Of a DNA stretch of 64,000 nt, positions 1 to 64,000 are shown in pieces (the first letter of the stretch is position 1; every line of letters starts with the position of its first letter). Below the pieces are notes generated by a model. It saw only the letters and a program-made list of their open reading frames with translations, was not told the DNA's origin and did not search any database. Where the stretch lies: the NCBI GenBank assembly GCA_021821055.1, contig JAKACX010000001.1, positions 1-64,000 on the forward strand. Direction: 5' to 3'. The DNA is from Bacillota bacterium (GTDB lineage: Bacteria; Bacillota; Bacilli; Alicyclobacillales; SLC66). A program made the position numbers and the translations under genes.

Positions 1-290
1 GCCATGCGATGCAGTCGCACGAGGTGGCCCACCGGTTATCCGGCATCGCCGAGATGGATGAAGCCTATGTCGGAGGACCCGGCGAAGAGCCCAAACGCGG
101 ACGGGGTACCCACAAGACACCGACGCTCGTGGCCTTGTCCCTGCATCCGGATGGCAAGCCGGGGTATCTACGGATGCAGGCCGTCGACAACGTGAAGAAG
201 GAGACACTCGTCCAGTTTGTCGAGGATCATGTACGAGACGATGCAGCCATTGGGGGCGATGGATTCGGAGCCTACCGGGCGCTGGCCGAG
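1..290 (+). pseudogene. IS1595-family (ISXO2-like) transposase fragment
   Basis: The frame is already open at the left edge and reads MDEAYVGG from about position 54, then GDGFGAYRALAE ending at 290. These are hallmarks of the ISXO2-like DDE transposase domain: an Asp in the MDE motif and the second Asp in the GDGF strand. The N-terminal zinc ribbon lies outside the window. The C-terminal part with the third catalytic residue is missing, because homology stops at 290, where an SOS polymerase fragment on the other strand begins. The frame stays open downstream only because it runs through unrelated DNA. It is a dead remnant left by an insertion followed by deletion. The family call is from motif recognition. 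Confidence 0.8.
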
Positions 291-291
291 A

Positions 292-438
292 TCGACGCTC
301 GGGATCGCCCGCCACAACGAGAGCGGGATCGGACCCGTCCTCCCACTGCGTGCGCTTGGCTGTGTACTCCGAGCGCGCCGCGACCTCACACGAGGCGTAG
401 AGACTCTGCATGTCGGCCAGGCCGTAGATCAGGGCCAT
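292..438 (-). pseudogene. 5' fragment of a Y-family (UmuC/UvrX-like) DNA polymerase
   Basis: An ATG at 438 opens a frame reading MALIYGLADMQSLYASCEV, later ALVVAGDPERR. The DMQSxYASCE block with its catalytic Asp and the VVAGDPERR block are diagnostic of the N-terminus of translesion polymerases of the UvrX/PolY type. Recognisable coding ends at about 292, against the transposase remnant, so only about 49 of an expected ~400 codons remain. The palm, finger and little-finger domains are lost. The ATG overlaps the last codons of the upstream small gene, a coupled arrangement like yolD-uvrX and yqjX-yqjW in Bacillus. It cannot encode an active polymerase. Confidence 0.85.
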
Positions 439-674
439 CGCTCGGTCATCCCTGCCGCCTCCGCTTCGAGCATGGCGCGTGTGAAGACGGCTTCATAGAG
501 CCGGTTGGCGTGCCGATACTGGACGCGCACGTCGAGCGGGCCGTCTTCGCGCTGGAGGATGGTGATGTCGTGTTGCGTCAGTGCCCGCCGTTGCTCGCGT
601 ACGTGATGCCGGATCTGTTCGTGCAGGGTGTCTGCAAGGAGGAAGTCTCGGACGTGCGTGATGGGATTCGTCAT
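429..674 (-). CDS. YolD-like small protein, SOS-controlled
   Basis: An 81-residue protein starting at ATG 674. This start has a GGGAGG ribosome site 5-6 bases upstream; an ATG at 701 has none and would overlap a LexA box. The protein is helical and charged with no clear catalytic motif. In Bacillus, small YolD-type proteins are encoded immediately upstream of the Y-family polymerases UvrX and YqjW and are induced with them. Here the stop codon overlaps the polymerase start by about ten bases and the promoter carries two LexA-type boxes, which supports the same role. The family assignment rests mainly on context. The partner polymerase is truncated, so the protein may no longer have its usual function. 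Confidence 0.6.
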   Translation of the reverse strand: MTNPITHVRDFLLADTLHEQIRHHVREQRRALTQHDITILQREDGPLDVRVQYRHANRLYEAVFTRAMLEAEAAGMTERWP

Positions 675-684
675 GGCGGCCTCC

Positions 685-747
685 CGAACGTATGTTTCCA
701 TATTGGGAGCATAGCGCGTATGCTAGCGAAAAGCAAACGTATGTTCT
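685..747 (-). promoter_or_regulatory. SOS promoter with two LexA (Cheo) boxes
   Basis: On the minus strand, -35 TTGCTT (736-731) and -10 TATGCT (713-708) are 17 bases apart. CGAACGTATGTTTC at 685-698 fits the Bacillus LexA consensus CGAACRNRYGTTYC fully. AGAACATACGTTTG (747-734) fits except for its first base. One box overlaps the -35 and the other lies between the -10 and the start codon, an arrangement that would block transcription until DNA damage removes LexA. Confidence 0.8.
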
Positions 748-758
748 TGTTGTGTCGC

Positions 759-1178
759 CTATCGGGCTCGCAGCGTCCATTCGCTGTTGTGCCGTTTGTG
801 CGAAAGGTATGTTGTACCGACTCTCTTTTAACATGATCCGGGGGATGTCCGCCGTGGGCACCGTCATGAACACCGACGCGTCCGGGTACAGATGCGAAAC
901 CGTCGGCAGCGCGCCGATATGATCGTGATGAGCGTGCGTGATAAAGATGGCTTCAATCTTGGCCTGCTCCCGTTCGAGCACGGCCAGGTCCGGGAGCGCG
1001 GGTTTTGTTCGTCCAAGCGAGCCCCGGCGTCGACCAACCACTGTGTCTGTTGCGTTCGGAACCACAGACACGTGGCGCCGATGTCGGTGCCGCCGAGAAA
1101 GGGGACGTGTACGATCAACGCTCCTGCCGGTGAAATATGCAGATGCTCAATTTTCAATTTGTATCGACTGCGTTTCAT
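759..1178 (-). pseudogene. Metallo-beta-lactamase-fold hydrolase, frameshifted and truncated
   Basis: The ATG at 1178 overlaps the relE stop (ATGA). The frame reads LGGTDIGATCLWF and QWLVDAGARL, the opening strands of an MBL-fold enzyme of the RNA-processing/beta-CASP kind. Near 1015-1030, in an AAAACCC run, the sense continues in another frame as ALPDLAVLE and IFITHAHHDHIGALPTV, the zinc-binding HxHxDH motif. Homology fades by about 760, just before the SOS promoter, so the C-terminal half is missing. Both a single-base shift and a 3' truncation are visible. The exact family is uncertain, but the zinc motif is clear. Confidence 0.75.
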
Positions 1179-1441
1179 GATCGGCGTTTGAGGAGTCGGT
1201 ATACCTCGTCGTCGTTGCGGTTGCCAACCAGCATCACATGGACCTCATCCCCTTCCACCTCGTACACCACGCGATACTCGCCAACATCCACTCGGTCATA
1301 CGGATACCCCTTGAGCTGCTTTGAATCGTGCGGATGCGGGTCTGTTAGGAGCTGCAGAATGGCCATCACGACCTGGCGGAACTGCTTCGCCCGCAACTCC
1401 GACAAAAAGTCTCGTGCAGCTTTAGTGATCCGGAGTTTCAT
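1175..1441 (-). CDS. RelE/ParE-family toxin
   Basis: An 88-residue basic protein. It has the RelE fold signature: an N-terminal helix (ITKAARDFLSEL), KQLKGYPYDRVDVGEYRVVYEV in the centre with the usual Arg/Tyr residues, and a C-terminal VGNRNDDEVYRLLKR strand. RelE toxins cleave mRNA, often on the ribosome. The start overlaps the end of the upstream antitoxin gene by 20 bases, so the pair is translated together, antitoxin first. No residue expected for the fold appears missing, so it is probably intact. ParE-type gyrase poisoning cannot be excluded from sequence alone. Confidence 0.88.
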   Translation of the reverse strand: MKLRITKAARDFLSELRAKQFRQVVMAILQLLTDPHPHDSKQLKGYPYDRVDVGEYRVVYEVEGDEVHVMLVGNRNDDEVYRLLKRRS

Positions 1442-1682
1442 TCATGTGCTCCGTGATCCAGACCTTTGTCTCCTGCGCAGTAAGCAGGCCCTCCACCGCC
1501 GCCTCTTTCGCACGTTCGCCCCACCAAGCGTCCTCGAGTTCCTGCAGCCGTTCAAACGTCTCGTAAGACAAAATGACCGCCACCGGTCGGCCGCTTTTCT
1601 CGACCAGAACCGGCTCTACCTTGAGGCCTTCCACCACCTCGGCAAATTTGTGCCGCAGTTCTGTTGCCGTCAATGTTTTCAT
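1422..1682 (-). CDS. Phd/YefM-family antitoxin
   Basis: An 86-residue protein beginning MKTLTATELRHKFAEVV, followed by GRPVAVILSYETFERLQ. This is the typical Phd/YefM DNA-binding N-terminus plus a C-terminal toxin-wrapping helix. It precedes and overlaps the RelE-type gene, giving a type II toxin-antitoxin module. A GGGAGG site lies upstream of ATG 1682. An 8+8 base palindrome lies just upstream and is the likely operator for autorepression by the antitoxin or the complex. Confidence 0.88.
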   Translation of the reverse strand: MKTLTATELRHKFAEVVEGLKVEPVLVEKSGRPVAVILSYETFERLQELEDAWWGERAKEAAVEGLLTAQETKVWITEHMNETPDH

Positions 1683-1711
1683 GGTCTAACCTCCCTTGGT
1701 ATTCATTTTAC

Positions 1712-1729
1712 TCATTTTGTTCAAAATGA
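1712..1729. promoter_or_regulatory. Palindromic operator of the Phd/RelE module
   Basis: Arms TCATTTTG and CAAAATGA are perfect complements separated by two bases. The site lies 30-47 bases upstream of the antitoxin start. Type II modules of this class are autoregulated through such palindromes. Assignment is by position and symmetry. Confidence 0.6.
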
Positions 1730-1752
1730 ACACAAGGGAATGCGCCGGTAGT

Positions 1753-1918
1753 TCAACGCTTTATCGACAGACTTTCTCGGACGGTTTCGTTTCCTGGGTC
1801 CATCTTAGTCAGCCCCATGGTCAGCAGGTTCCGGGCCGTTACCAGCTTGCCTTTCAGCTTGCCTCTGTCAAAAACTGCTTCAGCTTGTTTCTGGAGGCTG
1901 CACAGATCGCGCAACTCC
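1753..1918 (-). pseudogene. C-terminal remnant of an Rpn/PD-(D/E)XK transposase-like nuclease
   Basis: A stretch with no usable start reads ELRDLCSLQKQAEAVFDRGK, then GKLVTARNLLTMGL, and stops at 1753. The LQKQAEAVFDRGK and ARNLL-x-GL blocks match the C-terminal tail of Rpn-family recombination-promoting nucleases (YhgA-like). An in-frame TAG lies just before ELRDL. The catalytic nuclease core is absent. It fills the spacer between the two toxin-antitoxin modules and marks the island as scarred by mobile DNA. Confidence 0.55.
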
Positions 1919-1972
1919 TAGTCACGCGAAACGTACGTCCCAGTTGTCTGGATCTCGACAAGCCGCTTGAAT

Positions 1973-2320
1973 TTAGAAAACATCCCTGCACTTCAGAATC
2001 ACACGCTGCAGATCGACTGCATGGAGTTTCCCAAGCCGTCTTTGCAATTGGTCCGCACTGACTGAAAAGAGCTTGGACGTTCTCGCTACGGACGGTTTCG
2101 ATAAACCGGCTTCCTGCCAATACTCGAGGGCAACATCGAACTCAGATCGGGGCTGTTTACTGGTTACCGAAACCGCGATGACATCAATATCCGTCGCACG
2201 TTCATTGGACACGACGATGACTGGCCTAACTTTTTTTGTCTCCGTCCCGTCGCGAAAGCTCACGGCCATCAGATACACTTGTCCCTGCGTCGGTTTCGCG
2301 TTCGGCGTAAAGTTCGTCAT
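1973..2320 (-). CDS. MazF/PemK-family endoribonuclease toxin
   Basis: 115 residues from ATG 2320, which has an AGAGGAT site eight bases upstream; an earlier in-frame start would lie deeper in the antitoxin gene. The N-terminus PTQGQVYLMAVSFRD and KKVRPVIVVSNE match the MazF/PemK SH3-like barrel, including the Arg-Pro pair of the second strand. VSVTSK follows. These enzymes cut single-stranded mRNA. The protein is near usual length and shows no break. It overlaps the upstream antitoxin by about 95 bases, an unusually long overlap. Confidence 0.85.
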   Translation of the reverse strand: MTNFTPNAKPTQGQVYLMAVSFRDGTETKKVRPVIVVSNERATDIDVIAVSVTSKQPRSEFDVALEYWQEAGLSKPSVARTSKLFSVSADQLQRRLGKLHAVDLQRVILKCRDVF

Positions 2321-2423
2321 ATATGTCATCCTCTTCATTGAGCCAAAAGTCAAATGCCGGACCTAACACGATGACCTTGTCCGCGTCAAATCTCACTTTT
2401 TGCTCCTCCTGGTTATCCATCAT
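2226..2423 (-). CDS. Cognate antitoxin of the MazF-like toxin
   Basis: A 65-residue acidic protein with a strong GGAGG site eight bases before ATG 2423. The segment AFDFWLNEEDDIYDELY resembles the acidic Trp-containing tails of antitoxins paired with PemK/MazF toxins in Firmicutes. The remaining 25 residues lie inside the toxin overlap and may be poorly conserved. There is no obvious N-terminal DNA-binding domain, so repression may need another partner or the ACACT palindrome upstream. The function is inferred from position and composition. Confidence 0.65.
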   Translation of the reverse strand: MMDNQEEQKVRFDADKVIVLGPAFDFWLNEEDDIYDELYAERETDAGTSVSDGRELSRRDGDKKS

Positions 2424-2452
2424 ATTGAAGACCTCCGTTGACGAATTCGCTC

Positions 2453-2465
2453 ACACTTTTAGTGT
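2453..2465. promoter_or_regulatory. Inverted repeat upstream of the MazF module
   Basis: ACACT and AGTGT flank three bases, about 30 bases before the antitoxin start. By position it is a candidate autoregulatory operator, but it is short and could be chance. Confidence 0.35.
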
Positions 2466-2503
2466 TACCCAGTTTCGCGTCCTCGTCAACAAGGAGTCTT
2501 TCC

Positions 2504-2690
2504 CTACACGCACACGCAAAGCGCCAACTGTCCACCGTCATCCACACTCACCAGCACGGCGTCATGGGCGCTGTCTGTCGCATCTTTCGGCACGATCCGG
2601 TACCCCAGGTCGTCCGCCAACTGACGTAGCAGCGCTGCTTTGATGTTTTGCGCCCGGTTGGCGCCTGTTGCACCCGCGGCATCTCGTCGC
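2504..2690 (-). other. Possible broken reading frame, unknown
   Basis: Downstream of the 98-residue gene a minus-strand frame without an ATG reads NIKAALLRQLADDLGYRIV and SAHDAVLVSVDDGGQLAL before a stop at 2504. Its composition looks like real protein rather than antisense noise. It has no start codon of its own and is out of frame with the gene before it, so it may be the end of a frameshifted gene. No family is assigned. Confidence 0.25.
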
Positions 2691-2694
2691 GCGC

Positions 2695-2991
2695 CTAGCA
2701 GTACAAGGCGCGCCCCAGGTCACTGTATCCACCCTTGAGCGGGACGACGAATCGGTTGTCCCATTCCGAGAAATGTTCCAGAAACCGCAGAAACTCCGCA
2801 TCGCCGTACTCGGTCCGAAAGCCGTGGATGTTGTAGTGGGCAATGAACCCGCAGTGCATGTGGCAGAAGTGGTACGCCCGCTTGTCCATTTTGTCGAGCG
2901 AACGTTGCTCCAGGCAGGTCGCGAAACTGCGATAGACCGCCTGTTTGTCTTTGGCCGACAGGAACTTCGAATCCGCAAAAGGTGGCGCCAT
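2695..2991 (-). CDS. Unknown small protein (98 aa)
   Basis: ATG 2991 overlaps the stop of the preceding gene (TGATG), so the two are probably co-translated. The protein has a Cys/His-rich centre, YHFCHMHCGFIAHYNIHGF, that could bind a metal, followed by an acidic stretch and an ending GGYSDLGRALYC. A longer version from 3048 would overlap its neighbour more and lacks a ribosome site. I do not recognise the family. It lies in the decayed accessory island and may come from a plasmid or phage. Confidence 0.5.
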   Translation of the reverse strand: MAPPFADSKFLSAKDKQAVYRSFATCLEQRSLDKMDKRAYHFCHMHCGFIAHYNIHGFRTEYGDAEFLRFLEHFSEWDNRFVVPLKGGYSDLGRALYC

Positions 2992-3392
2992 CAGGCGTTC
3001 CCTCCCTGCGTATTCAAGCGTTCCATGACGTCTTCGCACGTTTCGCAACGGACTGGGTCATCGACGAGTACCCGTTGTGAGAGTTGGAAGTGTGAGCACA
3101 CATGCACGCCCATGCCTTCTTCCGCGAGTTCTCCAGGACTCGGGAATACATACGCCTCGTCCCCGTCGCCGTCACAGATCCGGGCGTCGTCCGTCTGCGC
3201 ATCGAACTGCTCCGTTCGATCGTTGGGTTCATCGGCGTCGGCCGTCGGATATCCGTTCACCCGTAGCCTCGCTCCCCGTGTCTGGTCGACGTGTGCCGGT
3301 TGTGAACACTGGCGGCGCGAGCAAACATGCACGCCGACGCCCGCTACCCTGCTGCCCGCGTTCGTCGTAACTCGAGAACACGCAGAACACAT
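2991..3392 (-). CDS. Unknown protein with a duplicated HVCS motif, possibly frameshifted
   Basis: Two related segments occur: GVGVHVCSRRQCSQ near residues 22-35 and GMGVHVCSHFQLSQ near 94-107. The second is followed by a CETCEDVMERLN tail that could chelate zinc with the HVC. The matching N-terminal part of the first copy (FCVFSSYDERGQQ, 3387-3349) is in a different frame, which suggests that a tandem duplication has been frameshifted near 3350. No ribosome site precedes the 3392 start. The middle is acidic and low in structure. The second copy may be the functional one. No family is recognised. Confidence 0.4.
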   Translation of the reverse strand: MCSACSRVTTNAGSRVAGVGVHVCSRRQCSQPAHVDQTRGARLRVNGYPTADADEPNDRTEQFDAQTDDARICDGDGDEAYVFPSPGELAEEGMGVHVCSHFQLSQRVLVDDPVRCETCEDVMERLNTQGGNA

Positions 3393-3418
3393 CCCGCGCC
3401 ACAGTCGTGTCCCAGTCG

Positions 3419-4459
3419 CTACGTCGACACCGCGGTCCCCCGCGCCATCTGCGCCGCGGCATCACGCTCGATCGACTGCGCAAACGGCTGCGCATCGAAC
3501 AGCTCCACGTCGCCCTCGTGATTCACCGAGAAGCCGTGATAGGAGAAGTTTGCGCTGCCGACAAACACCTCTCTGCCGTGGTCGACCGAAACGATCTTCG
3601 CATGCAGGTACTCCCCGCCGTACGGCGCATAGTAGTCCACCCGCACACCGCCGTCAACCAGCGTGCGCGCCGTCCGGCGATTGTACGATTCGCGCGGGTC
3701 AAGCAGCACGCTCACGTGGACGCCGCGCCCCTGCGCCGCCAGCAGCGCGTCCACGAGATCCCGGCTGGTAAACGCGAACGCCTCGATCACGATGGACTGG
3801 CGGGCGCCGCTGACCGCACGGAGCAACGCGGGTTCGATCTGGCCGTCATAGATCAGCGGCGGCGCAAAGTCCACCGCCTGCTCGGGAGACGCACCAGCCT
3901 CCGCGTAGTCCTGCTCGAACAGGCCTTCGAAACTGGCGTTCGCCCGGGCAAAGTAGACGGACGCATCGTGATTCTGCCAACTGTACGCCCCGAAGTTCAT
4001 CCCGCCAAGCAGCGCGTGCACGCCCGCGCCGTCCTCCGTCACCAGCGACTTGATGTGCGAGATGCCGCCCGAGACTTTGAGCAGCCGCACCTTGATGTGA
4101 TGGCTGTGCAGGAACGGCACGGCGTCGGCAAGCGAGTGCGGCTCCGTCGCATCCAGCACGACTTCCACGTCCACGCCCCGTCGCGCGGCCGCCGCCAGTG
4201 CGACGAGAATGTCCCGGTCGCCCAGTTCATACATCGTCAGGTGACAGAACTGGACGCTTCGCTCAATCATGTCGACCGCCGCGCCCTTGATCTCGGGTCC
4301 CCACAGCAGTGTCTGGTCCCCCATCACAACCGCCTGCGGAACTTCGGGGTCCGCCACGGCCGAGGTCAAGCCGCACCCCGCCGTCAACAACGACAGAACC
4401 AGCGGCCAAATCAGTGAACGGAAACGCAACGCCCATCGCATCCTTCCGGTATCCGGCAC
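3419..4459 (-). CDS. Phospholipase D-like lipoprotein
   Basis: 346 residues. The N-terminus is a lipoprotein signal: Arg-rich start, hydrophobic IWPLVLSLL, lipobox LTAGC. Two PLD-type repeats follow. The second, around residue 290, has a canonical HxK(x)4D (HAKIVSVD) and GSANFS. The first, around residue 135, reads HIKSLVTED with its acidic residue one place later, and GGMNFG. Such proteins act on phosphodiester bonds of lipids or nucleic acids outside the cell. The GTG start at 4459 follows GGGAG closely; a start at the internal ATG is also possible. It is a single gene next to the accessory island. Confidence 0.85.
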   Translation of the reverse strand: MPDTGRMRWALRFRSLIWPLVLSLLTAGCGLTSAVADPEVPQAVVMGDQTLLWGPEIKGAAVDMIERSVQFCHLTMYELGDRDILVALAAAARRGVDVEVVLDATEPHSLADAVPFLHSHHIKVRLLKVSGGISHIKSLVTEDGAGVHALLGGMNFGAYSWQNHDASVYFARANASFEGLFEQDYAEAGASPEQAVDFAPPLIYDGQIEPALLRAVSGARQSIVIEAFAFTSRDLVDALLAAQGRGVHVSVLLDPRESYNRRTARTLVDGGVRVDYYAPYGGEYLHAKIVSVDHGREVFVGSANFSYHGFSVNHEGDVELFDAQPFAQSIERDAAAQMARGTAVST

Positions 4460-4531
4460 GGTCTCCCGCGTCCCTGTCTACCGTTAGCGAACGAGCGCCG
4501 AACTCCTCTTTCCCGCAGTTGAACAAGTTGC

Positions 4532-5572
4532 TTATTTTGAAGAAACGGCCCACTTCACAATGTCATTTCCGAAGTCCTTCACGTCCCGCACAAAGGACAG
4601 GCGATTTCCGCCGAGGCTGTTGTAGACGCGCACCGCCACCAGGTCAAGCGACGGCACGACGAGACAAACGCACCCGGACATGCCCACGATCTGGTACGAC
4701 CCCACGGGCACGCGCGCGCCGATCTCACTGCGGTCCGGCCCGGCCGTCTGCATCCACCAGAAAAACCCATGACGCGGCTGGCGCCGCGCAAACTCGGGTG
4801 GAGTCTGGAGCGTGCTCGCAAGCGCAAACGCCTCCGGTTCCACTCGCGCAGCACCGGGCGGAGCATCCGCGAGACGCCCGCCAGACAGGTGCAGCCAGCC
4901 AAACCGCGCCAGTTCCCTGGCGCTCACGTAGAGGTTGCGCCCGGTCCCGCCGTCATCGCCGAGCGTGAGCGGCAGACGTTTTCCCCCCGAGCCGGAGTCG
5001 GCCGCGAGCGCTTCCCCTTCCTCGGTCTCCCAGCCGGTCTCGACAAACGAGAGCGGCCCGAAGATGAGTCGCCGGAGGAGCGTCGCGACACTCTCCCCGG
5101 TCGCGGCCAGAATCGCTTCACCCAAGAGATGCGTCCCCGTATTCGTGTAGTGCCACTGCCGACCCGGAGCGAAGCGGCGAAAGACCCTTCCGGGCTCGCC
5201 GTCCAGTCCGTGGCTGTGCGTCAGCACATGCCGGATCGTCGTGTCGCCGAGAACGCTTTCCTGTACACTCTCGACATACTGCGCAAGCCTGTCGTCAACG
5301 GATCGCAGGAAACCGTGACGAATGGCCCAAGCCGTCGCAAAGCCGATGTACGCCTTGCGTACCGAGTAGACGTTGAAACGCGTCGCAGGGTCGACGGGAA
5401 CGGCGTTCGCCCCCGTCCTGCGGCTGCCTGCGTAGTACTCGCCCGCCACCTCGCCGCGCCGGAGCACGTACATCCCGTAAGCCGTTGCGGAGCGTCTGGC
5501 GCGGGACTCCACTCCTTGCCACACGCGATCAAGGCTTCTCCTGTCCGCAAAAGCGGAAGAAATGCCGGGCAC
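4532..5572 (-). CDS. Beta-lactamase-fold serine hydrolase (class C-like)
   Basis: 346 residues from GTG 5572, chosen for the GGAGGGGGAGG site seven bases upstream; the open frame continues to 5641 without one. The serine motif SVRK is near residue 70 and YTN near 142, matching the SxxK and YxN motifs of class C beta-lactamases and DD-peptidases. Late in the protein are HGFFWWMQTAG and VGMSGCVCLVVP, in the place of the third motif. There is no signal peptide, so it is probably cytoplasmic, like EstB-type esterases. It follows galU by about 70 bases. The true substrate is unknown. Confidence 0.82.
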   Translation of the reverse strand: MPGISSAFADRRSLDRVWQGVESRARRSATAYGMYVLRRGEVAGEYYAGSRRTGANAVPVDPATRFNVYSVRKAYIGFATAWAIRHGFLRSVDDRLAQYVESVQESVLGDTTIRHVLTHSHGLDGEPGRVFRRFAPGRQWHYTNTGTHLLGEAILAATGESVATLLRRLIFGPLSFVETGWETEEGEALAADSGSGGKRLPLTLGDDGGTGRNLYVSARELARFGWLHLSGGRLADAPPGAARVEPEAFALASTLQTPPEFARRQPRHGFFWWMQTAGPDRSEIGARVPVGSYQIVGMSGCVCLVVPSLDLVAVRVYNSLGGNRLSFVRDVKDFGNDIVKWAVSSK

Positions 5573-5644
5573 GGCGCCTCCCCCTCCGATGGTGATTCTG
5601 CGACGCACGCCGAGCACACGCCGTCGTGCGCGCGGCGACAACCG

Positions 5645-6544
5645 TCAGCGGGCGGATGCCATCCCCTGGGCGCGCCCCGGGTCGAGGACTTCCCGCAGGT
5701 AACGCGTCACCTCACCCTGCATGTCCGGTCTTGTCAATGCCAACCCGACAATTGCCTTGATATAACCCACCTTGTCGCCAATGTCAAAACGCATGCCCTC
5801 CACGCGGCAGGCGCACAGACCGTCTGCGAGCATCTGACTGCGCAGCGCGTCCGTCAACTGAATCTCCCCTTGCTTCCCAGGCGGCGTCTCCTCAATGCGG
5901 CGAAAGATATCCGGCTTTATGACATAGCGGCCGACGATCGCCAAATTCGACGGCGCCTCGTTCAGCGCCGGCTTTTCCACGAGATCCGACACGCGGTAAC
6001 GCACCCCATCATCGCTCAATCCCGCAATAATGCCGTAGCTCGACACATTCTCCCGCGGCACCTCCTGCACGCCGACGACCGACGTATCGCACTGCGCGAA
6101 CACGTCCAGCAGTTGCGCGAGACCCGGTGGACGCCCGTAGATGATATCGTCGCCGAGCAGTACGGCGAAGGGCTCGTCGCCTATGAAGGATTTCGCCATG
6201 TACACCGCATGCCCGAGGCCCCGCTGTTCGGGCTGGCGCACATAGTGAATATTCGCCAATTCCGAGATGCGACGGACCTCATCGAGCGCGGCCCGCTTTC
6301 CTCTTTCTTCGAGGTGCGCCTCAAGCTCGAACGATCGGTCGAAGTGATCCTCGATCGCCCGTTTGAACTTGCCCGTGACGATCAGGATGTCTTCGATGCC
6401 CGCGGCAACCGCCTCTTCAACGATGTACTGAATCGCCGGTTTGTCCACGAGCGGCAGCATTTCCTTCGGCTGCGCCTTGGTGGCCGGCAAAAACCGCGTT
6501 CCCAATCCCGCGGCGGGGATCACTGCCTTGCGAATAACACCCAT
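5645..6544 (-). CDS. galU: UTP-glucose-1-phosphate uridylyltransferase
   Basis: 299 residues, the usual GalU length. It makes UDP-glucose from UTP and glucose-1-phosphate. The nucleotidyltransferase signature AAGLGTRFLPATKAQPKEMLP is at residues 11-31, followed by VDKPAIQYIVEEA, FAVLLGDDI (metal-binding Asp) and SDLVEKPA. UDP-glucose feeds cell-wall polymers and could also supply the UDP-sugar pool used by the sulfolipid operon 27 kb away. It lies nine bases after the MazG-like gene. Confidence 0.95.
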   Translation of the reverse strand: MGVIRKAVIPAAGLGTRFLPATKAQPKEMLPLVDKPAIQYIVEEAVAAGIEDILIVTGKFKRAIEDHFDRSFELEAHLEERGKRAALDEVRRISELANIHYVRQPEQRGLGHAVYMAKSFIGDEPFAVLLGDDIIYGRPPGLAQLLDVFAQCDTSVVGVQEVPRENVSSYGIIAGLSDDGVRYRVSDLVEKPALNEAPSNLAIVGRYVIKPDIFRRIEETPPGKQGEIQLTDALRSQMLADGLCACRVEGMRFDIGDKVGYIKAIVGLALTRPDMQGEVTRYLREVLDPGRAQGMASAR

Positions 6545-6553
6545 AATATGAGT

Positions 6554-6895
6554 TCATTCCTTCCACACGCGGGTCACGTTCACCCGCATCTTGTCGACAT
6601 ACGCCCTTTCGAGATCAATGTCCGCGTAATTCGCGAGCTTCGCGATATACGCAAGACAATCGGCGAGTTCCTCCTCCAGCCGCAGACGGGCGCCCTCCAT
6701 GTCGTCGGCCCGGTCGGGAACCGCGCTCCACGTCCGGAGGCGGCGCACCTCCTTGGCAACTTCGCCGACTTCCTCCACGAGGAGCATCACGTTCGTCGGA
6801 AGATCGCCGGTAAACCCTTTCTCTTTATCGAGCCAGCGGTGGAACTGCTGGCAGTCTTTCAAGGTGGGCTGTTCTTTCAGCATCATCGACGTCAC
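6554..6895 (-). CDS. MazG-like nucleotide pyrophosphohydrolase
   Basis: 113 residues, a single all-helical MazG domain. The metal-binding motifs LLVEEVGEVAKEV (residues 43-55) and LEEELADCLAYIAKLAN (72-88) give the ExxE...ExxD pattern of the superfamily. Members hydrolyse non-canonical NTPs to NMP and pyrophosphate. GGAGG lies upstream of the ATG. It heads a two-gene unit with galU. The single-domain length resembles iMazG/RS21-C6-type housecleaning enzymes rather than the two-domain MazG. Confidence 0.85.
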   Translation of the reverse strand: MTSMMLKEQPTLKDCQQFHRWLDKEKGFTGDLPTNVMLLVEEVGEVAKEVRRLRTWSAVPDRADDMEGARLRLEEELADCLAYIAKLANYADIDLERAYVDKMRVNVTRVWKE

Positions 6896-7024
6896 GCCTC
6901 CGGACGGTCATTCTGTCACAATGGTATCATATAGCGAATCTGGTTGCATGAAGGTCTCCAAAAAACTATCAATATAATGGGCGAAACCATGGCCGAAAAT
7001 CCATTCGACAGCGCCGGAAGCCAG

Positions 7025-7939
7025 TCAGGGATAGAGACTGCGCAGCACGAAACCGACGTTGGCCGGTCGTTCCGCGAGGCGGCGCATGAAATATGCGTAC
7101 CAGTCCGTCCCGTACGGCACGTAGACCCTCACGCGATAGCCTTCACGCGCCAGGCTGTGCTGCAAATCTGCGCGAATACCGTACAGCATCTGGAATTCAT
7201 AGCGGTCGCGGCCAATCTCATTGCGGTAGGCGAACCCGCGCGCCCAATTGATGAGGTTCTCGTCGTGCGTGGCGATCGCCGTGTAGTTGCCGGCGCGCAG
7301 ACTGATCTCCACAAGCCGGACAAATTGCGCGTCCACATCGCCCTTGTCGGGAAACGCGATATCCCGCGATTCCTTGTACGCTCCTTTGACGATGCGCAGC
7401 GGAATGCCGCGTTGCGCCAGGTCGACCGCGTCCTGCGCACTTCTGTACAGATACGCCTGCAGCACCGCGCCGACATTGCCAAATTGGCCCGCCGCGTCCC
7501 GGACAATGTCAAGCGTGGCCTGGCAATGACGAAAGCCCTCCATGTCCACGTGGATGAAATTCCTGTGTCCACGCGCGCGTTCCAGAATCGCATGCAGGTT
7601 TTCCACGCACACGGCCGGTTCAATATCGAGGCCCAACTGCGTCAACTTGACGGACAGTGTCGTCTGGAGTCCCGCTCCGGCAATCTTGTCGAGCGCCGTC
7701 ATGCAGTGATCCCTCGCGGCGGCCGCCTCCGCGCCGTCGTCGACAGACTCACCCAGATGGTCCAGCGTGGAGTAGAGTTTCTCTCGCTCCAACATCCGCA
7801 CCTTGATTAGCGCCTCGTCGACCGTCTCCCCCGCGACAAACCGGTCCGCCCCGAACCGCATTCCGTAGCGCTTCATCCAGCCGTTGGCGGCCTCGTTGCG
7901 GGCAAGCCCCAACAGCAGCGTGCGCAGCGCCTCTTCCAA
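7025..7939 (-). CDS. putB: Proline dehydrogenase
   Basis: 304 residues, matching the monofunctional Firmicute enzyme. It oxidises proline to pyrroline-5-carboxylate with FAD. Visible family blocks are SVKLTQLGLDI (residues 100-110), FIHVDMEGF, QAYLYRS, LRIVKGAYKE, EFQMLYGI and VRVYVPYG, then the C-terminal YFMRRLAERPANV helix whose Tyr/Arg residues bind proline. The TTG start is preceded by GGGGAGGGG. The partner P5C dehydrogenase is not nearby. Assignment is firm. Confidence 0.93.
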   Translation of the reverse strand: MEEALRTLLLGLARNEAANGWMKRYGMRFGADRFVAGETVDEALIKVRMLEREKLYSTLDHLGESVDDGAEAAAARDHCMTALDKIAGAGLQTTLSVKLTQLGLDIEPAVCVENLHAILERARGHRNFIHVDMEGFRHCQATLDIVRDAAGQFGNVGAVLQAYLYRSAQDAVDLAQRGIPLRIVKGAYKESRDIAFPDKGDVDAQFVRLVEISLRAGNYTAIATHDENLINWARGFAYRNEIGRDRYEFQMLYGIRADLQHSLAREGYRVRVYVPYGTDWYAYFMRRLAERPANVGFVLRSLYP

Positions 7940-7967
7940 GCCGTTCCCCTCCCCGCACCCCCGAGCG

Positions 7968-8043
7968 CGATGCTCTCTGCGTCCGAGGCTTCAATCGGAC
8001 GCTCTGCGTCCGAGGCTCCACTCGAACACTCAGCGTCCGCTCT
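7968..8043. repeat. Imperfect tandem repeat, ~27 bp unit, 2.7 copies
   Basis: Units of 28, 27 and 21 bases share CTCTGCGTCCGAGGCT or close variants. The array lies between ispH and putB and its last part covers the final ispH codons, so the C-terminal tail of IspH may vary with copy number. Confidence 0.7.
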
Positions 8044-9040
8044 CGTTCGCGTCGTTGCGCGCCCCCTGATCGCCGTTGCGCGGCGCGGTGGGCAACAGGT
8101 GGTCGTAGTCGACCGTCGCGTACGCCAGCCACGTCTCCGGATTTTCTGGATCGAACGCTTCGAGAAACGAGATCACAGCCCTCGTAACCGGCGTCGGCGT
8201 CGACGCGCCCGCCGTCACCGCGACGGTCTCCGCTCCCCGCAACCACTGCGGATCGATCTCGCCCGCGTGCGCCACGCGAAACGCGGGCACCCCCGCAATC
8301 TCCTGCGCGACCTGCGCCAGACGGGCCGAGTTGTTGCTGCGCGGGTCGCCCACGACAATGCACAGGTCGGCGTCCCGCGCCTGGCGCGCCACCGCGTCCT
8401 GACGGACCTGCGTCGCGTCGCAGATCTCATTGTGCACTTCGGCCCCCGGGAAGCGCGCCACCACGGCGGCCACGAGATCCCGCGTATCCCACTGGCTCAT
8501 CGTCGTCTGATTCGTCACGATGAGCTGGCGCGGTCCCGCACCGTCACGGCCGAGCCCGACCGTCTCCGGCAGCAGGGCGACGTCCGCAGGGTGTTCAACG
8601 AGATGGACGGCATGCGGCGCGACGCCGACCGCCCCCTCCGGCTCCGGATGACCCCGCTTGCCGATGTACACGACCTCATACCCCGCCGCGACCTTCCCGC
8701 GAATCAGGTCGTGCGTGCGCGTCACGTCAGGGCACGTCGCGTCCAGTACGGTCAATCCTTTCGCGGACGCCTTCGCGCGCACCTCCGGCGAAATTCCGTG
8801 CGCCGTGAAAATAACCGTCCCGTGGTCGATCTCTTCCAGCAGAGACGCGCGGTCTCCGCCGTCGAGCGTGATGATGTCCTGGCGCGCAAAGGCGTCCACC
8901 ACATACTGATTATGAACGATCATGCCCAAAATATAAATCGGGCGCGGCAACTCCGGTTGCGCCGCCGCCCGCGAGGCGATGACCATCGCGTCCACGACGC
9001 CGTAACAGTATCCCCGCGGGGCAATCCTGATCACCTTCAA
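8030..9040 (-). CDS. ispH: 4-hydroxy-3-methylbut-2-enyl diphosphate reductase
   Basis: 336 residues from TTG 9040. This start has AAAGGGGG about seven bases upstream and begins exactly where family homology begins ([15 protein letters not shown]). It is the last enzyme of the MEP isoprenoid pathway. Three [4Fe-4S] ligand cysteines are visible in GYCYGV (residue 12), DATCPDV and NEICDATQ, with the catalytic region [11 protein letters not shown]. The C-terminal tail after LLPTAP is unusual, polar, and encoded partly by a short tandem repeat. The longer open frame to 9229 is not supported. Confidence 0.95.
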
Positions 9041-9071
9041 GCCGTCGCCCCCTTTCACACCCGCTCCGGTC

Positions 9072-10637
9072 TCACAATTCCACCATGATCGTGGCGCCCT
9101 CGCCGGGTTTGCTCTCGGCCCACGCCGTCCCGCCGTGCGCCTCCGCAATCGCGGCGACGATCGACAGGCCGAGTCCGGACCCGCCCGGGTCGCGATCCCG
9201 TGCGCCGGACGCCCGGTAGAAACGGTCAAAGATGCGGCCCAACTGATTCTCCTCGATTCCCACCCCGTTGTCGCGGACCGACAGCCGCGCCTTGCCGTCC
9301 GCCCCGCCCGTCACCTCCACCCAGATGCGGCCCTTGCCGGATGCCGTGTACTGGATGGCGTTCATCACGAGATTGTAGATGATCTGTCCGACCATGGACT
9401 TGTCGCACTCGACCATCGTGTCCTCCAAACGGTACGTGATCGAACGATCGCCAGAGAGAACGGAGAGTTGCGGCTGTAGTTCGCGCACGATTTCGGCGAG
9501 ATTCACCCTCGCCCTGTTCGGCTGCAGTCCCTCGTCCAACCGCGCCAGTTGCAACAGATCGCGCACCAGCGCGTGCAGCCGCGCCGTCTCCTGCTGGATG
9601 GTCTCCATCCCCTTGCGCACGCTCTCGAGCTTTTCCGTGTCCAACAGCGCGCGGCGCAGGGCCGGCACGGACAGGTTCTCTCCCTCGGCCAGCGACTTTT
9701 GGATCACCGCCGCCTCCGCTTCATACATGCCGATGCGGCGCAGCAACACGTCCGTGAAGCCGCTCACCGCCGTCAGCGGGGTGCGCAGTTCATGCGATGC
9801 CGCGGACACGAACTCCTTCATTTTTTTTGCCGCCTTGGACTCCTTTTGTACGGCCGCCGCGAGCTGGTCTAGAGCGTCGTTGATCACACTGGCCAGCTGG
9901 ACCGTCTCCGACGACCCGATCAGGGGCAGGCGCTCCTGAAAGGCGCCGGCGCGGATCCGTTCGGCTGTCCTCGCGAGCAGCCGCAGCGGCTTGAGCGGCG
10001 CGCTCACGACCGGAAGCAGCAGGGCGGACGCGAGCAACAGGATCAATACGCTGACAAAGAGGAACTGCGCCGCCTGCTCGCGCAGGATCGGATAGATCAT
10101 CCGCTCCTCGTAGCCCAGCTCCACGTACCCCAGAGGCCGGGAGGACGGACCCACGCGGGCAAAGAGCAGGATCTGCCCCTGCGATTCCATCGTGTAGGCG
10201 TGCAGTCCCGTTATCAGGCTCGTCGTGAGGCTCGGCCCGGCCACACGCCTGCCCGTGAGCTGTGCGATCTGCTCGGTCAGCGGCACCAGGTCGACCGGAT
10301 CGTAGCGCGAGACTGTCTGGCTGATGAGGTGCATGCCGTTGTCGTACAGCCGCACATTGATGCCGCGCGCACTCAGGCGTTTCATCAGTTGGGGAGTCGA
10401 GCGCCGGAAGCCCTCGGGAGTCAACTTCCCGAGGGCAGAGGGATGGGCGAGCGCGTCCTTGAGCGCAATGACCAGGCTGTTCTCCCCAGCGATCAGCAGC
10501 GCGCCGTGCAGCGACTGGTACTGTACGGCGCCGACCAGACCGAGCAGCACGACGATGACGAGCGCATAGCGCAGATACAGTGCGCGAAATACGGAGCGCC
10601 CGCGCAATGCGCCAAACGGGTCACTGGATGTCGACAC
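9072..10637 (-). CDS. Two-component sensor histidine kinase
   Basis: 521 residues. Two membrane segments (about 23-41 and 191-211) enclose a ~150-residue extracellular sensor domain, followed by HAMP. The phospho-acceptor His282 is in [14 protein letters not shown]. The ATP-binding domain has the N box ([13 protein letters not shown]), [17 protein letters not shown] and GGSGLGLSI. An extra ~40-residue charged segment (303-343) sits between the two helices of the dimerisation domain, which is unusual. The gene overlaps the response regulator by 17 bases and is clearly its partner. The signal is unknown. Confidence 0.93.
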
Positions 10638-11385
10638 GGTAGCCGACGCCCCTGACCGTGCGGATCAATTGACGCTTGGAGTCGTTGAGCTTATGGCGCA
10701 GGTAGCGGATGTAGACCTCGAGGATATTGTCCTCTCCGTTGAACCCTTCTCCCCATACGCTGGCCATGATCTGTTCGCGCGGGATGGCCACGCCGGGCGT
10801 CTCCAGCAGGGTTTCCAGCAGGGCGTACTCCGTCCGGGACAGCGGCAGCGCCTTGCCCTCATAGCGGACAAGCTTTTGCGTCTTGTCAATTTCGAATTTC
10901 CCGACGCGCGAAACGGCGATGAGCTCCGGGAACTGGTTGCGAAACCGCGCTTCGATGCGCGCCCGCAGTTCGGCGAAGGAAAACGGCTTGACGACATAGT
11001 CATCCGCGCCGCTCATGAGGCCCTTGACGCGATCGTCCACGTCGTCGCGCGCTGTCAGCATGATGATGGCGACGCGGGCGCGCTCCCGCATGAGTTGGCA
11101 GACGTCGAAACCATCCATTCCCGGCAGCATGATATCGAGCAGGATCACGTGCGGTCGAAACTCTTCGAGACGGTACAGGGCTTCCTCCCCATCGCGAGCC
11201 GTTGCCACGTCGTATCCCTCGTCGCGCAGTCCGAACAACAGGAAATCGCGAATGCTCTGCTCGTCGTCCACGACCAGGATGCGCCCTGCGCGCGCGATGA
11301 TCGCGTCGCCGGAGCGGGCGGCGTGTTCATCCGTACTTCTTGGGACGTCACGCTCGGGCATGATCATACGGGTGTCATTCATCAC
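10621..11385 (-). CDS. OmpR/PhoB-family response regulator
   Basis: 254 residues. A non-homologous leader of ~33 residues precedes the receiver domain; internal starts exist. The receiver begins ILVVDDEQSIRDF, has phospho-acceptor Asp84 in ILLDIMLPG, Thr in MLTARDD and Lys in VVKPFSF. The C-terminal winged helix ends [12 protein letters not shown], typical of OmpR-type DNA binding. It is first in the operon and overlaps the kinase gene. No target promoter can be identified. Confidence 0.94.
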   Translation of the reverse strand: MMNDTRMIMPERDVPRSTDEHAARSGDAIIARAGRILVVDDEQSIRDFLLFGLRDEGYDVATARDGEEALYRLEEFRPHVILLDIMLPGMDGFDVCQLMRERARVAIIMLTARDDVDDRVKGLMSGADDYVVKPFSFAELRARIEARFRNQFPELIAVSRVGKFEIDKTQKLVRYEGKALPLSRTEYALLETLLETPGVAIPREQIMASVWGEGFNGEDNILEVYIRYLRHKLNDSKRQLIRTVRGVGYRVDIQ

Positions 11386-11605
11386 GGTTTGAGCCTCCTC
11401 GAATAGCGGATTGGTACCCCGCGGACAGTGTCATTCTGAAAACTCGGCTTCCTGCTCGCATCCGGCCAAAAGAATGGCCCAAGACGCACAAAGCAAGTAT
11501 AATGGACATGGGCCCGACTGTCTCCTGCCCCGGTGTGCCTGTCCTGATTTGATTCATCACACGTCGCCCGGCGGACCGCAGGGGCGCCGTCCGTTGCGAC
11601 AAACT

Positions 11606-11635
11606 TTGAACTCCCAAGAACAGCTTGCTTATAAG
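11606..11635 (+). promoter_or_regulatory. Probable sigma-A promoter
   Basis: TTGAAC at 11606-11611 and TATAAG at 11630-11635, spaced 18 bases, precede the plus-strand gene at 11661 by 25 bases. The rest of 11386-11605 holds only the divergent upstream region of the response regulator. Confidence 0.5.
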
Positions 11636-11660
11636 TTTACTATAAAGGGATTGGTTTCGC

Positions 11661-12899
11661 ATGTATAGCGATTTTCAGAAATTCCCACCCAAAAAACACA
11701 AACGCTCCAAACTTGAGCCCAAGAAGAAGGTCAGTTCTGCCCAGGGTCTCACATCCGGACGCCTTTCCCTGCCCCCGCGCGAGCCCATTCCCGAACCTGG
11801 CGCGCGCAGGCGCACAGGAACTGACCGAAACCGGACGCCCGGGCGGGTCCCGGGCGGGGCGGCCGGCCGAGCGCCCGGCAAGAAACCGTCCGCAAAGCCG
11901 CGGGCGTCGGCCAAACGGCGCACAAGACCAAAGTCGGCCGCCGCGAACAGGCGCCCGGCGTCCTTTCGCAGGTATCGCCTCCGTCGGTTGCGCTGGGGGC
12001 GGCTGGTGTTCGTGGCGCTGCTCGCGACCGCGTTCGGGTACGGCGTCTACTGGCTCACCGGACCCGGCTGGACGCTGCTGATGGGAAGGCTGCGCGGCGA
12101 CATCAGCCAGGCCACAGGCGCAAACGGCCCGTTGCCCTATACGTCCGGCGCGTATGCGCTGCTGGACCAAAGGATCGGAGCGTACCTCGCGACGCAACCT
12201 GGGCAGTACGCGCTGGCCGGACAGGACCTGTCGACCGGAGCGAGTTTCGGCATCGGGCAAAGTACCGGGTTCAGCGCCGCGCAGACGATCGCGCTGCCGG
12301 TCGTGATCGACCTGTTCAACCAGATGGCGAACGGGTCGCTGAAAGCGACGGCCACCGTCGCACTGACCGCCCGGGACGTCGCGCCCGGGCCGGGCTTCAT
12401 TGGCGCCATGCCAGCTGGAAGCCGTTTCTCGCTGGACCAGTTGGCCCGCGCCGCCCTGGTAAACTCCGACGCCACCGCGCTGAACATGCTGATCCGCACA
12501 CTCGGGCAGGGCCAGGTCAACAACTTCGCCGCCGCCATGGGCGGGGGACCGTCCGCGCTGGCCCGGCCCTATCGCGTGACACCGCTCGAACTGACGCGCT
12601 ACCTGGCCTACCTGTACACGATGGACAACGCGCACCCCAGGGCACTCGCTCCCCTGATGAAAGACCTTGCCCAGGTTCCGTCCGAGGGACGCCTCGCCGC
12701 TGGATTTCCCAAAGGGACCCAGATCGCCCACATCGTCGGCGACTGGCCGCATGAGTTCCACGACGCCGCCATCGTCTGGACCATCGGCCACCCGCTCGCC
12801 CTAGCTGTCTGCAGCGCCGGCGTCACCCAGGCGGCCGCCGCGAAAGTCGAGTCGCACATCGCCCACATGGTCGCGCAGTTCGAACTCACCGGCGAGTAG
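11661..12899 (+). CDS. Membrane-anchored class A beta-lactamase-like pseudoenzyme
   Basis: 412 residues. A long Lys/Arg/Pro-rich cytoplasmic tail (1-112) is followed by one membrane span (~113-131) and an extracellular domain that aligns with class A beta-lactamase-like serine hydrolases. The catalytic motifs are altered. The SxxK block reads AAQTIALP, so Ser becomes Gln208 and Lys becomes Ala211. SDN reads SDA (269-271). The KTG block reads HIVG (357-360), without the Lys. The fold landmarks around them are kept, so this is a conserved-looking but probably inactive protein, perhaps a wall-binding or scaffold protein. The gene is intact, and a promoter is visible. Confidence 0.82.
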   Translation: MYSDFQKFPPKKHKRSKLEPKKKVSSAQGLTSGRLSLPPREPIPEPGARRRTGTDRNRTPGRVPGGAAGRAPGKKPSAKPRASAKRRTRPKSAAANRRPASFRRYRLRRLRWGRLVFVALLATAFGYGVYWLTGPGWTLLMGRLRGDISQATGANGPLPYTSGAYALLDQRIGAYLATQPGQYALAGQDLSTGASFGIGQSTGFSAAQTIALPVVIDLFNQMANGSLKATATVALTARDVAPGPGFIGAMPAGSRFSLDQLARAALVNSDATALNMLIRTLGQGQVNNFAAAMGGGPSALARPYRVTPLELTRYLAYLYTMDNAHPRALAPLMKDLAQVPSEGRLAAGFPKGTQIAHIVGDWPHEFHDAAIVWTIGHPLALAVCSAGVTQAAAAKVESHIAHMVAQFELTGE

Positions 12900-12928
12900 G
12901 CCGCGCGATGCCGATCAGGCGTCCCGCG

Positions 12929-14449
12929 TCACGGAACCACTGCCTGCACCATCTGCTGCTTCAGCGCCCACAGTTCCTCGCTCAGATCCACATGGTACGT
13001 GTGGGGGTTCAGCGCCCGGCGCGTCTCCGGAGGAATCGCCGCCAGTTCCGCGCGCGCAAAAGTCCGGATGGCGTCGAGCGTCGGCAACTCGTACACCAGT
13101 TCACCATCCACGATGATCGGAACCAGCATCTCCCTCACGGAATATTCGACCAGCGTCTTGCGCTTATAAGTGTGAATCGGATCGAACAGCACCACCGGTT
13201 CTCCATGTGGCGTCGGCTGGTCGTCGAGCATGATGAGATCCGCGTTCGCCCATCCATCCACGTAGAAGCGGACCCACTTCTTCTTGCCGGGATTCGTCAC
13301 TTTCGCCGGATTCTCCGACACCTTGATCCGTGGAGCGAAACGCCCGTCCTCCAGTTCCGCCGACAGTTTGTAGACCCCGCCGAGCGCCGGACAATCCTTT
13401 GCCGTGACAAGCGCCGTCCCGACTCCCCACGCGTCAATCGGCGCGCCTTGCAGGATCAGGTCGCGAATCGTGTGCTCATCCAGATCGTCCGACGCGATGA
13501 TGCGCGTCTGCGAAAACCCGGCGGCGTCGAGCTGCCTGCGAGCCGCCTTGGACAGGTAGGCCAGATCCCCCGAGTCGATGCGGATGCCGCGCAACTCGCG
13601 TCCCTGTGCGCGCAATTCGCGGGCCACCGTGATCGCGTTGGGCAGTCCGGACCGCAGCACGTTGTATGTGTCGACAAGCAGCACCGCATTGTCTGGAAAC
13701 GCGTTCGCATAGGCGCGAAATGCCTCAAGCTCCGTTGGAAAACTCTGCACCCAGCTGTGCGCCTGCGTGCCGGACACCGGAATGCCGAAGTACTTGCCGG
13801 CCGCCACGTTGCTCGTGCTCGCGCAACCTCCGATGAACGCGGCGCGCGCGCCAAACAGCGCCGCGTCGACGTTTTGCGCGCGGCGCAGCCCGAATTCGCT
13901 GATCGGCTGATCATCCGCCAGCGCCACCACGCGCGTCGCCTCGACCATGCGCGCGGCCTTCGTCGCGATGAGACTCTGATGGTTGACAAAACACAACAGG
14001 GCCGATTCGATCAATTGCAGTTCAAAGACCCTTCCCTCAAGCCGCAACACGGGTTCCTGGGGGAAAACGACACAACCTTCCGGCACTGCGTAAAGCGTCC
14101 CCGAGAAGTGAAACCGGCTCAACTCCTCCAGAAACGGTTCGTCAAAAATGCCCAGGCTGCGGAGATACTCCAACTGGTCTTCTTCAAAGCGCAGCCCGCG
14201 CAGGTACATGACAGCCTGCTCCAGACCCGCGGCCAGCACGTACCCGTTCCCGCATGGGTTGACGCGGTAGAACAGGTCGAAGACAACGCGCTTGTTCATC
14301 CGCCCGCTCTTGAAATAGCCGTACATCATCGTCAATTGATACAGATCCGTCAGAACACTGAAGTCCGACCGCCTGTAGACGGGCAGCGCGGCAAGTTCGC
14401 GCTCCCGTTGCAGCACGGACCCTTCCGGCAACACCGACCCGTCTCGCAA
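12929..14449 (-). CDS. pncB: Nicotinate phosphoribosyltransferase
   Basis: 506 residues from TTG 14449. It joins nicotinate and PRPP to make nicotinate mononucleotide in NAD salvage. Landmarks are [17 protein letters not shown] at the N-terminus, [32 protein letters not shown] (catalytic His), [21 protein letters not shown] and WGVGTALV. The start is uncertain: a candidate -10 TATACT (14492-14487) argues against any start above about 14480, and GGGAGGCGGA lies 11 bases before 14449. A TTG at 14476 is the alternative. Confidence 0.93.
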
Positions 14450-14516
14450 CTTGTCTTCCGCCTCCCGTGCACTCAATACTCCACAGAGTATATAGCCGGA
14501 AAATGGCCTTGTGCCT

Positions 14517-14600
14517 GGGGCCAGCCCATATGCTGCGCCCTGCCCAAACAGCGCGGCTGCGCCGCACAACTCGCGACGGCACAGCACACGGGCCGTCCCC
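14517..14600 (-). ncRNA. Structured repeat element, copy 1 (candidate RNA)
   Basis: On the minus strand, arms 14600-14578 and 14539-14517 pair over 22 of 23 positions, with four G-U wobbles and one mismatch; the wobbles work only in this orientation. The 38-base loop starts GUCGCGAGUU and holds an inner hairpin GCGGC-GCA-GCCGC. The same loop recurs at 43954-43990 on a stem of different sequence. It fills the gap between the inositol-monophosphatase-type gene and pncB. Function is unknown. Confidence 0.6.
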
Positions 14601-14612
14601 CAAGCTCACCTT

Positions 14613-15443
14613 TCATCCTTCGTTGGCGGCTGGCGTGTCCACATCGAGGTCGCGCAAGAGCGCGTCGTGAATCCGCCCGTTTGTCGCCACCGCATGCCTC
14701 GTGGTCAACGCGTAGGCGCCGCCGTGCACATCGGTGGCGCTACCGCCGGCCGCCTGCACCATCACCATGCCCGCGCACAGGTCCCACGCATTCAGGTCGT
14801 TCTCCCAGAAGCCGTCCAGTCGGCCGCACGCGACGTACGCCAATTCGAGCGCGGCGGTGCCGAGCGCGCGCACATTGCGCACGTGGCGCCCAAAGCGCCT
14901 GATCTGTTCCGCGTTGCGCTCGCGGTACTCCCCGTTGGGAAATCCGCTGGCGAGCACCGCGTTTGCCAGGCGGGGCTCGGGGGACACGCGCATCGGCTGT
15001 CCATTCAACGTCGCACGGCCGTCCGCCGCACAGAACATCTCGTCGCGCATCGGATCGTAGATCACCCCAAGCGCCGGGACACCGGCGACGACGAGCCCGA
15101 TCGACACCGCGCACAGCGGAATCCCTTGAATGAAGTTGAGCGTTCCGTCGATCGGATCGACCACCCACAGAAACCTCTGGTCCGCGTGGGCCGCCGCCTC
15201 GTGCGCCGCCGCCGCTCCCGGTTCGACGCTCTCCTCGCCAAGCAGCGCGCTGTCTGGAAAGTCCTCGCCCAGGACCGCCTCGATCCGCTTCTGGCACGCC
15301 TTGTCCACCTCGGTCACGAGGTCGTGCGGCGACGACTTTTCCGTCGTCATCCGGGGGCGCCCAATCCACTCCAAAATGAGCTCTCCCGCGCTGCGCGCCG
15401 CCTTCTCGGCCGACGCGAGCGCCCTCATCGAATCGAGTGCCAT
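14613..15443 (-). CDS. Inositol monophosphatase family phosphatase
   Basis: 276 residues from ATG 15443, preceded by GGAAAGGA; the frame extends to 15521 without support. The metal and phosphate motifs are LVTEVDKACQ, GEES, WVVDPIDGTLNFIQGIP (residues ~95-111) and the C-terminal NAWDLCAGMVMVQAAGG, all intact. The family dephosphorylates inositol-1-phosphate, histidinol phosphate or other sugar phosphates; SuhB/YktC-type enzymes are similar. No pathway neighbours fix the substrate. A structured repeat follows its stop codon. Confidence 0.92.
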   Translation of the reverse strand: MALDSMRALASAEKAARSAGELILEWIGRPRMTTEKSSPHDLVTEVDKACQKRIEAVLGEDFPDSALLGEESVEPGAAAAHEAAAHADQRFLWVVDPIDGTLNFIQGIPLCAVSIGLVVAGVPALGVIYDPMRDEMFCAADGRATLNGQPMRVSPEPRLANAVLASGFPNGEYRERNAEQIRRFGRHVRNVRALGTAALELAYVACGRLDGFWENDLNAWDLCAGMVMVQAAGGSATDVHGGAYALTTRHAVATNGRIHDALLRDLDVDTPAANEG

Positions 15444-15630
15444 ATCCCACATCCTTTCCCAACAGACTTCGCGCGGGAGAGGAATCTCCCGCCGTTTCGA
15501 CAACAGTCTACAATGCGTCACGTGAAACCTTTTTCAGCATCCCGTTCCCACTATACAGCGGAAACCGCCGGACGCCAAACGGGCGTGCCCCGTCGACACG
15601 CCAAAAAAACCACGAACCCCAGCGGCTGAT

Positions 15631-16467
15631 TCAACCCGCTGCGGATGGAACCGCGCCTGACGACGCAATATACTGGATGGGCTGCGTTCCAAACGCGCCG
15701 ACCAGGTCCTCGAACAGAAAGTGACCGGCCAGCGCATGTCCGGCGGCGTTCGGATGCCAACCGTCCGCCATGAATTGCGTATAGGAGAGATGATTCTGCT
15801 GCAGATAGTTCCACATTTGGTCGAACACATCGAAGACATGCACGTTCGGGTTATTCATCGCCTGGGCCACTTTCATTTCTGCCTGGAAGTAGAGATACGG
15901 CTCCTTGTTCAACCCGTTGACGGCCGCGGCAGCGGTCACGGGCGGCGTCACGATCAGGGCGACCGCATGCATCGCCAGCACTTGGTCAATCTCGCTCTTG
16001 ATCACTGATTCAAATGTCGATATCGGAGTTCCCGCCACCAGATCGTCCATCCCGCCCCAGGAAATCGCGACGACAGCGGGATTCGCGCGTGCGAGCCACT
16101 TCGGAAACTGTTTCGCGATCTGCGTGCCGGTGACGCCGCCGAACGCATAGCTCGCGATGCGGTAGTCCGTCTTTGTCGCGGCGGACAGCGAGCGGAACGC
16201 CCGCGCCAGATAGCCGCCCATACCGGGAGCGTCGCCCCAGCCAGCCGCCACGGACGACCCGACCGTCATCACCGTCTCCGTTTGGGATCCGCCCTTCGCG
16301 ACGTGGCTCGCCTGCTGAGGCGGAGACGACACCGGCATGGGCGCACCTGAGGCGTTGAGCGGCCCGCCGGTGCAACTCACGACGAATCCCAACGCCGACG
16401 CGCCGATAACCACCGCAGCAAGATTCCGCAATATTGGCATCGTCGCCGCCCCCATCGTGTCGCGCAT
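15631..16467 (-). CDS. SGNH/GDSL-type hydrolase, lipoprotein
   Basis: 278 residues with a lipoprotein signal (AAVVIGASALGFVVSC, lipobox Cys32). The mature domain has VGSSVAAGWGD for block I, where the catalytic Ser follows Gly-Ser instead of Gly-Asp, SWGGMDD in the block III position, and DGWHPNAAGH giving the Asp-x-x-His pair. A paralogue with the same layout lies at 32186-33067. Such enzymes are often extracellular esterases or polysaccharide deacetylases. ATG 16467 has AAGGAGAGG very close; ATG 16455 or 16440 may be the real start. Confidence 0.85.
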   Translation of the reverse strand: MRDTMGAATMPILRNLAAVVIGASALGFVVSCTGGPLNASGAPMPVSSPPQQASHVAKGGSQTETVMTVGSSVAAGWGDAPGMGGYLARAFRSLSAATKTDYRIASYAFGGVTGTQIAKQFPKWLARANPAVVAISWGGMDDLVAGTPISTFESVIKSEIDQVLAMHAVALIVTPPVTAAAAVNGLNKEPYLYFQAEMKVAQAMNNPNVHVFDVFDQMWNYLQQNHLSYTQFMADGWHPNAAGHALAGHFLFEDLVGAFGTQPIQYIASSGAVPSAAG

Positions 16468-16570
16468 CCTCTCCTTGAACTATACAACCCCCTCCCGCGA
16501 CACACGCCGCAGATGTTTGGAATAGCAGTAGAAGAAGCGTGAAAAATTGCGCCGCCACCCGGGGCGACAC

Positions 16571-18079
16571 TCACTCATACCACTCACCGCGAAGGATTGC
16601 CCGCGCCACAACCTCGATATCCGCCGACAGACTGCGATCCCGCTCCACTTCCGCACAGAGGCCGCGCACGCGCGCAAACAGCCGCGCCGTGCGCGGCGCC
16701 ATGCGGTCCGCGAACGCCTGCTGGCTGATCGCCTCCGCCGCCGCGATGGCCTCGATCGCGAGGACCCGCGCAACATTCTCCACGATCGCCGCAGCCTGGC
16801 GCGCCGCCGTCGTGCCCATCGACACATGGTCTTCCTGCCCCGCCGAAGACGGGATGCTGTCCACGCTCGCCGGATGGGCCAGCACCTTGTTCTCCGAGAC
16901 AAGCGAAGCCGCGACGTACTGGAGGATCATGAGTCCCGACGACAGCCCGGGATCGCGGGCGAGAAACGCGGGCAGACCGCTCAGGAGCGGATTGACAAGA
17001 CGCTCCACCCGGCGCTCCGCGATGCTCGCGAGCTCGGACACGGCCAATTTGAGAAAATCGAGCGCCAGCGCGACAGGCTGTCCGTGGAAGTGACCTCCCG
17101 ATACGATCCGCCCTGAATCCGGGAGCACAAGCGGGTTGTCGGTGGCCGCGTTTTGCTCAATTTCCACGATGTTCGCCGTGTACTCCAGCGCGTCGCGCGT
17201 CGCGCCGTGCACCTGGGGGATGCAGCGCAAGCTGTAGGCGTCCTGGACGCGCACTTCGCCTTGCGCCGTCGTGAGTCCGCTGCCGTCGAGCCACGCCCGC
17301 ATCGCCTCCGCCGCAGCCATCTGCCCCGGGTGCGGGCGCAACCGGTGCAGCGATTCGCCAAACGCGTCGCGCACCCCGCGCAGCGCCTCGAACGTCATCG
17401 CGGCCACCCCGTCGGCCGCGTGCGACAGAAACCGCGCCCGCATGACGCACAGGGCGCCGAGCGCGGTCATGGCCTGCGTCCCGTTGATGAGCGCCAACCC
17501 CTCCTTGGGCGCCAGCGCGATCGGTTCCAGCCCCTGTTCGCGCAGCGCGATGGCGGCCGGGCGCGCCGCGCCGTCTTCGATCACCTCTCCCTCGCCCATC
17601 AACACGAGTCCCAGATGCGCAAGCGGCGCCAGGTCGCCGCTTGCGCCGAGTGATCCCTGAGACGGAATGCGCGGCGTGATCCCGCGATTCAGGCAGTCCA
17701 CCAGCAGTTGCACCGTCTCCATCCGGACGCCCGAGTGTCCCTTGGCCAGGGCGTTGGCGCGCAGCAGCATCATGGCGCGCACGACGTCTCCCGGGAACGG
17801 TTCGCCCACCGCGCAGGCGTGGCTGCGCAACAGATTGGACTGAAGCTGCGCGAGGTCCGCGGGGGCGACCGAGATGTTCGACAACTGCCCGAACCCCGTA
17901 TTCACACCGTAGACCGCCTCGCCCTGCAATATCACGCGTTCTATCACCCGGCGGCTTTCCCTCATCCGCCCCTTGGCGTCATCGGACACGACAACGCGCG
18001 GCGCGCCTGGTGCTCCCCTCGCCACCCGCCACACGTCCGGAATGGAAAGATCCCGGCCATTGATCACAATCTCGCCCAC
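16571..18079 (-). CDS. hutH: Histidine ammonia-lyase
   Basis: 502 residues, normal length. It converts histidine to urocanate. The MIO-forming triad is in GSLGASGDLAPLAHLG (about residues 141-156), with YGVNTGFGQL near the N-terminus, NGTQAMTA, QDAYSLRCIPQVHGA and SAGQEDHVSMG all in place. No hutU, hutI or hutG is adjacent, so the rest of the pathway lies elsewhere or is absent. A strong hairpin terminator separates it from the ABC exporter genes upstream, so it has its own promoter. Confidence 0.95.
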   Translation of the reverse strand: MGEIVINGRDLSIPDVWRVARGAPGAPRVVVSDDAKGRMRESRRVIERVILQGEAVYGVNTGFGQLSNISVAPADLAQLQSNLLRSHACAVGEPFPGDVVRAMMLLRANALAKGHSGVRMETVQLLVDCLNRGITPRIPSQGSLGASGDLAPLAHLGLVLMGEGEVIEDGAARPAAIALREQGLEPIALAPKEGLALINGTQAMTALGALCVMRARFLSHAADGVAAMTFEALRGVRDAFGESLHRLRPHPGQMAAAEAMRAWLDGSGLTTAQGEVRVQDAYSLRCIPQVHGATRDALEYTANIVEIEQNAATDNPLVLPDSGRIVSGGHFHGQPVALALDFLKLAVSELASIAERRVERLVNPLLSGLPAFLARDPGLSSGLMILQYVAASLVSENKVLAHPASVDSIPSSAGQEDHVSMGTTAARQAAAIVENVARVLAIEAIAAAEAISQQAFADRMAPRTARLFARVRGLCAEVERDRSLSADIEVVARAILRGEWYE

Positions 18080-18107
18080 AAGACTTCACCCCTTTACTGT
18101 GGCAGCG

Positions 18108-18166
18108 CAAAAGAAAGACCGCGACCGGAGAAGTTAGCCTTCCCCGATCGCGGCCGTCTTTTGCCG
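18108..18166 (-). terminator. Rho-independent terminator
   Basis: On the minus strand an AAAGAC-rich arm pairs with a GTCTTT-containing arm over a GC-rich stem interrupted by small mismatches. A U-rich tail (TCTTTCTTTT) follows. It ends the ABC-2 exporter transcript before hutH. The near-symmetry means it could also act on the opposite strand. Confidence 0.7.
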
Positions 18167-18243
18167 CATCGACACGTCACACCGTTCATTGCCTCACCGC
18201 TCCCGCGCGCATCCCGCAGCGCATGCCGTCCAGCCGTTTCGTT

Positions 18244-19065
18244 TCAGCCGTTTCGTTTCAGGCGCCCCGTCCGCATGGCAAACCGTTCCGCCTGGACAAA
18301 CACGAACAGCCCCAAAGGAATCATCAGAGCCCCGATCAGCAACAGTTTGAGCAGCGGAGCGGCCAGTTGCGCCACGGTCGCCCCGTGCAGCAGCGCCGCG
18401 CGCGCCATCTCCAGCGCGTACGTCGCGGGAGACAGGTACGACGCCCACTGCACCCAGTGCGGCAGCACGCTGATCGGATAGTAAATGCCGGAAATCAGCA
18501 GGATGACCCCCTGGATGATGTGCGTCGCCTGCACGCCCCGCTCGGTCGACAGGAGCGGCAGGGTCGCCGCGATGAGACCCAGTCCCATGAACGACACGCT
18601 CGAGACCACCAGGACGACAACGCCCGTCCACAGATTCGCGGTTGAAAGCGAGATGTGGAAAAACAGCGCGAGCGCCACAAGGACGATGACCGTGCGCACG
18701 ATGCCGTAGGTCACGGCGTACAGACACATGCCGAGCAGGTGCGTCAGCCGCCTGATGGGCGCCATGAACGTGTACTCGATGGTTCCTTCCCAGCGTTCCC
18801 AACTGATCGAATTGGCCACCTCGTCGAACAACAGCGACAGGTAGCCCCAGAGCAACGCGCCGATCAGGAGATAGAGCACCGTCTCATTGCGATGCTGCAC
18901 GGGCGTGTTGACCCCGATATAGCCGATCGTCATGGCATTGATCGCATTGTAGAACAGAAAGACGATTTCCCACGACAGATAGCGGCGCACAAGGTGAAAA
19001 TTGCGCTCAATAAAAGCATACAGCGTGCGTCCCTCGACGGCAAGTTCATTCATCGTCTTCTTCAT
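18244..19065 (-). CDS. ABC-2 type transporter permease
   Basis: 273 residues from ATG 19065, overlapping the ATPase gene by 20 bases. About six hydrophobic helices are visible, for example FLFYNAINAMTIGYIG, TVLYLLIGALLWGYLSLL, IVRTVIVLVALALFF, LWTGVVVLVVSSVSFMGL and GVILLISGIYYPISVL. The TGVVVLVVSS...ILLISGIYYPISVLP region matches ABC-2 permeases of drug or antibiotic exporters. It forms an exporter with the upstream ATPase. The substrate is not evident. Confidence 0.88.
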   Translation of the reverse strand: MKKTMNELAVEGRTLYAFIERNFHLVRRYLSWEIVFLFYNAINAMTIGYIGVNTPVQHRNETVLYLLIGALLWGYLSLLFDEVANSISWERWEGTIEYTFMAPIRRLTHLLGMCLYAVTYGIVRTVIVLVALALFFHISLSTANLWTGVVVLVVSSVSFMGLGLIAATLPLLSTERGVQATHIIQGVILLISGIYYPISVLPHWVQWASYLSPATYALEMARAALLHGATVAQLAAPLLKLLLIGALMIPLGLFVFVQAERFAMRTGRLKRNG

Positions 19066-19864
19066 CCCCCCAGGCGCGCCCGACCAGTTCAAAAAACACG
19101 TCCTCCAGCGTCTGGACCCCGTCTTGCGCGGCCTTGAGTTCCTCGACAGTGCCGAGTGCCACGATACGTCCGCGGTCGATGATCGAGATGCGGTCGCACA
19201 GGCGCTCCGCCTCATCCATGTCGTGCGTCGTCAGCACGCATGTCACACCGTGCTGTGCGTGCAGATTCGCGATCAACTCCTGCACGTCGCGCTTGGAACG
19301 CGGGTCGAGTCCGGTGGTGGGTTCGTCCAACAGCAACAGCTTCGGGCGCGTCATGAGCGCCCTGGAAATCGCGACTTTCTGCTGCATGCCGCGCGACAGT
19401 TCCTCTAGCGGGGCGCGGATCTTCGCCTTGGAGAACCCGAGTTGGGTCAGCAGTTCCACGACGCGCTCACGCGTCTCCCTGCCCGAGAGATTGTACAGCC
19501 TGCCCGCGTACATGAGATTCTCGATCGCGGACAATTTCTTGAAAAACGAGGCCTCGACACTGACGCGGTTCAGCAACCGCCGAACGGTCCGCTGATCCCG
19601 CACCACATCGTGCCCGAACACCGAAACGCTTCCCGCATCGGGGTACAGCAGCGTGGAAATGAGTCGAATGAGCGTCGACTTGCCGCTCCCGTTTGCGCCG
19701 AGCAAGCCGAACACCTCACCCTGTTCCACGCGCAGACTGACACCGTTGACGGCTATGAACGGCTTGCGCCGACCGTTTCGCTTCCGGTCCCCGGCGAAAC
19801 GCTTGTGCACTTCCCTGACTTCAATGGCCGGAACCGCGCCCGCGGTCGTGACCTGCGCAATCAT
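19046..19864 (-). CDS. ABC transporter ATP-binding protein (DrrA/NatA type)
   Basis: 272 residues from ATG 19864 with GGAGGGGAG upstream; the open frame beyond it to 20047 is not supported. Walker A is GANGSGKST, the signature is LSRGMQQKVAISRAL, Walker B LLLLDEPTTGLD, and the switch His is in LTTHDMDEAERL. The LSRGMxQK signature is typical of DrrA-like exporters paired with ABC-2 permeases. It is preceded by a short ORF and a strong terminator (19930-19966), which may control read-through. Confidence 0.92.
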   Translation of the reverse strand: MIAQVTTAGAVPAIEVREVHKRFAGDRKRNGRRKPFIAVNGVSLRVEQGEVFGLLGANGSGKSTLIRLISTLLYPDAGSVSVFGHDVVRDQRTVRRLLNRVSVEASFFKKLSAIENLMYAGRLYNLSGRETRERVVELLTQLGFSKAKIRAPLEELSRGMQQKVAISRALMTRPKLLLLDEPTTGLDPRSKRDVQELIANLHAQHGVTCVLTTHDMDEAERLCDRISIIDRGRIVALGTVEELKAAQDGVQTLEDVFFELVGRAWGDEEDDE

Positions 19865-19929
19865 GCCCAAAACTCCCCTCCATACCCGGATAAACAACAC
19901 TCCAAGCGCCAGGCGCCGCGTCAGGGAAC

Positions 19930-19966
19930 ACAAAGAAGCGGCCGCAGCGCCTGGCGCTGCGGCCGC
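19930..19966 (-). terminator. Strong hairpin terminator or attenuator
   Basis: A perfect 14-base inverted repeat (19938-19951 and 19953-19966) with a one-base centre is followed on the minus strand by TTCTTTGT. It lies after a 26-codon ORF and about 70 bases before the ABC ATPase start. A partly complementary GCGCCTGGCGC lies beyond it, so an alternative fold is possible. Confidence 0.65.
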
Positions 19967-19985
19967 CGAATCCCGGACCGCCACC

Positions 19986-20066
19986 CTACCTCGGTGAGCG
20001 TCCCGATCCTCCGCACGGAAGCAGCCACAACACGCCAGCGCGCGCACCGCAGTTCAAGCTTGGCAT
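19986..20066 (-). CDS. 26-codon small ORF, possible leader peptide
   Basis: ATG 20066 is preceded by a near-perfect AAGGGAGG eight bases away. The peptide, beginning MPSLNCGARAGVLWLLPC, has two Cys, one Trp and several Arg, and stops 20 bases before a strong terminator hairpin that itself precedes an exporter operon. This layout fits a translated leader controlling termination, as in attenuation or in ribosome-stalling control of resistance genes. An alternative is a small secreted or membrane peptide. An overlapping frame (19921-20124) is less well supported. No homologue is known to me. Confidence 0.45.
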   Translation of the reverse strand: MPSLNCGARAGVLWLLPCGGSGRSPR

Positions 20067-20157
20067 GATGACCGCCTCCCTTCATTGTCAAAATGATGAT
20101 AACAGTCTCAACCGCTTTGCACAAGCACGACTTTGCCCGGCCCGCGCGCCATGCGCG

Positions 20158-22146
20158 TCAGATGTGGCGCAACAGCCAGTGCAGCACCTGCTCGTACCGC
20201 TCGTGCCGCAACCGCGGCAGTCCGGCGCAGCCGAAGTTCTCGTCCGCGTGCGGAAACCGCACGAACTCCACCGTCTTCCCCGTCCGCCGCAGCGCCGCAT
20301 ACATCTGCTCGGACTGTTCGACCGGCACCTCGCGGTCCTCTTCGCCGTGCATGAGCAGCAGCGGCGTCACCACTCCGGACGCGTACTTGACCGGGGAGCG
20401 ATTCCACAACTCGTCGGTGTCGTTCCATGAGTCTACGAGCGGCATCCACTTGAACTCGGATTCCATGAAACGGTACCCCGACACACTGGTCCCGACAAAG
20501 CTCGTCCAGTTCGACACCGCTCCCTGCGCCGCCGCCGCCTTGAAACGGTCCGTGTGCGTGACGATCCAGTTCACAAGGAATCCGCCGTAGGACTCTCCGA
20601 TGATGCCCATCCGGTCCGGATCAAGCGACGGGTACATCGTGAGCGTCGCATCGATAATGGCGAGCACGTCCCGCCCATCCGTACCTCCGCAGTCACCCCG
20701 ATTCGCGTCCGTGAACTTCTGGCTGTACCCGCCGCTGCCGCGCGGATTGCCATAGACCACCGCGAAACCGGCGGATGCCAGCAGTTGCAGCGACAAGGAA
20801 AAGACGTGGCCCACCATGCTGTGCGCCTTCCCCGGCGTCACCGCCACCACGGGAACCCGTTTGCCGGCCGCCGCTTCCGGCGGCGGCAGCATGCACCACC
20901 CCTGCAGGTCGATCCCGTCGTACCCCTTCAACATGTAGGTGGTCGGTCGCGCAACCGCCTTGTCCCGTATCCACGGGTTGACATCCGTCAATTTCTTCTC
21001 GTGCGTAGTGTTCAATCGCATCATGTACAGGTCGCCCGGCGCTGCGGAATCGCTCAGAACAAACGCGAGCGACCCGGTCGCGGGATGGAAATCGTAACCG
21101 GAGATCTGCCGCTCGCCAGTCGCCACCGAGCGCACGAGCGTCGACAGTTGGAACTGCGCCAGAGACACGGCGCCCATGGCCGAATACGGAGCGATGACGC
21201 CGTCGCCCTCCGCCGTGAAGATCGGGCCGGGCATGCACTCGGCCGCGCGCATGTCATGCGTGGCGCGGTTGCCGACGCCAAACGTGAAATGCGCCGGAAC
21301 GATCGGCCGGCAGGAGGCGCCGTCCACCGTCATCACGTAGATGTTCTCGTGCGTGGCGTCCGCGCACGACAGGTCGTGTCCGTAGCACGCCACCATGGTT
21401 CCGTCTGCGGAAAACCGCGGCTGGCGCAACGTCAGCCGACCCTTGCTGAGTTTGCGCACATTGCCTGTCGGAAGGTCCAACAGGTAGGCGTCGTTCGTGG
21501 TCGCAAACTCGTCGCCGTCGCGCCTCGACGTGACGGCGATGCGGTTGCCGCAGGGAGAAAACGCGAATGTCTCGACGTCGTGCATGCCGTCCGTGATGAT
21601 GCGGACGCCGCCGGTTTCCATGTCAATCATGCCCAGCTGCCTGAATGTGCCGTCCCACAGCCCGGGCCGACCGGGCTCGCGGTAGTGAAACCGCGGAACT
21701 TCGTACGACAGGCGCGGCTCCCGCCGACTGTCCGCCCCGACGGCGTCCGGTTCCAATGTGGGACGCACCCGGGCAATCACCGCACCGTACCGTTCGCGCG
21801 GGTCAATCCAGGCGGATTCCACGCCGCCGGTCACATCCGTGAGCTGGCGCACCTCGCCGCCGTGGAGCGGCAGGAGAAACACCTGCACTTCCCGTCCCGC
21901 GCGGTTCGACAGGAGAACGATATGTTCGTCCGTCACGCAGGCGATCCGATCGTCAAACAACGTGTCCGTATACATGCGCGATGTCTCGGCGGCGACATCC
22001 ATCACCAGTATCTGTGTTCTGTACCGCTCCCGCGCCTCTATGGCGCGAATGGTGTAGGCAATATGACTCGCGTCGGGCGTGAAAAACGGCGCTCCCACCC
22101 ACGATAGGCGAAAAAAATCCTCTGTTGCGAAGCGCTCGCGTGCCAC
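20158..22146 (-). CDS. S9-family prolyl oligopeptidase / acylaminoacyl-peptidase
   Basis: 662 residues. An N-terminal beta-propeller (about 1-380) has repeated blade motifs such as FSPCGNRIAVTSRRDGD and PRFSADGTMVAC. The C-terminal alpha/beta hydrolase has nucleophile GESYGGFLVNW, acid LLMHGEEDREVP, and His in FPHADENFG. NPRGSGGYSQKF supplies the oxyanion region. There is no signal peptide, so it is a cytoplasmic enzyme trimming short peptides. Its stop lies ~90 bases before the small ORF described at 19986-20066. Confidence 0.93.
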   Translation of the reverse strand: MARERFATEDFFRLSWVGAPFFTPDASHIAYTIRAIEARERYRTQILVMDVAAETSRMYTDTLFDDRIACVTDEHIVLLSNRAGREVQVFLLPLHGGEVRQLTDVTGGVESAWIDPRERYGAVIARVRPTLEPDAVGADSRREPRLSYEVPRFHYREPGRPGLWDGTFRQLGMIDMETGGVRIITDGMHDVETFAFSPCGNRIAVTSRRDGDEFATTNDAYLLDLPTGNVRKLSKGRLTLRQPRFSADGTMVACYGHDLSCADATHENIYVMTVDGASCRPIVPAHFTFGVGNRATHDMRAAECMPGPIFTAEGDGVIAPYSAMGAVSLAQFQLSTLVRSVATGERQISGYDFHPATGSLAFVLSDSAAPGDLYMMRLNTTHEKKLTDVNPWIRDKAVARPTTYMLKGYDGIDLQGWCMLPPPEAAAGKRVPVVAVTPGKAHSMVGHVFSLSLQLLASAGFAVVYGNPRGSGGYSQKFTDANRGDCGGTDGRDVLAIIDATLTMYPSLDPDRMGIIGESYGGFLVNWIVTHTDRFKAAAAQGAVSNWTSFVGTSVSGYRFMESEFKWMPLVDSWNDTDELWNRSPVKYASGVVTPLLLMHGEEDREVPVEQSEQMYAALRRTGKTVEFVRFPHADENFGCAGLPRLRHERYEQVLHWLLRHI

Positions 22147-22364
22147 ACACGACCCTCCCCTCTGACGCCGCCGCCGCGGAGGCTTCCCCCAGATCGCCTT
22201 CCGCCGACGGCCCTCTCTTGAAACCCTGAATCCCCCACATAACTATACAAAAACTACTAGAAAATATATACTCCATTTTGCATCAATCCGTTGTCGATGG
22301 TAAAATTCCGCGCATGCGGCGCTGACGCTTGGGCGCCAGGAACCCAGCCCGGGAATGGAGAATC

Positions 22365-22574
22365 ATGCGCGTGATTGTCGAGATCTGTGAGTCAAACGAG
22401 ATCGTCCTGCTTGTTCCGGAGTTAGAGAAACACGGCATCGACGTCGTGACGTACTCCTGCCTCGACCGGTGCCAGCAGTGTGTCTTGGGCGCCTTTGCCT
22501 TCGTCGACGGCTCTCTCGTAGAAGCCGATTCGGCGGCGCAACTGCTGGACGCGATTCTCGGAGAACGGAAATAG
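22365..22574 (+). CDS. DUF1450 (YuzB-like) protein
   Basis: 69 residues from ATG 22365, preceded by GGAGAATC. Pattern: VIVEICESNE at the N-terminus, VVTYSCLDRCQQCVLGAFAFVDGSLVEADS in the middle and a C-terminal helix. The CxxxCxxC cluster and the FAFVDG strand match the thioredoxin/ferredoxin-like DUF1450 family of Firmicutes, suggesting a small iron-sulfur or metal-binding protein. It stands alone, divergent from the peptidase. Its role is unknown. Confidence 0.72.
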   Translation: MRVIVEICESNEIVLLVPELEKHGIDVVTYSCLDRCQQCVLGAFAFVDGSLVEADSAAQLLDAILGERK

Positions 22575-22705
22575 CCCGCGATGCGGGCGATCCGATTCCA
22601 GACATGGCGTTTGCGGCTTCAATCAAACGCCGTCCGGAGAATTGGCCTGTGCCGGCGCCGCGCAAAGGCGCCATCGCTACTGTCACTCGCCTGCCCTGAT
22701 TCGGA

Positions 22706-24523
22706 TTACGCCAGGAAGCGATACTGCGCCTCGACCAGATGCCGGTAGCGGCCCGCGCCGCGCATCAGTCCGTCGTGCGTCCCGCGCTCCACCACGCGGC
22801 CGTCCTCGAACACGAGGATCAGAGCCGCTTCGCGGATCGTGGACAGCCTGTGCGCCACCACAAACGATGTGCGGCCTTCGAGCAGCCTGCGCAGGCCCTT
22901 TTGAATCAGGTGTTCCGTGTGCGTGTCAATGCTCGCCGTGGCCTCGTCAAGAATGAGGATCCGCGGGTCGGCGAGAATGGCGCGCGCAAACGAAATCAAC
23001 TGCCGCTGCCCCATCGAGAGGCGGCTGCCGCGCTCGCGCACCTCCGTCCGGTAGCCATCCTCCAGTTGTCGAATGAAGTCGTCGGCGCAGACCGCGCGCG
23101 CCGCCTCAACCACCTCCTCGTCGCTGGCGGACGGGCGGCCGTAGCGGATATTGTCCATGATCGTCCCGGAGAAGATGAATGTCTCCTGCATCACAAGCGC
23201 GATCTGGGACCGGAGCGACAGCAGGTCGCACGCACAGATGTCGACCCCGTCAACCCGGATCACGCCCGCGGTAGGTTCATAGAAGCGCGCGAGCAGGTTG
23301 ATGACCGTACTCTTGCCTGCTCCGGTGTGCCCCACGAGCGCCACGGACATGCCGGCCGCCGCACGGAAACTGATACCGTCCAAGGCCTTTTTCTTGTCGT
23401 CGTAGGCAAACTCCACGCGCGAGAACTCCACATCGCCGCGAATCGCGGGCAGGGCCTGCGCCCCGGGCCGATCCAGCACGCCCGCGCGGGTGTCGAGATA
23501 CTCGAAGATCCGTTCCGAAGAAGCCATGGCGACCAGGAGTTGATTGTACACCTGCCCCAGTTGGGAGATCGGCGTCCAGAAGTTTCCCAGGTAAGTCGCA
23601 AAAGCGACCAGCAGTCCGACCGTCATCGCCCCGTGCATCAGCAGATGGACCCCGAACCAGAACAGCAGGGCGCTGCCGACCGCGCCTGTGAAATCCACGC
23701 CGGGCGCAAAGAAACTGCTGAGGAACATGGCACGGCGAAACATCGTCAGGTAATCGGCGTTCATGCCTTCAAAAAACGCCTGGTTCTCATCCTGCCGGAC
23801 GTACGCCTCCGTGACCCGCATGCCCTGAATGCTCTCATTCAGGTGCGCGTTCAGACGCGACAGCCTGATGCGCACATGCTGCCAACTGCGGCGGATCAAG
23901 GCGCGCAGTTTCGTGGAGATGAGAAACATGACCGGGACGACGGTCATGGAGATCAGCGCGAGTTGGATGTTCAGGCTGAACATGATGATGACGATGCCGA
24001 CCAGCGTGAGCAGATTCGTGATACTGTTGACGGCGCCATTGGTGAACAGGTCCTGCAGGGCGTTCACGTCGTTCATGATGCGCACCAGCACCGAACCTGC
24101 CGGACGCCGGTCAAAGAAGTCGAACGACAGCCCCTGCACATGGGAAAACAGGTCTTCCCGGAGGCTGCGGATCACGTTTTGTCCGAGCCAATTTGTCAGC
24201 CGAATGCGCGCCCGCGTGGCGAAGAAGTTCAATCCGTAGAGCGCCGCGAGCGCACCGCCGTAAAACAGCAGGGCGGTCGGGTGTGCGCCGCCGATGGCCG
24301 TATCGATCGTCGCCCCGATCAGATACGGCGCCGCCAATGCCACCGCAATGCCGCCGCAGGTCGCCGCAAGCGCCGCCCAGACGAGTCTCGGATAGCGCCC
24401 CATGTAACGCAGCAGCCGGCCAATCTGCTCCATCTGCAACGGCCGCTCAATGGCGTCGTCGTCCCTGTAGATAAACGGTGCGCGCAGCTCGTCCGCCGCG
24501 CGAGTCTCATTGACGCTCACCAT
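22706..24523 (-). CDS. ABC exporter half-transporter, subunit 2 (canonical site)
   Basis: 605 residues from ATG 24523 with GGAGGGGGAG upstream; the open frame to 25147 overlaps the upstream gene and is ignored. A six-helix membrane domain (about 45-330) is followed by an ATPase: Walker A GHTGAGKST, signature LSMGQRQLISFARA, Walker B ILILDEATASID with the catalytic Glu, and switch His in VVAHRLSTI. The upstream subunit lacks that Glu, so the two should form an asymmetric heterodimer of the BmrCD/TM287-288 kind, likely exporting drugs or lipids. Confidence 0.93.
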   Translation of the reverse strand: MVSVNETRAADELRAPFIYRDDDAIERPLQMEQIGRLLRYMGRYPRLVWAALAATCGGIAVALAAPYLIGATIDTAIGGAHPTALLFYGGALAALYGLNFFATRARIRLTNWLGQNVIRSLREDLFSHVQGLSFDFFDRRPAGSVLVRIMNDVNALQDLFTNGAVNSITNLLTLVGIVIIMFSLNIQLALISMTVVPVMFLISTKLRALIRRSWQHVRIRLSRLNAHLNESIQGMRVTEAYVRQDENQAFFEGMNADYLTMFRRAMFLSSFFAPGVDFTGAVGSALLFWFGVHLLMHGAMTVGLLVAFATYLGNFWTPISQLGQVYNQLLVAMASSERIFEYLDTRAGVLDRPGAQALPAIRGDVEFSRVEFAYDDKKKALDGISFRAAAGMSVALVGHTGAGKSTVINLLARFYEPTAGVIRVDGVDICACDLLSLRSQIALVMQETFIFSGTIMDNIRYGRPSASDEEVVEAARAVCADDFIRQLEDGYRTEVRERGSRLSMGQRQLISFARAILADPRILILDEATASIDTHTEHLIQKGLRRLLEGRTSFVVAHRLSTIREAALILVFEDGRVVERGTHDGLMRGAGRYRHLVEAQYRFLA

Positions 24524-24573
24524 AGTCTCCCCCTCCAACGCTCGCCTGCCCGCACGCCGCGTCCAGACCGGGT

Positions 24574-26343
24574 TCACCCGTTCATCGCGCCGGCGACGGG
24601 CGCAAGGGGCTGCCCACCGAGCAACTCCTGGTCGCGAAACTGCATGTCGTAGACCGACCGGTACAGGCCCGGCTCCGCGAGCAGCCGCGCGTGCGTTCCT
24701 CGCTGCACAATGCGCCCTTCGTCGAGGACCACGATCTGGTCGGCGTGTTTGAGCGTCGATATGCGATGAGCGATGACAAAGGTCGTGCGACCGGCCATCA
24801 CTTCGCGCAGCGATCGGGAGATGCTGTACTCCGTCTCCATGTCGACCGCGCTTGTCGCATCGTCCAGCACCAGGACGGCCGGGTCGGCGAGAATCGCGCG
24901 CGCCAGTGCGATCCGCTGCTTCTGGCCGCCTGACAGACCAAGACCGCGCTCCCCGACAAGCGTGCGATAGCCGTCCGGCAGCCGGTCGATGAATTCCGCC
25001 GCGTCCGCCAGGCGCGCCGCGCGTTCGACGTCCTGCATGGAGGCGGTCGGTCTGCCGTAGGCAATATTGGCAAAAATGGTGGTCGAAAACAGGAAAGACT
25101 CCTGAAACACCACAGCAACCTGACTGCGCAGCGCCTGCAAATCCCACTGCCGCACATCGACCCCTTCAACCAATACGGCGCCCTCCGTTGCGTCGTAAAA
25201 GCGCGGGAGGAGGCTCACCAGACTGGTCTTGCCCGCCCCCGTCACCCCGAGCAGGGCGACCGTGGAGCCCGCCTCGGCCCGCAGAGAGATCCGGCGCAGC
25301 GCCAACTGCCCGTCGTAAGCCAGCGAGACGTCGCGAAACTCCACCGTGCCGCGCGCGGGGTCTGTCCGTCCCGCCGCAGGGCTCGGGACGGTGTCGGGCG
25401 CCTCGAGAATATCCAGCAGACGTTCCCCCGCCGCCACGGACTGGGTCCACGTGTTCAGGAGATAGCCAAGCTGGGACATGGGGGCGATGATGTACCACAG
25501 GATGCTGAAGAAGGCGACGAGGTCGCCGAGGCTGAGATGGCCCGCGATAACGAGATAACCGCCAACGCCGAGAACGACGACGACTTCAAGGTTCCCGATG
25601 AGCTCCATATAAGGGAAGAATGTCTTCCACAGTCCGGCCACGCGGATGTTCGCGTCGAAGTAGGCATTGTTGCCAGACGTGAATTTGTCCTGTTCAAACG
25701 CCTCGCGCGCAAACGACTTCACGGTGCGCACGCCCATCACGTTCTCCTGTACGGCGGTGTTCAGCTTGCCAAGACTCTGTCGCACCCTGCGGTACGCCGG
25801 CCAGAGCAACGCGTCGAAGCGCACCGCGACAAACGCCAGCAGCGGGATCATGGAGAGCACAGAGAGCGTCAGCGTGACGTTCATGGAAAACATCAGGCCG
25901 AGGCCGAACACCAGCAACAAGAAAAAATTCACAATTGAATTGAAGCCTGCCGCCAAAAACAGACGGAACGCGTCGAGGTCGGCCGTCATCCGCGACATCA
26001 GGTCGCCCGTGTGGACCTTGTCGTAGTACGAAAACGGCTGGCGGTTCAGCTTGTGGTACAGCGCATTGCGCAAGCCGTAGACCGCGTGGATGCCGAACAC
26101 CTGGCCAAGGTACTGCTGCCCGAAGTTGCAGGCCCCCTTGGCCAGCGCAGCGATGAGAATCCCGGAGACAAAGAAGATGAGTTCACCGTACTGTTTCTTT
26201 TCTATAACCCTGTTGACAATGAGGCGCAGCAGATATGGATAGGCGAGACCGAGCGCGGTTGTCAGGACGAGCAAGACGATGCTCCACGCCAGATAGCGCG
26301 CGTGCGGCCGGTAAAAGCTCTGCAAACGGCGGAAAATCTCCAT
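24574..26343 (-). CDS. ABC exporter half-transporter, subunit 1 (degenerate site)
   Basis: 589 residues. Six membrane helices (about 18-310) precede the ATPase: Walker A GVTGAGKTS, signature LSGGQKQRIALARA, and Walker B VLVLDDATSAVD, where Asp replaces the catalytic Glu, with switch His in VIAHRISTL. This is the degenerate-site subunit of a heterodimeric exporter. An AAGGAGGTG site precedes ATG 26343. It is 50 bases from the partner gene and divergent from an AraC-type regulator that could control the pair. Confidence 0.93.
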   Translation of the reverse strand: MEIFRRLQSFYRPHARYLAWSIVLLVLTTALGLAYPYLLRLIVNRVIEKKQYGELIFFVSGILIAALAKGACNFGQQYLGQVFGIHAVYGLRNALYHKLNRQPFSYYDKVHTGDLMSRMTADLDAFRLFLAAGFNSIVNFFLLLVFGLGLMFSMNVTLTLSVLSMIPLLAFVAVRFDALLWPAYRRVRQSLGKLNTAVQENVMGVRTVKSFAREAFEQDKFTSGNNAYFDANIRVAGLWKTFFPYMELIGNLEVVVVLGVGGYLVIAGHLSLGDLVAFFSILWYIIAPMSQLGYLLNTWTQSVAAGERLLDILEAPDTVPSPAAGRTDPARGTVEFRDVSLAYDGQLALRRISLRAEAGSTVALLGVTGAGKTSLVSLLPRFYDATEGAVLVEGVDVRQWDLQALRSQVAVVFQESFLFSTTIFANIAYGRPTASMQDVERAARLADAAEFIDRLPDGYRTLVGERGLGLSGGQKQRIALARAILADPAVLVLDDATSAVDMETEYSISRSLREVMAGRTTFVIAHRISTLKHADQIVVLDEGRIVQRGTHARLLAEPGLYRSVYDMQFRDQELLGGQPLAPVAGAMNG

Positions 26344-26469
26344 GGTTGGTTCACCTCCTTGATGATCTGGCGATATCTTGCGGTATAATGAATACTAACG
26401 CCGCACCACCCTGATCTCACCCCACAGCTTTGCTCGATATTAGGAAGATTTTGCGGCCAGGAGATCGCC

Positions 26470-27333
26470 TTGGACAGATCGGACCACTTCTACAGGCACC
26501 ACACGCACGCTCCGAGCGGCACCGCGCAACGCCTGTGGTTCGCCGTGCTCGCGACAGGCTGGTACTTGTGCGCGCCGCACTACCGCGTTTACCGCAAGTC
26601 CCTCGCGGGCTACCTGCTTGGCTTTTGCGTGAGCGGGACAGGGCATGCGTCGGTGCACGGCAAGAGTGTCGACGTGCGGCCCGGCCATCTGTTCTTCTTT
26701 GACTTGCAGCAGGAGCATGAATACGCTTCCGACGAACGCGACCGCTGGGAGTTTCTCTGGGTCCACTTCACGGGCGCCGCGGCGGCGGACTACTACCATC
26801 TGCTTAAGGCGGAAGAAAATCCGCTGTTTCGCCTGGATCGGCCGGAGTCGGCCGAGGTTCTGTTCCGCCAGTTGCTCGATCTGTTCGGCGCCCCGCCAAG
26901 CGGCCTGGAACCGCTCTCACACGCGTTGATCACCCGGATACTGACGCTGCTGGTCGCCGACCAGATGCGCGTCGGGAGCGTACAGACCGCCCGCAGCACG
27001 GTGCGCTATCCGGACCCCGTCCGGCAGGGTATCGGCTATATGGAGGAGAACTACCAGGCGCCGCTCCAGTTGCCGGACGTCGCGCGCCAGGCCACGCTCA
27101 GCCCGTTTCATTACGCGCGGCTGTTCAAACGCAGCACAGGGATACCCGTCATGGAATACCTGCTGCGCTTTCGCCTGAGTCGCGCGAAGTACCTTCTGGA
27201 CTCATCCGACCTGTCGATCCGGGAGGTGGCGGAACAATCCGGATTTACCGACCAAAGCTACTTCGGCAAGGTCTTCAAGAAGTACGAACGCATGACGCCG
27301 TCCGAGTTTCGCGCGCGCGCGACAAAGGGTTGA
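26470..27333 (+). CDS. AraC-family transcriptional regulator
   Basis: 287 residues from TTG 26470 with AGGAGATC upstream. An N-terminal cupin-like sensor domain (about 45-110, containing PGHLFFFDLQQEHEY) is followed by the AraC double helix-turn-helix: LPDVARQATLSPFHYARLFKR and LSIREVAEQSGFTDQSYFGKVFKK. A TATAAT at 26384-26389 is a likely -10. It is transcribed away from the ABC exporter pair with a ~126-base shared control region, so regulation of that exporter is a reasonable guess. The ligand is probably a sugar or other small molecule. Confidence 0.9.
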   Translation: MDRSDHFYRHHTHAPSGTAQRLWFAVLATGWYLCAPHYRVYRKSLAGYLLGFCVSGTGHASVHGKSVDVRPGHLFFFDLQQEHEYASDERDRWEFLWVHFTGAAAADYYHLLKAEENPLFRLDRPESAEVLFRQLLDLFGAPPSGLEPLSHALITRILTLLVADQMRVGSVQTARSTVRYPDPVRQGIGYMEENYQAPLQLPDVARQATLSPFHYARLFKRSTGIPVMEYLLRFRLSRAKYLLDSSDLSIREVAEQSGFTDQSYFGKVFKKYERMTPSEFRARATKG

Positions 27334-27528
27334 CGGCGCAAGTGGCGGAACCGGGCGTACACGGAGCCGGCGGGCGCTGGGAGACGAAGCGCGACGACGG
27401 TCGGCACCGTTTGCGGGCGTCAGCCATATAACAGGGGGTGACGGTCCGTTCTCCGTCGGTTGGCTTCTTTTGGCAAGCGGGGCCAAGCGGGCGGCGCGGG
27501 CGGGGAAATTGTGAAAAGGGGAACCAAA

Positions 27529-27990
27529 ATGGCGGAACCCATGGCGCGCAGCGTGTGGGTGCACGTGAAAAACGAACTGTTGGAAAGTGTTCACGCCGAA
27601 CAGGCCTTCTGTTCCATTGTCGCCGAAATGCTGCTGCTGCCCCAGTTCCGCTCCCAATCCAGCGTCACGGACGCCTACCGTGAGAATTTCGAGACCAGCC
27701 TGCTGCGCAACATCGCCGTGGGCCATCTCACCCGCCTGCAGGCTGGTGAACCACAGACGCGCCTGGTGGTGCTCACCGTCGAGGCGCTTGCCACGGCCGT
27801 GCTGCACGACCGTCTCTGCCATAGGGCGCTTCAGACGCTGGCCGCGTCGACGCCTGACGACCAGGTGTGGTTGCGGGCGGCGAACAACTGGCGCGAACAG
27901 CGCGAGCACTGGCTTCGTCGCGCCGCGTCCACGCTCAAGTCGGGCATCGCGCCCGAAGTCTGGGACCGCGGTCTGTCCATGGCCCGCTAA
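27529..27990 (+). CDS. Unknown helical protein (153 aa)
   Basis: Starting at ATG 27529, preceded by AAAAGGGG; ATG 27541 is also possible. It is predicted to be mostly helical, rich in Leu, Ala, Glu and His, with no membrane segment or signal. ELLESVHAEQAFCSIVAEMLLL and LTVEALATAVLHDRLCHRAL give a four-helix-like pattern, and several His/Glu/Cys could bind metal, but no signature is clear. I do not recognise the family. Its stop codon is followed directly by GGGACATGTGATCACC, a half-site like those of the palindromic elements further right. Confidence 0.6.
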   Translation: MAEPMARSVWVHVKNELLESVHAEQAFCSIVAEMLLLPQFRSQSSVTDAYRENFETSLLRNIAVGHLTRLQAGEPQTRLVVLTVEALATAVLHDRLCHRALQTLAASTPDDQVWLRAANNWREQREHWLRRAASTLKSGIAPEVWDRGLSMAR

Positions 27991-28082
27991 GGGACATGTG
28001 ATCACCGGAGACGAGACAGGCGCGGACATGAACACGTCCGTGAAGGCACGCGACCATCCGGATCCGGACAGGCGCTGACGGT

Positions 28083-29642
28083 TCAGCCTCCCGAGGACTG
28101 GCTGCGCAGGGCGTCCTTCGCGGCCGCGAGTTCCACATATGCCAGCGCCTGCAGGACCGCTTCGGCGTAAGCGTCGGCGACCGTCTCTCCGACTCCGATC
28201 GTTGCAACCGGCGCCTCGAGGAAGTCGCCGCACAGGTGCACCCTGTACCGTTTCTCCGTCTCCGACAGGGCCACGGCGACAATGTGCTCGGCGGTCAAGC
28301 GAAATCCTGCGGATGTGAGCCCCACAGCGGCGCAAAACGCGTGGCCCTCGCTTGCGCCGCTCCCCTGGCCGGGTGCAACGACGCGTTCCCTTGGTTTCAT
28401 CCACACCAGTTGCGCCGACCACCCCTCGGGCGACCGGGAGAGGCGCGCGCGCATGCGCACGCCGGGTGCGCCGGAAAGTCCGAGTTCCTCCCGCATCAAC
28501 AATTCCAGCGACGATTCGGCGCCTTCGAAGACGTGCCCCTGCTGTTCGGCGGTCTTGACCCGGGAGAGAATGCGCGCAACCGCCTCTTGATCCGCCGGCA
28601 GTCCGAGTTCGCGCAACTGATACTGGACGTTGCTCGCGCCCGACAGTTCGGAGATCAGCACACGGCGTTCGTTCCCCGTCAAGCGCGGGTCCACGTGTTC
28701 GTACAACGACGGGTTGCGAACGACCGCGCTCACGTGGATGCCCGCCTTGTGGGCAAACGCGCTGCGGCCGACGTACGGCTGGTTCAGGACCGGTTCCTTG
28801 GCCGTCATCTCGTACAGGCGGGTGGACAGTTCGCGCAAACCGGCCAAACCGAGGTCTCCGATCTGCGTCGGGGCTCCCAGCTTGAACGTGAGATTCGGGG
28901 CGACGACGCACAGGTCCGCGTTCCCGCAGCGCTCGCCGAACCCGTTGATCGTACCCTGCACCTGGGTGGCCCCCGCCGCGACGGCGGCCAGCGTATTCGC
29001 CACGGCGAGCCCCCCGTCGTTGTGCGCGTGCATGCTGATCTGCGCGAGATTTTCGGACTTGACCGCACGCACGGCCCCCGCCACCTCTTCCGGCAGCGAG
29101 CCGCCGTTTGTGTCGCACAGGACGAGCCAGTCCGCTCCGGCTGCCGCGGCAGCGCGCAACGTCGCGAGCGCATACTCCGGATTGTTCCGGAATCCGTCGA
29201 AGAAGTGTTCCGCGTCAAACAGCACCTCGATGTCATGCTGCTTGAGAAACGCAATCGTGTCGGCAATCATGGCAATATTCTCATCCAGCGTGGTGCGCAG
29301 CGCGTCGCGCACATGGAAGTCCCACGTCTTTCCGACGACGGCGCAGTGCTTGAATCCCGTCCCAAGCACCGCCTTCATGTGTTCATCCTCTTCAATGCGC
29401 GAATGCTTGCGCCGCGTGCTGGTAAACGCCACCATCCGACTGTGCCGGAGGTTCATGTCCCGGACTCTCGCAAAAAACTCGAGGTCTTTGACATTTGATC
29501 CAGGCCAGCCGCCTTCGATGTAATCGACGCCAAGCCGATCGAGCATCTGTACAGCCTCCAGCTTGTCGGCGACCGTAAAACTGATCCCCTCCGTCTGCGC
29601 TCCGTCGCGCAAAGTGGTGTCATAGACGAACACGCGTTCCAT
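28083..29642 (-). CDS. cimA: Citramalate synthase
   Basis: 519 residues from ATG 29642, eight bases after GGAGGA. It condenses pyruvate and acetyl-CoA to citramalate, giving isoleucine without threonine. The HMG-CoA-lyase-like barrel shows YDTTLRDGAQTEGISF at the N-terminus, SMHAHNDGGLAVAN with the metal His pair and GTINGFGERCGNADL. The central GRSAFAHKAGIHVSAV block and the C-terminal regulatory LeuA-dimer domain are typical of the CimA/LeuA2 branch. A T-box leader with an Ile specifier precedes it, supporting citramalate over 2-isopropylmalate synthase. Confidence 0.93.
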   Translation of the reverse strand: MERVFVYDTTLRDGAQTEGISFTVADKLEAVQMLDRLGVDYIEGGWPGSNVKDLEFFARVRDMNLRHSRMVAFTSTRRKHSRIEEDEHMKAVLGTGFKHCAVVGKTWDFHVRDALRTTLDENIAMIADTIAFLKQHDIEVLFDAEHFFDGFRNNPEYALATLRAAAAAGADWLVLCDTNGGSLPEEVAGAVRAVKSENLAQISMHAHNDGGLAVANTLAAVAAGATQVQGTINGFGERCGNADLCVVAPNLTFKLGAPTQIGDLGLAGLRELSTRLYEMTAKEPVLNQPYVGRSAFAHKAGIHVSAVVRNPSLYEHVDPRLTGNERRVLISELSGASNVQYQLRELGLPADQEAVARILSRVKTAEQQGHVFEGAESSLELLMREELGLSGAPGVRMRARLSRSPEGWSAQLVWMKPRERVVAPGQGSGASEGHAFCAAVGLTSAGFRLTAEHIVAVALSETEKRYRVHLCGDFLEAPVATIGVGETVADAYAEAVLQALAYVELAAAKDALRSQSSGG

Positions 29643-29734
29643 GCGTTCCACTCCTCCATCTCACATGTGCGCCGGCCCCTGCGCGCCGCGCGCAAACCAT
29701 CGCGCCTGACGGGTTGCGCAAACTTGCCGAACAA

Positions 29735-29997
29735 CAAAAAGCGCCTTTCATCCATCCGGACGAAAGACATCTTCGCATACCACCGGGCAGCCTCAGGCAA
29801 ACCGCCTGACTGTCCACTCGATAACGGGAGTCCCGGTTGTGCTACTTCCGCAAAAAGGGTTCACACAGACGCTCGGAGATGATATTCGGCAAGCGACCGC
29901 TGTCGGGATTCGCAGCACCACATCCCGCTCTCTGTCAGCTCCACACGCCTACTCGTTCTCGTCATCGCAGAATTGACCGTCAATTGTATCTTCCCGT
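29735..29997 (-). ncRNA. T-box riboswitch leader (isoleucine specifier)
   Basis: Minus-strand leader of cimA. Stem I begins around 29955 with GAACGAGTAGG. The opposite side reads GAATATCATC, giving specifier AUC (29883-29881) followed by A. The T-box sequence is CCCGGTGGTATGCG (29787-29774), close to the RGGGUGGNACCGCG consensus. UGGU would pair with a tRNA ending ACCA, as tRNA-Ile does. An 11-base-pair terminator (29768-29742) with a GCTTTTT tail follows. Uncharged tRNA-Ile should favour the antiterminator and switch on cimA. Confidence 0.88.
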
Positions 29998-29999
29998 TC

Positions 30000-30028
30000 A
30001 GTATAGTCCACTCCCATCTGCTTGGCAA
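30000..30028 (-). promoter_or_regulatory. Promoter of the T-box/cimA transcript
   Basis: -35 TTGCCA (30028-30023) and -10 TATACT (30005-30000) are 17 bases apart on the minus strand. Transcription should start near 29994, just before stem I of the T-box leader. Confidence 0.75.
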
Positions 30029-30097
30029 GAGCAGAATCGGCGGTCTGCCCGAAGCCCTGCGCGCCGGGCGACCGACCCGCCGCCGCGCAGGGCGGCC

Positions 30098-31111
30098 TCA
30101 GCCATCGCCCACGAGGCGCCAGTCCCGCGCGATATCCCCGATCAGACGGCGCGTCTCCCGTCCCTGCCGCATCAGTCCCATGGCGCTGTGACGGCCCTGG
30201 CGCGCGTCCTCGTGAATCAGCGACAGTATCCAGAACAGATGCACCAGGGCGTACTGCAGGTACCCCTGCGCAAACCGCCGCAAGGGCGGCAGCCCGCCGG
30301 CCGCCGCGGCGTGGTACGAGGACAGCGCCCGCAGGCGCGACGGGAACATCGGAAGGGCCGTGTGGGGACTGGTCGCGTCGAGCAACTGGAAGATGTCAAA
30401 GTACGGATGGTCAACATGAACAAACTCCCAGTCGATCAAGCGGAGTTGCCCGCCGCGCGGCGGCGCCATGAAGTTTCCCGCGTGGGAGTCGCCGTGGCAC
30501 AGTGCAGGCGCGGTCTCCTCCCAGACTGAAGCGGACCTTTCCTGCAGGCGGGCCAGGATGTCTAGCGCGGCCCGTCGGCCCTGCCCGCCAGGCGCAAACG
30601 GGGCCAGCCAGCCGTCGCACTCCCCGGGTGTAGCCCCGTCCACGCGCCTCGCCACCTCAGCAACTCCGGGGGTGTGCGACCGCGCCGTCTCCGGCAACGC
30701 AAGATCGCGCAGCCGCGTCGCGTGGAGCCGCGCCAGCACGCGCGCCATCTCGTCCACACGCCGGGGATGCGCGGCGCGCAGACGGTCATCCGCGAACAGG
30801 ATGTATCCGCCCGGCCCCCGCCCGAACGCTCCGCCGCCCAGGACCGCCGGAGTCGCCACCTTCAACCGGCTGACCACCTGCCCGTGCGCCGCCAACTCGC
30901 GACGGAGCGCCCCAGTGTCGCGCGTCAACTTCAGAATGTACATCCGCTCCCCGGAGGCGGACCGCCCCAGCACGCGCCAGACGGCGCTCTCCCGACTTTT
31001 GGCGATCAGCCGGAAGCGGCGCGGCGGCGCTCCGAACCGCTCGTCCCACGGCAGGTCCGCGAACTGTCGGACAAGGGGGTCGCCCCCGGGTCGATCCGCG
31101 GCGTCCGTCAT
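30098..31111 (-). CDS. Aminoglycoside phosphotransferase-fold kinase
   Basis: 337 residues. The kinase-like fold is shown by LILKLTRD-type strand YILKLTRDTG (ATP-binding Lys near residue 62), the Brenner motif LCHGDSHAGNF (catalytic Asp) and LIDWEFVHVDHPYFDI in the metal-binding DxD position. Members phosphorylate antibiotics, choline, homoserine or spore-coat-related substrates (CotS/YcbJ type), so the substrate is open. Its start overlaps the stop of bshB2 by four bases, so it belongs to that minus-strand operon. Confidence 0.82.
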   Translation of the reverse strand: MTDAADRPGGDPLVRQFADLPWDERFGAPPRRFRLIAKSRESAVWRVLGRSASGERMYILKLTRDTGALRRELAAHGQVVSRLKVATPAVLGGGAFGRGPGGYILFADDRLRAAHPRRVDEMARVLARLHATRLRDLALPETARSHTPGVAEVARRVDGATPGECDGWLAPFAPGGQGRRAALDILARLQERSASVWEETAPALCHGDSHAGNFMAPPRGGQLRLIDWEFVHVDHPYFDIFQLLDATSPHTALPMFPSRLRALSSYHAAAAGGLPPLRRFAQGYLQYALVHLFWILSLIHEDARQGRHSAMGLMRQGRETRRLIGDIARDWRLVGDG

Positions 31112-31836
31112 GTCCGGTCACGTCCGGGGTTCTCCGGCAAGAACCAGGTCGCGTCGCGATGAAACGGCGCCCTCAATTGGATGAAGTGCTCCACCGCACC
31201 GAGATGGGCGGCGGCGTCACTGGCGGCGCCCCACAACCAGGCGTTGAGCCCCGACTGGGTGCGATGCGCCCGAAACGCGGCCAGTTTCGCTCCGATGTGC
31301 CGACGCACATCCACGGTCATCCACTGCTCCGGTCGCATCCCGTTTGCTTCGAGGTGCTGCGCGGTGCCCGCCCAGGCCACCGCGTACAGACGCGCGTCCC
31401 CGTCTTGCGCGACATACGCGTCAAATGCGGAGGCCGTCGCGGCGCCGATGGCACAGTGATCGGGATGTCCCCCCAGCACGTCGTGGAACGTGATCACGGC
31501 GTCCGGTTGAAACTGTGCCATCTCCACCCGCACGCGATCCGCCAGCGCGGCCGGTTCTACAATCTCCAGTGTCTTGTCGCGCAGGGCCAGCAGCCGCAGA
31601 TCCTGAATCCCCAGTGCCGTGCAGGCAGAGCGCAATTCCTCCTCGCGCAACGCGCCAAGCGATTCGCGGGTGGCAATCGGAGGCACACCCATGCGCCGTC
31701 CCATCTCTCCGAGCGTGGCGCACACCAGCCCGACCACATGCCCCTCCGCCGCCGCCCGCGCCAACGCGCCGCCGCAGATGAACGTTTCGTCGTCCGGGTG
31801 CGCAAATACTGTGAGCAGTCTCGCCACACCGTCCAC
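31108..31836 (-). CDS. bshB2: Bacillithiol biosynthesis deacetylase BshB2
   Basis: 242 residues, PIG-L/LmbE family. It removes the acetyl group from GlcNAc-malate or from bacillithiol conjugates. The zinc motif is VFAHPDDETFICGGALA near residue 10, and the second His is in GGHPDHCAIG. It is followed by the APH-fold gene and preceded by a YojF homologue, the same pairing as yojG-yojF in Bacillus, which supports BshB2 rather than another LmbE-type enzyme. Confidence 0.9.
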   Translation of the reverse strand: MDGVARLLTVFAHPDDETFICGGALARAAAEGHVVGLVCATLGEMGRRMGVPPIATRESLGALREEELRSACTALGIQDLRLLALRDKTLEIVEPAALADRVRVEMAQFQPDAVITFHDVLGGHPDHCAIGAATASAFDAYVAQDGDARLYAVAWAGTAQHLEANGMRPEQWMTVDVRRHIGAKLAAFRAHRTQSGLNAWLWGAASDAAAHLGAVEHFIQLRAPFHRDATWFLPENPGRDRT

Positions 31837-31853
31837 TCCTTTCCAACCGCCGC

Positions 31854-32189
31854 TTAAAGAGCGAACGGCTCCAGGCCGACCTCGACCGTCCGGGCAAGGC
31901 GCTGCAGATCGTCGTAGCCCGTACAGACGACCATGCCCTCCGCGACCGCCATGTGGGTGAGCGCATCGATCTGCAGCAGGCCACCATCAACCCGCAGGAA
32001 CAGCCGATAGGGTCCGTCGCCGCGCACGTGCGCGGCATCCAGCCGCCCGCTGCCATTGCGCCAGTAGGCGCCGGGGTTCACTTCAAGGTGTATGTACACG
32101 CGCCTGCCCTGCCAGGCGCCAAGCGCGTCCTCCACGGCCCGCGCGTCAAGCGGCGCCATCCGCAAGCCCGCCTCGTTGGACTCCGTCAC
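31854..32189 (-). CDS. yojF: YojF-like (DUF1806) protein
   Basis: 111 residues from GTG 32189, preceded by AGGGGGTG. It has GRRVYIHLEVNPGAYWRNG, LFLRVDGGLLQID and EGMVVCTGYDDLQRLARTVEVG, matching the DUF1806 family. Genes of this family sit immediately upstream of bshB2 in many Bacillales. A molecular role is not established. The start overlaps the stop of the upstream SGNH gene by four bases, so the four minus-strand genes 33067 to 30098 form one transcript. Confidence 0.82.
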   Translation of the reverse strand: MTESNEAGLRMAPLDARAVEDALGAWQGRRVYIHLEVNPGAYWRNGSGRLDAAHVRGDGPYRLFLRVDGGLLQIDALTHMAVAEGMVVCTGYDDLQRLARTVEVGLEPFAL

Positions 32190-33067
32190 GACTGAGCACC
32201 CCCTTTTGCCGCGCCGGACGATCCGGCGGCAGGACTGCCTGGCGGAACCGCGCCAGCGCCCTGGCTCTTTTGCGCCGTCTGCGACGGTTCGACGAAATGG
32301 ATCGGTCCATCCCCGTAGTGCAGCCAGATGTCCTGCTCCAGCAGGGAACCGGCGAGTTCGTGTCCCTTGGCGTTTGGGTGCCAGCCGCCGAACTCGTACG
32401 GGACGTAACTCAGGTGGTGTTCCGCGAGGTACGCCTTCATCTGATTGAACACATCGAACACAACAACGTTCGGACTGTTGAACGAATCGGCCACGTACAC
32501 CTCGCTGTTCACGTATTTCGGCTCGAGCGTCAGATACTGCGTGTAGGAAGCCTTCGTAACCGGGGGCGTCACCATCAGCACAACCGCCTTTTGGCGCAAC
32601 GCGGCGGCGATCTCATGGTGAATCGTCGCGTCGAACGTCGCAAACGGCGTCTTCGGGTAGCAGTCGTTCAGCAGGCCCCAGGAAATGACGACGACCTGCG
32701 GTTTGACCGTATTCAGCCAACCCGTGTAGCGTCCCTTGTACAATGTGATGTTCAACTGCGTGCTGTTCGCGCCGATGATCGCCTTGTTGTCGAAGACGTA
32801 GTTGCGTTTCGCCTTTTGTGAGAGCGTCGCAAATGCGCGCTTGAGGTAGCCCCCGCCGTGCGGGTCGACCCAGCCGTACGCGACAGAACCGCCGATAGCC
32901 ATGACGGTCTCGCTCTGCGGAGCCGCGCGCGGAACTGAACGCTTCACGTCGGTTGCGGTCGTCGGATGAACCGGGTTCTTGTTCGCAACGCGCCACCCCA
33001 CGTCAAACGCCGCAACACCCAATGCACACAGCATGGCCAACCCCGCCAGTCTGATCGCTCGTCTCAA
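32186..33067 (-). CDS. SGNH/GDSL-type hydrolase, membrane-anchored or secreted
   Basis: 293 residues from TTG 33067, which has AGGAGG eight bases upstream; the longer open frame to 33481 covers the promoter region. An N-terminal hydrophobic helix (LAGLAMLCALGVAAF) precedes a domain like that of the 15631-16467 gene: AIGGSVAYGW for block I, SWGLLNDCYP, MVTPPVT and GGWHPNAKGHEL. The usual GDS reads GGS and the catalytic DxxH appears as GGWH, so the Asp of the dyad is replaced by Gly. It heads the bacillithiol-gene operon, an odd partnership. Its activity is uncertain. Confidence 0.82.
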   Translation of the reverse strand: MRRAIRLAGLAMLCALGVAAFDVGWRVANKNPVHPTTATDVKRSVPRAAPQSETVMAIGGSVAYGWVDPHGGGYLKRAFATLSQKAKRNYVFDNKAIIGANSTQLNITLYKGRYTGWLNTVKPQVVVISWGLLNDCYPKTPFATFDATIHHEIAAALRQKAVVLMVTPPVTKASYTQYLTLEPKYVNSEVYVADSFNSPNVVVFDVFNQMKAYLAEHHLSYVPYEFGGWHPNAKGHELAGSLLEQDIWLHYGDGPIHFVEPSQTAQKSQGAGAVPPGSPAAGSSGAAKGGAQS

Positions 33068-33317
33068 TGTGTTTCCCTCCTGGCCGACCGATAGCCAACA
33101 ACTCCGCACCATGGCTTTATTTTCCCACAGTATACCGTCAGAATCTTGAGGTTGCCTTATGTCGCGCAACCCCATTGCAAGGAAAAACAACGCATTGGTT
33201 TGTCTCCTCAAATATGATAAAGTTTTCGAGGGAATCGACAAAGATATACTGTGCACCGTTGCATGGATATATTTTCCATACGATCGTGATCCTGAGTACA
33301 GCCCATGCCTGGAGTGA

Positions 33318-34472
<1,155 letters not shown>

Positions 34473-34511
34473 CCGGAGTCACCACAGACGTTCCAGACAG
34501 GGGTTCCAACC

Positions 34512-35681
34512 ATGCGCATCGCATTTGTCACGGAGACGTTTCTGCCGTCGATCGACGGCATTACGACGCGCCTGCAGGCCACCATACACCACCTGCTCGC
34601 GGCAGGTCACACCGTGGCGGTCGCCGCTCCGGCCGGCAGCGTCTCGACGTGCGGCGCGGCACAGGTCTTCCCGATTCCCGGAATCCCGTACTGGTTCTAT
34701 CCGGAACGCCGGTTCTGTCTCCCGGCATTCGGCCTGAAGGACTTCCTGGCCGACTTTCGGCCGGACATTGTGCACGTTGTCAATCCTGTGGCGCTGGGCC
34801 TCGCGGGCATCTACCACGCCCGGCGCATGCGCCTTCCGCTCGTCGCCTCGTTTCACACCAACCTCGCGGCCTACGCGCAGTTGTACCGCGTGCCGTTCCT
34901 GTCTCCCGTCAGCTGGTTCGTCCTGCGCCACGCCCACAACAGGGCGCAACTCAACCTCGCGACGTCCGCCGCGATGGTCGCCGAACTGTCGGCGCGCCGA
35001 TTCCGCAACGTCGCCCTCTGGCCGCGCGGCGTCGACGCGGCCCGCTTCTCGGTCGCCGCGCCGTCGGCGGGCATGCGCGACCGCCTGACCGGAGGGCGAC
35101 CCCGGCGCACTGCCCTCCTGTACGTCGGCCGGCTCGCTCCGGAGAAGCGTCTCGACACGCTGCGGCCGCTTATGGACAGTCTCCCGGACGACCTGTCGAT
35201 CGCCTTTGTCGGCGACGGGCCGGAGCGGTCGCGCCTGGAAGCCTCCTTCTCCGGCACCGCGGCCGTATTCACGGGTTACCTGCAAGGGGACGAACTGTGC
35301 GCGGCGTACGCCTCCGCTGACGCCTTCATCTTCCCGTCGACCACCGAGACCCTTGGGTTGGTCCTGCTCGAAGCCATGGCGGCCGGACTTCCGATCATCG
35401 CCGCGCGCAGCAAACCGACCATTGAGCTCCTCGGCGAGGACAGCAGCCTCCTGTTCGACGCCGGGAGCGCCGCATCCCTGCAAGACAGCGTGCGCACGCT
35501 GCGCGAGAACGCAGACGCGGAGCGGCAGAGAGCGGCGCAGCGGCGCGCGGCCGCCGCGGATCTCGACTGGCGTGACGCGTCCGAGCGCTTGCTGGACTAC
35601 TATACGCAGGTGCTGACGCAAAGCGCCCACGCGAAATCCGCGCGGCGCAAGTCGTTCTCCAGGCGGTTGGGGCAACCATGA
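34512..35681 (+). CDS. sqdX: GT4 glycosyltransferase, probable sulfoquinovosyltransferase
   Basis: 389 residues. It has the GT-B fold with N-terminal MRIAFVTETFLPSIDGI and SFHTNL, and a C-terminal GT4 domain with LLYVGRLAPEKRLD, FVGDGPER and PSTTETLGLVLLEAMAAGLPII (the EX7E motif). This is the layout of SqdX/SQD2, which transfers sulfoquinovose to diacylglycerol. The adjacent sqdB, 39 bases upstream, makes that role likely; a mannosyltransferase role is the alternative. The stop overlaps the LysR gene start. Confidence 0.85.
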   Translation: MRIAFVTETFLPSIDGITTRLQATIHHLLAAGHTVAVAAPAGSVSTCGAAQVFPIPGIPYWFYPERRFCLPAFGLKDFLADFRPDIVHVVNPVALGLAGIYHARRMRLPLVASFHTNLAAYAQLYRVPFLSPVSWFVLRHAHNRAQLNLATSAAMVAELSARRFRNVALWPRGVDAARFSVAAPSAGMRDRLTGGRPRRTALLYVGRLAPEKRLDTLRPLMDSLPDDLSIAFVGDGPERSRLEASFSGTAAVFTGYLQGDELCAAYASADAFIFPSTTETLGLVLLEAMAAGLPIIAARSKPTIELLGEDSSLLFDAGSAASLQDSVRTLRENADAERQRAAQRRAAAADLDWRDASERLLDYYTQVLTQSAHAKSARRKSFSRRLGQP

Positions 35682-36622
35682 ACATCAAGTACCTGCAGAC
35701 GTTCATCAAGGTGTGCGAATTGGAGAGTTTCACCGCGGCGGCCGACGCACTCGGCATGACCCAACCGGGGATCAGTAAACAGGTTCAAAAGCTGGAAGCC
35801 GTCTTCGGCGTTGCCCTGCTCGAACGAGACGCCAACAGCGTCCGCTTCACCGGGGCGGGGCGAGAGATCTACCTGCTCGGCAAGGAACTCCTGGCGCTGT
35901 GGGACAAGATGAACGCCGTGGCGCTCGATCGCGCCGGTGCGTTGTCCGGGCGCTTGCGCATCGGCGCCAGCACGATTCCGGCAACGCACCTTCTTCCTCC
36001 CGTGCTCGCCCTCCTGCACACCCGCCATCCGCTGATTGAACTCTCCGTGACCGTCCGTGACTCCCGCGACATCGTGGAACTGATCCACCAGGGCGTACTG
36101 GACGTCGGAATGGTCGGCATGGAGCCCATCCACGGTGAACTTTGGCGCCAGGTCTGCGGCCACGACCGCCTGTTGCTGATCGGTCCCAGGGCGTCGGGAT
36201 CGAACGCGGCCAACCCGGACGCGCTTGCGCCCGCCCCGTCATCATGGGACGGCGTCCCGCTCATCCTGCGCGAAAGTGGGTCGGGGACGCGGGCGGCCGC
36301 CCTCCAGGCCCTCCAGCGCGAAGGGATTGGAGCGGCGCGGCTGACCCAAGTCGCGGAAGTCGACGACTCCGGGGCCATCATCGCGTTTGTGCGGGCTGGC
36401 CTGGGGTTTGCCATCGTCTCCGAGCTCGCGGTGCGCGAAGAAGTGTCGACAGGCGCCGTGACAGCCGTACGGGAACTGAACATCCTGCGCCCCTTCTACC
36501 TGACATGCATGCCCGAGACCCGCGAACGCCCGCTCGTCCAGGCGTTTTTCCACGCCGCTGACGGCCCGGCAACCGCTGACGGCCCAGCAACCTCCGATGT
36601 TTCCGAACGCGGAAAAATTTGA
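35678..36622 (+). CDS. LysR-family transcriptional regulator (CysL-like)
   Basis: 314 residues. The N-terminal winged helix reads YLQTFIKVCELESFTAAADALGMTQPGISKQVQKLE, and an effector-binding domain follows. The ATG overlaps the upstream stop by four bases (ATGA), so it is translated with the glycosyltransferase. Regulators of this group include CysL, which responds to sulfite/sulfide metabolism. Since SqdB consumes sulfite, it may sense sulfur status, but this is inference. It is unusual that a LysR gene is the last gene of the operon instead of divergent. A repeated ATADGPATADGPA-like tail is present. Confidence 0.88.
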   Translation: MNIKYLQTFIKVCELESFTAAADALGMTQPGISKQVQKLEAVFGVALLERDANSVRFTGAGREIYLLGKELLALWDKMNAVALDRAGALSGRLRIGASTIPATHLLPPVLALLHTRHPLIELSVTVRDSRDIVELIHQGVLDVGMVGMEPIHGELWRQVCGHDRLLLIGPRASGSNAANPDALAPAPSSWDGVPLILRESGSGTRAAALQALQREGIGAARLTQVAEVDDSGAIIAFVRAGLGFAIVSELAVREEVSTGAVTAVRELNILRPFYLTCMPETRERPLVQAFFHAADGPATADGPATSDVSERGKI

Positions 36623-36747
36623 TCGCTGACGTGCGCTTTCCTGGGTGCTACCATAGGCTGCAAGGCGGACAAGCTTTGCCCTCGAAAGGACAGCTGTTGC
36701 CTGTTTGTCCGTGTCCAGCATGAATCTGCACCCAGGGAGGACAACAC

Positions 36748-37578
36748 ATGAACGCAATCCACAAGATTTGGGCCAAGCCGCCGAGAATGGCCCTGCTCAT
36801 GGCGGGTGCGACGATCGCGGCGACGATCGCGGCGGGCGCCGTCGCCCCGGCGAGCGCAGCCACGAATCAAACGGCCGTCGTGGTGCATGCCGCGTACCTC
36901 AAGACGGCTGCAAAACTCAGTTGGAACAACCTCATCGCACTCGTCCGGAGAGGAACGCGCATGTCGGTCCTTCAAGGCGGGAACGCGTACTGGCTGCACG
37001 TCCGACTGCCCAACGGAAGAATCGGGTACATCACCGCGAACCGCTACTATGTGCGGACGCGCGCGATTGCCGCGGCAGCACCGGCGGCGGCACCGGCGGC
37101 AGCACCGGCGTCCCATTTCACACTGCCTCCGGGAGTCCATGTGGATCCGTCGCTCACACCGCTCGCCGCGGCAGGAGCCAGCGCGGCGGCGAAGTATCGC
37201 GCGGTGCTGCAGATTGCCCAAAGCAAACTCGGAACGCCGTACATCTGGGGCCACAATGAGGATCGCGGCCAATACGGATTCGACTGCTCCAACTACGTCG
37301 AATACGTCTTTCACCACGCCCTCGGGTACCTTTTCTCCACATCGTCGCGGACGCAATTCCAGAGCGTCGGCTGGCCGGTTGCGCTGGGCAGCCTGCAACC
37401 GGGCGACCTGCTGTTTTTCTCGGACAACACGAATCCGACCGGCTCCGCCCACGTCGGCATCTATGTCGGCAACGGACAGATGATCGAGGAAGGCGGCGGA
37501 CTTGGCAAGGTCGGATACCTCCCCATCAACACCGGCTACTGGTCGCGCCACCTCGTCGCCGCGCGGCGGATGTTCTGA
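36748..37578 (+). CDS. Secreted NlpC/P60 peptidoglycan hydrolase with SH3-like domain
   Basis: 276 residues. A signal peptide (to about APASA-A, residue 38) is followed by an SH3-like domain, an Ala/Pro linker (AAPAAAPAAAPAS), and an NlpC/P60 domain with catalytic Cys in FDCSNYVEYVF, His in SAHVGIYVG and a downstream polar residue. It probably cuts D-Glu-meso-DAP bonds in wall peptides. The 125-base leader has pairing arms CCTGGGTGC and GCACCCAGG flanking a smaller hairpin and ends at the GGGAGG ribosome site, which may influence translation. Confidence 0.9.
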   Translation: MNAIHKIWAKPPRMALLMAGATIAATIAAGAVAPASAATNQTAVVVHAAYLKTAAKLSWNNLIALVRRGTRMSVLQGGNAYWLHVRLPNGRIGYITANRYYVRTRAIAAAAPAAAPAAAPASHFTLPPGVHVDPSLTPLAAAGASAAAKYRAVLQIAQSKLGTPYIWGHNEDRGQYGFDCSNYVEYVFHHALGYLFSTSSRTQFQSVGWPVALGSLQPGDLLFFSDNTNPTGSAHVGIYVGNGQMIEEGGGLGKVGYLPINTGYWSRHLVAARRMF

Positions 37579-37606
37579 TCCGTCCCTCGCACAAAGCCAT
37601 CCACGA

Positions 37607-37640
37607 CAAACAGGCGGTCGGTCTCCGGCCGCCTGTTTGC
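37607..37640 (+). terminator. Hairpin terminator candidate
   Basis: CAAACAGGCGG (37607-37617) pairs perfectly with CCGCCTGTTTG (37629-37639). The tail lacks a long T run, so termination may be partial. It separates the NlpC/P60 gene from iadA. Confidence 0.55.
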
Positions 37641-37695
37641 TGGCATAAGGCGCACAATCCGGGCCATACTACACGGAGACAGTACGCCTGCGAGG

Positions 37696-39042
37696 ATGAT
37701 GCCCGTGTCCGGTCTGACCATCATACGACAGGCCCGGGTGCACGCACCGCGTCCACTCGGGAAGAAGGACATCCTGATGTGCGGCAGACAGATCCTCGCC
37801 GTGGGCGACGCGCTCGATGTCCACGGCGCCGGCATCGAAGTACGCGAGCTCGACGCCGACGGCCTTCTGGCCTTTCCCGGCCTGATCGACCAGCACGTCC
37901 ATATGGCTGGCGGCGGCGGCGAGGGCGGCTTTCATTACCGTACGCCGGAAATCTCCCTCAGCCACATCACGACAGCCGGCGTCACGACCGCCGTCGGCGT
38001 GCTCGGGACGGACGGCGTCACGCGCGGGACGCGCGAATTGCTCGCAAAGGCGAACGCACTCGATTTCGAAGGCGTCACGACCTACATATACTGCGGCGCC
38101 TACCAGGTGCCGACGCGCACGATCACCGGCATGCCGCGAACGGACATCGTCCTGATCGACAAGGTCATCGGCGTCGGGGAGATCGCCATTGCCGATTCAA
38201 GGTCCAGCCACCCGAGCGACCGGGACCTGTCCGAACTGGCGAGTGAAGCCCGCGTGGGCGGACTGCTCGCCGGGAAGGCCGGGGTTGTTCACCTCCACCT
38301 CGGCGACGACGAGGAGGGGCTGAGTATTCTCTTTGACGTCCTCAAACAGACGGAACTCCCGCGCTCCGTCTTCACTCCGACACACCTGAACCGCAATCCG
38401 GATTTATTGAAGCAGGCCGTCAAATACGGCAGGGAAGGCGGCTACGTCGATGTCACATCCGGCATTCGGCCCGACGAACACGACCACGTGTCCGTGAAGC
38501 CATCGAGGGCCATCAAACAACTGCTCGACGGCCGCGTTTCGCCCCAACTCATCACCATGAGTTCGGACAGCAATGGCAGTTCTCCGATCTTCGACGACAA
38601 GGGCAAGCTGGTCGCCATGGGAATCGGCTCGATCGCCACGCTCTGGGAGGAAGTCCGCGACGCCATCGTGGAAGAGGGCGTGCCAGTTGAACAGGCGGTC
38701 GCCGTGGTGACGAACAACGTGGCGCGCGTCCTCAAGCTGGGTCACAAGGGGAAGCTTCGCGCCGGCTCCGATGCGGACGTGCTCCTGACGGACGCGCAGT
38801 ACCGCATCCGGCACGTGTTTGCCAAAGGCGTCCAGGTCGTCGAAGACGGACAGGCGACAGTCTTCGGCACATTTGAACAGGTAGACGGCGTTCCCGGCGC
38901 GCCCCGGGGCAAGAACGCCGCAGGCAAGTCCGACAGCGACCGCGGACGCGCCATGATGGACCCGGACGACGACGATCCAGACGATTTCCCGGACCGCGAC
39001 GAGCGGCAACGCAAATCATCCCGCCGCCACTACTGCTGCTGA
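37696..39042 (+). CDS. iadA: Isoaspartyl dipeptidase
   Basis: 448 residues, an amidohydrolase that releases beta-aspartyl residues from damaged peptides. Metal motif FPGLIDQHVHMAGGGGEGGF, carbamylated-Lys region VGEIAIADSRSS, HLHLGDD, PTHLNRNP and the catalytic Asp in TMSSDSNGSSP are visible. A C-terminal extension of ~40 residues is unusual: very acidic (DPDDDDPDDFPDRDE), then basic, ending HYCC. The start could be ATG 37696, the next ATG or GTG 37705. It is convergent with the next gene. Confidence 0.92.
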   Translation: MMPVSGLTIIRQARVHAPRPLGKKDILMCGRQILAVGDALDVHGAGIEVRELDADGLLAFPGLIDQHVHMAGGGGEGGFHYRTPEISLSHITTAGVTTAVGVLGTDGVTRGTRELLAKANALDFEGVTTYIYCGAYQVPTRTITGMPRTDIVLIDKVIGVGEIAIADSRSSHPSDRDLSELASEARVGGLLAGKAGVVHLHLGDDEEGLSILFDVLKQTELPRSVFTPTHLNRNPDLLKQAVKYGREGGYVDVTSGIRPDEHDHVSVKPSRAIKQLLDGRVSPQLITMSSDSNGSSPIFDDKGKLVAMGIGSIATLWEEVRDAIVEEGVPVEQAVAVVTNNVARVLKLGHKGKLRAGSDADVLLTDAQYRIRHVFAKGVQVVEDGQATVFGTFEQVDGVPGAPRGKNAAGKSDSDRGRAMMDPDDDDPDDFPDRDERQRKSSRRHYCC

Positions 39043-39053
39043 CGCGCGCGGCC

Positions 39054-40250
39054 TCAGTTCCCGTTCTTGAAGACCTGGCGCGCCCCGAGATACTTCGGTC
39101 CCCAGTAGGAATTAAAGATGCTGTCTATCGACACGCCGTAGTCCTGTGCGTCGACCATCAAACCGTTGCCCATGTAGATGCCGACGTGCGTCGCGCCTGG
39201 CGCATACGTGCTAAAGAACACCAGGTCGCCCGGCTGCAGGTTGTTGCGCGATACGGGCACCCCGGTGGCAAACTGTTCTTCGGACGTCCGCGGCAGCGAC
39301 AGGCCGAAGTGATTGAACACGTACTGCGTGAACCCCGAACAGTCGAAACCCGAGGGGCTTGTCCCGCCCCACACATAGGGCGTTCCCATGAACTTGTTCG
39401 CATACGACAGAATCCCCTGCGCATTTAGACCCGTCATGGTCGCTTCGGCCTGCGAGACGTACGATTTATTCTGCATGAGCGCTTCCGCGCGGGCGGTCTG
39501 CGCCTTGATGTCGGCAATCTGCTGGCTCGTCAGGCGGATCTGTGACTCGAGCAACCCGTGGCGCGCCAGTTCACTGGAGAGTGCGTGCTGCACCTCAAAC
39601 AGGGCTATGTGTTTGCGTTGCAAAAGAATGGAGTCCTGCTGCAACAGGATCTGCTCCTGCGCTCGCTTTTGCGTCAGGGTGACGTAGCTTGCAGCGGTGT
39701 GGCGGGCATCCTCGGCGACCGCCCGCTGCAACGCCATGGTCCGGACTTCCAACTGTCGATTCGTCTTCGAGATCGTCATAAGCAAGTCCATGCGATTGAG
39801 GAAGTCCTGCCAGGAGGTGGCCTTAAATAAAACGGACAGGTACGATACGGAACCCTGTTCATACATGACTGTCAACTGACTCTTCAATGCCTGTCGGCAC
39901 TGGGCCAGTTCCGCGTCGTTACGACGCGTCTTTGCCTTAAGGCGGACGAGGTCGGCCTGCAGTCTGCGCATGCTGGCGCCATTCTGTTGCACAGCGGCCT
40001 GGACGGACTGCATGGACACATTGTATTGTTCAATCTGCAGGTGCAGCAGCCTGCTCGCCTGTTGATGCCGGGCGACCGCCGCTCCGGTCGCCGAGACGGC
40101 GCTCTGAAGCTGTGCCATGAGTTGCTGCTCGGACGCCAGCGACGCGGCCTGTACAGGGGATGCTGCAGTGAGTCCCGCCATGAGAGAGACCGCCGCGCCG
40201 AACACGACTGAACTCCGCATTTTGCGTCGATATGTGTCTATCATTCTCAT
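39054..40250 (-). CDS. Secreted NlpC/P60 hydrolase with coiled-coil domain (PcsB/CwlO-like)
   Basis: 398 residues from ATG 40250. A signal peptide (FGAAVSLMAGLTAASPVQA) precedes a long coiled coil (~40-265) with heptads, as in CwlO/PcsB hydrolases activated by FtsEX, then an NlpC/P60 domain: FDCSGFTQYVF (Cys), THVGIYMG (His). The start is hard to place: the -10 TATAAT covers the most distal ATG (40259), and the transcript would begin at about 40250, leaving no ribosome site. The mRNA may be leaderless or start at ATG 40244. Confidence 0.87.
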   Translation of the reverse strand: MRMIDTYRRKMRSSVVFGAAVSLMAGLTAASPVQAASLASEQQLMAQLQSAVSATGAAVARHQQASRLLHLQIEQYNVSMQSVQAAVQQNGASMRRLQADLVRLKAKTRRNDAELAQCRQALKSQLTVMYEQGSVSYLSVLFKATSWQDFLNRMDLLMTISKTNRQLEVRTMALQRAVAEDARHTAASYVTLTQKRAQEQILLQQDSILLQRKHIALFEVQHALSSELARHGLLESQIRLTSQQIADIKAQTARAEALMQNKSYVSQAEATMTGLNAQGILSYANKFMGTPYVWGGTSPSGFDCSGFTQYVFNHFGLSLPRTSEEQFATGVPVSRNNLQPGDLVFFSTYAPGATHVGIYMGNGLMVDAQDYGVSIDSIFNSYWGPKYLGARQVFKNGN

Positions 40251-40256
40251 GATCTG

Positions 40257-40305
40257 CATTATACCACGAATTTTCTTTGTGAATCACAGAGAATCGTAAT
40301 ACAAT
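40257..40305. promoter_or_regulatory. Overlapping divergent promoters with a shared palindrome
   Basis: Plus strand: TTGTGA (40277-40282), 17 bases, TACAAT (40300-40305), for the penicillin-binding protein gene. Minus strand: -10 TATAAT (40263-40258), with a weak -35 near TGATTC. The palindrome TGTGAATCACA (40278-40288) covers both -35 regions, so one regulator, or simple polymerase competition, could link the synthase and the hydrolase. Confidence 0.6.
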
Positions 40306-40340
40306 AAACTCGGCGATTGCGGGATTGCCAGGAGGTATCC

Positions 40341-42431
40341 ATGGGCAACAGAAAAAAAACACCGAGCACTTCCAAACGGCCGGGCAAACCGGCGCAGCAT
40401 CCGGCAAACAAGAGCGGCGCCCAGGCCAAACCGAAAGCAAAGCGCAAGCGGGTGTCGCTGTGGACCAAACTCGCCTGGACGGCCAGCGTCGCGGTCATCG
40501 CTTTCGCGGCCATGGTCCTGACCTTTCTTCACATGCTACAGGCCACCAAGTTCAATTTAAAGGCGCTCGACCAGACCAGCGCTCCAACGCAGGTGTACGA
40601 CCGTTACGGCAAACTCATATTCCAGATCCCGCCAAAGGGCGTCATAGACGTCCCGCTTAACCAAATTCCCGTGAAACTGCAACACGCGCTGATCGCAACC
40701 GAGGACGCCGGCTTCTACCACCATCAGGGCTTCAGCCTGCGCGGGTACTTTCGCGCCGCCCTTTACGACATTGTACACCACAGCTACGCCCAGGGAGCCA
40801 GCACGATCACGCAGCAGCTGGCGAAATTTGTCTACCTGAGCGATGCAAAGACGCTCACGCGCAAGGTGCAGCAACTCATCCTCGCCATCCAGATCGCGAA
40901 GCGTTACTCCAAGGGCCAGGTGCTCGACATGTACTTCAACCACGTCTACTTCGGAAACGATGCGACGGGCATCCAGCAGGCGGCGTACACGTACTTCGGA
41001 ATGCAGCCGCCGCAGATGAAGAACATGAGCCTTGCCCAGGCCGCGCTGATCGCCGGGTTGCCGCAGGCGCCGTCGCTGTACGATCCGCTGATCAATCCGA
41101 AACTGGCCCGTACGCGGCGCAACGAGGTACTGGTGCGCATGTACCTCTCGCACTACATCACGCACGCGCAGATGCTCGCCACCGAAAAGCTGCCGCTCCA
41201 GCTTCACCCCGGGCAGCCAACGGGAACCGGCGTGCCTCCGCAGTACGCGTATTTCCGCGACTATCTGTACCAGCAGCTCAATCAATTGCACATCAGCACA
41301 CAGATCCTCACGCGCGGTGGCGTGAAGATCTACACGGAACTGGATCCCCAACTACAGACGGCCGCCTACAACGCCGTGAACAATCCGGCCTTCTATCCGA
41401 CTCCCCTGCCCTCCGCGACGCAGGAGATCCAGGGCGCCGCAGTCTTTCTGAACCCGCACACCGGCGCCGTCATGGCGCTCGTTGGCGGGAAGCAGAACCA
41501 GTACACCTATCGCGGCTTTGACTACGCGACGCAGACGCAACGCTCGCCTGGCTCCGCGATGAAGCCCCTGGTTGCCTACGGCCCGGCCATCCAGACTGGC
41601 AACTGGAACGCCAGTTCCGCCCTGCTCGACGGTGTCAACAACCGGCTCTCATTTGGAAATTACACGGTCAGCGACTGGGAGAGCCACCCCACGCAAAATG
41701 GTTATGTGAGTCTGCGCTGGGCATTGGCAGAATCCTGGAACGCGCCAGCCGTCTGGTTGCTCCGGCAGATCGGCATTTCAACCGGCATCCAGTTCGCCGA
41801 AAAGGCAGGCATCAACCTCAGCAACCCGGCCAACAACAATCTCACGATTGCGCTCGGCAACGTCGTGCCTGGTATCTCGCCGCTCACGCTGGCCGACGCC
41901 TACTGCTCGTTTGACAACCAGGGCATCCGTCTCCCGGCCCACGCGATCGACCGGATCGTCAACAACAGTGGCACCGTGCTCTACCAGTACAACGCAAAGC
42001 CCGTGACGGTCATGTCGCCGCAAACGGCGCAGCAGATGCTTGCGCTGCTGCAGAACAACGTGGTCAACGGCATCGTCGCCGGGGCGGCCGCCCCGGGACA
42101 TCAGGTGGCGGGAAAGACAGGATCCGTGGCCTATACGAACACATCCCAGACGGACAGCGACCTGTGGGTCGCGGCCTTCACCCCGAATGTGGTTGGGGCC
42201 ATCTGGGAAGGGTATCCGACCACGACGTTAGCCAACAGTCTGCCGCAATGGTCGAGCAAGTTTCCGCCGGAGATGTTCTCGGCAATCATTCGTCAGGGCT
42301 GGCCGGCTCACGGCGGGTCGTTCGGCGTCCCTCCGGCGGCCGGATCAGACTTCCCGGCTCAGTTGCCGTCGACGAATCCGCAGACCACGACGTCGTCGAC
42401 CTACACGCCCACTGCCCCCCCTGGTTCGTGA
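40341..42431 (+). CDS. Class A penicillin-binding protein (PBP1A-type)
   Basis: 696 residues from ATG 40341 with AGGAGG upstream. A Lys-rich cytoplasmic tail and one membrane helix (about 46-65) are followed by a glycosyltransferase domain (IATEDAGFYHHQGFS, GASTITQQLAKF, KRYSKGQVLDMYFN) and a transpeptidase domain with SPGSAMKPL (SxxK), AESWNAP (SxN) and GKTGSVAYT (KTG). It makes and cross-links peptidoglycan. The C-terminus is short and Thr/Pro-rich. It is divergent from the NlpC/P60 hydrolase, an arrangement that couples wall synthesis and cutting. Confidence 0.95.
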   Translation: MGNRKKTPSTSKRPGKPAQHPANKSGAQAKPKAKRKRVSLWTKLAWTASVAVIAFAAMVLTFLHMLQATKFNLKALDQTSAPTQVYDRYGKLIFQIPPKGVIDVPLNQIPVKLQHALIATEDAGFYHHQGFSLRGYFRAALYDIVHHSYAQGASTITQQLAKFVYLSDAKTLTRKVQQLILAIQIAKRYSKGQVLDMYFNHVYFGNDATGIQQAAYTYFGMQPPQMKNMSLAQAALIAGLPQAPSLYDPLINPKLARTRRNEVLVRMYLSHYITHAQMLATEKLPLQLHPGQPTGTGVPPQYAYFRDYLYQQLNQLHISTQILTRGGVKIYTELDPQLQTAAYNAVNNPAFYPTPLPSATQEIQGAAVFLNPHTGAVMALVGGKQNQYTYRGFDYATQTQRSPGSAMKPLVAYGPAIQTGNWNASSALLDGVNNRLSFGNYTVSDWESHPTQNGYVSLRWALAESWNAPAVWLLRQIGISTGIQFAEKAGINLSNPANNNLTIALGNVVPGISPLTLADAYCSFDNQGIRLPAHAIDRIVNNSGTVLYQYNAKPVTVMSPQTAQQMLALLQNNVVNGIVAGAAAPGHQVAGKTGSVAYTNTSQTDSDLWVAAFTPNVVGAIWEGYPTTTLANSLPQWSSKFPPEMFSAIIRQGWPAHGGSFGVPPAAGSDFPAQLPSTNPQTTTSSTYTPTAPPGS

Positions 42432-42437
42432 TTCCAA

Positions 42438-42476
42438 AGAGAGATCCCGCAGGTGCCTGCGGGATCTCTCTTTGCT
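42438..42476 (+). terminator. Rho-independent terminator
   Basis: A 14-base perfect stem (42440-42453 and 42456-42469) with a two-base loop is followed by CTTTG. It follows the penicillin-binding protein gene. The symmetric AAAGAG/CTCTTT ends make it bidirectional, so it may serve the convergent gene too. Confidence 0.8.
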
Positions 42477-42511
42477 TGCCTGTAACAAGTCACGCCCGTC
42501 TCGTTCCCGGG

Positions 42512-43438
42512 TCACGGCTGATGGACGGCGCGCAGGACCAATTTCCAGATTCCTTTGTCCTGCAACGGCGGATAGTTTTGCATCGTCACCTGTCCGCACG
42601 TCGAATCCACCTTGACGACGGCCGTCTGGCCAGACGCGTCCGTGAACGTCACCAAGGCCGAACCCGCGTTGCCCGGAGCGCACTGCACCGTGCGCGGGTC
42701 CACCTCCAGAGCGTCGATCGACTGGATCCAGGCGCGAATCATCCGGGAATCGGTGATCGTTGCGAATAGGGGCGCCCTCCCCGCTCCGCGCACGTACTGC
42801 ACCTGGATGGCCGTCGTAGCCGCGGGCAGCAGGGACGCAGGGGTCTGCGACGGCGTCAACACATCCTTGACCCAGTAGCGCACCAGCGTCCGGTGCCGCG
42901 CGACAGCTTCGAAACTCACGTCCACAGCCAGGCCCGGATGACGGCGCGACGTATAGGTAAACCCGTCGCTGCTCTGCCCCGTCTTGAAGTCTCCCATCGT
43001 CGCCTCTCCGGTCAGGACGTAGCCCGCGGCGGCAAAGTGCCGGCTGTACCAGGTCTCGGCCGCGGCTCTCGCGGTCTTCACGATATAGTTGTTTCCGGCC
43101 ACAACGACGTAAGGCGTCTGCGGAGTCGACTGGTAGGCAAGGGGAAACGGGCGCATGCTCGGAAACGACCTGAAGAATAAAGGCAATTGCACTGTAATAG
43201 ATGTATTGGGCATATTTCCAGGCAATAGTGCGGCCGTCGGCGCAAGATGAAAACTTGCGGTCCGCCCTGTCAGAGAATGGCCGTAGACAACACTCTGCAA
43301 CTTCGGGGGCGCGTCAGACGCTGAGCCTCCGGCTCCATCACCGGAACTTGCGCCGCACACTGGAGCGATGACCGCAAAGACCGCCGCCACCGTGCCGCCC
43401 ACCAACCAGGCGCGCATACCGCTTTTCCCCTCAACCAT
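42512..43438 (-). CDS. Unknown secreted protein (308 aa)
   Basis: An N-terminal signal sequence (WLVGGTVAAVFAVIAPVCGA) suggests export; the Cys within it could mark a lipoprotein although the lipobox is imperfect. The rest is a soluble domain with segments such as VVVAGNNYIVKTARAAAETWYSR and LVRYWVKDVLTP and a late CAPGNAG...STCGQV pair of Cys that may form a disulfide. I do not recognise a family. It is convergent with the penicillin-binding protein gene. Its role is open. Confidence 0.65.
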   Translation of the reverse strand: MVEGKSGMRAWLVGGTVAAVFAVIAPVCGASSGDGAGGSASDAPPKLQSVVYGHSLTGRTASFHLAPTAALLPGNMPNTSITVQLPLFFRSFPSMRPFPLAYQSTPQTPYVVVAGNNYIVKTARAAAETWYSRHFAAAGYVLTGEATMGDFKTGQSSDGFTYTSRRHPGLAVDVSFEAVARHRTLVRYWVKDVLTPSQTPASLLPAATTAIQVQYVRGAGRAPLFATITDSRMIRAWIQSIDALEVDPRTVQCAPGNAGSALVTFTDASGQTAVVKVDSTCGQVTMQNYPPLQDKGIWKLVLRAVHQP

Positions 43439-44714
43439 GTGGCTATCTCCCCGGTCCTTCGCTGTCCATGTTTCACCGCTATCAGTATAACTCGCACTGT
43501 CTTAAAACGATCTTACAGTCGGTCCACCCGGAAAATACGAGTTCACCTGTACCGCCCCATCTGCGGCGCCCGATTGAGTCGCATTTTCATCCTCCGCTCT
43601 CGTGCGGATGCGCCGCACATGGCAAGCCCAGGATGTCGCGCGCGAGGGTCGCGCGGGTCACCCTGGCGCACAGTAGGCGCTGAATGTGGTGCAATCCCTC
43701 CCACCGCCTTCCATTTTGTTGAGTGTTAGCACCGGTTTTTGGTGCTGTGCGCGGAATAAGACCAAGAAGTAGTTCTAAAATTACAATTATTAGGCGGCTT
43801 ATGCGCAGTTCTTGTGCTTATGCTACCTGACCCAGCCGTGCGTGCCGCCGGCAGGCCGTGTAGGGGTGCATCACATCCCCCACACCTATTGATCGCAGTG
43901 ATATTCGTTGCATTGTATGGGGGAATGTGCCAGCCGCCCGTATCCCTTTGCTCCTGCTCGACAACGCGGCTGCGCCGCGAAACTCGCGACGAGCAAAGGG
44001 ACACGGGCGACCCAGCAAGCCTTCAGCCTGCCGCTGGCGCTGTGCTGGGACACGGCTGGCCACGGCTGGCGCACCGCCGCATCGGCGTGCGACCGTGACG
44101 CAGGGAATTTTCATCCTGCGTTCCCGGCGCGCCCGCGCCATGGGGCCTCACCTGCACGGCCGCGGACAAGTCCGCAAGTATTTCAGCCACCTGATGACGC
44201 CCAAGAGTTGATGGCGTAGGGTGTCCGGGAGTTGACCGATAAGTTGACCGAAGCCGTGAATCAGTCAAGGCTTCAAAAATGCTCATAGGCCCTTCGCTGG
44301 TATGTCCATGCTCTAAGGGACCCGTGCAGACAGCCAAGGTGAGCCTGTCAAGGCACTCCTTCCAGCCTTGACAGGCGATGAAGGGCACCCATACTGGTGA
44401 TGGTGGCTGAATCCACGCACTTGTGGATTCAGCACTGGCCCACAAGCGGTCGATGCCAAATCCCCATAAAATGTTGCAGCAAGTCGGGCATCAATGTCCA
44501 AGTCGTGAAGTAAAACGGACAAGACCGGTCGTCAGCGCCATTTTGGCGCCAAAAAGTGCTGAGGTCGGATATTTTAGGCTTCCACAATCATCGCCCATAA
44601 TCGATCGAATAGGGCATTCGGACATGTTTGCCGTCTAAACCAGGACAGCTTGCGCCGTCGACCTTTGGACTGGATAGCTTATCAGTAACACGCAAGTTCG
44701 TTCCGTGACAAGGG
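43439..44714. other. Long non-coding stretch
   Basis: About 1.3 kb without a convincing gene; short open frames in it look like noise. It holds the second structured repeat (43936-44008), a 10-base perfect hairpin CTGAATCCAC/GTGGATTCAG at 44407-44432, and AT-richer DNA around 43720-43800 and 44440-44640, unlike the GC-rich genes around it. It may be the scar of a lost mobile element or hold unrecognised RNA. No transposase homology could be seen. Confidence 0.5.
43936..44008 (-). ncRNA. Structured repeat element, copy 2 (candidate RNA)
   Basis: On the minus strand an 18-base arm (44008-43991) pairs with 43953-43936, with one G-U wobble. The 37-base loop GUCGCGAGUU...GAGCAG nearly matches copy 1 and has the inner hairpin CGCGGC-GCA-GCCGCG. 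The distal stem sequence differs fully from copy 1, but pairing is kept. Confidence 0.6.
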
Positions 44715-44763
44715 AAACAAAAGAGAACGCGCCGGTGATGCAGCCGGTCGCGTTCCCTTTTGC
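44715..44763. terminator. Bidirectional hairpin terminator
   Basis: GAGAACGCGCCGG pairs with CCGGTCGCGTTCCC (one bulge). On the minus strand the tail reads CTCTTTTGTTT, ending the small gene at 44773; on the plus strand it reads CCCTTTTG. Confidence 0.65.
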
Positions 44764-44772
44764 GAGACACCC

Positions 44773-44892
44773 TTAATAGACAGGGACGGTCGTGCATTGT
44801 TGCGTGTACGCTGGCACGAGCAGGAAAAACAGGACGAAGATGATCAGAAAAACCACCGCCCAGCGGGTATACCCGCCAAAAGCACCGTACAT
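44773..44892 (-). CDS. YjcZ-like small spore membrane protein (39 aa)
   Basis: ATG 44892 is preceded by GGGAGGG. The peptide starts MYGAFGGYTRW and has one hydrophobic helix, AVVFLIIFVLFFLLVPAY, then a short polar tail with a Cys. The Gly/Tyr-rich N-terminus plus a single hydrophobic helix is the pattern of YjcZ/SscA-type small sporulation proteins in Bacillales. It is a single gene with its own terminator. Family membership is by pattern, as the sequence is short. Confidence 0.65.
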   Translation of the reverse strand: MYGAFGGYTRWAVVFLIIFVLFFLLVPAYTQQCTTVPVY

Positions 44893-44998
44893 ATGCGTTT
44901 CCCTCCCATCCATCTGTGAAGAGTCACTGTATTAAATGACTCCGATCACCCATTGGAAAGGGCGCATATCCCGGGTGGATGCGCCTAATCGCAGCACA

Positions 44999-45991
44999 TC
45001 AGCGGATCTCGCCCGCACTCCCCTGCCGGAGCGCCTTCACGTGCGCCGTCAACGCCGGAACGACCTCAAACAGGTCGCCGACGATCCCGTAATCCGCGAC
45101 ATTGAAGATCGGCGCCTCCGGGTCCTTGTTGATCGCGACAATCACTTTGGCGTTCGACATGCCGGCCAGGTGCTGGATGGCGCCGGAAATTCCGCAGGCT
45201 ATGTACAGATCCGGTGTCACCACTTTGCCCGTCTGGCCGATTTGCAGCGCGTAGTCACAGTACCCGGCATCGCACGCCCCGCGCGACGCCCCGACCGCTC
45301 CGCCCAGCGCCTCGGCCAGCTCATAAAGCGGCTTGAACCCGTCGGCGCTCTTCACGCCCCTTCCGCCCGCCACAACGACGTCCGCTTCCGTCAGATCCAC
45401 GCCGGACGAGGTCTTTTGCAGGACCTCGCGGAGTTCGAGACGAGCTCCGGGCAGTTGCACCGCAAGCGCGCGCACCGCCGCCGGCGCGAAGGGCCCCGCG
45501 TCGGGTTTTGGCAGGTTGTTCGGGCGCACCGTCACCACGAAAAAATCCCCCTCCAGTACGACGCGCACGAACGCCTTGCCCGCGTAGACCGGTCTGCGAC
45601 ACACCAACCTGTCCTGTTCCAGGGCAAGAGCCACGATGTCCGACACCTGCGGCGCAGCAAAGCGCGCGGCGATCATGGGCGCGACGTCCCGTCCGACGGC
45701 AGAATGTGCCAACATGGCGATCTGCGCTCCGGTGTCGCGCACGGCAGACTCCACGCAGGCCGCCAGCAACTCGCTCCGCCGCCCCGCCAGTTCCGGATGG
45801 TCAACGGTCAATACCTCGTCCGCTCCCGAGGCTGCCAGCCGCTCCGCCTGCGCGGCCACTCCATAACCCGCGAGCAACACGCTCACCTTGCCGCCGGACG
45901 CCGCTTGGCGCGCCGCCCCGACCGTTTCGAACGTGACCTGACGAACCTCGTCGCCACGCATGTCAGCCACAACAAGAATGCTTCTCGCCAA
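44999..45991 (-). CDS. etfA: Electron transfer flavoprotein, alpha subunit
   Basis: 330 residues from TTG 45991 with GAGGGGG upstream. It binds FAD and passes electrons from acyl-CoA dehydrogenases to the quinone pool. The C-terminal FAD domain is clear: [47 protein letters not shown] and [11 protein letters not shown]. It follows etfB on the same strand, but a ~190-base palindromic element sits between them, which is unusual for a normally tight gene pair. Confidence 0.94.
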
Positions 45992-46030
45992 GACTAGGAC
46001 CCCCTCGCGATTGGAGCTGGCATCGCGGAC

Positions 46031-46222
46031 TTTATCATATGTCCCCTAGGGAACTGTGAAAAAATCAAAACGGACATCTATAGCGTTTGAGGCTTTGATG
46101 GAAAAATAGCCGTTCGGCCATTTTCATGATAATCTTGTGCCCCGCAGGGGCATGGGTGTTTCGCCAAACGCTATAGATGGACAGACCGCCGACGGACCGA
46201 TCGAATGTCACAGTTCCCCTAG
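46031..46222. repeat. Palindromic element A (MITE-like), between etfB and etfA
   Basis: The outer ends CTAGGGAACTGTGA (46046-46059) and TCACAGTTCCCCTAG (46208-46222) are inverted with one base inserted. An inner perfect 14-base pair ATCTATAGCGTTTG / CAAACGCTATAGAT (46076-46089, 46165-46178) and an inner TGCCCC/GGGGCA hairpin (46137-46151) follow. A further TTTATCATATGTCCCCTAG adjoins the left end. The right end supplies the etfB TAG stop. Confidence 0.7.
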
Positions 46223-46983
46223 AGCAGCTTGTGCGTGTCGCGCAGCGCGGCGACCAGTTCCTGCACGCGCTGCGGCGTATCGCCCTGAAGAATGACGCCC
46301 GCCGCTTTTCCCGGCGCCAGCGCGACGTCCGCGATTTCCAGTTGTGCACCGGCCGACGCGACGCCAAGATCTTCAAGTGTCACGCGCTCGATCGGTTTTT
46401 TCGCCGCCTTGCGAATACCGATCAGGGACGGGTAGCGGGGTTCGTTCAACCCTTGCTGGGCCGTGACGAGAAGCGGGAGTTCACCCTCCAGAACCTCAAC
46501 GTCGCCGTCCGCGTCGCGTTGCGCGGTCAGGCGCGTTCCCGTCACGGACAGACCGGTCGCCGCGCCGATATGGGCGATTCCCAGCAGTTCGGCCGTCCGT
46601 ACCGCGACCTGGCCCGAACCGTCGTCGACGGCCTGATTGCCCGCGAGGACCAGATCGAACGAACCCCTGCGGCGGATCACCGCCGCGAGCGCCTCGGACA
46701 CAAGGCGTTCGGAGCCGAACGATGTCTCCTCGTCGACCCAGACGGCCTCGTCGGCCCCCATGGCCAACGCCGTGCGCAGCACGTCCTGGGCCTTTTCAGG
46801 TCCCACAGTGACCACGGTGATCTGGCCGCCGGAGGCCTCCTTCAAACGGATGGCGGCCTCCACCGCGTATTCATCGTACGGGTTCATGATCGGCTCAGAA
46901 CCGTCCGACCGCAAGTCTCCCTCCGCCAGAGAAATCTTCGCCTCTGTGTCAAACGTCTGCTTTACACAGACCACGATGTCCAT
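46219..46983 (-). CDS. etfB: Electron transfer flavoprotein, beta subunit
   Basis: 254 residues from ATG 46983 with GGGGGGACAAC upstream; the frame to 47178 is not supported. It has MDIVVCVKQTFDTEAKI, MNPYDEYAVEAAIRLKE, VDDGSGQVAVRTAELLGI and LPLLVTAQQGLNEPRYPSL, the AMP-binding and recognition-loop signatures of EtfB. It forms the heterodimer with EtfA. The stop codon is formed by the CTAG end of the palindromic element that follows. Confidence 0.95.
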   Translation of the reverse strand: MDIVVCVKQTFDTEAKISLAEGDLRSDGSEPIMNPYDEYAVEAAIRLKEASGGQITVVTVGPEKAQDVLRTALAMGADEAVWVDEETSFGSERLVSEALAAVIRRRGSFDLVLAGNQAVDDGSGQVAVRTAELLGIAHIGAATGLSVTGTRLTAQRDADGDVEVLEGELPLLVTAQQGLNEPRYPSLIGIRKAAKKPIERVTLEDLGVASAGAQLEIADVALAPGKAAGVILQGDTPQRVQELVAALRDTHKLL

Positions 46984-47104
46984 GTTGTCCCCCCGTATCC
47001 TGCGTGTAAATGGGATTGCGCCGCTGGCGCGACGCACCGTACCCGTCCAGTATACGCCTCCGCCCGCCTGAATTTCCTGGGCGGCGCCGGCCTCCTCCCG
47101 CCCG

Positions 47105-48874
47105 TCAGGAGCCGGACTGCGAGGTGAACGACCACAGCCAGGGATCGACGGGATAGCCCGCCGGAGACCACACCACACCCCTCACGCGGGAACTGACCGC
47201 GCCCGCCATGTCGGCGTCAAACAGAAAGTCGACCGGAACGTGCGCACTGATCAATCTCTGCCACTGCTGCAACACCGATGCCCTGTAAGGCGTGCTCAGC
47301 GCCTGAACACTCGCCTGCTGCGCGATCAACCGGTCGCTCTGTGCGACATTCGGGTCGCTCTGGGACGTCCAGTTCATCGTCTGCTGGTTGAATGGCGCAC
47401 TGGACAGCCAAACGCTCGAAGGGTTTGGATCATTGCTCAGGTCCCATCCCATGAGATAGCCCTGCAGTGACGGAGCGTGGGTGGACAGGTCCTGCACCAA
47501 CGTGCGTACAGGGAGTTGCACGGCTCTCGCGTTGATGGAGATGGCGCGCAGGTCCGCAACGATCATCTTCGCCACCTGAGCCCCGTACGGGTCCCCCTGG
47601 GCGTAGGCGATCGTCGGTGACAGCACGCTGCCGTTTTTCTGGACGAGCCAGGCTCCCGGTCCGATGTGAAACCCCGCCTTGAGCAACAGGCTCCGCGCCT
47701 CTTGCGGATTGTACGGATACGCGCCGTTTAGCGCGTTGTCGTACCAGACGCTCACAGGAGGCAACGGGCCGTTTTCCGGCACGCCGGCGCCATGCAGCAC
47801 CGTCTCGATTATCGCCTGGCGGTTGATCGCGTACATCATCGCCTGGCGGAACAGCACGTTCGATCCTGGCGCAGCCTGGTCGTTCCAGCCCAGGAAGCGG
47901 TAGTGATTGCCCGGGAAAAAGTCGACGCCGACCGCCGGCATGCCCTTGAGGGCGTTTGCCAGTTGTGGCGACAGACCGCCCATCACGTCCAGTTGCCCGG
48001 CGCGAAACAGCCCTGGCGCGGCCACGCTTGATACGCTCTTGATCGCCAGGCGCGGGATGCCCGGACGCCCCAGCACAAAGCGCGGATTCGTGGCGAGCGT
48101 CGCCCCGGCGGGCGTGTGCCCCGTGAGCAGGTACGGACCCGTTCCGATTCTCGGGTACGTGGCAAACGACGTGGACAGCCACTTTGTCATTGGCAGCTGC
48201 CCCAGGAGTGCGGACGGCAACGGCGTGAGTCCCTGGAAGTCGTTGATCAAGGCGGCGGGGTCGACGGCGTTGAGTTGAAAGTAGAATTCGCCCGGATTCA
48301 CAATGTGGACGCCGCTGACCGTCGATGCGCGCCCGCTCATCTCAGCGCGCGCGCCGGCAATCGGCAGGACGCGGTATCCGCTCTGCCCCTGGAGCGTTGT
48401 GTTGTAGTACGGCGACGCGAGAAAATTCACGGTCAGGGCGACATCCTGCGCCGTGACGGGCGTGCCGTTCGACCACACTGCGCGCGGATTCAGTTGCATC
48501 CAGAGTTGCGTGCCGCTCTTGTTGTACCACCACTTTTGCACCAGTTCCGGCCCGACCGAGAGTGTCGGGGTGAGTTGCAGGAGCGTGCCGAACTGCTGCT
48601 GGTCAAGCAAACGGACTGCCGACGACTGTGACACGTAAGGAAACAGCGGCCCCCCGAGGGTCGACTCGACGCCAATCTGCACGGGCGCGTAGACCGACGA
48701 CGCCACGCTCGCGGCGCTCACTCTCGCAGGGACGCTGTTCCCGGCCGCATGGGCCAGATGGACGGCTGTCAGGCAGGTCAGGGCGGCGACGCCCGGCACG
48801 GCGCCGAGCAGGGCCTTGCCGATACGGCGCGGCCACGGGGATACGACCACCCATCTCACATCCTTCTCAATCAT
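47105..48874 (-). CDS. Peptide ABC transporter substrate-binding protein (family 5), second copy
   Basis: 589 residues. An exported protein with a long basic leader then LLGAVPGVAALTCLTAVHLAHA. The SBP family 5 body includes WMQLNPRAVWSNGTPVTAQDVA, IGTGPYLL, FLGWNDQAAPGSNVLFRQAMMYAINRQAI and LMGWDLSNDPNPSSVW. It resembles the 51128-52858 protein throughout. It has no lipobox Cys, so it may be anchored by its N-terminal helix. It is the last gene of the opp operon, separated from oppC by ~220 bases containing a short tandem repeat. Confidence 0.9.
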   Translation of the reverse strand: MIEKDVRWVVVSPWPRRIGKALLGAVPGVAALTCLTAVHLAHAAGNSVPARVSAASVASSVYAPVQIGVESTLGGPLFPYVSQSSAVRLLDQQQFGTLLQLTPTLSVGPELVQKWWYNKSGTQLWMQLNPRAVWSNGTPVTAQDVALTVNFLASPYYNTTLQGQSGYRVLPIAGARAEMSGRASTVSGVHIVNPGEFYFQLNAVDPAALINDFQGLTPLPSALLGQLPMTKWLSTSFATYPRIGTGPYLLTGHTPAGATLATNPRFVLGRPGIPRLAIKSVSSVAAPGLFRAGQLDVMGGLSPQLANALKGMPAVGVDFFPGNHYRFLGWNDQAAPGSNVLFRQAMMYAINRQAIIETVLHGAGVPENGPLPPVSVWYDNALNGAYPYNPQEARSLLLKAGFHIGPGAWLVQKNGSVLSPTIAYAQGDPYGAQVAKMIVADLRAISINARAVQLPVRTLVQDLSTHAPSLQGYLMGWDLSNDPNPSSVWLSSAPFNQQTMNWTSQSDPNVAQSDRLIAQQASVQALSTPYRASVLQQWQRLISAHVPVDFLFDADMAGAVSSRVRGVVWSPAGYPVDPWLWSFTSQSGS

Positions 48875-49042
48875 TCTTCTATATCAATCTTCCATGTCCC
48901 AGCGCATGCCAGCGAGGATGCTCCCATTCTAGCCTTCCTCCACAATAAGCGCAAACCTGCGGCAGGGACCGCGGGTTTGCGCGGCGGGACGAACGCCGCG
49001 TACCGCGTGGAACACGGAGGCTGCGGTTTTGGCGCCAGCGGG

Positions 49043-49086
49043 CTCAGCAGACTCAGCAGACTCAGCAGACTCAGCAGACTCAGCAG
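49043..49086. repeat. Tandem repeat CTCAGCAGA, 4.9 copies
   Basis: Five perfect nine-base units immediately after the oppC gene (its stop is at 49093-49095). A nine-base unit can change copy number by slippage without shifting frame, though no gene appears to use it. Confidence 0.9.
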
Positions 49087-49092
49087 GAGTGA

Positions 49093-50013
49093 TCAGGTGC
49101 GGGTCTGCGGATCAAACGCGTCGCGCAGGCCGTCGCCGATGAAGTTCACGGAGAGGATCGTCAGGACGATCATGACAGCGGGGGGCACCCAGGCGTACGG
49201 CTCCGTGCGCAGCGACATGTACCCCGTGCTGGTGTTCAGGATGCCGCCCCAGGAGGCAACGTTCGGGGGAACCCCGAGCCCGAGGTACGAAAGCGCCGCG
49301 TCGAGGCCCACGTACGCCGCCACCTGGAAGCTGACCAGCACGATGATGAAACTCATCGCGTTTGGCAGCATGTGGCGCAGAATGATCCGCCAGTTGCCGC
49401 AGCCGACCGTCCGCGCCCCGACGACGTAGTCCTGCTCGCGCAGTTGGAGAAACACGCCGCGGATCAGGCGCGCCGGACCGGGCCAGGCCGTGATGCCCAC
49501 GATCAGAATCAGGACCCACTCGCTGGACGTATTGAACACTGCCTCGACGATCAAGACCAGGCTGATGAACGGAAAATTCAGCATGACGTCGACAAAGCGC
49601 ATCATGAGGGTGTCGATAAAGCCGCCAAAAAACCCCGAGACGCCGCCGTAGAGCGTACCGATCACCATGGTCATCATCGCCGCGCAAAAGGCGACGGTCA
49701 AATCGACGCGCCCGCCGTACAGGACCCTGGCGAGGTTGTCGTAGCCCGAGCCGTCCGTGCCGAGCGGATGCAGCGCCGTCGGCGGCGAGTCGGTGTTCAT
49801 GATGTCGGGCTGGCTTGGGGAAAAATGCGTGAACAGGGGCGCGAAGACGGTCACGAAGACGATCGCGACGAGCATGACCAAGCCCGCCACAGCCAAAGGG
49901 CTGTGGAAAAACCGCTCTATGGACAGACGCAGCGGGGACTTGCTCTTCGGCGCGCGCGAGACGCCGGAAGCGTGGGAAACAGCGTTGGCAGCCATGGGCC
50001 TCACCTCTTGCAA
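49093..50013 (-). CDS. oppC: Oligopeptide ABC transporter permease OppC
   Basis: 306 residues. A DUF-type N-terminal segment and first helix (AVAGLVMLVAIVFVTVFAPLF) precede the LGTDGSGYDNLARVLYGGRVDL block typical of OppC/DppC. Five further helices follow, with the EAA loop EQDYVVGARTVGCGNWRIILRHMLPN. It pairs with OppB to form the membrane channel. An in-frame ATG further in at 49996 lies nearer the family start; the first residues are variable. Confidence 0.92.
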   Translation of the reverse strand: MQEVRPMAANAVSHASGVSRAPKSKSPLRLSIERFFHSPLAVAGLVMLVAIVFVTVFAPLFTHFSPSQPDIMNTDSPPTALHPLGTDGSGYDNLARVLYGGRVDLTVAFCAAMMTMVIGTLYGGVSGFFGGFIDTLMMRFVDVMLNFPFISLVLIVEAVFNTSSEWVLILIVGITAWPGPARLIRGVFLQLREQDYVVGARTVGCGNWRIILRHMLPNAMSFIIVLVSFQVAAYVGLDAALSYLGLGVPPNVASWGGILNTSTGYMSLRTEPYAWVPPAVMIVLTILSVNFIGDGLRDAFDPQTRT

Positions 50014-50040
50014 AGTGTCTCTGGGCAGAACACGGCGGCC

Positions 50041-51006
50041 TCAGTCATAGCGGATGCGCGGGTCCGCGAACGCCAGCAGGATGTCCGCGAGCAGGTTGCC
50101 GATCAGCACAGTGATGGCGAACAGTAGCGTGGTGCCAAGGATGAGCGGGTAGTCGCGATTCAGGTTGGCGTTGATCGACAATTCGCCCATACCGGGCCAG
50201 GTGAAGATCTGTTCGAGAATTACCGCACCGCTGAACAGCCCGCCGAGGTCGAGGCCGAACTGGGCGATGATCGGTATAACGGCGTTGCGCAGCACGTGCC
50301 GGAACAGGATGCGCGGACCGCGCAGTCCCTTCGCGCGCGCGGTGCGCACAAAGTCCGCCACGATCACCTGGAGGCTGTTGCCGCGCGTCAGGCGGGTGTA
50401 GTACGCCAGACCGGGCAAGGACAGCGCAAGGGCGGGCAGCAGGAGGTGGGAGACCCGGTCGGCGAAGTCGCCCGACCACGGCACTCCGGGCGTCACCGTA
50501 CCGGAAGAAGGCAGCAGGTTGAATGTGAAAGAGAGCAGGTAGATCAGCAGGAGCGCAAAGACAAAGCCCGGAATGGAATAGAACAGCACCGCGATGAACG
50601 AACTCAACACGTCAAACGGCCCGTTCACGTTGCGCGCCTGGTAGAGTCCGATGGGAATCGAAACCACGAGGATGATGATCTCCGCCGTGACGGCCAGCAG
50701 GAGCGTATTGGGAAGGTAGGTGGCTATGAGTTCGGAGACGGGCATATTCAGACTGTACGATATACCTAGATTCCCCTGCAAAAGATTTTTGATCCAGTCA
50801 AAGTACTGAACCGGCAGCGATTGGTTGAGGCCGTTCTCCTGCACGAGGCGGTTGTAGATCGCTGCGGCGTTTTTCAGCCGCGGGTTGAATACCAGCGCCT
50901 CAAACGCGTTGCCCGGCATCGCGTGCATCAGCAAAAAGACGATCACCGTGATGACAAACAGGGTCGGAATCAGGCCGAGCAGGCGACGAATGATATAGGT
51001 TGCCAT
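50041..51006 (-). CDS. oppB: Oligopeptide ABC transporter permease OppB
   Basis: 321 residues. The N-terminus MATYIIRRLLGLIPTLFVITVIVFLL and the sequence VQYFDWIKNLLQGNLGISY are characteristic of OppB/DppB. Six helices are visible, and the EAA loop reads DFVRTARAKGLRGPRILFRHVLRN. It lies 27 bases upstream of oppC and downstream of the binding protein gene. Confidence 0.94.
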   Translation of the reverse strand: MATYIIRRLLGLIPTLFVITVIVFLLMHAMPGNAFEALVFNPRLKNAAAIYNRLVQENGLNQSLPVQYFDWIKNLLQGNLGISYSLNMPVSELIATYLPNTLLLAVTAEIIILVVSIPIGLYQARNVNGPFDVLSSFIAVLFYSIPGFVFALLLIYLLSFTFNLLPSSGTVTPGVPWSGDFADRVSHLLLPALALSLPGLAYYTRLTRGNSLQVIVADFVRTARAKGLRGPRILFRHVLRNAVIPIIAQFGLDLGGLFSGAVILEQIFTWPGMGELSINANLNRDYPLILGTTLLFAITVLIGNLLADILLAFADPRIRYD

Positions 51007-51127
51007 ACCCTTCGCTCCTTGCGTTCAGTGTGGGAGAGGGGATCCCGCGTCCCCTCTCCGGTTTGCCGCGTTGCAACATCAGGCGCCGCCGCACGCCAAA
51101 GCGTCGGAGACCCTGCGGACCCCGTCC

Positions 51128-52858
51128 CTACTTCGCGGGCGACATCCACCACTTCCACGCGTCGATCGGCGTGCCAAACGTGTACGCCGAGAACACCAGC
51201 CCGTGAACATTCTTGTTGTACGCGTAGATGGCGTCGTCCATCGTGAGGAAGTTCTCCGGCATCTGCTGGTTGAGCAGCGTCTGCCACTGGTAGATGATCT
51301 TCTTGCGGTAGGCGAGATTGAACGCCGCCGCCGAGTGCTGCAGGTGGATCAGGCGGTCGTTTTCCACGATCGCGGGGTCCTTGGTGTTCGTCCAGTCGAT
51401 CGACGTGATGTTCAGGTTGTCCGTGGAGCGCCACAGGCCGCGCGGATCCGGGTCGTCAGACAGCGACCAGCCGAGCAGGAAGCCCTGGATCGGCTGCGTG
51501 CCCTTGCTGTCGTTGTTCAGCTGGCTGAGCATCGTGTTGAAGTTGATCGGCGGCAGCACGGTCAGGTTGATGTGGACGGCCTTCATGAACTGCGCGATGA
51601 ACGTCGACTCGGTCACGATGTTCGAATCGCCGGTCGAGATCGTGAGCGTCGGAGAGAACGGTTTGCCGTTTGGCATCGTCCGCCAGCCGTTTGCGCCGAC
51701 CTTCATGCCGATCGAGTCGAGCAGCTTGTTGGCGGTTGCGGGCGAGTAGGCGTACGTGTTGTTCAGCTTGGAATTGTACCAGAAGTTGATCGGCGGCAGC
51801 GGACCGTTCTCCGGCTTGCCGTAGCCCTTGTCGATCGCCTTGACCAGCGCCGGACGGTTGATCGCGTACTCGACCGCCTGGCGAAACTTGACGTTGCTAA
51901 AGACGGAACCGTACTTCGCGTTGTTCAGCCGCCATCCGAGGTAGCCGAAACTGTTTGACGGAAAGATCGCCACGCTCAGGTTCGGCAGCGCCTTCATCTT
52001 TTGCACGTCCTGCGGATGGATGCCCGCGATGTCCACCTGGCCGGACGCCAGGTCGCCGTTCACGACGTTTGGCGAAATGACCTTCCAGACCACCGTCTGG
52101 ATGTGCGGCGCCCCAAACACGTAGTACGGGTTACGCACCTGCGTGATCGACTGGCCGGGGACGAGACTCTTGAACACAAACGGGCCGCTGCCGATGGTCG
52201 GCACCTTGTTGAACGACGAAGACTTCCACGCCGACATGGGCATCTTGCCGAGCACCGCGGACGGCAGCGGAATGATCCCCGCCCACTGCGACGGCAGGAC
52301 GGCCGCGTCAGGCTGCGCCATGGAAATCGAGAATTCATGGCTGTTGATGATCTTGAACCCGGATGGCGTGGTTCCGTCCGGCAGCGGCTTCGACGCGCCG
52401 ACGATGTTCTGCACAAGGTAGCCGTAGGCGCCCTGATCCGTGACATTGTACGTTTTGGACGCCAGCCAGTCGACGGAAAGCTGCACGTCCTTCGACGTGA
52501 CGGGCGTGCCGTTTGACCAGCGCGCCTTCGGGTTCAGCCAGAACGTGATGGTCGTCTTGCTCTTCGAGAAGGCGTACTTGTCGACCAGGTCGGGGACGAG
52601 TTGATCCTTCTGGTTGAAGTTCAGCAGGCTGTCAAACGCGTACGAATCCGCCGTCGCCGTGTACGCCGAACTGTCGAGAAACGGGATCATGTTGGTGCCA
52701 AACGCCGTCGGGAACGTCTCCACCAGCGTCCCGCCATTCGGGATGGCCGTGCGCTTGGGCGCAGAAGCCTGCGTCCCGCCGATGCTGCTGCAACCCGCCA
52801 GCAGCGTTGTGAGGCTTACGACAGCCGCAGCCGACATCCAAGCTGTGCGTCTTTTCAT
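51128..52858 (-). CDS. oppA: Oligopeptide ABC transporter substrate-binding lipoprotein
   Basis: 576 residues from ATG 52858 with GGGGGTCC upstream; the earlier open frame to 52927 includes the element-rich spacer. Lipoprotein signal: basic KRR, hydrophobic AAAVVSLTTLLAGC. Family 5 landmarks include FWLNPKARWSNGTPVTSKDV, IGSGPFVF, SNVKFRQAVEYAINRPALV and LLGWSLSDDPDPRGLW. It captures peptides for OppBC. The paralogue at the operon end suggests different peptide preferences. Confidence 0.93.
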   Translation of the reverse strand: MKRRTAWMSAAAVVSLTTLLAGCSSIGGTQASAPKRTAIPNGGTLVETFPTAFGTNMIPFLDSSAYTATADSYAFDSLLNFNQKDQLVPDLVDKYAFSKSKTTITFWLNPKARWSNGTPVTSKDVQLSVDWLASKTYNVTDQGAYGYLVQNIVGASKPLPDGTTPSGFKIINSHEFSISMAQPDAAVLPSQWAGIIPLPSAVLGKMPMSAWKSSSFNKVPTIGSGPFVFKSLVPGQSITQVRNPYYVFGAPHIQTVVWKVISPNVVNGDLASGQVDIAGIHPQDVQKMKALPNLSVAIFPSNSFGYLGWRLNNAKYGSVFSNVKFRQAVEYAINRPALVKAIDKGYGKPENGPLPPINFWYNSKLNNTYAYSPATANKLLDSIGMKVGANGWRTMPNGKPFSPTLTISTGDSNIVTESTFIAQFMKAVHINLTVLPPINFNTMLSQLNNDSKGTQPIQGFLLGWSLSDDPDPRGLWRSTDNLNITSIDWTNTKDPAIVENDRLIHLQHSAAAFNLAYRKKIIYQWQTLLNQQMPENFLTMDDAIYAYNKNVHGLVFSAYTFGTPIDAWKWWMSPAK

Positions 52859-52910
52859 CTGTGGACCCCCTAAAAATGAATGAGTGTGGCGCGACCGGAC
52901 AGCGGACCCC

Positions 52911-53006
52911 CATGACAACTGTGACAAGACAAATCAGGGCAGGCTGGAAAGGATGCCGTCTGGCATCACTGCGCCCGCGCCGCCAGCCTTGTCACAGTTC
53001 CCCTAA
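52911..53006. repeat. Palindromic element B, between oppF and oppA
   Basis: AACTGTGACAAG (52917-52928) and CTTGTCACAGTT (52988-52999) are perfect 12-base inverted repeats; AGGCTGG/CCAGCCT lies inside. The right end continues CCCCTAA, and its CTA forms the oppF stop codon on the minus strand, as with etfB in element A. Confidence 0.7.
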
Positions 53007-54013
53007 TACAGGTGGCACGCGACAAACTGGCCGGGTTCGCGTTCCTGCAACAGCGGCCGCTCCTCGCGGCAGACATCCATCACCTTCGGACAGCGCGTGT
53101 GGAACGGGCAGCCCGAAGGCGGTTTAGCTGGACTGGGGACATCCCCCGAGAGCAAAATCCGCTCCCGGCTGACGTGCCGTTTCGGCTCGGGCGCCGCGGA
53201 CAGCAGCGCCTCCGTGTACGGGTGCAGCGGAGTTCTGTACAGCAGGGACTTCGGCGCCAGTTCGACGATGCGCCCCAGGTACATGACCGCCACACGGTCG
53301 CTCACGTGCTTGACGACAGCCAGATTGTGCGAAATAAACACGTAGGATAGTCCAAACTCCTTGCGGAGGTCAGCTAACAGGTTGAGAATCTGCGCCTGAA
53401 TCGAAACGTCGAGCGCGGAAACCGCCTCGTCCGCCACGATCAGCTGCGGGCGCAGGGACAGCGCCCGGGCGATGGCGATGCGCTGGCGCTGCCCGCCGGA
53501 GAACTCGTGCGGGTAGCGCAGCCGCGCGTTCGCGTCAAGCCCGACCGTCTCCAGCAGGGCGGCCACCCTGTCCGGAACTTCCCGGCGAGGCGCCGAAGCG
53601 TTCACGATCATGGGCTCGCCCACGATCGACCCCACGCTCATGCGCGGGTTCAGGGAGGCGTACGGGTCCTGGAAGACCATCTGAAACTTCCTGCGCAAGC
53701 CGCGAAGCGCGCCGCCGCGCAACTGCGTGATGTCGCGGCCGTCCAGTATCAGGCGTCCATCCGTCGGGTCCGCTATGCGCATGATGACCCGTCCCATGGT
53801 GGACTTGCCGCAGCCCGACTCACCGACCACGCCGAGCGTCTCGCCCCGCCGCAGCGTGAACGACACGTCGTCGACGGCCCGCACTTCCCCCACGCGGCGG
53901 CGGATCACCCCCGCCGTGATGGGAAAATACTTCTTGATTCCGCGCAATTCAAGCAATGGCGCGCCTTCTGCCGGAGCCGCCCCCGAAGCGGTCTCCCCGA
54001 TCGCCAGACTCAT
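53003..54013 (-). CDS. oppF: Oligopeptide ABC transporter ATP-binding protein OppF
   Basis: 336 residues with GGGAGGGGG upstream. Walker [14 protein letters not shown], signature [15 protein letters not shown], Walker [13 protein letters not shown], switch His in [13 protein letters not shown], and the C-terminal oligopeptide-transporter domain [20 protein letters not shown], whose four Cys probably bind an iron-sulfur cluster as in related Opp/Dpp ATPases. It pairs with OppD, 42 bases upstream. The stop codon is at the end of palindromic element B. Confidence 0.95.
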
Positions 54014-54055
54014 CGCCAGCCCCCTCCCTTGGACGCCAAAGTAAACCGGGACCCT

Positions 54056-55021
54056 TTACGCCAGGTGACAACGCACCGAGTGCCCCGGCCCCAGTTCACG
54101 CAACTCCGGCAACCGCTCCCGGCACCGCCCCTCCACGAGCGAACAGCGGTCCGCAAAGCGACAGCCCTCCGGGAAATGCGCGGCGCTCGGCACGGTGCCG
54201 GGGATCGCGCGCAGGCGCTCGCGCTCCTCCTCAATGACGGGGATCGAGTCCATCAACGCCCTGGTGTACGGGTGCAGCGGCCTGTCGAATATCTCGTCGG
54301 CCGGTCCGGACTCGACGATCTGCCCGGCGTACATGACCACCACGTCATCGGCCATCTCCGCGACCACGCCGAGGTCGTGCGTCACGAGAATGATCGCCGT
54401 TCCCGTCTCCTTTTGCAGCGCGCGCATCAGGTCAAGCACCTGCGCCTGAATCGTCACGTCGAGCGCCGTCGTCGGTTCGTCCGCGAGCAGCAGCTTCGGC
54501 TGGCACGCCATGGCCATCGCAATCATCGCGCGCTGGCGCATGCCTCCGGACAGTTGGTGCGGATACTCGTGCACCATCTCGTCCGCGCGGGCCAAACCGA
54601 CATTTCGGAGCAACTCCACCGCCTTCTCTCGCGCCTCACGCCGCGAGATGTGACGGTGCCTCACAAGCACCTCGCCGATCTGATCGCCAATTTTCATCAC
54701 AGGATTCAGGGCCGACATCGGCTCCTGAAAAATCATTCCGATTTCATTCCCACGCACATCCGACATCTGCCGCTCCGACATCCGGAGCAGGTCCCGCCCT
54801 TCAAGCAGGACCTCGCCGCTTACAATGCGGCCCTGCGGACCCTGAACAAGGCGCATGAGAGAAAGCGACGTCACACTCTTGCCGCTTCCCGACTCCCCGA
54901 CGATGCACAGCACACGGCCCTGCGAAACAGAGAAGTCGACGCCGTCGACGGCCTTGACCGTGCTCTGCTTGCTCACGAAATACGTCTTCAAGTCACGCAC
55001 CTCAAGCAGTGCTCCGCCCAT
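54056..55021 (-). CDS. oppD: Oligopeptide ABC transporter ATP-binding protein OppD
   Basis: 321 residues from ATG 55021, seven bases after GGAGG; the open frame to 55183 runs over element C. Walker [13 protein letters not shown], signature [15 protein letters not shown], Walker [13 protein letters not shown], switch His in [12 protein letters not shown], and a C-terminal Cys motif ending [16 protein letters not shown]. It is first in the six-gene opp operon (oppD, oppF, oppA, oppB, oppC, second binding protein). Confidence 0.95.
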
Positions 55022-55083
55022 GACACACCTCCAGGGATCTTGAGTCCGGCGGTTCCACGACAAAGAACGTATGCACGGGTTCC

Positions 55084-55176
55084 ACGGGACATGTGATAAA
55101 TCCGCAATGCAGGCGCAATTACTCCATCTATATCGGCTGGCGTCAGTTGAAATTTGGTTTATCACATCTCCCCTAG
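55084..55176. repeat. Palindromic element C, upstream of oppD
   Basis: ATGTGATAAA (55091-55100) and TTTATCACAT (55158-55167) are perfect 10-base inverted repeats. GGGAC on the left and CTCCCCTAG on the right match the ends of elements A and B. It lies within the opp promoter region. 55185-55355 shows nothing else recognisable. Confidence 0.65.
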
Positions 55177-55358
55177 ACATCATGATAGAGACTTGCCTGA
55201 AAAAGTCAACCGCCGTTCAGAAAACAATCAGAGCGTTCGGACGGCGTGTGCACATCCAAATCAAGGCGCGCGCCTCTGCCACAGTTTCACCATACCACAA
55301 AATACGCTCCAATCAATGTAGTGGACATGGAATTTATGCGTGATAAAACATCTGAAAT

Positions 55359-55404
55359 ACACAAACGCAGCGGGCCGGAAGCTTAAGCGCCGCTGCGTTT
55401 GTGT
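55359..55404 (-). terminator. Hairpin terminator of the suf operon
   Basis: A 15-base perfect stem (55359-55373 and 55390-55404) overlaps the end of the rrf2 stop codon and is followed on the minus strand by ATTTC. Its position right after the last gene marks the end of the suf-rrf2 transcript. Confidence 0.65.
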
Positions 55405-55841
55405 CAGGAAACCGTCTGTTTATCTAACATCACATCAAGCAATGAGATGTCATTGAGCGTCCGCTCGATGATCTCGTTCAGTTGGGCCCAAACGTTGCGT
55501 GTGTGGCAGTGCACCGCGCGCGCGCAAAACTCTTCGGGCGACGCGTAGTCGTCACTCACGCAACCCATGGGCGCCAGGGACCCCTCCAGAATCCGCACGA
55601 TCCGTCCCATCGGAATCTCGTCCGGACGCTGCGCCAAGAGGTATCCGCCCGTGGCGCCGCGCACGCTGACCACCAGGCCCTCGCGGCGCAGCGAGCCAAA
55701 AATCTGGTCCAGGAATGCCTCGGGAATGTCCTCGAGCGCCGCGATTTCACGCAACGGCACGGGATGAACGCCTGCGCCGGATTGCTCCGCCAGCGTCACG
55801 AGCGCCCGCAGGCCGTATTCCGTGCGCTTCGACACCTTCAC
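55404..55841 (-). CDS. Rrf2-family iron-sulfur regulator (IscR/SufR-like)
   Basis: 145 residues. The winged helix MKVSKRTEYGLRALVTLAEQ and recognition region AFLDQIFGSLRREGLV are followed by RGATGGYLLA. Three Cys at 94, 106 and 112 are placed like those binding [2Fe-2S] in IscR. The gene follows sufB by 29 bases as the last gene of the suf operon. An IscR-type palindrome heads the operon (61045-61069), so it probably senses cluster status and represses its own operon. Other Rrf2 roles such as NsrR or CymR are less likely given the context. Confidence 0.88.
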   Translation of the reverse strand: MKVSKRTEYGLRALVTLAEQSGAGVHPVPLREIAALEDIPEAFLDQIFGSLRREGLVVSVRGATGGYLLAQRPDEIPMGRIVRILEGSLAPMGCVSDDYASPEEFCARAVHCHTRNVWAQLNEIIERTLNDISLLDVMLDKQTVS

Positions 55842-55870
55842 GGTGGATCCCTCCTCGCGGACACTGGCAA

Positions 55871-57248
55871 TCAGCCAATCGAGCCTTCCATTTCAAACTT
55901 GATGAGCCGGTTCATCTCGACCGCGTACTCCATTGGCAGTTCGCGCGTGAACGGCTCGATAAAGCCCATGACGATCATGCGCGTCGCGTCCTCTTCCGAG
56001 ATGCCGCGGCTCATCAGGTAGAACAGTTGATCCTCGCTCACCTTCGAGACCGTCGCCTCGTGCTCCAGCGTGACCGTGTCGTTCTCGATCTCGTTGAAAG
56101 GAATCGTGTCGGACGTCGAGCGCTCATCGAGAATCAGCGTGTCGCACTTGATGCTCGACTTGGCGTGCAGGGCCTCCGGAGAGAAGTGCGACAGCCCGCG
56201 GTAGGTGGTCTTGCCTCCGTGTTTGCTGATCGACTTCGACACGATGGTCGACGTGCAGTCCGGCGCCGCGTGCACCATCTTCGCACCTGCGTCCTGGTGC
56301 TGACCCGCGCCGGCCACGGCAATCGACAGCACCGTTCCCTTCGCGCGCGGCCCCATCATGTAGACCGACGGGTACTTCATCGTCAATTTTGAACCGATAT
56401 TGCCGTCGACCCACTCCATCGTCGCGTCCTCGTACGCCACGGCGCGCTTGGTGACGAGGTTGTAGATGTTCGGCGCCCAGTTCTGGATCGTTGTGTAGCG
56501 CACCCGGGCGCGGTCCTTCACGATGATCTCCACGACGGCGCTGTGCAGCGAGTTCGTGCTGTAGATCGGCGCCGTACAGCCCTCGACGTAGTGCACGAAA
56601 CTGTCGTCGTCGGCGATGATGAGCGTGCGTTCGAACTGTCCCATATTCTCCGAGTTGATCCGGAAATACGCCTGGAGCGGCACTTCGCAGCGCACGCCGT
56701 GCGGGACATAGATGAAGCTGCCGCCGCTCCAGACGGCGGAGTTGAGCGCCGCGAACTTGTTGTCTTCCGGCGGGATGATCGTGCCAAAGTACTGTTTGAA
56801 GATCTCCGGATGCTCGCGCAGCGCGGTATCCGTATCCGTGAACAGCACCCCGAGTTTCTGCAGGTCCTCCTGCATCGAGTGGTAGACCACCTCGGATTCG
56901 TACTGCGCCGACACGCCGGCCAGAAACTTGCGTTCCGCCTCCGGAATGCCGAGACGGTCAAACGTGTTCTTGATCTCTTCAGGAACTTCCTCCCACGTCT
57001 TGCCCTGCCGTTCGGACGGCTTCACGTAGTAGGTGATATTGTCAAAGTCGAGGTCTCCCAGGTCTCCGCCCCACGCCGGCATCGGCTTCGCGTTGAACAA
57101 TTCCAGGGAACGCAGGCGAAAATCGGTCATCCAACCCGGCTCGTTCTTCATTTCGGAAATCTGCTCGACCACCTTGCGGCTCAAACCCTTCGCGAAGCGC
57201 ACGACCGATACGTCGCGGTCGATAAAACCGTACTGGTACTCCTCAAGC

Positions 57249-57265
<17 letters not shown>
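55871..57265 (-). CDS. sufB: Fe-S cluster assembly scaffold SufB
   Basis: 464 residues from ATG 57265 with GGAGGG upstream; the extra N-terminal frame lies in sufU. It has [72 protein letters not shown] and [25 protein letters not shown]. The conserved Cys in VEGCTAP and the late His/Glu set belong to the SufBC2D scaffold. It overlaps sufU by 17 bases. In this operon sufB comes after sufU, as in Bacillus. Confidence 0.96.
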
Positions 57266-60193
<2,928 letters not shown>

Positions 60194-60205
60194 GTCCGCT
60201 TCCCC

Positions 60206-60991
60206 CTAGGCCCCGGCGCCGACAGTTTCGTCCGCGATCCCCAGTTCTTCTTTCAACCAATCGTATCCGCGCGCCTCCAGTTGCTCGACCAGTTCCCGCC
60301 CGCCGGAACGCACGATCCTGCCCTGCATCATGACGTGCACGAAATCCGGGTGGATATACTCGAGCAACCGCTGGTAATGCGTGATGATCAGGGCGCCGAA
60401 CTCAGGTCCGCGCAGACCGTTCACGCCGTCCGCCACAATCCGCAGCGCGTCGATGTCCAGTCCCGAGTCGATCTCGTCCAGAATCGCGATGCGCGGCCGC
60501 AGGACCGTCATCTGGAGAATCTCGTTGCGTTTTTTTTCACCGCCGGAGAAGCCCTCGTTCAGGTACCTTTCGGCAAACGTCTCGTCAATCGACAGAGACT
60601 TCATCTTCTCCTTGAGTTCGCGGTGGAATTTCAGCACAGGCACCTCGTTGCCCTCGCCGCGCCGCGCGTTTAGCGCGATGCGCATAAAGTTCGCATTGGA
60701 TACCCCGGATACCTCGCTCGGATACTGCATGGCCAGAAACAGGCCCTTCAACGCGCGCTCGTCCACGCCCATGGCGAACAGGTCCTCACCGTCGAGCGAC
60801 GCCTCGCCCGCCGTCACCTCATACTTGGGATGCCCCATCAAGGTGGATGCCAGCGTGCTCTTCCCTGTTCCGTTCGGCCCCATGACCGCGTGGATCTCGC
60901 CTCCGCGCACCGCCAGGTCAACGCCTCTTAAAATCTCCTTGTGGTCGACCGCGACACGCAGACCGCTGATCTTCAGTTCTGGAATACTCAC
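60206..60991 (-). CDS. sufC: Fe-S cluster assembly ATPase SufC
   Basis: 261 residues. A soluble ABC ATPase: Walker A GPNGTGKSTLAS, signature region FSGGEKKRNEILQM, Walker B AILDEIDSGLDIDAL, switch His in ITHYQRLLEYI. GGEKKRNE is typical of SufC. GGGAGG precedes the start. It is the first gene of sufCDSUB-rrf2 and is preceded by an IscR-type operator. Confidence 0.96.
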   Translation of the reverse strand: MSIPELKISGLRVAVDHKEILRGVDLAVRGGEIHAVMGPNGTGKSTLASTLMGHPKYEVTAGEASLDGEDLFAMGVDERALKGLFLAMQYPSEVSGVSNANFMRIALNARRGEGNEVPVLKFHRELKEKMKSLSIDETFAERYLNEGFSGGEKKRNEILQMTVLRPRIAILDEIDSGLDIDALRIVADGVNGLRGPEFGALIITHYQRLLEYIHPDFVHVMMQGRIVRSGGRELVEQLEARGYDWLKEELGIADETVGAGA

Positions 60992-61044
60992 GATTTATGT
61001 CCTCCCGAGCGACCGACATTTCCCGGCTTGCCACGGCAACCCGG

Positions 61045-61069
61045 AAAGTCGACTAAATTAGTCGTCTTT
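61045..61069. promoter_or_regulatory. IscR type-1-like operator before sufC
   Basis: The core GACTAAATTAGTC (61051-61063) lies within a 25-base window matching 22 positions of the E. coli IscR type-1 consensus ATASYYGACTRWWWYAGTCRRSTAT. A likely promoter (TTGTTT, 16 bases, TAGCAT on the minus strand) places transcription start just at or before it, so binding would repress. The operon encodes an IscR-like protein. Confidence 0.72.
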
Positions 61070-61082
61070 ATGCTACCACATC

Positions 61083-61124
61083 GGTGAAAAAAAACAAGGC
61101 CGCGCATTCTCCGCGCGCGGCCCG
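61083..61124 (-). terminator. Rho-independent terminator after the SufT-like gene
   Basis: Minus strand GGCCGCGC ... GCGCGGCC stem followed by TTGTTTTTTTTC. It isolates the SufT-like gene from the suf promoter, and the T tract overlaps the -35 of the suf promoter. Confidence 0.85.
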
Positions 61125-61166
61125 CCCGACAGTTTGTTCACGCCATTGTCAAAATCGGCAGGGTCC

Positions 61167-61472
61167 TCAAAACAGGTAGCGCATGACGGCCTTCGCTTCT
61201 TCGGACATCATCTCTTTTGTCCAAGGGGGATCAAACGTCAGGTCGATCACAACCTCGGACGCGCCAAGGTCTTCCACTTTGCGCCTGATGTCATTTTGCA
61301 GTTCTTCCATCGCCGGACAGCCCATCGTGGTGAGCGTCATGCGCACCGTAACCTTCTGCGCGTCGTCGTCCACGTCGACGCCGTATATCATGCCCAGATT
61401 CACCACATCGATCTGGATCTCAGGGTCGACCACATCTTTCAACTGTTCGTAAATCACTTCCTGCGTCAGCAC
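61167..61472 (-). CDS. MIP18/DUF59 iron-sulfur assembly factor (SufT-like)
   Basis: 101 residues from GTG 61472, after GGAGGG; the ATG at 61493 lacks a site. It has VVDPEIQIDVVNLGMIYGVDV, VRMTLTTMGCPAMEELQNDIR (with the conserved Cys) and LTFDPPWTKEMMSEEAKAVM, typical of the MIP18/PaaD/SufT family, which helps mature Fe-S proteins. It lies just upstream of suf but has its own terminator, so it is a separate unit. Confidence 0.88.
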   Translation of the reverse strand: MLTQEVIYEQLKDVVDPEIQIDVVNLGMIYGVDVDDDAQKVTVRMTLTTMGCPAMEELQNDIRRKVEDLGASEVVIDLTFDPPWTKEMMSEEAKAVMRYLF

Positions 61473-61678
61473 CGTGCATCCCTCCAGCCCCATGCTTGAT
61501 TTCAGGATAACAGAGGGCCGACGCGCGTGTAAAGCGAGCCCCCGCCGCCAGTCTGCAGCGCGTCAGCCTCTCCTGCCACAATCTGTTCCTGTGCCGCCCG
61601 GGCGCACTCTCGTATACTTGTTTAGAACAGCGATCCCCTCACGGGGGACATACCATCGCCCCGACAGGAGGACTTGCG

Positions 61679-63055
61679 TTGTCCATTCGCAGCGCCGCCG
61701 CGTTGGCGGGAGCGCTCGCCGCACTTTGCCTGGAGGCCCTGCCCGCACACGCCGCGGTGTGGTCCGGAGCGGCGGGTCTCCCACTGTCCGCATCTTTTCC
61801 GACCGTCGCCCGCGCCAACCGCAGCCCGGCGCAGACGCAAGCCATCCGCGCCCCTGCACGAAGATCCGCGGGCCAGGGACACACGGTGCGGGGATCCGTG
61901 CGGGCAAAGGTCGCACGGATCCCCGCACCGCGATCGCTCACATTTGCCATGGCCATGCTGGCCGACCCTGCCAATCCGGCCGTCACCGCTGGTTCGGTGT
62001 ACGCCGTTGCCGCGACTGGCCCCGCCACGGCAACCCTGGTGGTCAACGGCCAAAGCGTCTCCGTGCCCCGCGCCATCGTGCGTGAATTGACCGTGCCGGC
62101 CGGCGTGCGGCAGCCTGTCAAGCGGATCAACGGCCGGATTGTCCTTGGCTACGACATGGGCAGCGCAGCGCGCCTGGCAGCGGACGCGGCCGATCCGGTC
62201 TCTGTGGTATCGCCGCTGGCCTACGTGCTGTCGGATGCACACGGCAACCTGCAAGGCGCGCTCGCCAACGGCGAGATCACGGCGGCAACCGCGCGGGGCG
62301 CACAGGTGTGGCCCATCGTGCAGTCCGGTTTCAATCCGGCGCAGACAAGCGCCTTCCTGGCAAGTCCGGCGGCCGCCTTTACGGCGCTGGCGCGGATCGT
62401 GTCCATCGAACGACACCGGGGCGTCAGCGGCGTAAGTCTCGACTTCGAGGACATGCAGCCAAACGACGCTCCCCTGATGACGCGATTTGCCAGGGGAACA
62501 TCCACCGTGCTGCACGCCATGGGCAAGTGGGTGTCGATTGACGTGACGCCGCCGTCGTCGAGCCCCAACTGGGGCGTCGTCTACGATCGCGCGGCGTTGG
62601 CCCGCGTCGCGGACTACGTCGCGGTGATGACGTACGATGAGCACTTCCCGGGAAGTCCGGCCGGATCCGTGGCCTCCATTCCCTGGACGGCGAAAAGTGT
62701 GCGCGACACCATCGCGTCCGGCGTGCCGGCGTCGAAAATCCTGGTTGGCGTGCCTTTCTACACACGCTCATGGGACACGCTGGCGGGGCGCCTGCAGTCG
62801 ACGGAATTGCCGCTCACGACCGCCCTGTCCTACCTGTCTCTCCCGGGCGCCACCGAGCGCTGGAGCAGCCGCCAGCAACAGGACGTCCTCACCTACACGC
62901 GAAACGGCATTCAGTATGAAATATGGCTGGAGAACGCGGCTTCCCTGAGACTGCGCGGCGGCCTGGTCCGCTCCGACAACCTCGCGGGCGTCGCGATCTG
63001 GGATCTCTCCCAAGGGGCGCCGCAGTACATCGCGGATCTGACTCAGTCCTTTTGA
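61679..63055 (+). CDS. Secreted GH18-like glycoside hydrolase
   Basis: 458 residues from TTG 61679 with AGGAGG upstream. A signal peptide (ALAGALAALCLEALPAHA) is followed by a low-complexity region and a GH18 barrel beginning near GRIVLGYDMG. Strand 4 reads GVSLDFEDMQ, giving D-x-E with the catalytic Glu. YVAVMTYDEHFPGSPAG and ILVGVPFYTRSW are typical of the YaaH/YdhD spore-wall and chitinase-like branch. ATG-less start and Ala-rich N-terminus are odd but credible. The substrate is likely wall or spore-cortex glycan. Confidence 0.85.
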   Translation: MSIRSAAALAGALAALCLEALPAHAAVWSGAAGLPLSASFPTVARANRSPAQTQAIRAPARRSAGQGHTVRGSVRAKVARIPAPRSLTFAMAMLADPANPAVTAGSVYAVAATGPATATLVVNGQSVSVPRAIVRELTVPAGVRQPVKRINGRIVLGYDMGSAARLAADAADPVSVVSPLAYVLSDAHGNLQGALANGEITAATARGAQVWPIVQSGFNPAQTSAFLASPAAAFTALARIVSIERHRGVSGVSLDFEDMQPNDAPLMTRFARGTSTVLHAMGKWVSIDVTPPSSSPNWGVVYDRAALARVADYVAVMTYDEHFPGSPAGSVASIPWTAKSVRDTIASGVPASKILVGVPFYTRSWDTLAGRLQSTELPLTTALSYLSLPGATERWSSRQQQDVLTYTRNGIQYEIWLENAASLRLRGGLVRSDNLAGVAIWDLSQGAPQYIADLTQSF

Positions 63056-63303
63056 CGCGTGCGCCGGACGACCACCCTGCGGCCTGGTTCCCGCCCGGGC
63101 CGCCCGCTCGCGTCGCGTTCACGGACCGCCTGCTGGACGGAAGCCACATCCGACGGCGCGACGCGCCACGCGGCGTCCGCGAAGCGAAACGTCTCCGCCG
63201 ACAAGCGCCGCGCGTCGGCCAGTTCCTGCAGCGCGCTGCGCACGGCGGCCGCGTCACAGCGCAGCATATCGGCCACCTGTTCTACATCGAAACGCTTGGT
63301 CAT
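63043..63303 (-). CDS. Unknown small DNA-binding-like protein (86 aa)
   Basis: It begins MTKRFDVEQVADMLRCDAAAVRSALQELADARRL, which resembles a winged-helix or MarR/DprA-like N-terminal helix pair, then a basic C-terminus (GREPGRRVVVRRTRQ). It overlaps the end of the GH18-like gene by 13 bases on the other strand. The start at 63303 lacks a convincing ribosome site. The basic tail may bind nucleic acid. No family is assigned. Confidence 0.5.
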   Translation of the reverse strand: MTKRFDVEQVADMLRCDAAAVRSALQELADARRLSAETFRFADAAWRVAPSDVASVQQAVRERDASGRPGREPGRRVVVRRTRQKD

Positions 63304-63316
63304 GCACCCAGTTTAC

Positions 63317-63358
63317 ACAAACGGCCCGCCCGCGTCTCCTAACGCGGGCCGTTTTTCG
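63317..63358 (+). terminator. Rho-independent terminator
   Basis: ACGGCCCGC and GCGGGCCGT flank a short loop and are followed by TTTTTCGG. On the plus strand it would end the GH18-like transcript after crossing the small antisense gene. It overlaps the upstream region of the exopolyphosphatase promoter. Confidence 0.75.
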
Positions 63359-63371
63359 GTATACTGTTTGC

Positions 63372-64000
63372 ATGAAACTCGTGGGCATCATCGACATCGG
63401 TTCCAACTCCATGCGTCTGTCCGTGATTCGCCAACTCGACAACGGCGCACACTACGTCGTGGACGAGCACAAGTCCACCCCGCGCCTCGCCAATCTGATC
63501 GGCCGGGACGGAGAACTGGGCGAAAACGCAGTCAATGAACTCATGACCCATTTGCGGGAATTCATGGACCTCTCCCGCGCATACGGCGTGGAACAGATCG
63601 TCGCCCTTGGCACCGCCGCACTTCGCGGGGCCGCCAACCGGACGCAGGTCGTCGAGACGGTGTTGCGGCACCTCGGCATCCGGATCGACATTGTCAGCGG
63701 TCAGGAGGAGGCGTTCCTCGGATACCTGGCCATCAAGCGGACGCTCGAAGTGGACACCGCCTACCTGATGGATATCGGCGGCGGCAGCACGGAGCTTTCG
63801 CTCGTGCAAAACGGGGCGCTTGTGGCCTCGCATTCGCTGCCCTTCGGCGCGGTCACCATCATGCGCCACGCAAGAGAAACGGGCCACGACATGTCTCTAT
63901 TCCGACTTCCGGAATTTGCCGCCGACGCCCTGAACAGTCTGGCCATGCTGCGGCAGCAGCCGCACGCCGAGGTCATCGGCATCGGCGGAACGATCCGCAA
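63372..64000 (+). CDS. ppx: Exopolyphosphatase / Ppx-GppA family (partial, runs off the edge)
   Basis: 209 codons visible of a usual 300-500. The actin-like ATPase-fold motifs are present: GIIDIGSNSMRLSVIR, GTAALRGAANR, SGQEEAFLGYLA, and LMDIGGGSTELSLV. It should release phosphate from polyphosphate or pppGpp. ATG 63372 has no ribosome site; the -10 TATACT (63360-63365) ends only six bases before it, so the mRNA is probably leaderless. The C-terminus lies beyond the window. Confidence 0.9.
   Translation, partial: MKLVGIIDIGSNSMRLSVIRQLDNGAHYVVDEHKSTPRLANLIGRDGELGENAVNELMTHLREFMDLSRAYGVEQIVALGTAALRGAANRTQVVETVLRHLGIRIDIVSGQEEAFLGYLAIKRTLEVDTAYLMDIGGGSTELSLVQNGALVASHSLPFGAVTIMRHARETGHDMSLFRLPEFAADALNSLAMLRQQPHAEVIGIGGTIR

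Follow-up and report, generated by a model that had tools for sequence, protein, structure and literature searches.

A family of short hairpin-bearing mobile DNA elements that insert directly 3' of NAG and exchange their stems

High-copy palindromic repeats are common in bacteria, and their spread is rarely visible. IS608 inserts 3' of TTAC, which is kept in the left flank, and carries guide sequences at the feet of its hairpins (PMC5934647; PMC6006769). The movement of REP elements is attributed to enzymes related to the IS200/IS605 transposases (PMC3733652; PMC8266576).

The locus studied here is a hairpin lying in a 64,000-nt stretch of DNA (the window). It forms the central part of a mobile, non-autonomous DNA element whose family is dispersed in this genome and its relatives. 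As in IS200/IS605 elements and their non-autonomous derivatives, insertion occurs 3' of a short fixed target that is kept on the left, without duplication; strand-specific, subterminal imperfect hairpins lie near both ends (here hairpin 1 and stem 2 in types M, C and D), and the right end finishes with a target-like sequence. The family differs from them in that its members contain neither tnpA nor tnpB and no autonomous copy with the same ends was found, in that its hairpins and target are unlike those of the IS found here, and in the extra covarying pairing of hairpin 1 with stem 2 in types C, D and E. With the GTAG REP/REPIN/BIME repeats associated with RAYT, it shares a high copy number, intergenic location, palindromes, TAG junctions, mosaic structure and chaining. 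Here, however, TAG ends the 3' side of the element, the left NAG belongs to the target, and the REP arrangement, a palindrome of 20-40 nt with GTAG at its 5' foot, is not seen; the plan is longer, with two hairpins, no RAYT is linked, and stems are swapped among subfamilies within one genome. Classical MITEs are likewise short, gene-less, dispersed and intergenic, whereas the present elements have neither terminal inverted repeats (ACCnCC... against ...GGGTAG) nor target-site duplication. The CGTC-tagged palindromic repeats (Rickettsia RPE and others) are also high-copy palindromes for which no dedicated transposase is known (PMC3733652), but their tag and anatomy are different. The way in which stems are exchanged and the clear insertion rule set the family apart, which otherwise probably represents a variant within the IS200/IS605-REP group.

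The hairpin and its family

The hairpin of copy 1 was confirmed on the minus strand, with a 24-nt 5' arm, a 38-nt loop and a 23-nt 3' arm (14601-14517). An earlier note on this DNA had described 14517-14600 as one of two copies of a structured repeat; this interval is only the middle of the element, and the two copies are members of two among at least six subfamilies. The near-identical loop that it had seen in two places was recovered by a core pattern allowing up to 3 mismatches, which gave 2 matches in the window with 0 expected. The features are as follows.

14493-14632 (about), minus strand: copy 1, a type A element (nhmmer, type A consensus positions 21-159; ORFs; sequence)
14578-14601, minus strand: 5' arm of the long stem of copy 1, GGGGGACGGCCCGTGTGCTGTGCC (sequence and fold)
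14540-14577, minus strand: fixed loop of 38 nt, common to types A and B, with the inner hairpin GCGGC-GCA-GCCGC at 14553-14565
14517-14539, minus strand: 3' arm of the long stem of copy 1 (sequence and fold)
43921-44143, minus strand: copy 2, a type B element (nhmmer, type B positions 8-199; fold)
43954-43990, minus strand: fixed loop of copy 2, 37 nt (sequence; core-pattern match)
43525-43624, minus strand: a type C element with both ends recognisable, at a distance of about 300 nt from copy 2 (nhmmer, type C positions 7-106)

The minus-strand RNA of copy 1 has a minimum free energy of -74.9 kcal/mol (z -6.66), equalled in none of 200 shuffles, while the plus strand gives -43.4 (z -1.0). Copy 1 sits between a NAPRT-like ORF (12929 to about 14460, minus) and an IMPase-like ORF (14613-15521, minus), whose last codons and stop come from the element. 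Its left end is decayed or truncated beyond recognition and its right end has decayed to TTTTCCGGCTA, with the stem intact. This stem differs from the type A consensus at two positions, both of them wobbles, and on these two changes, its only basis, a local role of copy 1 in a transcript is possible. The observation that the wobbles suit the minus strand was correct, but most of them are ancestral to the subfamily and so provide no independent evidence of selection. For copy 2 the minimum free energy is -91.6 (z -7.4), and its 3' side runs into another repeat and not into the usual ATTTTCCGGGTAG end. Next to copy 2, at 43747-43823 (minus) within about 43624-43921, lies a member of a different repeat family, GCATAAGCACAAGAACTGCGCATAAG...CTTATTCCGCGCACA, of which nhmmer detected 9 copies in 1.35 Mb, several of them beside type B or C elements.

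Searching the whole draft genome (2.34 Mb, 74% complete) for further copies gave 31 matches to the core pattern, against 0 for the control. Among 60 relatives the pattern occurred once only, as a 3-mismatch match; a collection of genome contigs gave 7 isolated matches in unrelated bacteria, taken as chance, and viral contigs gave none. Alignment of the core copies showed that conserved sequence extends further on both sides. Type A comprises copy 1 and about 5-8 others. Type B, to which copy 2 belongs (46 matches), shares its loop with type A on a different stem, in agreement with the swapped but paired stem described before: the inner stem is GCTGTGCC/GGCACAGC in type A and CCCTTTGCTC/GAGCAAAGGG in type B. 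Type C, with a 108-nt consensus and 43 matches, has the ends of A and B and a different interior. In 1.35 Mb of sequence stretches from this genome, nhmmer located 105 element pieces, nearly all intergenic under a simple ORF model; the downstream gene is co-oriented slightly more often than not (58 of the 90 intergenic pieces).

The common plan is NAG/ACCnCCAT-(hairpin 1)-...ATGAAAAT-(stem 2)-ATTTTCCGGGTAG, where the slash marks the insertion junction, with fixed ends ACCnCCAT... on the left and ...GGGTAG on the right; once relatives are included, the start reads A(C/T)nnCAT. REP-like mini elements of 66 nt and larger structured elements of 105-230 nt are united under one plan. Some copies are chimaeras: in L019 the 5' arm is of type A and the 3' arm of type B, L014 is of type A with a 3' part from type C, and L165 begins as type C and has the 3' half of type B. 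The exchange points lie at or near the shared GCGGCGCARCCGC hairpin. Elements also form chains sharing TAG, on contigs C8 and C99 of this genome and on C134 and C314 of the relative G016. At another locus (L202, contig C72), a type C element is split, with about 600 nt separating its left half from its right half, and inspection of the locus revealed no transposase-like ORF. One type B copy (L159, about 15066-15200 on G000:C29) carries a run of GGCTGGCACAGACCCAGC repeats on its 3' side, and shorter runs occur in many other type B copies.

Type D (about 105 nt) and a variant of it, type E, occur in three sister species (G007, G013 and G016) that belong to the same family but to a different genus; some copies are identical tandem units sharing TAG. 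These species also have the 66-nt mini form M, which has two hairpins and is present in tens of copies per genome. M-like copies were also detected in G006, of the same family, and in G031, so that the elements extend to another family within the order. Closely matching copies are confined, in the genomes searched, to a few genera of this one order. The tandem type D pairs of G016 (L220/L224 and L218/L219, on C134 and C314) are nearly or fully identical within a locus and different between loci, as if each pair had gone in as a dimer or become homogenised. A c-di-GMP-I riboswitch (L213, 1161-1250; E 2e-14) is located on C134, about 250 nt upstream of a type D tandem pair.

Insertion directly 3' of NAG

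The element, ACC...TAG, inserts directly 3' of NAG without duplication or loss of the target: the left AG is the target's, and the right TAG is the element's own and forms the right junction. This rule can be read directly, because the sister species hold filled and empty sites for the same insertions. Four type D insertions (L218, L242, L229 and L225) were compared in this way across the three species. At L218, between argJ-like and argB-like genes, the filled site reads GGTGAG/ACCCGC...GGGTAG/AAGGAG and the empty site, in two species, GGTGAG/AAGGAG. At L242, CAGTGAG/ACCCGC...GGGTAG/GAGGGTG corresponds to CAGTGAG/GAGGGTG, again in two species. Since the left junction at both loci is TGAG and the right one GTAG, no simple target duplication is involved. 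The empty sites of L229 and L225 place insertion after CTAG and TTAG, and a fifth, weaker case with a diverged empty homologue (L232) agrees with the rule.

Flank BLAST within the own genome returned no empty sites. There, a type C copy on contig C73 interrupts a degraded Y1 transposase (tnpA) pseudogene, and removing exactly ACC...ATAG (103 nt) yields an open frame that aligns without gaps to an intact homologue from the sister genus, with 75% identity. Both flanks contain GCAAGA, making the junction ambiguous by the flanks alone; its placement follows from the in-frame solution and the empty sites of L218 and L242. Of the three possibilities raised in the earlier note, a small RNA, a control element or a non-autonomous mobile element, it is the third that is supported, by more than 100 copies, conserved ends, and the empty sites in sister species and in the transposase pseudogene.

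Of 71 left ends, 36 have TAG and 15 have GAG immediately before ACC (51/71 together); the last three bases of the right ends are TAG in 41/71 and CAG in 11/71, the sequence beyond being mixed. All five type C copies ending in CARGATAG lie 3' of AARGAG/CARGAG-like sites, compared with 1 of 28 others (Fisher p 2.5e-5, which serves only as a guide since the copies are related). This correlation of target preference with the right end means that target choice seems to follow the element's own end.

Mechanism and candidate enzymes

The short target kept on the left, the lack of duplication, the hairpins near both ends and the target-like right end point to single-stranded DNA transposition of the IS200/IS605 style. 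From these features we infer, with a probability of about 0.72, that the elements are non-autonomous and moved in trans by a transposase of the HUH type (IS200/IS605- or REP-like). They would move as folded single-stranded DNA, which a HUH tyrosine transposase would cut and join, as for IS200/IS605 and REP elements. Each insertion leaves a new TAG on its right, a potential target for the next element, from which chains would arise.

Among the Y1_Tnp and TnpB loci compared, in the own draft and the three sister species, no transposase gene with matching ends was found; the gene may be missing from the draft, lost, or of another class. The own genome contains two Y1_Tnp matches, both degraded. 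Among the 27 Y1_Tnp loci of the sister species, only one has a nearby element (type M, L287), and the Y1 IS groups inspected have ends unlike those of the elements, where comparable. The IS200/IS605 TnpA proteins found here were accordingly rejected as partners, and an origin from TnpB or omega RNA was discarded likewise, the two TnpB loci having unrelated ends. No guide complementary to NAG was seen by inspection at the hairpin feet; IS608 itself also uses non-canonical contacts (PMC5934647; PMC6006769).

A tentative alternative, which we consider rather doubtful, is a mobile class moved by an unrecognised enzyme, neither an IS200/IS605 TnpA nor a RAYT, that would read the fold and not the sequence. 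Stems would then be replaced in concert, and each subfamily would have its own target preference (TAG, GATAG or AAGAG) following its right end.

A tyrosine or integron-type recombinase acting between NAG sites and either a single-stranded site in folded form or the GGGTAG/ACC junction of a circle seems unlikely. Conservation of structure rather than sequence, the short AG shared at the crossover and the chains of elements would suit such an enzyme, but the shared sequence is AG only, neither attC-like boxes nor a GTT triplet were seen, and an unsystematic look beside the copies showed no integrase.

It is equally improbable that these are REP/REPIN elements in the strict sense whose RAYT gene has been lost or was left unassembled. 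GTAG or GATAG at the junction, small palindromes in many intergenic copies, the 66-nt two-hairpin M form and the IS200-like insertion rule all resemble such elements. Yet TAG is the 3' end of the element and not the 5' foot of a single palindrome, the length is 66-230 nt and not 20-40, and a survey places GTAG repeats in Proteobacteria, Cyanobacteria and Chloroflexi (PMC3733652). Moreover, no RAYT lies near the copies, the 27 Y1 loci of the three sister species encoding only short proteins of the IS200/IS605 type.

Exchange of stems and covariation

Aligned together, types D/E and C form two helices: one of 15 bp, in which the 5' arm of hairpin 1 pairs with part of the interior of stem 2, and one of 10 bp, stem 2 itself. 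In these helices 91% of cells are paired, versus 26-44% when slid by 1-3 columns, and seven pairs show changes on both sides. The covariation score is 0.151, compared with 0.067 for shuffled alignments, none of 500 shuffles reaching it. Hairpin 1 covaries too and competes for the same 5' arm. In the M copies, GGCGC/GCGCC is swapped for GCTGC/GCAGC or GGTGC/GCACC. Both stem arms therefore change together while loops and ends stay fixed, the same pattern as between copy 1 and copy 2. This exchange of stems as units, with loops kept, makes recognition based on the fold testable.

If RNA were the selected form, G-U pairs would be expected to exceed A-C mismatches in number, which is not the case in the relatives: G-U occurs in 18 cells (8 in P1, 7 in P2 and 3 in h1) and A-C in 26 (6, 11 and 9). 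RNA-specific selection is not supported, and on these counts folded single-stranded DNA accounts for the pairing no less well than RNA does. In type B, G-U occurs 18 times and A-C 7 times, an excess to which a single inherited variant contributes six counts. A further possible RNA signal, the strand asymmetry seen in 18/18 type B copies, was rejected, as it reflects shared ancestry and lies within the background spread of single sequences. The paired, differing stems had earlier been read as selection on RNA structure; selection or a concerted process acting on pairing stands, given the covariation in C/D/E and M, and the RNA part of that reading does not. Strand-specific folding with covariation need not imply a functional RNA.

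A structured RNA, small or cis-regulatory, kept for its function and multiplied by duplication, with the minus-strand transcript as the form that matters, is very unlikely: the strong minus-strand fold of copy 1, its position between two co-directional ORFs, its two wobble changes, the covarying stems and the mostly intergenic copies with co-oriented downstream genes would agree with it, but there are precise insertion junctions with empty sites, no G-U excess in the relatives, no close copies beyond a few genera of one order among the genomes searched, and one copy that disrupts a gene. No Rfam family matched the window at gathering score, and at four loci no family came near or above its gathering score for the element.

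In G031, two chained M-like elements (L324, 1520-1645 on contig C17) have entirely different stems, which suggests that there are many diverged copies that BLAST misses.
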